DNA of 29,692 nucleotides from a virus: the IMG/VR virus record IMGVR_UViG_3300044742_000179, positions 1-29,692 of that record. One strand, 5' to 3'. Each line of letters opens with the position of its first letter. The first letter of the stretch is position 1. The translations under genes were made by a program, and so were the position numbers. This document shows positions 1-29,692 of the stretch, piece after piece. The notes under the pieces were generated by a model that worked only from the letters and a program-made list of their open reading frames with translations, did no database searches and had not been told where the DNA came from.

Positions 1-54
1 CACGCGCTGACGACCAAGCAACTTGAAATTCAAACACCCCCAAGCAAGTTCTAA
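1..54 (+). CDS. C-terminal end of an upstream gene (partial)
   Basis: Frame 1 is open from the window edge to a TAA at 52-54 and would give the last 17 residues of a protein, ending TPPSKF. The other two + frames close within the first 24 nt. The stop lies 15 nt before the sheath start, a normal operon spacing. Too little is visible to name the product. In P2-like phages the genes upstream of the sheath encode baseplate or tail-fibre proteins, so one of those is possible. Confidence 0.45.
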   Translation, partial: HALTTKQLEIQTPPSKF

Positions 55-69
55 CAGGAGTGACCCACT

Positions 70-1830
70 ATGGCTGATCCGACCTTTGGTATTAGTATCC
101 GTAGAGTAGACGAAGGTGCGCGTCCTGTTATGGCCGCTGACCTTTCGACAATCGGCATCGTCGGACCGGCACCGTTGGCCGACCCGACTGCGTATCCGCT
201 CGACACACCGGTTTTCGTTAATTCTAACGACACCACCAAGACAAAGAAACTCGGCGAAGCCGGGTATCTGTCTGATGCTGTTCGTGGCATCAACGACCAG
301 CTTGGTGAAACGCAGTTTGCTGCACGCATCGTTATCGTGCGAACGGCAGAAGGTACCTCTGTAGATCCAGCCATCAAGTTGCAGCAGACGATTTCCAAGA
401 TCGCCGGCGACAGCTTGAACGGCACCGGCATGTGGGCGTTTCTCAAGTCGGCAGCGAAATTGGGATTCACCCCTCGTATCTTGACTGCTCCTGGATATAC
501 GAGCCAGATGGCCAACGGTGTCGGTGCCATCGAACGGACCGTGCCGGGGACGACTTACGTGCAGGACCATCTTTATCCCATCACGTTTAGCGGCGGTGGT
601 CCGAACGCTGTTCAGGCTGTCGGTCATGCTTATGGTATGTCGGACGGATCATTGGGAACTGTCTCGCTGGATCTTCCCGGTGCGTGGTATGATACTCCGC
701 CAACCGTTGCGGCTCCTGCTCCAGGACGAAGAGTAACGGCGGCGGCAGTGGCGATCGGTGGTATCGGCTATCAAGTTGGCGAGCAGCTGATGCTTCCCAA
801 CGGCGTGGTCTTGACTGTGGCCACGGTCAGCACCGGTTCCGTTTTGACGGCGACCGTCACCAATGCAGGCTTCCTGGTCGGTACCGAAACTCCGAGCGTG
901 ACTCCAGAAGAACCTATCAGCACGTCTGGCTCTGGCAACGGAGCGGCGTTCACCTTGACATGGGTATCGACTGGAACAACCGCGACCTATACCGCGGAGC
1001 TCGTGGCGGGTGCCAATCCGGTTGTGGCGGGTGCCACGGCGGTCTGCAACCAACTGATGGGCCACATGATCGTCGAGAGCGCAGGCTCTTCGATGCAGAA
1101 CGATATCGACTGGCGTGAGACGATGCAGTCGCAACGGCTTATTCCGTTGTCCGGCGGTTGCCGTGTCATGGATCCGCTGACTTCGTTCATTGTGATCCGT
1201 CCATTGGCACCCCGCATGGCGGGCATCATGGTCGCGCGAGATCACGCAACCGGTGCGCCGTTCCATAGCGCGGCGAACCAACCCGTGCAGGGCATCATCT
1301 CGCCGAACCGAGAAATCGGTTTCAGCCTGACCGACTCGGCCAACGAAGCTCAGGAACTTCTGGCTGCCAATATCGGCGTGCTGATCCGCGGTGAAGTCGG
1401 TGACGATTTCGCTATTGCGGCAGGCGGCTTCGTTCTCATCAGCACGGACAACGCTGGCGAGGATGAACTGTGGAGGATGTACAACGTGATGCGTGGCCGA
1501 GACTATATCCACCTCGGCATGCTGCGTGCGCTGCGCTGGTATCTGGGCCGTTACAACATCATCGGTCACACGGTGCAGGCCATCCTGAATACCATGAAGT
1601 TCTTCCTGCGCGACCTGCAGGCCGATCAGCACATCCTCGGCTATCAGGTTGGCTTCAAGGCTGAAGGCAATTCGCCAGAGCAGATTCGCCTTGGCAAGTT
1701 GACCGTCGGCTTCAAGGCCGAGGAGCCGCCAGTGCTGAAGCACCTGACCATCGAGTCTTCCCGTTACCGGGAAGCCATCGACGCCATGGTGGCAGACCTT
1801 GCATCCCAGCTGAACCTCTCGACGTCGTAG
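70..1830 (+). CDS. Contractile tail sheath protein (P2 FI-like)
   Basis: 586 aa; polymerises around the tail tube and contracts to drive it through the host envelope. The N-terminus (GISIRRVDEG, then a Thr-Ile-Gly-Ile-Val-Gly-Pro stretch) and the C-terminal half (IISPNREIGFSLTDS, then LWRMYNVMRGRDYIHL) follow the FI/sheath pattern: a subtilisin-like core and a C-terminal domain that contacts the tube. Residues about 220-302 form a Gly/Thr/Val-rich insertion (GGIGYQVGEQL, ATVTNAG, SGSGNGAAFTLTW) resembling a small beta module found in other phage structural proteins; it makes the protein longer than P2 FI (about 396 aa). Start ATG follows AACAGGAG. It heads the tail operon, 29 nt before the tube gene. 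Sheath identity is secure; the role of the insertion is inference. Confidence 0.93.
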   Translation: MADPTFGISIRRVDEGARPVMAADLSTIGIVGPAPLADPTAYPLDTPVFVNSNDTTKTKKLGEAGYLSDAVRGINDQLGETQFAARIVIVRTAEGTSVDPAIKLQQTISKIAGDSLNGTGMWAFLKSAAKLGFTPRILTAPGYTSQMANGVGAIERTVPGTTYVQDHLYPITFSGGGPNAVQAVGHAYGMSDGSLGTVSLDLPGAWYDTPPTVAAPAPGRRVTAAAVAIGGIGYQVGEQLMLPNGVVLTVATVSTGSVLTATVTNAGFLVGTETPSVTPEEPISTSGSGNGAAFTLTWVSTGTTATYTAELVAGANPVVAGATAVCNQLMGHMIVESAGSSMQNDIDWRETMQSQRLIPLSGGCRVMDPLTSFIVIRPLAPRMAGIMVARDHATGAPFHSAANQPVQGIISPNREIGFSLTDSANEAQELLAANIGVLIRGEVGDDFAIAAGGFVLISTDNAGEDELWRMYNVMRGRDYIHLGMLRALRWYLGRYNIIGHTVQAILNTMKFFLRDLQADQHILGYQVGFKAEGNSPEQIRLGKLTVGFKAEEPPVLKHLTIESSRYREAIDAMVADLASQLNLSTS

Positions 1831-1859
1831 CCATCATCTGTTAACAGAAGGATTCTAAA

Positions 1860-2432
1860 ATGACAGCCACTATCTACACGCTGGAAAGCGTGAACATGAT
1901 CTGCGGCGATACGGGTGACGGCACCGCTCCAGGCGTCAGCACTCACCTTGTGCTCCAGGAACTCAAGCTTCCTGGTCTCGAAGAGAACTACGTGGACCAC
2001 GCGCCCGGTGGTGCGCCGATCGCCATCGAAATCCCGACTCACATGAATCGGCTCGAGGCCACGTTCAACTTGGCCGGTTGGGATCCGGACATCATGACGT
2101 TCATCAGCCGCGAAGAGCGTCGCTACCAGCGGTTTTCTGTGTACGGCTTGATCCGAGACAGGAGAACAAGCAAAGCCCTGCAGGGTTACGCTGTCTTGGA
2201 AGGCCGCATCGGCCGTGTCAACCCGACGGCGTTCCGCAAGGGCGACCTGATGGCGCACGAGTACAGCATTCGGGCCATCACGCACTATGAGCTCTACATG
2301 CAGTTGGAAGCCGGTGAGGAACCGTGGGAGGTTTATTGGTGGGACTTCTTCACGTCCACCAAGCGCATCGGCGGCGAGGACCAGAACAAGGATCTGGTCA
2401 GGCTGCTGGCACTTCCGGCGGTGGCGACGTGA
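1860..2432 (+). CDS. Major tail tube protein (P2 FII-like)
   Basis: 190 aa. The stacked hexamers of this family form the inner tube through which DNA passes. The pattern fits P2 FII: an N-terminal segment on the gene context and subunit surface (LESVNMICGD), an HMNRLEATFNLAGWDPDIM stretch, then a beta-rich core (QRFSVYGLIRD, ALQGYAVLEGRIGRVN) and MAHEYSIRAITHYELYM near the C-terminus, where family members have a characteristic AxxYYxL-type motif. AGAAGG lies upstream of the ATG. It follows the sheath gene directly, as in P2, and its stop overlaps the GTG start of the next small gene. Assignment rests on both sequence pattern and gene order. Confidence 0.9.
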   Translation: MTATIYTLESVNMICGDTGDGTAPGVSTHLVLQELKLPGLEENYVDHAPGGAPIAIEIPTHMNRLEATFNLAGWDPDIMTFISREERRYQRFSVYGLIRDRRTSKALQGYAVLEGRIGRVNPTAFRKGDLMAHEYSIRAITHYELYMQLEAGEEPWEVYWWDFFTSTKRIGGEDQNKDLVRLLALPAVAT

Positions 2433-2590
2433 CGGTTGCCGAACTCATCAAGATTCTGGAACGCCAGGATCAAAACAAACGGGTGGTCTGCGCCGATCGG
2501 GACGGCGCAGGCACTTCCGACGACGTTGAAAACGTGGATCAGCGTGTCGACAAGGGTGAGCCGGTCATTGCAATCTGGTACTACAGGTGA
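2429..2590 (+). CDS. Small hypothetical protein between tube and chaperone genes
   Basis: 53 aa starting at a GTG that overlaps the tube stop (GTGA at 2429-2432). It begins MTVAELIKILERQDQNKRVV and ends PVIAIWYYR. The sequence suggests one helix followed by a short beta segment; no motif is recognised. A longer reading beginning at the ATG at 2324 would run inside the tube gene and has shadow-like composition, so the overlapping GTG was chosen. Its position in a tightly coupled tail operon suggests translation with the tube protein. The function is unknown. Confidence 0.65.
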   Translation: MTVAELIKILERQDQNKRVVCADRDGAGTSDDVENVDQRVDKGEPVIAIWYYR

Positions 2591-2593
2591 TGC

Positions 2594-2737
2594 ATGGGAA
2601 ATTTTCAAGACGAACTGCATGATCTAGTCGACAAGTGGGTCGCTCAGGGCGATGATCCAGAAAGCATGATCAGTGATTTGGAAAGCGAGATCGCAAGGCT
2701 CAAGGTCGCCAAGCGTCACAAGCCAGGGGACAAATGA
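2594..2737 (+). CDS. Very small acidic/helical protein
   Basis: 47 aa, starting MGNFQDELHDLVDKWVAQGD and ending AKRHKPGDK. It looks like two amphipathic helices with a basic tail. It starts 3 nt after the previous stop, and its stop overlaps the next ATG (ATGA at 2734-2737), the same coupling used throughout this genome. It is too short for standard gene-finding thresholds. No family is recognised. An accessory or chaperone role in tail assembly is only a guess from position. Confidence 0.65.
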   Translation: MGNFQDELHDLVDKWVAQGDDPESMISDLESEIARLKVAKRHKPGDK

Positions 2738-3180
2738 TTACATACGACAAACTCGGTGGACGCACCATTCAATTGTATATCCCGTTCGAATTCAACGGGA
2801 GGAAGATTGAATCCATATCATTGGCCCCGTTGCGGCTCGGTCATGTGCTGGGCTGGAACGAGGGCCAGTGGAAGAACATGATTGAGCTTCTTGTCGTCAT
2901 GGCCGGGGTCGAGGAATCCATTATTCGAGAACTGAGGTATCCAGATGCCGAGCGCGTTGTAGAAACATTTATTGGAATGCTGACGCCTGAAATACGTGCT
3001 GACATCGAGTCCGGCCGCATTCCGGTGAAGGCCGCACCTGATGTTCTCGTTACCGCCGATGAAGTCCACGGCGAAACCACCGTCAACGGCAGCGGTCGTC
3101 CTATGAATGTGACACAAGGTCCTGGTGTCCCATTGCCCATTGACACTCAACCCGGTTTTGACCTGAGTGAAGAACCATAA
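2734..3180 (+). CDS. Tail assembly chaperone (gpE/Mu gp41-like)
   Basis: 148 aa. Chaperones of this family hold the tape measure protein soluble until tube polymerisation. Residues about 20-95 match the family layout: a short beta start (IQLYIPFEFNGRKIESISL), then a helix pattern with L-R-L-G-H-V-L-G-W and a hydrophobic run M-I-E-L-L-V-V-M-A-G-V. A Pro/Gly-rich low-complexity tail follows, ending DLSEEP. It sits immediately before the tape measure gene, the classical location. Many phages make a longer chaperone by ribosomal frameshift here; the -1 frame has a TGA at 3168-3170 and no clear slippery heptamer was found, so a fusion with the downstream gene is not supported. Confidence 0.75.
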   Translation: MITYDKLGGRTIQLYIPFEFNGRKIESISLAPLRLGHVLGWNEGQWKNMIELLVVMAGVEESIIRELRYPDAERVVETFIGMLTPEIRADIESGRIPVKAAPDVLVTADEVHGETTVNGSGRPMNVTQGPGVPLPIDTQPGFDLSEEP

Positions 3181-3182
3181 AT

Positions 3183-6100
3183 ATGGCCGACCAGGAAACC
3201 AGAATCAGACTAACGGCGGAAGACAACACCGCCAAGGCGATGACGTCTGCTTCCAACAATGCCAACAAGCTGGAGAAGCAACTCAGCAAGGCATTTTCCG
3301 TTCCCCAAATTAAGTCCGTTGAATTTGCCAGGACCGCCACCACCGGTCTCGCCGCTGTTGGCACTGCCGCGACGACTACGTCTGCTGCTCTTGCTGGATT
3401 AGGGGCGGCGGGAGTAAGAGCCGGTGTCGCCATCCGCACGGGCTTCAGTTCCGTACAACGTGTGTTGAACACGACGCTGACACCCGCCATTGAAGGAGCC
3501 AACGTGGCGATGCGGTCGATGACCGCACGCATGCTCGGTGCAGCAGCAGCGGGTGAAGCCGCTCGTCGCTCGTTCCTGGGGTTTGCATCCATCGACGATC
3601 GCATGCGCCTGATGCAGAATCAAGCCGGTGCAACGCGGGAAGAAATCATAGCGACAACCAAGGCGCTTCGCAATCTGGCATCGGAAACCGGGACGCCGAT
3701 GAAACAGCTGATCGAGGGCTTCGATCAGCTGCGCGAAGGCGCCGAACTGTCCCTGAAGGAAACCGAAGCGATCTTCCCGCAAGTGGCCAAGGCTGCTCGC
3801 AGCATGGGAGCTGATGTCGAGATCCTTAGCAAGAGCATGGCCGCGATGATGCGGAACATGGGCGTGCCAGCCAAGGACGTCGGGCTCGCTTTGGACTACA
3901 TCGCCAAGGGTGTCTTTGACTTCAAGTTAAATGCCGACGAGTTGTCGCGCAACATGCCGAAGCTGACCGAGGCTATGAGCGAGTGGGGTTACAAAGGCAA
4001 AGAAGGCATCGGCCGCATGGTGGCGATCCTTGGTTCGTTCCAGAACGTAACCAAGGACACGAGTGAGTCCGTCAATTTGTTTTCCAGAACACTGGAGATG
4101 ATGGTCAGCCCGGATGTTTCCAAGCTGTTGACCAATACTGAAAAGGGAATGACGAACATCCTGCGTAATGCCCAACGACAGGGAAAGGATGTCTACGGCG
4201 TCTTCATCGGTTTGCTTAAGCAGCACAAGTATCGGGACGACGTCCTCGCCAAGTTTTCCGCCAAGGAGCGCCGGGCTATTCGCGAATCCATGAAAGACTA
4301 CGACGACATGGGCAAGCGCATCACGTCCGTCTTCAATTCTGCTGGCACCGCCATGCAGGGTTACGAAAACCGACAGGGTGGACCGCAGGCCAGGCTCGAC
4401 AAGATGATCGCGTCTGTAGACGAGCTCGGTGAAGAATTCGGGGAACTGCTGCATTCACTCGGTGCCACCGAAGGCATCAAGTGGCTCACGCAACAAATCA
4501 AAGACCTCCAGGTCGAAGTCAAGCAGTTAAGAGAACTCTATGACTATCTGTTCAAGGGCGGTGCGAAGCCGAAGTGGATGGAAAACAAGAACTGGAGCGA
4601 GACTATCTTCGGCCCGAAAGGCGCTGACAATCCGTTGAATCCGGGCAAGTCGGGCAGCCCTCGTGCAAACAAGTGGAGCGCCTTCCCCACACCGGGTGAA
4701 GAAACACGACGCGAAGCGTATAACCGAGAACGGCGTGAGCGCGAGGAAGCACAAAAGAAATTTGACGAACTCAAGAAGAAAACCGACGAGACCACCGGCG
4801 GTCTCAAGAAGATGTCGTTGGAATTAACCGATACCACCGAGGCAGTGAAGATCTGGAAGGCAGCGCTCGGCATCGGCAATCTCGGACCCGGTGGCACTCC
4901 CGGTGTCGGCTACGCGAGCGGCAGCGCGGGCGCGGGTGGCGCGCGTGTGATGCAAGCGACGTACTCGCCGGGCGGGGGCGTTCCTGGAGGAAGTCCTCCT
5001 GGAACAGGCGGCAGTCAAGGCGGCGGTACAACCGGCGGACCGGGCGGTCCCGCAGGATTGGCCGACGAAGGCGGGAAGCCGATTGACGCGGCTACGATGA
5101 AGGAGGCCGAGACTCTCGGTCGCAAGGGTGACGAGAATGGCCTGAAGCGTTTGTTCGCGTCCAGAGGCTATCGCATGTCCGGACGCGCGTGTGGCAAGGT
5201 CGCCAGTGCTTATGTCGCATCGGCCGGATTCAAGCCGCAAGCGGGTGGAGCCATCGCATCGGTCTGGCGCAAGTGGGGCGAAGCGTCGTCAGCAGAAGAC
5301 GTCAACAAGCCTGACCGTCCGTTCGGTAGCACCGTGGCAACGTACCGATCGCGTCGCTATGGCGGCGGAGTTGGTCAACCGCTGGCGACAGGCGATACGG
5401 GTGGTCACGTGATGACCATTGTTCCAGGCTCGTACAATAAGAAGGACGGCACGGTCGGTGTCGTTGATCAGTACGGTTACGGACGGCGCAAGGTTGCTGA
5501 TATGGATTTCCGTTACGCGGGTGACGCTGCGGTTGCCGCTGCACGGGAGAAAGCGCAGGGTGTCAAGACGGCGCGACCTGGCGAGGGAGCGAGTGCGCCC
5601 GGAGTGTCTGGAGTGGACAGTCCTAAGACGAAGGATGATCCGCGCGGCATGGAAGGACACATCCGCGAAACCGCCAAGAAGTACGGTATCGACCCGGATG
5701 TCGCCATGCGGGTGGCACGATCAGAGGGTCTAGGTACGTTCCAGTCTTCGGTGCCGAAAACCGGCAAGGGCAGTTACAAGGGACGTGAAGACAGTTGGGG
5801 TGCGTTCCAACTCTATATGGGCGGCGGTCTCGGCAACAGATTCCAAAAAGAAACTGGACTCGACCCACGTGATCCAGCCAATGAGAAGGCGGCCATTGAC
5901 TTTGCGCTGCGCGAGGCGGCGCAGGGAGGCAAAGGATGGAAGCCGTGGCATGGTGCCAAGAACACCGGCATCGGTCAGTTCCAGGGGATCGGCGGCAAGC
6001 CAACATCCGTAGCGAAACCGAGAGCACCGGCAGCGGCTCCAGCTGCTCCAATATCAGGAACACCCTCGCAACCGCGCGGTGACATGGATGTCCCAGTCCA

Positions 6101-6221
6101 AATGAATGTCCATGTCAAGGATACCGACATGCAGTTTGCGCGGCGCACGCTGCGCCGGGAGGCCGACCGTGAAGTCCGAGAAGCGAGGTGGAGCAGCTAC
6201 TCAGATACCGGAGCAGCATAA
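3183..6221 (+). CDS. Tail tape measure protein with embedded wall-hydrolase domains
   Basis: 1012 aa; sets tail length and leaves through the tube at infection. Residues 1-130 are coiled-coil and Ala-rich, with a hydrophobic stretch around 50-80. Residues about 135-400 resemble the tape-measure core (FASIDDRMRLMQNQAGATRE, IGRMVAILGSFQNVT). A Gly/Pro-rich linker spans about 560-635. Two enzyme-like domains follow. At about 640-785, Cys670 (GRACGKVASAY), His742 (GGHVMTIV) and Asp762 (VVDQYG) fit a papain-like NlpC/P60 or CHAP peptidase. At about 820-940, MEGHIRETAKKYGIDPDVAM with Glu848 (ARSEGLG) and WGAFQLYMGGG fits a lysozyme/transglycosylase fold. The C-terminus is basic. The tape-measure call is strong; the enzyme calls are motif-level. 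Confidence 0.9.
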   Translation: MADQETRIRLTAEDNTAKAMTSASNNANKLEKQLSKAFSVPQIKSVEFARTATTGLAAVGTAATTTSAALAGLGAAGVRAGVAIRTGFSSVQRVLNTTLTPAIEGANVAMRSMTARMLGAAAAGEAARRSFLGFASIDDRMRLMQNQAGATREEIIATTKALRNLASETGTPMKQLIEGFDQLREGAELSLKETEAIFPQVAKAARSMGADVEILSKSMAAMMRNMGVPAKDVGLALDYIAKGVFDFKLNADELSRNMPKLTEAMSEWGYKGKEGIGRMVAILGSFQNVTKDTSESVNLFSRTLEMMVSPDVSKLLTNTEKGMTNILRNAQRQGKDVYGVFIGLLKQHKYRDDVLAKFSAKERRAIRESMKDYDDMGKRITSVFNSAGTAMQGYENRQGGPQARLDKMIASVDELGEEFGELLHSLGATEGIKWLTQQIKDLQVEVKQLRELYDYLFKGGAKPKWMENKNWSETIFGPKGADNPLNPGKSGSPRANKWSAFPTPGEETRREAYNRERREREEAQKKFDELKKKTDETTGGLKKMSLELTDTTEAVKIWKAALGIGNLGPGGTPGVGYASGSAGAGGARVMQATYSPGGGVPGGSPPGTGGSQGGGTTGGPGGPAGLADEGGKPIDAATMKEAETLGRKGDENGLKRLFASRGYRMSGRACGKVASAYVASAGFKPQAGGAIASVWRKWGEASSAEDVNKPDRPFGSTVATYRSRRYGGGVGQPLATGDTGGHVMTIVPGSYNKKDGTVGVVDQYGYGRRKVADMDFRYAGDAAVAAAREKAQGVKTARPGEGASAPGVSGVDSPKTKDDPRGMEGHIRETAKKYGIDPDVAMRVARSEGLGTFQSSVPKTGKGSYKGREDSWGAFQLYMGGGLGNRFQKETGLDPRDPANEKAAIDFALREAAQGGKGWKPWHGAKNTGIGQFQGIGGKPTSVAKPRAPAAAPAAPISGTPSQPRGDMDVPVQMNVHVKDTDMQFARRTLRREADREVREARWSSYSDTGAA

Positions 6222-6475
6222 TGCGACAACCACAATGGGTCGTTACTTATCGCCATGAACAGATCGACGGTGGTGTGATGGTCGCCGAGTTCTTTCGTGG
6301 CACGCGTGAAGAGTGCATTCGCATCATGACACATTCTGGTGAGGGCGAAAACGACAAGTGTCCAACCAGCGGATGGAAAGCCGTTATGGGCACCGCTAGA
6401 AGCTGGGATGTTTTTATTGCGGACATGAACAATGAAGGTGAAGTGATTCTTGAAATTGGTTGCCCGAGGAGATAG
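6221..6475 (+). CDS. Small hypothetical tail-operon protein
   Basis: 84 aa, MRQPQWVVTYRHEQIDGG at the start and ILEIGCPRR at the end. The ATG overlaps the last base of the tape-measure TAA, and a longer reading from 6188 would overlap that gene by more, so 6221 is preferred. Predicted content is mixed alpha/beta with two Cys (ECIRIM and DKCPTSGW). No family is recognised. Location between the tape measure and gpU genes suggests a structural or assembly role, but nothing in the sequence shows it. Confidence 0.65.
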   Translation: MRQPQWVVTYRHEQIDGGVMVAEFFRGTREECIRIMTHSGEGENDKCPTSGWKAVMGTARSWDVFIADMNNEGEVILEIGCPRR

Positions 6476-6481
6476 TGCGAA

Positions 6482-7027
6482 ATGAACTACGTCCTATTCC
6501 AGTGGGGGCCGATTCAATTTCAGGTGTTCCCCTTCAACGTCAACTCCATGTCGCATGCTACCTCCGCCGACTGGGCGAAGAAAGAAATTGCCGGTGCCGC
6601 CATGCACCGGGAATGGGTGGGTGAGAACGACGAACAGATCCAGCTGAAGGGACGGGTGTTCCCGCACTATTTCGCCCGCAGATCTCGGGACGCTCAACGC
6701 AACATTCGCCATCCTATCATTGGCCCATCACCCCAGACATCTGGCGGCCGACTTCAAGAACATACCGGTGGACGGCCGAGCGCAGGTGGACTGAGTCACT
6801 TGGATGCATTGGACGAAATGCGTCGTAGAGGTATGGCGCATGTTCTGATGCGAGGAGACGGTTGGCATTTCGGCTGGTATATCATCGAGACCATGCAGCG
6901 AGCGCATTCTTTGATCGCGCAGGACGGCGTCGGGCAGATGATCGAGTTCGAAGCTTCGTTTCAGCGGGTGCCAATCCCCAATGATCAAGCTGCGCAGTTC
7001 AGTTTGCTGTGGGGGACGACGGCATGA
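6482..7027 (+). CDS. Tail terminator/completion protein, P2 gpU-like
   Basis: 181 aa. Proteins of the gpU family cap or complete the tail tube and sheath. The pattern fits well: M-x-V-L-F-Q-W-G-P-I-Q-F near the N-terminus, WVGENDEQIQLKGRVFP in the first third, and a C-terminal half with RGDGWHFGWYIIETMQ and IEFEASFQRV, where gpU proteins carry a conserved G-x-x-x-G-x-W/Y-V-I segment before a final beta strand. It lies in the canonical order after the tape measure gene, and its TGA overlaps the next ATG (ATGA at 7024-7027). Confidence 0.85.
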   Translation: MNYVLFQWGPIQFQVFPFNVNSMSHATSADWAKKEIAGAAMHREWVGENDEQIQLKGRVFPHYFARRSRDAQRNIRHPIIGPSPQTSGGRLQEHTGGRPSAGGLSHLDALDEMRRRGMAHVLMRGDGWHFGWYIIETMQRAHSLIAQDGVGQMIEFEASFQRVPIPNDQAAQFSLLWGTTA

Positions 7028-7350
7028 TTGATGTAACTTCTTACGATCTTGTAACTGTTCAAGCCGACCGTATCACGGTTGATCTTATCGTATGGCGCCG
7101 ATATCGCAATCGCGCGCCGGGTGTCATAGAAAGACTTCTAGACGACAACCCGCATCTGGCCAAGGCGCACCGCTACAGCCCGTTCCTGCCGATTGGAACG
7201 CAAGTGCGCATCCCGATTGATTTCGGCATCCTCAGCGGCGCACCGAAGATAAAATCTACGGTGGTGCTGTGGGGAACCACGCCATCCGGCGGCATGACGC
7301 AAGGGACTCCGAAAAAGCGTCTGCCTGCGGCTCCGGGGAGCGCATCGTAA
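7024..7350 (+). CDS. Tail protein X-like (LysM-type) protein
   Basis: 108 aa. The pattern YDLVTVQADRITVDLIVWRRY followed by VIERLLDDNPHLA and FLPIGTQVRIPI is the small phage tail protein X fold, which resembles a LysM domain and links the tube to the baseplate hub. The start at 7024 overlaps the gpU stop. Residues beyond about 70 are a Gly/Pro/Ser-rich extension not expected in minimal gpX (about 67 aa). Its place between gpU- and gpD-like genes is typical of P2-like tail clusters. Confidence 0.8.
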   Translation: MIDVTSYDLVTVQADRITVDLIVWRRYRNRAPGVIERLLDDNPHLAKAHRYSPFLPIGTQVRIPIDFGILSGAPKIKSTVVLWGTTPSGGMTQGTPKKRLPAAPGSAS

Positions 7351-7351
7351 G

Positions 7352-8734
7352 ATGGCCGAGCACCAAGGTTCGCGGCGGAGAGCCGCTTGTCAGATCATGG
7401 TCGGCGGGCAAAACGTTACCGCCCGCCTCAACCCGTATTTGATTTCGGTGCAGGTCGTCGACAGTTTTGAAGGTAGCATGGACAAGTGCTCTATGGAGTT
7501 AGACGATCGCAACGCTCAGCTGGTTATCCCTCCGGATGGCGAAGCGATCATGGTGGCGCTAGGCTGGGCCAACGAAGGACCGAACCTCCCCGGCAAGCTG
7601 GTCGATCTGCCGTCCGGCCGCGAACTCAAAGAGTACGAGTGGGGTGGACCGGGAATGCAGATGGTGTTTTCCGGCACGGTAACATCCGCTGAGTCCGGGT
7701 TTTCTCGCCGCGGCGGCGGCCGACGTCTATGGATCGAAGCTGAATCGGCCGACAGCCGGGGTGCGGGTAAAGAAGTTCAGCACGAGACACACGGTGAGGG
7801 ACAACAGGACGACAGCGCCGCACCATCGCAGACCAGCGGGAGCAGTGGTGGAGGCACGGGCGCGGGTGGCGGTGCCGGTGGTGCTGGTCAAATTCCGTTC
7901 ATGAAGGTGGCTGAAAGCGTATTTGGCAAGGCTGGGCTCAAGGTCAAGATGTCCCCGTCTATGATGAAGATCGCCCGGGATTTCTGGCATGTCAAAGAAA
8001 GCCCGCATCACTTCGGTCAGCACATGGCCAAGGAACTCGGCGGCTTGTTCAAGGTCGCCAATGGTACGGCGATATTTCTTAAGGCTGGAGAAGGTCTCAA
8101 CGCTGACGGTCAAACGCTGGCCGTTGTCGATGCCGAGTGGGAAGTCAATCTAATTGCTTGGCGCATTAAGCCGTTCGTAGGGCGACCGCAGTACAGCGAG
8201 GCCGCAGCGACGACATTCGATCTGCACAACGCCTCGTTCAACATTATCAAGGCGGCCATCGGCGGAACCAAACCGTTCGGGCGAGCCAAGGCTATCGCCC
8301 ATCAGATCAACCAAGTCGCCAACCAAACCAATGCCGAGCAGCAGAACCAAGGATCAACAGCGGATTCGCAATCTGGCCGCGGAACCGGATGGGCGCTGAT
8401 CAACGGCGATCCTCGGTGCGCGGCGGGTTCTATGATGAGAGTGATCGGCGCACGACCGGGTGTGGATGGCACCTATGAAATGACTGAGGTCGAGCATAAC
8501 TACACGCGCGCCGGATACACCACACGCGCTACTCTGAAGAATCCTAAGCTGGACAGAGGCGATTACAACACTTGGCCGGATGATCCCGGTGCCGGAACAC
8601 CGGTGTCGGAACCGCCAGCCGCTCCGGCACCGGAACCTGGATCGACGCCTCAGGAGATCGACAGTGGTCTCACTTTCCCAGATGAAAGCACGCCGCCACC
8701 GATTCAGATACCGCCCGGTGGTGTAAACACTTAA
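7352..8734 (+). CDS. Baseplate hub protein, P2 gpD-like (late control D family)
   Basis: 460 aa. gpD-type proteins form the hub under the tube, equivalent to T4 gp27. Residues 1-60 contain the typical opening (GGQNVTARLNPYLISVQVVD then GSMDKCSMELDDRN). About 90-125 reads MVFSGTVTSAESGFSRRGGG, matching the family strand pattern. A Gly/Ser linker near 150-180 separates the two barrel-like halves. The second half has ESPHHFGQHMAKELGG and, late, GARPGVDGTYEMTEVEHNYT, a recognisable family signature. Residues about 410-460 form a Pro-rich tail. It starts 1 nt after the previous stop and precedes the endolysin. Confidence 0.85.
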   Translation: MAEHQGSRRRAACQIMVGGQNVTARLNPYLISVQVVDSFEGSMDKCSMELDDRNAQLVIPPDGEAIMVALGWANEGPNLPGKLVDLPSGRELKEYEWGGPGMQMVFSGTVTSAESGFSRRGGGRRLWIEAESADSRGAGKEVQHETHGEGQQDDSAAPSQTSGSSGGGTGAGGGAGGAGQIPFMKVAESVFGKAGLKVKMSPSMMKIARDFWHVKESPHHFGQHMAKELGGLFKVANGTAIFLKAGEGLNADGQTLAVVDAEWEVNLIAWRIKPFVGRPQYSEAAATTFDLHNASFNIIKAAIGGTKPFGRAKAIAHQINQVANQTNAEQQNQGSTADSQSGRGTGWALINGDPRCAAGSMMRVIGARPGVDGTYEMTEVEHNYTRAGYTTRATLKNPKLDRGDYNTWPDDPGAGTPVSEPPAAPAPEPGSTPQEIDSGLTFPDESTPPPIQIPPGGVNT

Positions 8735-8746
8735 GAGGAAAACATC

Positions 8747-10300
8747 ATGATCTCGATCTGTATGTCGTCGGGCCATGGCAAATATATTCGGGGAGCTTCT
8801 GGATATCTGGACGAAGTGAACGAGGCACGCCGCGTGGTCGAGGAGACTGCGCGACTGTTGCGCGGCGCTGGCGTCGAGATCAAAACGTTCCACGACGATC
8901 AGAGCCACTCACAGAATGAAAATTTGAATCGCATCGTGAACTGGCACAACTCGAAATCGCGAACGCTCGATGTCAGCATCCACTTCAACGCCTACCAAAC
9001 CACCAGCACTGAGATGGGCGTGGAGTGCCTGTACCTGACGCAGAAAGATTTGGCGAAGAAGGTCGCGGACGGCATCGCGAAGGCGACGGCTCTGCCGAAT
9101 CGCGGACCAAAGTACAGAGATAATTTATTCTTCCTCAACTCAACGGCCATGCCGAGTGTGTTGGCGGAGATCGTGTTCGTTGATAGTTCTGCCGACGCGG
9201 AGGTGTACGAGGAGAACTTCAATGAGGTTTGCAGCGCGCTCGCCACGGCACTGTCAGGCAAGGCCATCGGGGTCGCCCCGCCAGTTTCGCCAGTTGAACC
9301 GCCGACAACGCCGCCGGTCATTCCGGAGGAAGAGCCGGGGCGGGAAACCATCGGGCTCGGCGACAAGGGTGACGACGTTGTCTACGTGCAGAACCTGCTC
9401 GGCGTCTTCCCGGCGGATGGCGACTTCGGCCCGATCACCGACGCGGCGGTGCGCGGCTATCAGGCGGCCTATGGTGAGGGCGTGACGTGCGACGGCATCG
9501 TCGGACCGAAGACGTGGCACGCGCTGGATTACTTGGAGAGCGCGAAGATGTCCGGCAACGACCGGATGCCAGCGGATCAGGCGCGACGGATCGCCAAGCT
9601 CGCTGAAGAAAGCGCGATAGCGAAGTATTCGTGGAAGGATCGCGGCAAGCTGCCGCTCGGCTACACCGCAGGCATCGCGCAGTGCTTCGGCCTTGCCGCG
9701 ACGCGACTGATGGAGGGCCACCCGATAGCGACGACGGCGGCGCAGGCCGACCGCAATCTACCTGACAAGGACGCGCTCAGTTGGTATCGCGACAAGTTCA
9801 CCGCCATCGGCATGGACAATTCGGTGGACGGTATTGACACCTTGCGTGCGTTGTTCGTGCTGCTGCTGGGCCTCGGCGCGCGCGAAAGTTCAGGACGTTA
9901 TTGTGAGGGGCGCGACATGAGCGCGACCAACGTCGCCGCCGACACAGCGGAAGCGAGTTGCTATCAAACCAGTTGGAATATCCGGTCGTGCAGTAGTGCG
10001 ATTCCGCCATTGCTGCAGGAATATTGGGCCAACCCGAACGGCTTCCTGCCGACGTTCCAAGAGGGCGTATCGCTGAAGAAGGATGAGCTTGCCAACTTCG
10101 GATCAGGTGATGGAGCGAAGTTTCAGTTCTTGAGCAAGTACGCTCCGGCTTTCCATGTGTTCGTGACCGCCGTCGGCTTGCGTTACTTGCGCCAGCATTG
10201 GGGGCCGATCAACCGGCAGGAGGTCGAGCTTCGGAAGGAAGCGAACGAGATGCTGCTGGATGTCCAGCACCTACTCAGCGAAGATTCTGCCGAACCATAG
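8747..10300 (+). CDS. Modular endolysin: zinc amidase, peptidoglycan-binding and lysozyme-like domains
   Basis: 517 aa. Residues 1-168 are an Amidase_3-type N-acetylmuramoyl-L-alanine amidase, which cuts the peptide stem from muramic acid; zinc ligands are likely His10 (SSGHGK), Glu23 or Glu26, and His79 (SIHFNA), with Glu141 (AEIVFVDS) as catalytic acid. A Pro-rich linker (about 172-198) leads to a peptidoglycan-binding domain at 201-262 (IGLGDKGDDVVYVQNLLG, GDFGPIT, DGIVGPKTW). Residues about 270-517 form a third domain with GARESSGRYCEGRD, where Glu380 could be a lysozyme-type acid. No signal peptide is seen, so it probably depends on a holin. GAGG lies just upstream of the start. Amidase and binding domains are firm; the third is inference. 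Confidence 0.88.
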   Translation: MISICMSSGHGKYIRGASGYLDEVNEARRVVEETARLLRGAGVEIKTFHDDQSHSQNENLNRIVNWHNSKSRTLDVSIHFNAYQTTSTEMGVECLYLTQKDLAKKVADGIAKATALPNRGPKYRDNLFFLNSTAMPSVLAEIVFVDSSADAEVYEENFNEVCSALATALSGKAIGVAPPVSPVEPPTTPPVIPEEEPGRETIGLGDKGDDVVYVQNLLGVFPADGDFGPITDAAVRGYQAAYGEGVTCDGIVGPKTWHALDYLESAKMSGNDRMPADQARRIAKLAEESAIAKYSWKDRGKLPLGYTAGIAQCFGLAATRLMEGHPIATTAAQADRNLPDKDALSWYRDKFTAIGMDNSVDGIDTLRALFVLLLGLGARESSGRYCEGRDMSATNVAADTAEASCYQTSWNIRSCSSAIPPLLQEYWANPNGFLPTFQEGVSLKKDELANFGSGDGAKFQFLSKYAPAFHVFVTAVGLRYLRQHWGPINRQEVELRKEANEMLLDVQHLLSEDSAEP

Positions 10301-10310
10301 GAGCTTTGTC

Positions 10311-10484
10311 ATGTATTTTCTGATAGCCGCAGCCGTCATCATCTTCATCGCGCTCATCCTGAAGTTCTGGATGAACGTCAACGCGGAAGAGGGTTTCCTT
10401 GGCAAGGGTTTGATGATCATTGTCGCGGTGCTGGTGATCATCGGCATCCTGTCGCTGTTCGGGCTTGTACCGAACTTTCGCTGA
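10311..10484 (+). CDS. Small two-segment membrane protein, candidate holin
   Basis: 57 aa. Two hydrophobic segments (about residues 2-19, FLIAAAVIIFIALILKF; and about 32-49, LMIIVAVLVIIGILSLFG) are joined by a short polar loop (NVNAEEGFLGKG). This shape fits a class II-type holin or another small inner-membrane phage protein. It starts 10 nt after the endolysin stop, behind GGAG, in the position where holins often sit. A longer reading from 10260 overlaps the endolysin and lacks a good ribosome binding site. The holin role is inferred from topology and neighbour only. Confidence 0.65.
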   Translation: MYFLIAAAVIIFIALILKFWMNVNAEEGFLGKGLMIIVAVLVIIGILSLFGLVPNFR

Positions 10485-10513
10485 AGCGCCGCGATCACAA
10501 GTTCCGGCGCTTC
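10483..10513 (+). other. Inverted repeat just after the holin candidate
   Basis: GAAGCGCCG (10483-10491) and CGGCGCTTC (10505-10513) form a perfect 9-bp stem with a 13-nt loop that starts on the stop codon. No T-run follows, so it is not a standard terminator. It may protect the 3' end of the late transcript ahead of the true terminator at 10546-10584. Confidence 0.5.
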
Positions 10514-10545
10514 CGCCGTTTCCGCCTGCACCGCCCGATATTTGC

Positions 10546-10584
10546 AAGGCTCCATGCTGATTCGCGTGGAGCCTTTTTCTTTTC
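10546..10584 (+). terminator. Rho-independent terminator of the late tail/lysis operon
   Basis: AAGGCTCCATGC (10546-10557) pairs with GCGTGGAGCCTT (10564-10575), a 12-bp stem with one G-T pair and loop TGATTC, followed by TTTTCTTTT. This is a strong intrinsic terminator on the + strand. It separates the tail/lysis block from the next transcription unit at 10670. Confidence 0.85.
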
Positions 10585-10669
10585 CAAAACAAAACGGTGG
10601 CTACACGTAGCGAAACTGTATAGTGTTACCTTCGTTGCAACAGACTTCAACCCTAGGAGTTCCCTGAAA

Positions 10670-11422
10670 ATGAAGAAGCTATTGCTGGCGGTTACGATGA
10701 TGGCTGCGTTTGCCAGCGGCGCGAAGGCTGAGATTCTTGGCGGTCTCAATTGGGACGCGTCGGGTGCTACCCTATTGCAGTTGGTGCCAACGGTGCCAAC
10801 CGGCAATCAGGTGCAGAACCTTCCCTGCATTATCTGCGGAGCGAATCAGCCGCAGCAGCCGACAGGGTTCGGTTACAATCTGTTCGGGAATACCGGCAAC
10901 GCGGACACGGTGGCGTTCTTCTCCACCTCTATCGCCGGTCAACCGCAGACTGGTTTGGCCCTTGACACGTTCGGCGGCCTCTTGAGTGGCTACTCTATCG
11001 GTGACGGCAGCATCTTCCAGAATGCCCTGCTCGGCAGCCTGGGATTTTCTGTCGGTATCGACGTCAACGACACCAACGTCGCGCAGACGCTGGAGTCGTT
11101 CTGGTTCCTGAACTACACGCAGCAGACTGTGCTGGCCGTGTATTCGCCGGGACCGGGTGGCACGTTGCTTCCGGACATCAACAACGGAACGGGATTTCCT
11201 GATTGGACTCTTACAGGCTTCGACCTGACGGGGATCAATATCGGGGATCGGATCGGCTTCTACGCTCGCATCACCGGTGCGAACGATGGGCCGGATTCGT
11301 TCTTCATCCAGCCGTTCGCGGTGCCGGGTCCGGCTGTCGGCGCAGGACTTCCTGCGTTGGTGATGGCTTTGGCCGGGATGTTTGGGTTCAACCGACTGCG
11401 TCGTCGTCGTCTCGCTGCGTAA
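10670..11422 (+). CDS. Secreted protein with a PEP-CTERM-like C-terminal sorting tail
   Basis: 250 aa. A signal peptide (MKKLLLAVTMMAAFASGAKA, likely cut after Ala20) is followed by a Gly/Asn/Thr-rich beta-type ectodomain with one C-x-x-C pair (PCIICGA). The C-terminus is tripartite: a VPGPAVGAGLP motif, a hydrophobic segment (LVMALAGMFGF) and an RRRRLAA basic end. This is the layout of PEP-CTERM/VPxPA sorting signals handled by exosortase systems, and the VPGP-x-x-G-A-G-L-P form is one I associate with Bradyrhizobium proteins. It begins a new unit after the terminator, with AGGAG upstream. The ectodomain is not recognised; a role in altering the infected cell surface is speculation. Confidence 0.8.
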   Translation: MKKLLLAVTMMAAFASGAKAEILGGLNWDASGATLLQLVPTVPTGNQVQNLPCIICGANQPQQPTGFGYNLFGNTGNADTVAFFSTSIAGQPQTGLALDTFGGLLSGYSIGDGSIFQNALLGSLGFSVGIDVNDTNVAQTLESFWFLNYTQQTVLAVYSPGPGGTLLPDINNGTGFPDWTLTGFDLTGINIGDRIGFYARITGANDGPDSFFIQPFAVPGPAVGAGLPALVMALAGMFGFNRLRRRRLAA

Positions 11423-11605
11423 ATGCGCAAGCGGCCTTTACTTACTAAGGCCGAGAAAAAAGAACGCCAGCGCATCCTTCAGGTGCGCTGGCGCAAACGT
11501 AATCCTGACTATCAACGGGAATGGCAAGTTGCGAACCGCGAATATGTCAAGCTGATGAAGCGCAAGTACCGGGCGAGGAAGGAGAAAGAAAAATGTGGGT
11601 TCTAA
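11423..11605 (+). CDS. Small, highly basic protein
   Basis: 60 aa, starting on the base after the previous stop. It is dominated by Arg and Lys (MRKRPLLTKAEKKERQRIL, VRWRKRNPDYQREW, LMKRKYRARKEKEK) and likely helical. The R-x-R-x-x-N-x-x-Y-x-x-x-W/Y spacing resembles short basic segments found in phage DNA-binding or HNH-associated proteins, but no HNH or zinc motif is present. Nucleic-acid binding is plausible from charge only. Its end overlaps the next start by 13 nt. Confidence 0.6.
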   Translation: MRKRPLLTKAEKKERQRILQVRWRKRNPDYQREWQVANREYVKLMKRKYRARKEKEKCGF

Positions 11606-11874
11606 TCATTCTGCTGTTCACCACTGCAGGCGCTTACGGGCAAGCCTGGACTCCTCCGTTCTGCGTTGGTGCCAACATGGCGCTTCAATACAATCAGCAA
11701 GGCTGGCAATGCGTGAAGATCGTGGGCGAACAGGGTCCGGCCGGTCCGGCCGGTCCTCCGGGTCCTGCCGGTGGCGCACTTCCTGCCGCTCCGCCTCCGA
11801 CGCAGTGCATCACGTCGAATTGGGATGGCAAGCAATGGGTCTGCGTGCCGACGGAATATTTGACATCGAAGTGA
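11593..11874 (+). CDS. Secreted collagen-like small protein
   Basis: 93 aa. A short signal sequence (MWVLIILLFTTAGAYGQA) is followed by a Cys-containing segment (PPFCVGANMAL, GWQCVKIV), a collagen-like run of five Gly-x-y triplets (GPAGPAGPPGPAG), a Pro-rich linker and a second Cys-containing segment (QCITSNWDGKQWVCVP). The two flanking parts are alike (C-x(n)-W-x-C-V), suggesting a duplicated small domain joined by the collagen-like rod. Start ATG is behind GGAGAAAG; a longer reading from 11521 overlaps the preceding gene without such a site. Collagen-like stretches are common in phage surface proteins; export across the host membrane is the unusual part here. Confidence 0.7.
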   Translation: MWVLIILLFTTAGAYGQAWTPPFCVGANMALQYNQQGWQCVKIVGEQGPAGPAGPPGPAGGALPAAPPPTQCITSNWDGKQWVCVPTEYLTSK

Positions 11875-12053
11875 GTAACAAGTACGGTAAGCCCAAGCTG
11901 CGCAGGGAGGTGATCGAGGGAGCGGTCGCCGCCTATCTGCGCGGTGTGCCGCTCAAGGAGATCGCGGCGAGGTTCGACTGCAGCATGCAGTCCGTCATCA
12001 ATCACGCGGCCAAGGCCGGGTTCAAGCTGCGGAAGAAAAGGAGACGACCGTGA
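11871..12053 (+). CDS. Small helix-turn-helix protein
   Basis: 60 aa, with a GTG start overlapping the previous TGA (GTGA at 11871-11874). Residues about 13-52 form a compact helix-turn-helix (VIEGAVAAYLRGVPLKEIAA then RFDCSMQSVINHAAKAGF), similar to the resolvase/terminase-type HTH in which L-K-E-I-A-x-x-F is the first helix and S-x-x-S-V-x-x-H/x-x-A-x-x-x-G the recognition part. The C-terminus is basic (KLRKKRRRP). It probably binds DNA as a small regulator; the target is unknown. TGCTA palindromes elsewhere in the window are possible sites but nothing links them. Confidence 0.7.
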   Translation: MSNKYGKPKLRREVIEGAVAAYLRGVPLKEIAARFDCSMQSVINHAAKAGFKLRKKRRRP

Positions 12054-12259
12054 CGCTGCGACTGTGGACAATCTACGATCACCCGTCCGACTACCCGGAC
12101 TGTTTCGTCGCACGTGAATTTGTTCTTGACAAGCCAACCGAGAATTTTATGGCGGTGCCTGATCTCGAAACGCTGCGCGGCCATTTTCTTGAGATCGGCC
12201 TGAAGTGCATCCCCCGCTCGCCGGACGATGAACCACAGATCGTGGAGACTTGGCTGTGA
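12050..12259 (+). CDS. Small hypothetical protein
   Basis: 69 aa with a GTG start overlapping the previous stop (GTGA). It begins MTLRLWTIYDHPSDYPDCFV and contains LRGHFLEIGLKCIPRSPDDEP. The opening (L-W-T-I-Y-D-x-P-x-D-Y-P) resembles that of small phage proteins of unknown function common in proteobacterial phages. No catalytic motif is seen. Tight overlap on both sides places it in one cotranslated block with the HTH and zinc-ribbon genes. Confidence 0.65.
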   Translation: MTLRLWTIYDHPSDYPDCFVAREFVLDKPTENFMAVPDLETLRGHFLEIGLKCIPRSPDDEPQIVETWL

Positions 12260-12534
12260 GTCGCGTCAATTTCACGGTCTGTCCGTTCTGCGGTGATGAA
12301 CACGACCGTTCGAGTGCTGTCACTCGACGTGGCGCGCTTCCTCATGTCGAGCCGCGCATGAGGCCGGGCGACGCATCCATGTGCATCAAGTGCGGTGAGT
12401 TCAGCGTGATGGGTTGGAGTGATGCGCTGCGCAAGCCGAGCCCGGATGAAAGCGCGATGCTGGCGCGCGATCCAGCCGTGCGAAGGGTGCGCGAGGCGTG
12501 GCAGGAAACGGTCGGCAGAAAAAAGGTGTCGTGA
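12256..12534 (+). CDS. Zinc-ribbon-like small protein
   Basis: 92 aa from the GTG that overlaps the previous TGA. Two Cys pairs (Cys9/Cys12 in VCPFCGD and Cys43/Cys46 in MCIKCGE) separated by about 30 residues fit a treble-clef or zinc-ribbon fold. The C-terminal half is helical (DESAMLARDPAVRRVREAW) and basic at the end. Small proteins of this type are frequent in phage accessory regions and may bind nucleic acid or protein partners; the target is not indicated. Confidence 0.65.
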   Translation: MSRVNFTVCPFCGDEHDRSSAVTRRGALPHVEPRMRPGDASMCIKCGEFSVMGWSDALRKPSPDESAMLARDPAVRRVREAWQETVGRKKVS

Positions 12535-12535
12535 G

Positions 12536-12634
12536 ATGCGATGGTGGTGTGTGCTTTTCCACCGTAAGAATCATCACCGCGTCAGTCGCGGGTTGTGGGA
12601 GTGTTCTTGGTGCGGGCGGTTCTGGAGACGATAA
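12536..12634 (+). CDS. Tiny Cys/His/Trp-rich peptide
   Basis: 32 aa beginning MRWWCVLFHRKNHHR and ending CSWCGRFWRR. It has Cys5, three His in the middle and a C-x-x-C pair near the end, enough to bind one zinc ion. The ATG is 1 nt after the previous stop. It is short enough to be chance, but the coupled position and the Cys/His spacing argue that it is real. Confidence 0.45.
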   Translation: MRWWCVLFHRKNHHRVSRGLWECSWCGRFWRR

Positions 12635-12655
12635 ACCCAAAGGAGAGAATCCAAA

Positions 12656-12904
12656 ATGATGCGAGCGCGATCAGAAGTCATTACGTTTAACCGCGACGAT
12701 CTCGAAAAGGTTGTGCGCCACATGGCACAGGCGCAGATTGCCGGATCGTTGTTCATCGGCAAGTTCGGAGACCAGACGGTGCGGTGGATGCCAGATGGCG
12801 GCGTTGAAGTGGTGACCAGCTACGTGGAAGGATCGTTCAACGATCTGCCGCCAGCGGTCGAGGATACGCCGACCCGAGCAATAACCAAGCGCGGCAAGCG
12901 TTAG
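12656..12904 (+). CDS. Small hypothetical protein ending the + strand accessory block
   Basis: 82 aa behind a strong AAAGGAGAG site. It reads MMRARSEVITFNRDDLEKVV, then GSLFIGKFGDQTVRWMPDGG and a Thr/Lys/Arg-rich tail, suggesting an alpha/beta fold with a DQTVRWMPDGGVEV hairpin. No family is recognised. Its TAG (12902-12904) overlaps the stop of the convergent gene at 12901-13866, so the two transcripts must collide or be terminated inside each other. Confidence 0.7.
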   Translation: MMRARSEVITFNRDDLEKVVRHMAQAQIAGSLFIGKFGDQTVRWMPDGGVEVVTSYVEGSFNDLPPAVEDTPTRAITKRGKR

Positions 12905-13866
12905 ACTTCCATTTCGTAGTCTTTCATGACCCGGCCACGGGATCGGTCTCCTCGCGTGAAAGGACGCCAGAAGAACAAGCCCGTTCGACGGTTTTTGAAA
13001 TGCCCGATGACGAAGTGCTGCCGCAGAGCGCGATGATCCGTGCTCTGGCTGTTGCCCGTTGCACGCTGAATATGATGTGCGTGGATTTTCACAATGTGAT
13101 AGGAGAGCAGCGGGGGCTTGCCCCTGCTCGCTCTCTTTTTGTTGAACTGCGTGTGGTCCACGTACTCAGTTTGATGAACGTTGCGGCAGTTGAGCAATGC
13201 CAGCATGGATTCTAGAAATTGTGTCTCTCCAGCCCAATCCTGATTCGCCATCGTCCAAAGAGTTATTGAGGTGGCCCTGTCAACGTTGCTATGAAACAGA
13301 GGGGAAAAATAATCTGGTTCGCAAGCCTGAACCACATTGATCAGCCGCTTGCGATCCTCTATCTTGGCCTTCAGCCACCACATGGAGTGATGCGGCGCGT
13401 TGCTTGTAACCTCTTCTTGTGATGCTCTATCTTTATCCCTGTTCGTCATGTCGAACTGGATGGCCAGGAAACTCACGCAACGTTCTAACTGATTGGTGAC
13501 AGGACTGCGAAGCGTCCAGAACATATGCGCTTTGAAAGCGGACATGTCGGGGCGGGTGGCCTTCAAAAGAAAACCGACCCGCTCTGGACGAGCCTGCCAA
13601 GCTTTTGGATTGTCTCCCTCGTTGAAATGCGGCCGACCAGACTGCGGGAATTCTATCCAGATCTCGGGATACGGCAGGCGGCAGAATTCCAGGGCTTTAG
13701 AAATCTGAGTGTAGTCTGTCGCCAAGGCATCCGCGATCTGGGAAAATTCTGGCGTCAGATTGAACTTGACCGCACCTTTGATCCTGTCGATGATGCGGTC
13801 TAGTCCATCACTGGGAAAGAGACTGCTTCCCGTGATTCCGTCACGAACGATCTCATCACACAGCAT
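12901..13866 (-). CDS. Uncharacterised phage protein with a conserved-looking C-terminus
   Basis: 321 aa from the ATG at 13866, which has GAGGAAGAGA about 7 nt upstream; an earlier in-frame ATG at 13899 lies inside the preceding gene and lacks such a site. The first 200 residues are alpha/beta without recognised motifs (FSQIADALATDYTQISKALE, LPYPEIWIEFP). The C-terminal 70 residues (PPLLSYHIVKIHAHHIQ, LRQHFVIGHFKNRRTG, FFWRPFTRGD, MKDYEMEV) have a dense H-x-V-x-G-H-F-K-x-R-x-x-G-x-F-W-x-P-x-x-R-G pattern that I have seen in hypothetical proteins of alphaproteobacterial phages. Several His could bind metal. Function unknown. Confidence 0.75.
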   Translation of the reverse strand: MLCDEIVRDGITGSSLFPSDGLDRIIDRIKGAVKFNLTPEFSQIADALATDYTQISKALEFCRLPYPEIWIEFPQSGRPHFNEGDNPKAWQARPERVGFLLKATRPDMSAFKAHMFWTLRSPVTNQLERCVSFLAIQFDMTNRDKDRASQEEVTSNAPHHSMWWLKAKIEDRKRLINVVQACEPDYFSPLFHSNVDRATSITLWTMANQDWAGETQFLESMLALLNCRNVHQTEYVDHTQFNKKRASRGKPPLLSYHIVKIHAHHIQRATGNSQSTDHRALRQHFVIGHFKNRRTGLFFWRPFTRGDRSRGRVMKDYEMEV

Positions 13867-13867
13867 G

Positions 13868-14047
13868 CTATTTCTCTTCCTCGATAAACTCTGCATCAAA
13901 CTTTTTGCGGAATGCTATGAACTCGGCGCGTTCCATCGTCAGGTTGCCAAGAGCTGCATAGGTGCCGCCGTCGGTCGCAACGAAGACGCGACAGTACACA
14001 TGCGGTGCGAGCATGTTGTTCAAGTAGCGAACCCGGAAGACAATCAT
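13868..14047 (-). CDS. Small hypothetical protein
   Basis: 59 aa on the - strand beginning MIVFRVRYLNNMLAPHVYCR and ending FDAEFIEEEK. The ATG overlaps the previous gene's TGA (ATGA), and its stop lies 2 nt before the next start, so it fills what would otherwise be a 170-nt gap. The sequence suggests a beta hairpin (VYCRVFVATDGGTYAALGNL) followed by a helix (MERAEFIAFRKKFDAEF). Small phage proteins with this layout are common and mostly uncharacterised. Composition and exact packing make it a likely real gene. Confidence 0.72.
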   Translation of the reverse strand: MIVFRVRYLNNMLAPHVYCRVFVATDGGTYAALGNLTMERAEFIAFRKKFDAEFIEEEK

Positions 14048-14313
14048 GGTTTGGGTTCCTCAAAACGTTTGATCTGCTCCTTGAACATCTTTACGATATC
14101 CTCTCGATTCGCGCCATTCGAGATGTAATTACACCGTCCCGTTCTGTCGTTGTACGGAAACAGCAACACGACGAAACCGGTTTTGCGTTCAATCTTGCCG
14201 GTCAGTGCGTTCTTGCCGTTGAGGATTGTATCTAGTCCCTCTGCAATGGCGTTCATGGTTTCCCGGAATTTTGTTTCTATCGGGCCGTCACCGAGTTGCT
14301 TGTCGTCAGCCAT
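14044..14313 (-). CDS. Small hypothetical protein
   Basis: 89 aa, MADDKQLGDGPIETKFRETM at the start and KEQIKRFEEPKP at the end, with AAAGGA about 7 nt upstream of the ATG. It has an N-terminal helix (NAIAEGLDTILNG), a central beta strand pair (KTGFVVLLFPYNDRTGRCNYI) and a C-terminal helix (REDIVKMFKEQIKRF). No enzyme motif. The V-V-L-L-F-P-Y and G-R-C-N-Y-I-S-N-G segments look conserved-type in rhizobial phage proteins, from memory. Function unknown. Confidence 0.7.
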   Translation of the reverse strand: MADDKQLGDGPIETKFRETMNAIAEGLDTILNGKNALTGKIERKTGFVVLLFPYNDRTGRCNYISNGANREDIVKMFKEQIKRFEEPKP

Positions 14314-14329
14314 GGTTCTGTTCCTTTGA

Positions 14330-14422
14330 TTACAATGCTAGAAAGATGAGCCATATGATGAACATGATTAGAAGGACAACGCCGACTGCAGCGTAGCCCG
14401 GATGGTCGAACATCATCATCAT
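14330..14422 (-). CDS. 30-residue single-pass membrane peptide
   Basis: MMMMFDHPGYAAV leads into one hydrophobic helix (VVLLIMFIIWLIFLAL) reaching the C-terminus. The ATG overlaps the upstream TGA (ATGA at 14422-14419) with GAGGAGGAAG just before it, although that site also encodes the upstream Glu-rich tail. Its stop is 17 nt before the next gene. It could insert in the host inner membrane; a lysis or superinfection role is only speculation. The ATG repeat makes the exact start uncertain by up to three codons. Confidence 0.55.
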   Translation of the reverse strand: MMMMFDHPGYAAVGVVLLIMFIIWLIFLAL

Positions 14423-14688
14423 AGTTCTTCCTCCTCTTCTATTGCTATGGGTTTTTCCCACGGTGGCGGCTTGGCTCTTTCAGCGTAGACGATGTTAGAA
14501 ACCGTGTCGTGTCGCATCTTGAACCATTTTCTTTTGTGCAACGAGTAAGCTCGCACGTACTCGTGAACATCCTCGAAAGGAAATTCCTTGCTGCAGGCGA
14601 TGGCCCCTGTTTCACCCATCTTCAGCATTCGAAGGGACGCATGGACTCGCTTTGATAATTCAGTAAGCTGTTTCTTGTCGAGCTCCAT
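14419..14688 (-). CDS. Small helical hypothetical protein
   Basis: 89 aa from the ATG at 14688, chosen because AAAGGA lies 7 nt upstream; an in-frame earlier ATG at 14733 lacks this. It reads MELDKKQLTELSKRVHASLR, then MGETGAIACSKEFPFEDVHE and YSLHKRKWFKMRHDTV, ending in an acidic EEEEEL tail. The middle resembles small proteins in which a helix-hairpin arrangement places aromatic and basic residues together, but no family is recognised. It overlaps the end of the upstream secreted-protein gene by 67 nt in another frame, an unusually long overlap. Confidence 0.65.
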   Translation of the reverse strand: MELDKKQLTELSKRVHASLRMLKMGETGAIACSKEFPFEDVHEYVRAYSLHKRKWFKMRHDTVSNIVYAERAKPPPWEKPIAIEEEEEL

Positions 14689-15230
14689 TGGTAGTCCTTT
14701 CTCGGCATGAAGTATCTGCCGTGCAACCGCCACGCTGTCATTCCAACCACCACCGTCAGAAGAATCAGCATGAGCATCAGGATCAGCTTGGGCGCCGAAG
14801 GCTCGAGCGGCGGCCAGACATCAGGTTGCTCTCCATTGAAACTGGAGAACGGTTCTTCCCTCTGGGCTTCTCGCGCCGCCTGGACCCAAGCCCACTGAGG
14901 GAAGTCCTCGATCGTCTTCGGAATAGCCTGCAGGGGCGGAGCAGGGTGCTCCCCCGGTGGCGGGAGAGGAGGAAGCACTTGCTGCACTGGCGGTTCAGGA
15001 TCAGGGTCATCCTTGTAGTAGATGGCCCGCCTCTGTTGCAGGCGCGGAGGATCCCCCTTTGAATCCTGACGCGCCCGCGCCAACGAATTCGCCCAGCACC
15101 TCCCGTTCTTTCCGACGCTCCAATACAGATGTGCCTTCGGGAATGCTGCCACCGCTTCCCCTCTAGAAAGACACCGCGCTTCCACCTCTACTGACGAGAA
15201 GAGAAGCAAAAAGAGGATGAGCAGTTTCAT
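14622..15230 (-). CDS. Secreted/membrane protein with Pro-rich stalk
   Basis: 202 aa. A signal peptide (MKLLILFLLLFSSVEVEA) precedes a short Cys-containing domain (RCLSRGEAVAAFPKAHLYW, GRCWANS), then a long Pro-rich stretch (PDPEPPVQQVLPPLPPPGEH) and a second hydrophobic segment near residues 148-168 (LILMLMLILLTVVVGM) followed by a basic cytoplasmic tail. This is a type I membrane topology. The C-L-S-R-G-E-A-x-x-A-F-P-x-A-H-L-Y-W opening resembles hypothetical proteins I recall from rhizobial genomes and phages. GGAGG precedes the start and the ATG overlaps the previous stop. A spanin-like role was considered, but no lipobox is present. Confidence 0.7.
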   Translation of the reverse strand: MKLLILFLLLFSSVEVEARCLSRGEAVAAFPKAHLYWSVGKNGRCWANSLARARQDSKGDPPRLQQRRAIYYKDDPDPEPPVQQVLPPLPPPGEHPAPPLQAIPKTIEDFPQWAWVQAAREAQREEPFSSFNGEQPDVWPPLEPSAPKLILMLMLILLTVVVGMTAWRLHGRYFMPRKDYQWSSTRNSLLNYQSESMRPFEC

Positions 15231-15649
15231 TTCGCCTCCGGGGTTGGCTCCTTCGGGGTCTGCCGGTGGACATAGGCCGGAGGAACAGGAGGAACGAACT
15301 CCGTGATCTGCCGTGCCAGGAGGATGACGAAGGTTTCATAGGCCACCCGCGCGGCCTCGGCCTTTTGGTTTTCTAGGATCACTGCGGAAAGTCTTTCTTT
15401 GATGTCGTGGACATCGAGCCGAACCCTGTCGAGTTCAAGGCTCGTCAGTTTCAATTCAGTTTCCATTCCCTCAATCTTTATCCGTCGGGCTTCTGCGAGC
15501 TCGAGAACAGCTTGGTGTGCAACCTTCCCAGCTTCGACGAGCTTGATGCTTTCCTGCGATAGATCTGCTCCGTTGTTATTGTTCTCGATCATTGTCACAG
15601 TGTTCTCCTTATCTGTTGAATCCAATTTTCCAATGCTCTTATCGTTCAT
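15227..15649 (-). CDS. Coiled-coil hypothetical protein
   Basis: 140 aa from the ATG at 15649, which follows AAAGGA by 6 nt; upstream in-frame ATG codons lack a site. Residues about 30-100 are a continuous helical heptad-like region (LVEAGKVAHQAVLELAEARR, TSLELDRVRLDVHDIKERL), followed by a Pro/Thr-rich C-terminus (VPPVPPAYVHRQTPKEP). It is probably an elongated oligomer. It is the first gene of the block running to 12901 and overlaps the secreted-protein gene by ATGA, so the two may act together at the membrane, but it has no membrane segment of its own. Confidence 0.68.
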   Translation of the reverse strand: MNDKSIGKLDSTDKENTVTMIENNNNGADLSQESIKLVEAGKVAHQAVLELAEARRIKIEGMETELKLTSLELDRVRLDVHDIKERLSAVILENQKAEAARVAYETFVILLARQITEFVPPVPPAYVHRQTPKEPTPEAK

Positions 15650-15715
15650 TTGTTTTCCTTTCAAGTTGATCATGCACACAATGCAAAGTGTACTCGTGAA
15701 GCGCCCCGAAATAAA

Positions 15716-15721
15716 ATTATA
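15716..15721 (-). promoter_or_regulatory. Candidate -10 element in the 15650-15799 divergent gap
   Basis: On the - strand these bases read TATAAT, a perfect sigma70-type -10, 67 nt upstream of the coiled-coil gene start. No good -35 hexamer is found at 16-18 nt spacing, so the promoter is only tentative. The 150-nt gap separates divergent transcription units (- strand from 15649, + strand from 15800), so promoters in both directions are expected here. A GCGGTAACG motif at 15769-15777 recurs at 25756-25764. Confidence 0.3.
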
Positions 15722-15799
15722 GCTTTAAGGTGTAGGCAATGCTACCTGTAACGGGTGGCTGCGTTGCGGTAACGTGGCCCGCGCTATTGGAGCAAAGCG

Positions 15800-16270
15800 A
15801 TGATGCTAGAACTGTACCGTAACCGAGTGCGTAAGATTGATCGCAGGACCACTGCGAAAGTTTTCAAGCAACTGAGGATCAAGCAATGGAAGACTGGAAG
15901 GGACGCGTTGTTCAACACGCTAGACGAGTACGACTACGATCAAGCCGATCTGGTGCTGTGTCTGCTGCAGATCAACACGCCGAGAACGGTGCAGCACGCA
16001 GAGATGTTGATCGGCCATCCCATAGAACATTGCCCGCCAGCGTTCAAGTGGAAGCCGCTGCCCCAAAGCATCCTGGACAGAAGGATCATAGACGAAAGGC
16101 GGGTGGTCAGCGTGCAGCAGGATCCACGGCACAAAAGCGGAAGACCCACATGGTTGCGGCGGTATCATCTATTCAAGATCGGGCTGTCAGTCGCCCAACT
16201 GCTACGCCGAGGCGTCACGGCAAACGATCTTCGGCTCGTAACAAAACGCGGATGGGTTCAGCTCGCGTGA
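15800..16270 (+). CDS. Uncharacterised basic protein
   Basis: 156 aa, beginning MMLELYRNRVRKIDRRTTAK. It is rich in Arg and Lys with an acidic patch (LDEYDYDQADLVLCLLQ) and a C-terminal segment that looks like a helix-turn-helix tail (YHLFKIGLSVAQLLRRGVTA, NDLRLVTKRGWVQLA). The last part, S-V-A-Q-L-L-R-R-G-V-T-x-x-D-L-R-x-x-x-K-R-G, may bind DNA. It leads a short + strand unit with a zinc-ribbon protein and a nuclease, suggesting a DNA-related role. Weak GGAGC lies upstream of the start. No family is recognised. Confidence 0.65.
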   Translation: MMLELYRNRVRKIDRRTTAKVFKQLRIKQWKTGRDALFNTLDEYDYDQADLVLCLLQINTPRTVQHAEMLIGHPIEHCPPAFKWKPLPQSILDRRIIDERRVVSVQQDPRHKSGRPTWLRRYHLFKIGLSVAQLLRRGVTANDLRLVTKRGWVQLA

Positions 16271-16413
16271 GGGGTGGAGCCAGCCATCCTTGTCCGCAGT
16301 GCGGTGCTGTGACGCGGGTGCTGCGGACTACGAAGATAGATATGACCGTGCAGCGGCACCGACAATGCCTGCGCTGTCACCACGAATATCACACAACTGA
16401 AGAACAGCAATGA
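16252..16413 (+). CDS. Small zinc-ribbon protein, NrdR/Ogr-like layout
   Basis: 53 aa from ATG 16252, or 48 aa from the GTG at 16267 that overlaps the previous stop; the GTG fits the coupling style of this genome. Cys14/Cys17 (PCPQCGA) and Cys39/Cys42 (QCLRCHHEY) with the segment VLRTTKIDMTVQRHRQCLRC match the zinc ribbon seen in NrdR N-termini and in many small phage proteins. It probably binds nucleic acid. The stop overlaps the nuclease ATG (ATGA). Confidence 0.72.
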   Translation: MGSARVRGGASHPCPQCGAVTRVLRTTKIDMTVQRHRQCLRCHHEYHTTEEQQ

Positions 16414-16802
16414 GCACGGACGGTGGGCTGCGGAAGACATTCCGCAGCCGACTGCCCATGGTTCATTGGACGACGATAGAGACGGGGATTGTGGAGCGCG
16501 GCGTGCCCGATATGCACGGGACTTGGAAGGGATCCAGTTTCTGGATCGAGAATAAGCGCGCTCGGGGTTTGGAAATCAGTTTACGTCCGGCTCAAATTGG
16601 ATGGCTCCTGCGGAACGCGCGCAATGGCGGAAGAGCGTTCGTTGCAGTGCGAAAGAAAGATGTCCTTTGGATTTTCCACGGTCGCGATGCGCGGATGCTG
16701 GCACGCGATGGCCTGCGGTGTGGCCGGGTGGCCGGTCAGTGGCCGGGTGGCGCTGCAGGGTGGCCATGGCCGGTCATACTGAGGCTTTTGGCCACCGGCT
16801 AG
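16410..16802 (+). CDS. PD-(D/E)XK-type endonuclease (VRR-NUC-like)
   Basis: 130 aa. The segment GVPDMHGTWKGSSFWIENKR provides the PD-(D/E)XK core: Asp34, then Glu47-x-Lys49. It is followed by LRPAQIGWLLRNARNGGRAF, matching the R-P-x-Q-x-x-W-x-x-x-x-x-x-G-G motif of VRR-NUC and Holliday-resolvase-like phage nucleases, and a final strand (VAVRKKDVLWIFHG). Such enzymes cut branched or replicating DNA. Residues after about 104 (CGRVAGQWPGGAAGW) are encoded by the start of the downstream GGGTGGCC-rich tract and look like an extension gained from it rather than family sequence. Confidence 0.78.
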   Translation: MSTDGGLRKTFRSRLPMVHWTTIETGIVERGVPDMHGTWKGSSFWIENKRARGLEISLRPAQIGWLLRNARNGGRAFVAVRKKDVLWIFHGRDARMLARDGLRCGRVAGQWPGGAAGWPWPVILRLLATG

Positions 16803-17090
16803 GCGACCCAGCGCGACCCGCCCATGCGCTGCCGGGGTGGCCCCTTGGCCACCCTACCGGGCGGTCTTTTTTAAGCCCTGCAGGGTGGCCCCTGCCAGCC
16901 CTGCCCCATGGCGGGGCCACAGGCGACCCAGCGCGACCCGCCCATGCGTTTTAGGCGGAAGCCTATGGGGTGGTATAGGCCAGCCCTTTTTAAGCCCCTT
17001 GCCGGGTCGCCCGGCCCCCCCAGCCGGGGTGGGCGGGGTGGCCCCCCAGCCGGGGTGGCCGGGTGGCCGGGGTGGCCCCTGCCGGGTGGT
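16715..17090 (+). repeat. GGGTGGCC-rich low-complexity tract with G-runs
   Basis: Variants of GTGGCCGGGTGGCC recur through this tract. At 17026-17086 seven runs of three or four G occur (17026-17029, 17031-17033, 17035-17038, 17052-17055, 17061-17063, 17069-17072, 17084-17086), giving quadruplex potential on the + strand and marked strand asymmetry. A perfect hairpin lies at 16835-16854 (GGGTGGCC, loop CCTT, GGCCACCC). Its left end overlaps the nuclease 3' end. From 16803 to 17175 no convincing gene is seen. Confidence 0.75.
16801..16997 (+). repeat. Two tandem units with identical ends and different hairpin cores
   Basis: A 28-nt box is identical at 16801-16828 and 16921-16948. In each unit it is followed by exactly 38 nt of different sequence and then a T-run plus AAGCCC (16867-16878 and 16987-16997). 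The unit-1 core contains the stem GGGTGGCC/GGCCACCC (16835-16854). The unit-2 core contains GCCTAT/ATAGGC (16961-16966 and 16975-16980) and an alternative AGGC-GGAA-GCCT hairpin (16953-16964). A hairpin followed by a T-run suggests each could act as a + strand terminator for the nuclease operon. Confidence 0.75.
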
Positions 17091-17100
17091 CCGCTTGCGT

Positions 17101-17114
17101 TGCTAGGGGTAGCA
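17101..17114. repeat. TGCTA-GGGG-TAGCA palindromic element, copy 1
   Basis: Perfect 5-nt inverted arms around GGGG, 62 nt before the next gene start. GCTAGGGGTAGCAGT (17102-17116) is shared exactly with 26060-26074. It may be a protein binding site or a small hairpin. Confidence 0.55.
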
Positions 17115-17175
17115 GTGCTAGAGGGACGCCCCGGACGGGGATTGGCCCTGCCGGTTTGACAAAGGACTGAACGCA

Positions 17176-17364
17176 ATGCACTTGATAGAAGTCTGGTATG
17201 TGTTCAACGGCTGTGAAGTCAAGGCACATTATTTTCTGATTGCTGATGACATCACGCTTGCGCAGGGCAAGCGGCAAGCCGGACAGATGGCCCGCAAGAT
17301 GAAAGGGTTCAAGGGAAAAAAGCTGAACTACAACGTGATTAAAAATTTCACGTTTGTGCTCTAG
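17176..17364 (+). CDS. Small hypothetical protein
   Basis: 62 aa behind AAAGGA, beginning MHLIEVWYVFNGCEVKAHYF and ending NYNVIKNFTFVL. It is basic in the second half (GKRQAGQMARKMKGFKGKKL). It has its own ribosome binding site and sits alone between the repeat tract and a strong terminator, so it is probably a single-gene unit. A perfect TTGACA at 17156-17161 is too close to the start to serve as a normal -35. No family is recognised. Confidence 0.65.
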   Translation: MHLIEVWYVFNGCEVKAHYFLIADDITLAQGKRQAGQMARKMKGFKGKKLNYNVIKNFTFVL

Positions 17365-17385
17365 CCCAAATCCAAGACAAATAAA

Positions 17386-17415
17386 AAGGGGACCCAGCGC
17401 AAGCCGGGTCCCCTT
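17386..17415. terminator. Bidirectional terminator between convergent units
   Basis: AAGGGGACCC (17386-17395) pairs with GGGTCCCCTT (17406-17415), a perfect 10-bp stem with a 10-nt loop. On the + strand it is followed by TTTGATTT-like sequence; on the - strand by TTTTTATTTG, a better T-run. It lies between the + gene ending at 17364 and the - operon ending at 17420, and probably stops both. Confidence 0.85.
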
Positions 17416-17419
17416 TGAT

Positions 17420-18007
17420 TTAGTCCATCCTGGAAACTTCAAACGTACGATCTTCCTGGATGATCGCCACCCAAGAATGCTCATACAGAACAATCAGCTC
17501 CTTCCGCAGTTTGGTTTGTGCCAGCGGCCGGAGCGGAGGCTCTTCGCCGCCGGAATCGCCGTAAGAGTACTGCAGAACATTGTCCTTTGACAGACGCCAG
17601 CCCTTCATCGGCCGCCATCCGCCACCGTGCGCATAGCGTTCATTGAACTGTTCGCGCGCCGGACGCGGATCAGTCGGGTCCAGAAACTCCGGCACCTCAC
17701 CGAACACATCAGGACCGACATCGGGGTGCAGCAGTTGCACGATGATGGCTTTTTCCTCGACCTCCAGCATGGTTGCAAAAGTTTTTTCCATGAGGGCGCC
17801 GAATTTCTGCGGCGTCATGCGCGAGGTGTCCTTCAGTATTTCTGCCAGCAGTTGGGACATCTCACATATGATCGACGCCACGCACGTTGCCGGTGGGAGC
17901 TCAGCCATCTCATAAAGATCAAAAGCGTCACTGACCCAGACCCGCAGTTTGCGGTTGAGTTGGTTTCGCAAGTCTTTATCCATTTGCGTTTGCGCTTGCG
18001 TTTTCAT
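17420..18007 (-). CDS. Uncharacterised protein ending the long - strand operon
   Basis: 195 aa. The N-terminal half is helical (MKTQAQTQMDKDLRNQLNRK, VASIICEMSQLLAEILKD, GALMEKTFATMLEVEEKA). The C-terminal half contains PDVFGEVPEFLDPTDPRPAR, a GGGWRPMKGWRLSKDNVLQY stretch and a final beta strand region. No catalytic motif is recognised. The ATG overlaps the stop of the transglutaminase-like gene (ATGA), and the gene ends at a bidirectional terminator. Translation coupling suggests related function with its upstream neighbour, but this is not shown. Confidence 0.7.
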   Translation of the reverse strand: MKTQAQTQMDKDLRNQLNRKLRVWVSDAFDLYEMAELPPATCVASIICEMSQLLAEILKDTSRMTPQKFGALMEKTFATMLEVEEKAIIVQLLHPDVGPDVFGEVPEFLDPTDPRPAREQFNERYAHGGGWRPMKGWRLSKDNVLQYSYGDSGGEEPPLRPLAQTKLRKELIVLYEHSWVAIIQEDRTFEVSRMD

Positions 18008-18477
18008 GCGCTCCTCCTGTTGCTTTTGATGCGCGTGCAGATTTCTTCTAGTTCGGGGTCGATCTCGAACATCAGTTTCATGTTGAGCATCAACCCGGTG
18101 TCGAGCAGTCCATAATGTTTGTTGCGAACGAGCTCGCGGTTCAGCACTCGATTGCTGAACTCCACACCGTAGTATTGATAGTTCTTCGCGTCGAGCGTCG
18201 GATCCATGGCGTCGCTGCCATCAATCGTGACCCACGCATGCAGCAGCGGCAACCAGAAATCATTGCGAGCAACGAATCCCTCCACGTAGGTTCCGCCTCT
18301 ATCCCATACGGCCTGCGTCGCATTGGAAAAACATTCCTTTGCCTTGCGCTTGCGGCCGATGCGCTTGCGCGGGGTGTACGCTTTACCGTTGCGCAGCACG
18401 AACCGCTCGAGCAGCGCCGGATGGCCGAGGCGTTCCCAATTGGCAACACTCTCGGCGAGTGAATCACGAAGCAACAT
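18004..18477 (-). CDS. Transglutaminase-like (Cys-His-Asp) phage protein
   Basis: 157 aa. The segment KECFSNATQAV (Cys49), then YVEGFVARNDFWLPLLHAWV (His80) and IDGSDAMDPTLD (Asp92), followed by YYGVEFSNRVLN, gives the order Cys, His, Asp with the H-A-W and D-P-T contexts typical of transglutaminase-like or papain-like folds. Small phage and bacterial proteins with C-x-x-N, E-G and H-A-W motifs are known but largely uncharacterised. If active it would hydrolyse or crosslink an amide; the target is unknown. The start overlaps the upstream gene by 14 nt. The C-terminus is basic (CTRIKSNRRSA). Confidence 0.68.
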   Translation of the reverse strand: MLLRDSLAESVANWERLGHPALLERFVLRNGKAYTPRKRIGRKRKAKECFSNATQAVWDRGGTYVEGFVARNDFWLPLLHAWVTIDGSDAMDPTLDAKNYQYYGVEFSNRVLNRELVRNKHYGLLDTGLMLNMKLMFEIDPELEEICTRIKSNRRSA

Positions 18478-18733
18478 TTTTATACTCCAGTGTGAATGCC
18501 GTCAGCGGCCGATTAGGTCTTCCGTCCATGCGAAGCGGCCTGCTGACAGGCTGCTGATTGACAAATCGCAAGGCTGCAATGATGTCGTCGAACTTGAGCG
18601 CCTCGGCCAAGTCGTTGGTGAACGTGGCATCCCCTCGCCCGTCATGGGCATCAGGGCTGTAGCTCTTCACGTATTCGCCGTCGATCTGGTATGAGCCGGA
18701 CACGGGTCCGTATGCAATGATAACTGTTTTCAT
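18464..18733 (-). CDS. Small hypothetical protein
   Basis: 89 aa. It begins MKTVIIAYGPVSGSYQIDGE and contains DLAEALKFDDIIAALRFVNQ and the motif RPLRMDGRPNRPLTAFT near the C-terminus, a segment I recall from hypothetical proteins of rhizobial phages. Predicted structure is beta then alpha then beta. No enzyme motif. Its ATG overlaps the previous stop (ATGA), and its end overlaps the transglutaminase-like start by 14 nt. Function unknown. Confidence 0.68.
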   Translation of the reverse strand: MKTVIIAYGPVSGSYQIDGEYVKSYSPDAHDGRGDATFTNDLAEALKFDDIIAALRFVNQQPVSRPLRMDGRPNRPLTAFTLEYKNVAS

Positions 18734-18936
18734 GGGATGGTGTCCATCTCGTCATAGAGTTGCACGAAGCGGTTGCATTGCTCCCGCAGTTTTACGAAGC
18801 TGTCGCGCTCATATTCAGTCATCAGTTTCTTTTTCTTGAACTTTTCAAAGCTGATGCCATTATCAACAGCCTCATTGATAATGTTGATGCAGACATCTAG
18901 CCGACGTGAGGTGTTTGCGAATTGATCATAGTCCAT
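18730..18936 (-). CDS. Small helical hypothetical protein
   Basis: 68 aa, all-helical by eye: MDYDQFANTSRRLDVCINII, then SFEKFKKKKLMTEYERDSFV and VKLREQCNRFVQLYDEMDTI. Mixed charge with a Lys cluster in the centre. It could be a small oligomeric or nucleic-acid-associated protein; no family is recognised. It lies 5 nt after the secreted repeat protein gene and overlaps the next gene by ATGA. Confidence 0.65.
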   Translation of the reverse strand: MDYDQFANTSRRLDVCINIINEAVDNGISFEKFKKKKLMTEYERDSFVKLREQCNRFVQLYDEMDTIP

Positions 18937-18941
18937 TTGAG

Positions 18942-19175
18942 TTACTTCCGTTTGGTTGTCCCGGTCTGCTGACCGAGCGCGTTGTAGAACGTGGTGCCGG
19001 TGGAGTTGGTAACAGCCCGACCCGTTTGCTGGCCGAGTGAATTGTAGAACGTGGTGCCGGTGGATGTGGTCGTGGAACGCCCAACGACTTGTCCGTTGGC
19101 ATTGCGGTACGTTTCACCCCAAGCCATCGCCTGAGTTGACAAGGTCAGCAGAATTAAAACGATAACGGTTTTCAT
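18942..19175 (-). CDS. Secreted small protein with tandem Gly/Thr repeats
   Basis: 77 aa from ATG 19175, preceded by AAGGACG; a longer reading from 19235 lacks a site. A signal peptide (MKTVIVLILLTLSTQAMA) is followed by three related repeats: YRNANGQVVGRS, FYNSLGQQTGRA and FYNALGQQTGTT, separated by T-x-S-T-G-T-T. The last two are nearly identical at the DNA level. The motif Y/F-x-N/D-x-x-G-Q/R-x-x-G-R/T is a short beta-hairpin repeat that also occurs in bacterial periplasmic proteins. It is probably exported to the periplasm; the role is unknown. It lies downstream of a structured leader. Confidence 0.72.
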   Translation of the reverse strand: MKTVIVLILLTLSTQAMAWGETYRNANGQVVGRSTTTSTGTTFYNSLGQQTGRAVTNSTGTTFYNALGQQTGTTKRK

Positions 19176-19326
19176 GATGGTCGTCCTTCTGTTTTTGAAT
19201 TGGGGTGCGGCGGTCGATGGCCTTGAACGGCACACAACACCTGCCGACCGAAAGGACCGCAGGCCATCTTTCTAAACACCGATTCCGCCGCTAACCGATG
19301 ATGACTAACCTCTCGGTCGGAGCAGA
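19176..19326 (-). promoter_or_regulatory. Structured leader/intergenic RNA candidate upstream of the secreted repeat gene
   Basis: 151 nt without a gene. CCGACCGAAAGG (19244-19255) is complementary in 11 of 12 positions to CCTCTCGGTCGG (19309-19320). GATGGCCT (19216-19223) is complementary to AGGCCATC (19261-19268), and GCGGTC (19210-19215) to GACCGC (19255-19260). The pairings overlap, so at least two exclusive folds are possible on the - strand transcript that continues into the secreted-protein gene. This could be a cis-regulatory RNA or a processing site. No T-run follows, so it is not a standard terminator. Confidence 0.5.
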
Positions 19327-19740
19327 TTAAGCTTTCTTTTGTGGAGACATCCCGTCGAACACCTCATCAGAATAAAGATCAGGTGGTAACGGATGTCTTG
19401 CATGATGGCCGCCATCTTCCGGTGTCCCCGGACGGTACGCTTCCGCCTCCAGTGGCATGGCGGTCAATGGCGGCGGTACTGGCGAGACAACGATGCGGTC
19501 TGCTACAAGCGTCGCATACCCAGCGATGTCGTGCCAGTGGTCATGGAAGTTTGGATTGCCCGCAAGGATGCGGGCAATTTTGTGCGCGATGATTGCCAAG
19601 GCTTCCCGCTGGCAATCATTCAGTCTGTCGTAGTTGTCCTGGCGCTCGATCACGCGCTTGAGTTCCTGCGTGATGCGGGCGTGGACAGTGTAGTCACCAT
19701 GCGTGGTGCTACGTTGGTTCAGTGTGTCCTTGATCGCCAT
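19327..19740 (-). CDS. DUF6378-like phage protein
   Basis: 137 aa. The N-terminal 85 residues carry RSTTHGDYTVHARITQELKR, then LNDCQREALAIIAHKIARIL and PNFHDHWHDIAGYATLVADR. This T-H-G-D-Y, then A-L-x-x-I-A-H-K-I-A-R-I-L, then D-H-W-x-D-I-A-G-Y-A pattern is that of a widespread phage family I know as DUF6378; the name is from memory. The paired His/Asp and Glu residues could bind a metal or a nucleotide, as in all-alpha NTP pyrophosphatases, but this is inference. The C-terminus is Pro-rich. The start follows AAGG and overlaps the previous gene by 32 nt. Confidence 0.75.
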   Translation of the reverse strand: MAIKDTLNQRSTTHGDYTVHARITQELKRVIERQDNYDRLNDCQREALAIIAHKIARILAGNPNFHDHWHDIAGYATLVADRIVVSPVPPPLTAMPLEAEAYRPGTPEDGGHHARHPLPPDLYSDEVFDGMSPQKKA

Positions 19741-19987
19741 TTTGTTTTGCCTTCTTGGGTTTCTTTTCCAGAACCGGCTTCAGTTGGCGGTTGAGGACGT
19801 GGCCTTCTTTGCCGAACAAGTCTGCGCGGTCATAGCGGACCGTGCTCATTTCTTCACCGCGTCTTAGCACGGTAGCGAGGCCCTCCTCGTCACCGTACTC
19901 GAACACGTAGACACGTTCGCGCCCGGTCAATGCTGCCAGTTCGGCGGGAGGGGTTGGATCCCTCCCGCCTTTGCCTGCCAGCTTCAT
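19709..19987 (-). CDS. Small hypothetical protein
   Basis: 92 aa from ATG 19987. It reads MKLAGKGGRDPTPPAELAAL, then RERVYVFEYGDEEGLATVLR and MSTVRYDRADLFGKEGHVLN, with a basic tail (EKKPKKAKQNGDQGH). The centre suggests a small beta barrel. The Lys-rich tail resembles the low-complexity part of the upstream histone-like protein. The C-terminal 32 nt overlap the DUF6378-like start. No family is recognised. Confidence 0.62.
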   Translation of the reverse strand: MKLAGKGGRDPTPPAELAALTGRERVYVFEYGDEEGLATVLRRGEEMSTVRYDRADLFGKEGHVLNRQLKPVLEKKPKKAKQNGDQGHTEPT

Positions 19988-20001
19988 CAACTCGAGCGTG
20001 A

Positions 20002-20688
20002 CTACTTTCCCTTGGAGATAAACTCCCCGCCCTTCGCTCGCACGAAGTTCAGCGGCGTCGTGGGCTTCAGGCCGGACAAGGCGCGAAGCGTGCCGTAGGT
20101 CTTGCCGTCGCTCTTGGCGCAGAGCTCGAACCGCTTGTACGGACCGGAGCCCTCCTTGAACGGGTTCTTAAAAGATTTATTCACCTTCAGAACCGCGTCG
20201 TCGGGGATGCGCTTCCCGCCGTTGCTCTTTGCCGCCTTCGCCTTCACGTTGGTCTTCGCAGTCTTGGTCTTCTTGGCCACAGGGGCCTCCTTTTTGTTTG
20301 CTGCTTTTGCAGCGGGTTTCGCGGCGGGTGCCGCCTTCTTGGTCTTCGCCTTCGTAACGGATTTCTTGGGAGCTTCCTCAGCTTCCGCTTCGTTCGCAGC
20401 TTCCGTCACGTCTGCGATCTGCTTCTTCGCCGCCTTGGCTTTGGTGACATCCTCAACAAATTCTCCGACGACTGCCTTGGTGACGTCGGTCTGCTCTTCA
20501 AGCTTCTTTTCCTGCATAACCTTGCTCCTCATTGATGGCGCTCTCCAAGTGCGCAGTCGCTCGCGCGCCGCATCGAGCAACTGTGTTTCCTCAAAGGTCA
20601 GGCGTGGCCTGCGCTCTTCGAGGGATACCCTGTCCAGGAGATCGCTGCGATTCAGCGTGCTCCAGCTTTCAAGCCGTATGCCAGCCAT
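20002..20688 (-). CDS. Histone H1-like Lys/Ala-rich protein
   Basis: 228 aa in three parts. Residues 1-58 are a conventional helical segment (WSTLNRSDLLDRVSLEERRP, FEETQLLDAARERLRTWRA). Residues about 60-155 are Lys/Ala/Pro-rich low complexity (KKSVTKAKTKKAAPAAKPAA), like histone H1 tails and bacterial AlgP/Hc1-type proteins, probably coating DNA. Residues about 157-228 form a compact C-terminal domain (IPDDAVLKVNKSFKNPFKEG, YGTLRALSGLKPTTPLNFVR). Start 20688 has AAAAGGA. A second ATG (codon 58, MQEKKLEEQ) has GAGGAGC upstream, so a shorter form lacking the N-terminal part is possible. Nucleoid-like DNA binding is inferred from composition. Confidence 0.72.
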   Translation of the reverse strand: MAGIRLESWSTLNRSDLLDRVSLEERRPRLTFEETQLLDAARERLRTWRAPSMRSKVMQEKKLEEQTDVTKAVVGEFVEDVTKAKAAKKQIADVTEAANEAEAEEAPKKSVTKAKTKKAAPAAKPAAKAANKKEAPVAKKTKTAKTNVKAKAAKSNGGKRIPDDAVLKVNKSFKNPFKEGSGPYKRFELCAKSDGKTYGTLRALSGLKPTTPLNFVRAKGGEFISKGK

Positions 20689-20690
20689 GA

Positions 20691-21281
20691 TCAGTCCTTT
20701 TCTAGGCGAAGTACATACCAGCCCTGTTTGAAGATTGGAATTTCCTCAGTCATACGCCAGCCATGCTTGCGCACCCATTGCAAGAACTTGCGCCGGTCGT
20801 GCGTTGCAGTGTTGGACTTGAGGATGTAGGCATCACCGAACCTGATGGTCAGTATGATATTCCTTTCGGCGGCCTGCATGAACTGTTCCATGGCGGTCAG
20901 CATGGCAGGCTCGTCGATCAGGTCCAGGAACCTGACACTGACAATGGTCTGCACACGAGGCAGTTGATCCTCGAGTATATTGCCGACAGACAATTTCAGA
21001 TTCTTGGCTCCAGGTTTCTTGCGGGCTTGCGCCAGCATCTCCTCGCTGGAATCTATCCCCCACCCTTTCAATTTCAGCTTGTGATAGAGCGGGATGAACC
21101 GACCGGTGCCTACCGGTGCGTCCAGTATGGGGGTTCTTCTTATGGTGCCGCCAAGCATGTCGGCAACGATTGAATTTTCCTGGTGCCATCGCAATTGTTT
21201 CTTGCGCTTGGTTTCGTAGTTGGACGCCATCGCACCGATATATTTCTTCGCGGTGCGCTGATGCAGTTTGGTCATTGACAT
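20691..21281 (-). CDS. SAM-dependent methyltransferase (class I)
   Basis: 196 aa from ATG 21281, where AGGGG lies 8 nt upstream; ATG 21275 overlapping the previous stop is an alternative. Motif I is ILDAPVGTGRFIP (Asp54, Gly58), motif II GWGIDSSEEML with Asp77 for the ribose hydroxyls, then LSVGNILED and a motif IV-like VSVRFLDLIDEPAML. No N-P-P-Y or Pro-Cys motif is present, so it is not an ordinary base N6-, N4- or C5-methylase. The target may be a small molecule, protein or RNA. The C-terminus is basic and aromatic (WVRKHGWRMTEEIPIFKQGW). Confidence 0.78.
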   Translation of the reverse strand: MSMTKLHQRTAKKYIGAMASNYETKRKKQLRWHQENSIVADMLGGTIRRTPILDAPVGTGRFIPLYHKLKLKGWGIDSSEEMLAQARKKPGAKNLKLSVGNILEDQLPRVQTIVSVRFLDLIDEPAMLTAMEQFMQAAERNIILTIRFGDAYILKSNTATHDRRKFLQWVRKHGWRMTEEIPIFKQGWYVLRLEKD

Positions 21282-21478
21282 TTGCAGTACCCCTGACACT
21301 TGGGACAATCGCATTCCAGGTGCTTCGCCGCGGCGCATTGGTATGCCGCGAAAAATATTTTGCAGAACTTGCACTGGCGCTGGATCAGGCCCTGATCCTC
21401 TGCCGCTTCGCGGGCGGCAGAGGCCAAGGTTCCAGGCAAGTCACGCAGTGATGCGTGGCCTCGCGGACGCTTTGTCAT
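21272..21478 (-). CDS. Small Cys-rich zinc-binding protein
   Basis: 68 aa from the ATG at 21478 that overlaps the previous stop (ATGA). The N-terminal half is basic (MTKRPRGHASLRDLP). The C-terminal half holds eight Cys (QCKFCKIFFAAYQC, LECDCPKCQGYCKCQ), enough for two zinc ions. Such small proteins in phages often modulate host enzymes or bind nucleic acid; the target is unknown. A longer reading from 21589 would overlap the upstream gene. Confidence 0.68.
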   Translation of the reverse strand: MTKRPRGHASLRDLPGTLASAAREAAEDQGLIQRQCKFCKIFFAAYQCAAAKHLECDCPKCQGYCKCQ

Positions 21479-21786
21479 AGCGACATGGCCTCCGCGATGT
21501 CGGGCCAAACCCTTTTGATATAGGTCGGGTCGCAGGATTTGGACTTGCCCTTGTTGAAGTTCTGCCGGTCGTTGAGCCACCACGTACATTCTTGCATGAA
21601 GATATCGTAATGCTCATCCGATTCCATATAGCCTTGCCACAGTGCCACGACGGCACTGTCGAGCGTGATGTCCTCACGCTCGAACAGTCTGGCAACCTCC
21701 TCCGGCTCTGGCGTAGCCATGCCGAGATTGGTGCCGCCGATTACTGCAGCCAGCACGATCAGCTTATTTCCTGTGAGTTTGCTCAT
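21475..21786 (-). CDS. Small hypothetical protein with an acidic helical domain
   Basis: 103 aa. The N-terminus (MSKLTGNKLIVLAAVIGGTN) is mildly hydrophobic but not a clear signal. It is followed by PEPEEVARLFEREDITLDSA, VVALWQGYMESDEHYDIFMQ and CTWWLNDRQNFNKGK, mostly helical with aromatic residues. No family is recognised. It overlaps both neighbours by 4 nt (ATGA), so it is cotranslated with two Cys-rich proteins. Confidence 0.66.
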   Translation of the reverse strand: MSKLTGNKLIVLAAVIGGTNLGMATPEPEEVARLFEREDITLDSAVVALWQGYMESDEHYDIFMQECTWWLNDRQNFNKGKSKSCDPTYIKRVWPDIAEAMSL

Positions 21787-22004
21787 GCTGACACCGCTTC
21801 AAACTGTTGCTTCAGGTATTTCTTGTGCGAACCACAGACCACGCATTTTCCGTGTCCGTAGGCGAAGTTGCCATGTTCGCCCTCACAGAACCCGTTTTCG
21901 CAGGTGATGCAGTACCGCGCGGTCTGGCGAAGACGGCGGAACGCCGCCTCGCAGATGCGGCATGGCACCCACTCGCCAGCAAGGATTGCAGTTTTGTCAC
22001 TCAT
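21783..22004 (-). CDS. Small zinc-finger-like protein
   Basis: 73 aa from ATG 22004 with AAAGGA 9 nt upstream. Seven Cys are arranged as C15-x2-C18, C32-x2-C35, C40 and C54-x2-C57 (VPCRICEAAF, RYCITCENGFC, GKCVVCGSH), with several His between. This fits two zinc sites in a small treble-clef or RING-like protein. The tail is helical (KKYLKQQFEAV). It may bind nucleic acid or a protein partner. Confidence 0.7.
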   Translation of the reverse strand: MSDKTAILAGEWVPCRICEAAFRRLRQTARYCITCENGFCEGEHGNFAYGHGKCVVCGSHKKYLKQQFEAVSA

Positions 22005-22018
22005 TTGATTTTCCTTTC

Positions 22019-22132
22019 CTATATTTCTGAGCTGTCGAAGCACAGATGCGTGGTACGGCCCGATGACATCCAGCGGGCGAAGTCGTCGTAGTACCAGAAC
22101 ATCCAGTAGTGATAGAGGTCGAGGTCAGTCAT
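22019..22132 (-). CDS. Small aromatic-rich peptide
   Basis: 37 aa, MTDLDLYHYWMFWYYDDFAR at the start and TTHLCFDSSEI at the end, with AAGGAAA upstream of the ATG. The start overlaps the upstream gene's stop (ATGA at 22132-22129). The dense Tyr/Trp/Phe cluster at residues 7-19 could be a membrane-surface helix or a protein-binding motif. It is too short for default gene finding but the coupling and the ribosome binding site support it. Confidence 0.58.
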   Translation of the reverse strand: MTDLDLYHYWMFWYYDDFARWMSSGRTTHLCFDSSEI

Positions 22133-22362
22133 TTGGTTTCCTTCCAATAAATGTCGATGAGGGAACGCGCGATGGCGATGGCCTGCCGGTCGTCGGCCTG
22201 CAGGGCCTCCAGTTCCGCCTGCCCGCCAATGCCCTGTTCGCGGTTGGCACTGGCACCTTCCAGGCGTTCGGCGCACAAGGAAAGCGCCACAAGGGCAGTT
22301 TCCAATTCACGCGTCATTGCACGCTGCAGCTTGTCCTGCAGCACATCACCAATCCTAAGCAT
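22129..22362 (-). CDS. Small helical protein
   Basis: 77 aa from ATG 22362 with AAAGGA upstream. Almost all helical: MLRIGDVLQDKLQRAMTREL, TALVALSLCAERLEGA, then QAELEALQADDRQAIAIARS and IDIYWKETK. It looks like a small two- or three-helix protein and may oligomerise. No enzyme motif. It overlaps both neighbours, so it is part of one cotranslated chain. Confidence 0.66.
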   Translation of the reverse strand: MLRIGDVLQDKLQRAMTRELETALVALSLCAERLEGASANREQGIGGQAELEALQADDRQAIAIARSLIDIYWKETK

Positions 22363-22642
22363 TGTCGTCTGTCCTTTCCACTGGCAATGCACAGCGCATC
22401 GCGTCGATCCAAAGTTTCAGGTCGGCCATGGCCCGGTCAATTTCCGTACGCTTGTACGTCTTGCCGGAGTACGACGTCGCCATCTGCAACGCCCTAGTTA
22501 TGGTCCAACCACGCGAAGGCTTGATGCCAACCTTGAGGAGCCCCAAGCCGGAGCGCAGGGCAGTGGCCTGAAACAGCATTACCGCATCAGGCCCCGCAAA
22601 CATTGTCCCACCCTTGCCGTGCGAAATATACGAGTCGTCCAT
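22355..22642 (-). CDS. Small hypothetical protein
   Basis: 95 aa with GAGGAG upstream of the ATG. It begins MDDSYISHGKGGTMFAGPDA and contains SGLGLLKVGIKPSRGWTITR, then TSYSGKTYKRTEIDRAMADL. The first third may carry a nucleotide- or metal-binding Gly-rich loop, but no formal motif is met. The family resemblance is to small phage proteins of unknown function. Confidence 0.66.
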   Translation of the reverse strand: MDDSYISHGKGGTMFAGPDAVMLFQATALRSGLGLLKVGIKPSRGWTITRALQMATSYSGKTYKRTEIDRAMADLKLWIDAMRCALPVERTDDNA

Positions 22643-22643
22643 T

Positions 22644-22871
22644 TTATCTTCTCCTCTGGGCCATAGCCCGGTTCCACTTCTGAGTCAGCTCTTCCAGGTA
22701 GTTCATGTCGGCGCGGTAGATGGCTTCGCCACCATCACCGCACTTGTCAGCGTCGGTGGCAGCACCGTATCGGGCGACGTAGCCCTCCAGCGAACTGCCG
22801 CAGCTGTCGATCCACAGAATCTGCAGACCCACTTGCTCCTTCCAAAAATTTTCCTTATTGATCCTAGGCAT
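22644..22871 (-). CDS. Small hypothetical protein
   Basis: 75 aa from ATG 22871; upstream AAAGAC is weak, and a longer reading from 22937 would overlap the previous gene. It reads MPRINKENFWKEQVGLQILW, then DSCGSSLEGYVARYGAATDA and a C-terminal helix (YLEELTQKWNRAMAQRRR). Two Cys (DSCGSS and DKCGDG) may be paired. No family is recognised. One nucleotide separates its stop from the next gene. Confidence 0.6.
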   Translation of the reverse strand: MPRINKENFWKEQVGLQILWIDSCGSSLEGYVARYGAATDADKCGDGGEAIYRADMNYLEELTQKWNRAMAQRRR

Positions 22872-22905
22872 GGTGTTACTGTCTTTCTGTTTTGAGGGTT
22901 GAGAT

Positions 22906-23124
22906 TTAGCCTTCAGTCTTGAGCCAGCGACCATCACTTTGGCGCTGGTATTTCTGCGCCAAGCCGAGACCGGTTTTGCCGATCCCGTACTTGGGCCACG
23001 AGATGGGCGACATGAACGCCCATGGACCTATGCGGGTCTTGCCATCGTAGAACGTGTCGGTAATAGGCAGACCAAAATCATCGGTCGATGGTGGCTGGCC
23101 TATCCAGTATTTTTTCTGTGTCAT
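22906..23124 (-). CDS. Small hypothetical protein
   Basis: 72 aa with a start overlapping the upstream stop. It has many aromatic and Gly residues (MTQKKYWIGQPPSTDDFGLP, GPWAFMSPISWPKYGIGKTG) and ends RQSDGRWLKTEG, which suggests a small beta-rich fold. It resembles many short phage proteins that contain a W-x-x-M-x-P motif, but no specific family can be named. Confidence 0.62.
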   Translation of the reverse strand: MTQKKYWIGQPPSTDDFGLPITDTFYDGKTRIGPWAFMSPISWPKYGIGKTGLGLAQKYQRQSDGRWLKTEG

Positions 23125-23315
23125 TGGTCGTCCATCACTTGCGCCATGAACATGGCGGGTTTGAACTTTGGATTGTCCTTAGCAAAAACGCGGCAGAGGA
23201 TTTCCGCCGCGATTATCCTGTCATGAGGGGCAGCAACTTTGCGCAGCCCCTCTATCATGTGTTCGTAGTGCTTCTGGGTAAACACTGGAACATGGAAGGG
23301 GAGGACGGTGTTCAT
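23121..23315 (-). CDS. Small hypothetical protein
   Basis: 64 aa from ATG 23315, overlapping the VWA-like gene's stop (ATGA) behind GAGGAGGAAG. It is helical: MNTVLPFHVPVFTQKHYEHM, GLRKVAAPHDRIIAAEILCR, and FAKDNPKFKPAMFMAQVMDD. Small phage proteins with an F-T-x-K-H-Y-x-x-x-x motif and a D-N-P-x-F central segment are often found with modification or replication genes, but no function is known to me. Confidence 0.65.
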   Translation of the reverse strand: MNTVLPFHVPVFTQKHYEHMIEGLRKVAAPHDRIIAAEILCRVFAKDNPKFKPAMFMAQVMDDQ

Positions 23316-24139
23316 GCTGCTTCCTCCTCCCCCACGTACCGCGCCATCACGCGCTTGACCCAAGCGACCGGATCCTTGGTCATTGCGTCATCGAGATAGA
23401 TCGGCGGGATGTACATCAGTTCCTGGCCCGAGAACACATTCTTGAGCCGCTCTTCCGCTGTCCGGCAGTGCAAGCCATGGCTGTCGAACGGCCAATGTCC
23501 ATGCGGCATCTTGAGTTCCGCATGCGCCATTTCGTAGCCGAAGCCGCGTGCCATGGCCGTCGCCGACACATGATACGCTGCACGCGCCAAGTCCAGCGGG
23601 GCAGTGTCGATGCGCCACGCAACGGTCGCCGACCATCGCGTGTTGCCAAGGGACGTACCGACCCACAGTTCCACCGGCCGATGCTCGACCAGCAGGCGGG
23701 TGAGTGCCAGCAGCACAACGCCGCGAGCCTGCACGTCCGCCGCGCTGATGCCCGCGCTGCTCGTCAGGTCCATGTAGATGGCGAGCGGTGCGGTTTCACG
23801 CATCGTACGTTGCCGACGCCGCATGCACTGCGGATGGCCAGCCAAGAACGCAGGCACGTTCGGCACCGCGCCGACCACGTCGTCGACGTTGCGCCAGCCC
23901 CGAGACATCGGGACCTGATCTTCGATCTTGGCCAAGTGCGCATCTGACTTGGCGACGAGGGCGTTGTCACCTGTTTCAATGCGCTGCTTGAATTCCTGGT
24001 ACGTGCCACCGTACCAGCCGCCGCCGACCTTGCGAGCCAGAAGATCCGCGTGCTTCTGTGCCATGGCTGGCAGTTCGCCAGCTTCCAGCAGAAGATAGTC
24101 GTCCTTGCCGTACTTGGTGTCGTTGCTAATGCGTCTCAT
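23312..24139 (-). CDS. VWA-like partner of the AAA+ ATPase (DUF7192-like)
   Basis: 275 aa. The central part has LAIYMDLTSSAGISAADVQA, where Asp124 and the following T-S-S mimic a degenerate D-x-S-x-S metal-ion site of a von Willebrand A fold, then GVVLLALTRLLVEHRPVELW and VGTSLGNTRW as the next helix and strand. The N-terminal 100 residues are helical with aromatic-Gly motifs (GGGWYGGTYQEF, MSRGWRNVDDVVG). The C-terminal third has MARGFGYEMAHAELKMPHGH and a Pro/Asp-rich end. Phage proteins of this type (DUF7192, from memory) commonly neighbour a MoxR/CobS-like ATPase. It starts 1 nt after the ATPase stop, supporting a complex; the substrate is unknown. Confidence 0.7.
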   Translation of the reverse strand: MRRISNDTKYGKDDYLLLEAGELPAMAQKHADLLARKVGGGWYGGTYQEFKQRIETGDNALVAKSDAHLAKIEDQVPMSRGWRNVDDVVGAVPNVPAFLAGHPQCMRRRQRTMRETAPLAIYMDLTSSAGISAADVQARGVVLLALTRLLVEHRPVELWVGTSLGNTRWSATVAWRIDTAPLDLARAAYHVSATAMARGFGYEMAHAELKMPHGHWPFDSHGLHCRTAEERLKNVFSGQELMYIPPIYLDDAMTKDPVAWVKRVMARYVGEEEAA

Positions 24140-24140
24140 A

Positions 24141-25307
24141 TCAAACTCCCACTTCCACTTGTTTGCGCTGTTCCGGCTTCAGGTTGGCGAGATACGTGAA
24201 CGTTGCCGCATCGTCTGCGGTGTAGCCAGCTTCGATGAGCGACTGACCGGCCATCGCGGCGCGGGTGTCGATCATCACTTTCAAGCCAGCCGAGCGGGCA
24301 TTGCCGCGAGCATTGCGGACGCGTGCCAGCCAATCAGCGTTCGTAACGATTGCCTCTTCCAGCACGGGGTCGATGTCCCATGCCAGCTTGATGGGGAAGC
24401 GGCTCAAGAACGCCGCGTCCAACTTTGTTGCGCCGGAATAGTTGGCGTCTGCACCAAGTCCCCACGTATTCGCCGTGCAGATAATGATGCAGTCCTTGTG
24501 CCGCTTGACTTGCTTGTCCGGGAAAGTGGCCACACCGTTTGCAAGGTGCGGGTTCACGGCGAGCAGCGCGACCGGGTCGGACCGGTCCACTTCGTCGAAC
24601 GTGTAGACGCCACCGTGTTCGTAGGCTTCACGGAACGGGGTGCGGTGATACTTGCCCGCGCCGTCGATGAAGCCGAGCATCTCATGCGGGAAGCTGATGG
24701 CACCGTTGAAGTGCCACTTGAGGCCGAGCACCTCTGCCAGCATCTTCGCGCCGGTGGTCTTGCCCGAGCTCGCCTCGCCGGCAATGAACATGCCGTTCGT
24801 GTAGCCGTTCGGCAGCTTGATCGAAGCCATGCGCACCAGATGCTCGAACATCTTGTGCGTCGAACCGGCAACCTTCTTGATCTTGCCGGTCTCGGCCTGC
24901 TTGACAACGATTTCCACCTGACGCGGCTTGCGGTTTTCAATTTCCACAAGCACGTTGGCGGTGACGATCCGCTCGATTTTCTCGAGGTCGCCGTCGTTGA
25001 GTCCGCCGCGCGCTTCGATTTCCGAAACGGCTTGCCGCACGATTTCGGCGGTGTCAACCGAACTAGTCATGTTCACCTTGACATCAAGGTTCCGATGCTT
25101 GCGCTTGGCGCGCTGCAGCAAGCGGCCGACGAACAGGATCTGCTTGTCGGACAGCGTGCGGCCGGAGTCGAACCAGCGGAGGAGGTCCTTCGCCTTGGAG
25201 TGGCTGTCGAAGTGGATGGCGCCGAGCCGGGCTTTTTCTTCCAGGATCGGGAGGGCCATGCGAAGTTCAGTGATCTGCTGTTGCAGCATTCCATTAGCTG
25301 TAGTCAT
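24141..25307 (-). CDS. MoxR/CobS-like AAA+ ATPase
   Basis: 388 aa from ATG 25307 with AAGGAAAG upstream; an open reading extending to 25532 has non-coding composition and no site. The N-terminal 140 residues are helical. Walker A is GEASSGKTTG (Lys183), Walker B VYTFDEVD (Asp238, Glu239), sensor 1 IICTANTWG, and LSRFP supplies the probable arginine finger. The LPNGYTNGMFIAGEASSGKT opening and the G-I-D-G-A-G-K-Y-H segment fit the dynein-related/MoxR clade used by CobS and CbbQ. Such proteins hydrolyse ATP to remodel a partner, usually one with a VWA domain, and a VWA-like gene follows after 1 nt. Confidence 0.85.
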   Translation of the reverse strand: MTTANGMLQQQITELRMALPILEEKARLGAIHFDSHSKAKDLLRWFDSGRTLSDKQILFVGRLLQRAKRKHRNLDVKVNMTSSVDTAEIVRQAVSEIEARGGLNDGDLEKIERIVTANVLVEIENRKPRQVEIVVKQAETGKIKKVAGSTHKMFEHLVRMASIKLPNGYTNGMFIAGEASSGKTTGAKMLAEVLGLKWHFNGAISFPHEMLGFIDGAGKYHRTPFREAYEHGGVYTFDEVDRSDPVALLAVNPHLANGVATFPDKQVKRHKDCIIICTANTWGLGADANYSGATKLDAAFLSRFPIKLAWDIDPVLEEAIVTNADWLARVRNARGNARSAGLKVMIDTRAAMAGQSLIEAGYTADDAATFTYLANLKPEQRKQVEVGV

Positions 25308-25591
25308 GATGCGTCTTTCCTTCAGGTTGGACGTCGGTTGAATGGGAGGCGGTCGCCGTACCCATGATGCGAGTGCATCGTGACGCGGCGAGCCTGTCGC
25401 CGCGCTTCGAAACACTTTCTTCGAGTTGGCGCTGCATCTGCCTACCGTCCGGTTCTTTCGCTTCCGGGCGGCAGGAGGATGCAGTGCAGGACCACTGGAT
25501 TGCAGCGAGTCGGCCATCAGTGAAGTGGCCAACCGGTCTGTCCGTGATTTGATTTTTGATGGCCGCGCTTTGCACGCGGCTCGGCAGCCAT

Positions 25592-25652
25592 CTCGCTACT
25601 GCGGATGCGTCTGCTGTTTTGGGTTTTCGCAAACTCAAGCTCGCTACTGCGG
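25592..25652. repeat. Two 13-nt direct repeats (CTCGCTACTGCGG)
   Basis: Identical copies at 25592-25604 and 25640-25652, 48 nt apart. They share the GCTA core with the palindromes at 25973 and 26059. The spacing is close to a multiple of the helical repeat, so a protein could bind both on one face of the DNA. Confidence 0.5.
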
Positions 25653-25972
25653 TTGTGGTTTGCTAGGGTGGCGCTGCAATGTTTGCTGCAATGTGTAGCG
25701 CGCACAAATTCCTCCCCGCTCTTCGCAGGGGTATCCCAACACGTTGGCACTAGCTGCGGTAACGGGCTCTCGCCTGCTTTGCTACCGCCACCGCCAATCG
25801 CTGCCCTCTTTTTGTCCCCTTGTTTGTTTTCGGGCTGGCCTACTGCCAAACCGGGGATCTTCTTGGAGCCTTGCGTTTTTACGCTGGAGCCGTTGCCCGG
25901 TAACAAGTGCAAGGGGCGGAGGGTGGCCAGTCCTTGGCGGGGTGGAAACCGCCAACACCCTCAATCTAGCCC

Positions 25973-25986
25973 TGCTAGGGGTAGCA
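25973..25986. repeat. TGCTA-GGGG-TAGCA palindromic element, copy 2
   Basis: Perfect copy of the 14-nt element, in the intergenic island 48 nt beyond the polymerase terminator in the direction of - strand transcription. Same arms and same GGGG spacer as copy 1 at 17101. Confidence 0.55.
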
Positions 25987-26033
25987 AGCAAGGAAAAATG
26001 GAAGAAAAAGGTCTTCGTTTTATTGGACTTTTT

Positions 26034-26060
26034 CAAAAAAGCGACACCCTGGGAGTCGCG
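26034..26060 (-). terminator. Terminator of the polymerase operon
   Basis: On the - strand GCGAC and GTCGC pair around TCCCAGGGT (26041-26059), followed by TTTTTTG. It begins 19 nt beyond the polymerase stop and is a plausible rho-independent terminator. Confidence 0.75.
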
Positions 26061-26072
26061 CTAGGGGTAGCA
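26059..26072. repeat. GCTA-GGGG-TAGC palindromic element, copy 3
   Basis: Same core as copies at 17101 and 25973, with C in place of the first T. GCTAGGGGTAGCAGT (26060-26074) equals 17102-17116. It lies immediately before the terminator stem in the - direction, and 6 nt after the polymerase stop codon. Confidence 0.5.
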
Positions 26073-26077
26073 GTCGG

Positions 26078-28072
26078 TCAGGAAAGCTTGCCCCAACTGG
26101 CACCGATTTTCACGTCAACTTGCATTGGAACGACGAGCGGTGCAGCTTCGCACATGAGTTTTGAAATCTGTGCAATCATATTCTTATTTCCAACGCTGAA
26201 ACAAAGTTCATCGTGAACCTGAAGGATGGGATTGATCCCCGCTTGTGCGCACGCGCGCATCGCCATCTTTGTTTGGCGTGCGGCGCTGCCCTGGATCAAT
26301 CCGTTCAGTGCCTTGTAGCAGCGGCTCCTTCGCAGATTCTTTTTGAACCACGGATGGGTTTCATCAGCGACACGCCGCTGCGCTTCATCACCGCGACAAT
26401 CGCTGCTGAAATCCGCGTTGCTCCAGGTGCTGCTGTTGTCATTGCTGCGGAACCCGGCAAACCACCAATCGAACCGCACGCGCGCGCCATCCAAAAGCAT
26501 GATGTATCCGCGGCGCTCGGCAACGCTTTCACATTGTTGAAACAGCAAGTTCGCGAACGGCATTTCGCGGTCATACTGCCGCATGATTTCGGTGGCCTCT
26601 GCGATAGTCTTACCGATCATCATTGCAAACTTCTTCTCACGCGCTCCGTAGATCTTGGCAAAGTTGGCGTCCTTCGCTGGCTTGCGTGGCAGGCCAGTGA
26701 TGTCGGCGACCCACTGATGGAAATCAGTTGTCGGGTCATCGGCGTAACGTTCCACCGCGACATTGGCTTTATGCAGACGCGCCTTCGCGGCATAGTGTAC
26801 GAACAGCCGGTACTCCTGCTGACTGTAGTCCGCGCTCAGCCAGTGCTCGCCCTCTTCAGGCAAGAACGCGCGCCGGACTTCCACCGTTTCATCATCGCGT
26901 TTCGGCATCTGTTGCAGCGGCGGATTGCTGTAGCTGAACCGATAGGTGCGGGTGCCGCCACCGCGCGCGTCGTCTTCACCTCCGGCCACCTCCGCGCGGT
27001 ACTGATGGACGCTGGCGTGCAGTCGCCCGTTGTAAGTGTGATCCATGATATAGTTCTTGACAAATTTTTCGGCTGCATCCTCGCGTCCTCGGGCGCGCTG
27101 CACAAGCTGCGGAAGCCAATGGTCGTGTGACCGCATCCAGCCCTTGGTGAAACTGGCTGCGCCTCTTGCTGTTCTCGGATACTTGACTTTGCATGCGTCG
27201 TGTGCTTTTTCCAACCAACTCGTTTGACGGATATCATCCATGCCGACGGTGTGGCTTAGCTTGTCGCTGAGTTCTTTCAGCGCGGCTTGGCTCTGCGCTT
27301 TGAATTTCTCATAGAGTTGTTGTGTTACATCTTGGTCTATACGAATGCCGCGCGCCATCATCTGGTGGACCACCGGAACCAGATCCATTTCGAGTTGGTA
27401 CGCGGCGGTGAGATCCTGCTCCGCCAATTGCGGGAACAGTTTATCGTAGAGCATCAGGGTGGCTCGCGCGTCCTGCGTTGCGTAGTCGCCGACATAGCGT
27501 GCAGGCAAACGATAGAGTCCATTCTTCGGGTCGATGCCATACGCATCTGCGGCTTCGCGCAGTGTTGTTTCGTCCTTGCCTGGGATGCCCTGCCATCTGC
27601 AAAGTTCATTCAGTGAATAGGACATCCGCTGCTCATCGAGCATATACGCAATGGCCGATGTGTCGTGGATGTTCGGTGGCACTGGTAGGCTCCAGCATGA
27701 CGCGCCGAACCCGACGTCGTAGCCCGCGTTTTGCATAACGAAGGTGACGCCAGCCTTCTGAAGATCTAGTTCCCACTGCGCCACTTGTTCAGGTGCGAAG
27801 CACTGAGTGTCGGGATGGCCGGTCGGCAGATAACATGCTTTGATATCGTTGCCCTCGTGCCACGCTACGCTCACGCCGACGATGCGTCCGCGCTTGTGTA
27901 CCCAACTCGGTCCGGTGCCAGCCTGCAGCCCTGGATCCTCTGTCTCACGATCCAGCGCAATGGTGCCGACCCGGCGCAAATCAGGGAGCTCCTTCACGCG
28001 CGTCCATGTGCTTTGCGGCTGGATCAGTAGAAGCTGCTCGCCGCCAATGTGTATGTCACGCCTCTTCGCCAT
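26078..28072 (-). CDS. Family A DNA polymerase with 3'-5' exonuclease domain
   Basis: 664 aa. Proofreading domain: Exo I IALDRETEDPG (Asp41, Glu43), Exo II FVMQNAGYDVGF, Exo III YATQDARATL. Polymerase domain: motif A LSADYSQQEYRLF (Asp415), motif B RKPAKDANFAKIYG (Arg463, Lys467, Phe471, Tyr475), motif C LQVHDELC (His620, Asp621, Glu622). All catalytic residues are present, so it should copy the phage genome with proofreading. The position equal to E. coli Pol I Phe762 is Phe471. No 5' nuclease domain is seen. The start overlaps the HD-hydrolase stop by 17 nt; a terminator lies downstream at 26034-26060. Confidence 0.95.
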   Translation of the reverse strand: MAKRRDIHIGGEQLLLIQPQSTWTRVKELPDLRRVGTIALDRETEDPGLQAGTGPSWVHKRGRIVGVSVAWHEGNDIKACYLPTGHPDTQCFAPEQVAQWELDLQKAGVTFVMQNAGYDVGFGASCWSLPVPPNIHDTSAIAYMLDEQRMSYSLNELCRWQGIPGKDETTLREAADAYGIDPKNGLYRLPARYVGDYATQDARATLMLYDKLFPQLAEQDLTAAYQLEMDLVPVVHQMMARGIRIDQDVTQQLYEKFKAQSQAALKELSDKLSHTVGMDDIRQTSWLEKAHDACKVKYPRTARGAASFTKGWMRSHDHWLPQLVQRARGREDAAEKFVKNYIMDHTYNGRLHASVHQYRAEVAGGEDDARGGGTRTYRFSYSNPPLQQMPKRDDETVEVRRAFLPEEGEHWLSADYSQQEYRLFVHYAAKARLHKANVAVERYADDPTTDFHQWVADITGLPRKPAKDANFAKIYGAREKKFAMMIGKTIAEATEIMRQYDREMPFANLLFQQCESVAERRGYIMLLDGARVRFDWWFAGFRSNDNSSTWSNADFSSDCRGDEAQRRVADETHPWFKKNLRRSRCYKALNGLIQGSAARQTKMAMRACAQAGINPILQVHDELCFSVGNKNMIAQISKLMCEAAPLVVPMQVDVKIGASWGKLS

Positions 28073-28592
28073 CTTCTATCCTTTGAATGGGGGTGCTGCA
28101 CATGATCACTAGAATACCGGATTTTACCTGATGCGACGGCAGGAGTTTGTAACTGTCCAACGCAACCAGAATATTATCTTGCACCGATCTCGCGTACTGG
28201 TTTCCCATGGCCATCTCGACCCGCGCAAATTCTAGCATCTGCAGCATGTCACAAAGTTTGAACCGCGCATATTCCACTTCGGTCAGTTCTGGCATCTTGA
28301 TGTTCATGCGGCGCAAGCCAGCCGCTTCGGCCTTGTCCATGTAGTCTTTGATCCCCGGCGCATCGCGCTTGGCGTTGAACGGAAGATCACCTGCACTGAT
28401 TTCACCCATGTCGTGATACATGATGTACTCGAGGACTTCAACGCGCGGCGTGCCAAACAATTGCAGATACAGCGTGCAGACCCGATGCGAATGCTCGCCG
28501 ACCGTTTCCTGGTGCAACACCGGGATGGTGTGATAGCGCCGGATGCGAGAAGCCAGCGCACGACTGGCCATCATTTTCTCGTGGATGCTCAT
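28056..28592 (-). CDS. HD-domain phosphohydrolase (YfbR-like nucleotidase)
   Basis: 178 aa from ATG 28592, overlapping the ThyA-homologue stop (ATGA). The HD pattern is VGEHSHRV (His34 and His36), then IMYHDMGEISAGDLP (His60-Asp61, Glu64, Asp69), and a late Asp in FKLCDMLQMLEFA. This layout is that of YfbR-type 5'-deoxynucleotidases, which dephosphorylate dNMPs in a metal-dependent way. Between ThyA-like and polymerase genes it probably adjusts the pyrimidine nucleotide pool for phage DNA synthesis. The exact substrate cannot be read from the sequence. Confidence 0.85.
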   Translation of the reverse strand: MSIHEKMMASRALASRIRRYHTIPVLHQETVGEHSHRVCTLYLQLFGTPRVEVLEYIMYHDMGEISAGDLPFNAKRDAPGIKDYMDKAEAAGLRRMNIKMPELTEVEYARFKLCDMLQMLEFARVEMAMGNQYARSVQDNILVALDSYKLLPSHQVKSGILVIMCSTPIQRIEDGEEA

Positions 28593-29617
28593 TTGATTCT
28601 CCGCTGCAGCCATTCGACGCAGGCGAACCGCCAGTCATCTGACTTGATAGTCCCGGCAACTTTTATGGCTGTGTTGATATCGCCGGCTGTACGATAAATT
28701 CTGTGCGCGACTATGGCTGACGCAAATGTCGTACCGAACCAGTCATTTGTAAAATCGGGAATCTTACCACCATCATGCCACTGCAGCGCAGCGGCGATAT
28801 CGTTGTCGATCTCGGTAGGATCCGTGAACATGGGTTCGGGCTTTATTCCGGCGTTAGTGTACGGATCATCTTCCAGTGTCAAATCGAATTTCAACATGCG
28901 TTTCGTGAGACGTTCGAGTTCGATCGAATAGGCGTGTGCGTTATTGCTGAGTTGATACATCGTGCCGATGCCCACATCAATACGCGCTGCAAGATATTCC
29001 TGAAGGACACTGAAGTGAACTGCGTTGGCCCCATGGCCGCCCCAGACCATATCGTTGCTTCGGCAGCACACCGTCATGTCCAGGTTATCTTCCTGCACAC
29101 GCAGATACAGATGCGTGTTGCAGGGTCGCGTGAGCCATGCGCCATTGAGATCATTCTCGCCATCGAGTGTCGCGTCCCACATTGCAATCACGCACTGTCT
29201 ATCGTTTGGATTTTCAATAAGCCGCTTCACAACAGCGTCAAGTTGATCAAACTGGAACGCGATGCGCCAGCGTCGCCCGTAGGCATCATGGATGCGCCCG
29301 TCACCCTCAGGCAACGGATCCCCGAGTTGGCGTTCTGCAAATCGATCCCCAAAATCTTTCACGTAACGATTGAGCGTGGCGGCATCATTCCGGCCTGCCA
29401 ACATCCAGATGGCTTCGACCATATGGAAGAAGGGATTGGCGTCACGGGCTGCACTGCGCAGCACACGTTCGCACGGATGCGACGTTACCGTCATCAGCGG
29501 CGCGGGCAGCACCAGGACAAAACCGGCACGAGATTCTTGCAGGACGCCTTCGTTCATAATCAAATTGACTGAGGCGGGCAGGGCCTCACAAACATTCCGC
29601 ACCTTGGAAACATACAT
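28589..29617 (-). CDS. Thymidylate synthase/dNMP hydroxymethylase family protein
   Basis: 342 aa. ThyA landmarks are present: an N-terminal HMVEAIWMLAGRND region, AYGRRWR (residues 112-118), DRQCVIAMWD (Arg140), the active-site Cys166 in RPCNTHLYLRV, and CRSNDMVWGGHGANAVHFS (RSND at 186-189) followed by QEYLAARIDV and MYQLSNNAHAY. In ThyA the nucleophile is followed by His (Pro-Cys-His); here it is Asn167. The nucleotide-ring-binding Asn is displaced by one residue (Asn198, not 197). The enzyme should methylate or hydroxymethylate dUMP or dCMP using a folate. Many phages use such divergent homologues to make modified pyrimidines, but plain dTMP synthesis is not excluded. Confidence 0.85.
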   Translation of the reverse strand: MYVSKVRNVCEALPASVNLIMNEGVLQESRAGFVLVLPAPLMTVTSHPCERVLRSAARDANPFFHMVEAIWMLAGRNDAATLNRYVKDFGDRFAERQLGDPLPEGDGRIHDAYGRRWRIAFQFDQLDAVVKRLIENPNDRQCVIAMWDATLDGENDLNGAWLTRPCNTHLYLRVQEDNLDMTVCCRSNDMVWGGHGANAVHFSVLQEYLAARIDVGIGTMYQLSNNAHAYSIELERLTKRMLKFDLTLEDDPYTNAGIKPEPMFTDPTEIDNDIAAALQWHDGGKIPDFTNDWFGTTFASAIVAHRIYRTAGDINTAIKVAGTIKSDDWRFACVEWLQRRIK

Positions 29618-29692
29618 CGGTCTTTTCCATTTCTAACCAGGACAAATACAAACTCTCGAACACCATGGCCGCAACGATCCTGTTCCTTGGAT
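29586..29692 (-). CDS. Possible partial gene at the right edge
   Basis: One - strand frame is open from the window edge to a TGA at 29588-29586, giving about 34 residues (VAAMVFESLYLSWLEMEKTD, ending GAECL). It would overlap the ThyA-homologue start by 32 nt. Overlaps of that length occur elsewhere in this window, but the reading is short and unrecognised, so it may be chance. Confidence 0.25.
   Translation of the reverse strand, partial: PRNRIVAAMVFESLYLSWLEMEKTDVCFQGAECL

Follow-up and report, generated by a model that had tools for sequence, protein, structure and literature searches.

A probable tandem duplication of a nuclease gene end and its predicted terminator in a tailed phage

Why would two neighbouring units in a phage genome have identical ends and unrelated, structured centres? 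We ask this question for the virus record IMGVR_UViG_3300044742_000179, whose whole stretch of 29,692 nucleotides (29.7 kb, the window) was analysed. The record belongs to a tailed phage. It carries genes for a tail sheath, a tail tape-measure-like protein, DNA polymerase A and thymidylate synthase. Genes on the + strand run from about 15.8 to 17.36 kb and genes on the - strand from 29.6 down to 17.42 kb, so that the two sets converge on a strong terminator hairpin (17385–17416). The units lie just before this point, in a gap of 373 bp. A nuclease-like gene of 130 aa precedes the gap and a reading frame of 62 aa (17176–17364) follows it; G+C makes up about 72% of the sequence there, and GGGTGGCC words abound. 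The + strand holds eight of these words between 16726 and 17077. Reading frames that span the tract were rejected as genes, since their lengths shift in a second contig (L002, see below) through a 26-bp indel.

The outline of the two units is as the earlier note described it (Table 1). The 28-nt box is present in two exact copies. No third copy with up to three mismatches was found in the whole window, and the number of box matches expected in shuffled sequence is zero. Each box is followed by exactly 38 nt (the core), and each core by a T-run and AAGCCC (six Ts at 16867–16872, five at 16987–16991). The far ends of the units are thus in register at 119 and not at 120. The cores are indeed unrelated: a gapless comparison gives 12 identities in 38 positions, against a mean of 11.5 for random pairs of 38-mers from the tract. 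A simple alignment of the two cores returned only GGGGTGG and scattered words, which does not exceed what the tract as a whole leads one to expect. Inversion of a core in place, judged by eye, was rejected as well; being palindromic, the hairpins can be matched both ways round, but the matches do not keep the register.

The boxes turn out to be parts of something larger, which the earlier note did not see. They belong to two abutting copies of about 120 nt (A and B), followed by the diverged start of a third. Outside the boxes, GCSCTGCAGGGTGGCC recurs at 16750 and 16875, and GGCCAC at 16790 and 16915. The blocks can be read directly from the letters in head-to-tail order, at lags of 125, 120 and 119, and the copies meet at 16875–16878. 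Randomised controls rarely or never reach this likeness: one in 1000 is as good as the match between the blocks before box 1 and box 2, and none in 1000 equals the similarity after the T-runs (16868–16916 versus 16987–17029). The tract also holds a 26-nt exact repeat, longer than the longest repeat in 2000 simulations (19 nt). Between the conserved blocks lie segments that are unrelated in sequence yet equally long in both copies (24 and 38 nt). In the 24-nt segments only 7 of 24 letters are common to A and B. Both are nevertheless predicted to form a hairpin, and the two hairpins lie at a tree distance of 4 (P ~0.01 versus shuffled centres). The likeness in hairpin shape is weak, because it does not reach significance by base-pair distance (P 0.12).

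Table 1. Positions of the repeat blocks, cores, T-runs and neighbouring features in the window.
Feature	Position	Strand	Description
Nuclease gene, 130 aa	16410–16802	+	VRR-NUC-like / Holliday-junction-resolvase-like; PHROG 2165 (1.2e-13), 93, 5702
Tandem copy A	16750–16878	+	GCGCTGCAGGGTGGCC / 24-nt variable / GGCCAC / CGGCT / box / 38-nt core / TTTTTTAAGCCC
28-nt box, copy 1	16801–16828	+	AGCGC-(11 nt)-GCGCT fold, using the next 2 nt
Core 1	16829–16866	+	Terminator-like GC-rich hairpin ending 1–2 nt from the T-run; -24.9 kcal/mol
T6 + AAGCCC, unit 1	16867–16878	+	
Tandem copy B	16875–16997	+	GCCCTGCAGGGTGGCC / 24-nt variable / GGCCAC / box / 38-nt core / TTTTTAAGCCC
Hairpin GTGGCCCC...GGGGCCAC, copy B	16883–16920	+	Counterpart in copy A at 16758–16795, with a different inner stem
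28-nt box, copy 2	16921–16948	+	AGCGC-(11 nt)-GCGUU fold; one G-C to G-U change
Core 2	16949–16986	+	UAGGC-GGAA-GCCUA, then GGG.UGGU-AUAG-GCCA.CCC abutting the T-run; -18.0 kcal/mol; pair probabilities 0.84–0.97
T5 + AAGCCC, unit 2	16987–16997	+	
Diverged start of third copy (GCCCCTTGCCGGGTCGCC...)	16994–17030	+	Equalled by none of 1000 randomised controls
GC-rich GGGTGGCC tandem tract	17016–17093	+	Site of all differences from L002/L010; adjoins unit 2
Bidirectional terminator hairpin	17385–17416	.	14-pair stem + T-run, where + and - genes converge

The position of copy A points to where the repeat came from. The 3' end of the nuclease gene lies within this copy, and its stop codon TAG (16800–16802) overlaps the box by 2 nt. 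We infer the name VRR-NUC for the gene, with no Pfam match behind it. Its product shares a C-terminal GGxxxWxW..I motif with distant homologues in three other contigs: GGAAGWPWPVI aligns with GGPARWDWDTI (L004), GGPSNWNWVRI (L016) and GGPENWDWEKI (L018), the last two lined up by eye. Part of this motif is encoded by GCAGGGTGGCCATGGCCG. Because this coding stretch carries a motif common to distant homologues, the repeat probably came from the gene end: going by these alignments, the gene sequence is likely the original, from which the intergenic block was copied. Downstream of the nuclease gene, neither a repeat tract nor a T-run of at least five was present in any of the three relatives read (L004/L017, L016, L018), and two of the three (L016 and L018) have a small gene directly 3' of it.

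What the copies carry besides the gene end is suggested by how they fold. The stem GGGTGGCC/GGCCACCC that had been proposed for the first core is right (P ~0.99). For the second core, AGGC-GGAA-GCCT holds, but GCCTAT/ATAGGC is predicted to form only rarely (P 0.004); its place as second stem is taken by GGG.UGGU-AUAG-GCCA.CCC, directly 5' of the T-run (P 0.93–0.97). Both cores fold better than expected on the strand of the gene (z -2.76 for core 1 and -2.85 for core 2; 3 of 200 shuffles as good in each case). Their predicted hairpins end 0–2 nt from their own T-runs, which is the structure of an intrinsic terminator, a GC-rich hairpin 0–2 nt from a U run. We ranked all hairpins beside a T-run of at least five, 40 sites in the window. 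The hairpin of unit 1 (-26.3 kcal/mol, 1 nt from U6) comes first; that of unit 2 (-10.9 kcal/mol, a G-G mismatch, 0 nt from U5) comes about tenth. Since unit 1 is the best of 40 sites and both cores beat 197 of 200 shuffles on the gene strand, we read the units as two predicted intrinsic terminators, of which unit 1 would be strong and unit 2 moderate. Counting against this reading, the tract as a whole is GC-rich and hairpin-prone, and its 60-nt windows differ little from the background after shuffling (mean z -0.55 versus -0.38). The folding of whole units is unexceptional (z -1.07 and -0.06).

In the explanation that we consider probable, the 3' end of the nuclease gene was duplicated in tandem together with its 3'-UTR and its intrinsic terminator. 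We favour it because the blocks recur in order, the box shares letters with the stop codon and the motif in the upstream block is found in homologues. It is a simpler origin than those put forward in the earlier note, which overlooked it. An RNA polymerase leaving the nuclease gene would first transcribe the box, which would form a 5-bp hairpin with an 11-nt C-rich loop. It would then meet the GC-rich hairpin beside the U-run and stop near position 16872; any read-through transcripts would reach the second, weaker terminator at about 16991. The duplication itself may have arisen by slippage or unequal recombination in the GGGTGGCC-rich DNA. The identity of the boxes may have been kept by constraint or by recent gene conversion, and the hairpin cores, which would need only to fold, may have diverged or been rewritten.

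Duplication followed by divergence is not enough by itself. An identity of 28 in 28 beside 12 in 38 is insufficiently explained by this simple history. The sole odd feature of the tract is how sharply identical blocks give way to centres that are unrelated, equal in length and able to fold. It could result from constraint on the blocks, from recent conversion of the boxes or from template switching at the hairpins.

Among the contigs searched, the box occurs in just one other, L002/L010, which is essentially the same virus. Its units are unchanged: both cores recur there, in the order seen here. Over 15.1 kb it differs by four substitutions (17017, 17022, 17033, 17048) and the 26-bp indel, all of which fall in the GC-rich tandem tract at 17016–17068 and its counterpart in L002/L010. 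These differences could reflect real copy-number variation in a hypervariable repeat, or an effect of assembly. Exact and relaxed box patterns returned nothing related beyond L002/L010 from viral and bacterial collections; the relaxed patterns allowed any core of 25–55 nt in bacterial genomes and 22–52 nt in viral contigs. A match in a Polaromonas MAG was dismissed as chance, its agreement being limited to the letters of the pattern and three adjoining bases. Matches to plasmid DNA were short, GC-rich and likewise due to chance. Among annotated phages no homologue was found by DNA or by nuclease protein, and a relative with 43% identity (L011) had no match to the tract or the nuclease. The suggestion that the units are a cassette that exchanges its core thus finds no support in these searches: no genome with another core was found, and L002/L010, which is so near-identical that it makes a weak test, has the same cores. 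The tract is a real, lineage-specific tandem duplication with terminator-like hairpins, ordinary in kind.

Alternatively, the units could encode two phage small RNAs or processed 3'-UTR RNAs, in which the C-rich loop of the box hairpin (GACCCGCCCAU) would act as a seed, followed by a variable centre and an own terminator. Both units do have a constant 5' part and a terminator-like 3' part, unit 2 retains the box hairpin despite the G-C to G-U change, and the cores outperform their shuffles as given above. However, a scan for sigma-70-like promoters, the one promoter type covered, found no site; Rfam gave no match in the window at the gathering threshold and none near threshold within the units; folding of whole units is at a z of about -1 and 0; and the searches found no divergent relative. 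We therefore regard small RNAs as unlikely. From the earlier proposal of two related small RNAs, each with its own terminator, the terminators stand as a prediction and the independent RNAs find no support.

A second alternative is a chance mosaic. The GGGTGGCC-rich tract may be in flux through slippage and template switching at quasi-palindromes, the box pair being only the youngest duplication and the terminators incidental; we think this improbable. In its favour, the tract holds the eight GGGTGGCC words, the adjacent tract carries all differences between two otherwise identical contigs, and z-scores of 38-mers across the tract are ordinary on average. Template switching is also reported to create and maintain RNA hairpins (PMC8794818). 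Yet the 26-nt repeat lies beyond every simulation, the order and register of the blocks are kept around variable segments of exactly 24 and 38 nt, and unit 1 is the best terminator in the window.

It is less likely still that the conserved blocks are DNA binding sites, operator-like or iteron-like. GCGACCC occurs twice per box at 10-bp spacing, the pair is repeated 120 bp on, and an inverted GGGTCGC follows at 17004. In this way 5 of the 10 GCGACCC/GGGTCGC words of the window fall within 208 bp, beside the point where the genes change strand and not far from the maximum of the cumulative GC skew. But 4 of the 5 words come from one duplicated box, which leaves two or three independent words, a GC-skew peak is expected from convergent transcription, and the box is found nowhere else in the window nor, L002/L010 apart, in the contigs searched. 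Finally, there is only a very slight chance that the tract is a modular repeat in which stem bases, box and U-run are kept and the 24- and 38-nt hairpin centres undergo active rewriting, for instance through template switches between inverted repeats, into a phage RNA family with constant ends and variable structured centres.

Tandem intrinsic (rho-independent) terminators are a known arrangement at the ends of genes. The duplicated gene end resembles them in having a GC-rich hairpin beside a U-run, placed some 65 nt past the stop codon on the coding strand and repeated once. It differs in that its two hairpins have different sequences within common flanking DNA, and termination here is predicted. 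Small RNAs derived from 3'-UTRs and ending in an intrinsic terminator are a known class in bacteria. The first unit likewise comes immediately after a stop codon and has a hairpin followed by a predicted terminator; unlike that class, the phage units are predicted from sequence and belong to no conserved family. The tract also shares features with variable tandem repeats and with quasi-palindrome template-switch mutation (PMC8794818, PMC8604942): the DNA is hairpin-rich, short blocks are copied, and the tract adjoining the units differs between near-identical genomes. In contrast to these systems, block inversion of the cores does not fit the register, and the ancestral state is lacking here.

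If the terminator reading is true, the phage shows how copying a gene end can supply a tandem terminator, some blocks staying constant while the stems drift. If instead blocks are maintained and centres rewritten, the tract would be a small natural system in which to study how RNA hairpins are created and replaced.

Several minor observations concern other parts of the window. The convergent-gene terminator (17373–17422) scores 34 bits against Rfam BjrC68, a Bradyrhizobiaceae sRNA with a cut-off of 39; the match covers mainly the terminator hairpin and gives a hint of a host in the Bradyrhizobiaceae. Immediately 5' of the nuclease gene, 16269–16413 shows a weak NrdR-like zinc-ribbon match (PF22811, below cut-off), in a frame that is an alternative to the 15800–16270 reading frame. 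A 250-aa protein (10670–11422) has a signal-like stretch at its N-terminus and, at its C-terminus, a VPGPAVGAGLPALVMALAGMFGFNRLRRRRLAA tail, which looks like a PEP-CTERM-type sorting signal and would be unusual in a phage; an NCBIfam search returned no match for this protein. A short reading frame at 11521–11874 contains a collagen-like GPAGPAGPPGPAG stretch. On the - strand, at 18942–19235, an imperfect tandem repeat of about 60 nt lies within a small secreted-looking protein (GRSTTTSTGTTFYNSLGQQTGRAVTNSTGTTFYNALGQQTG).
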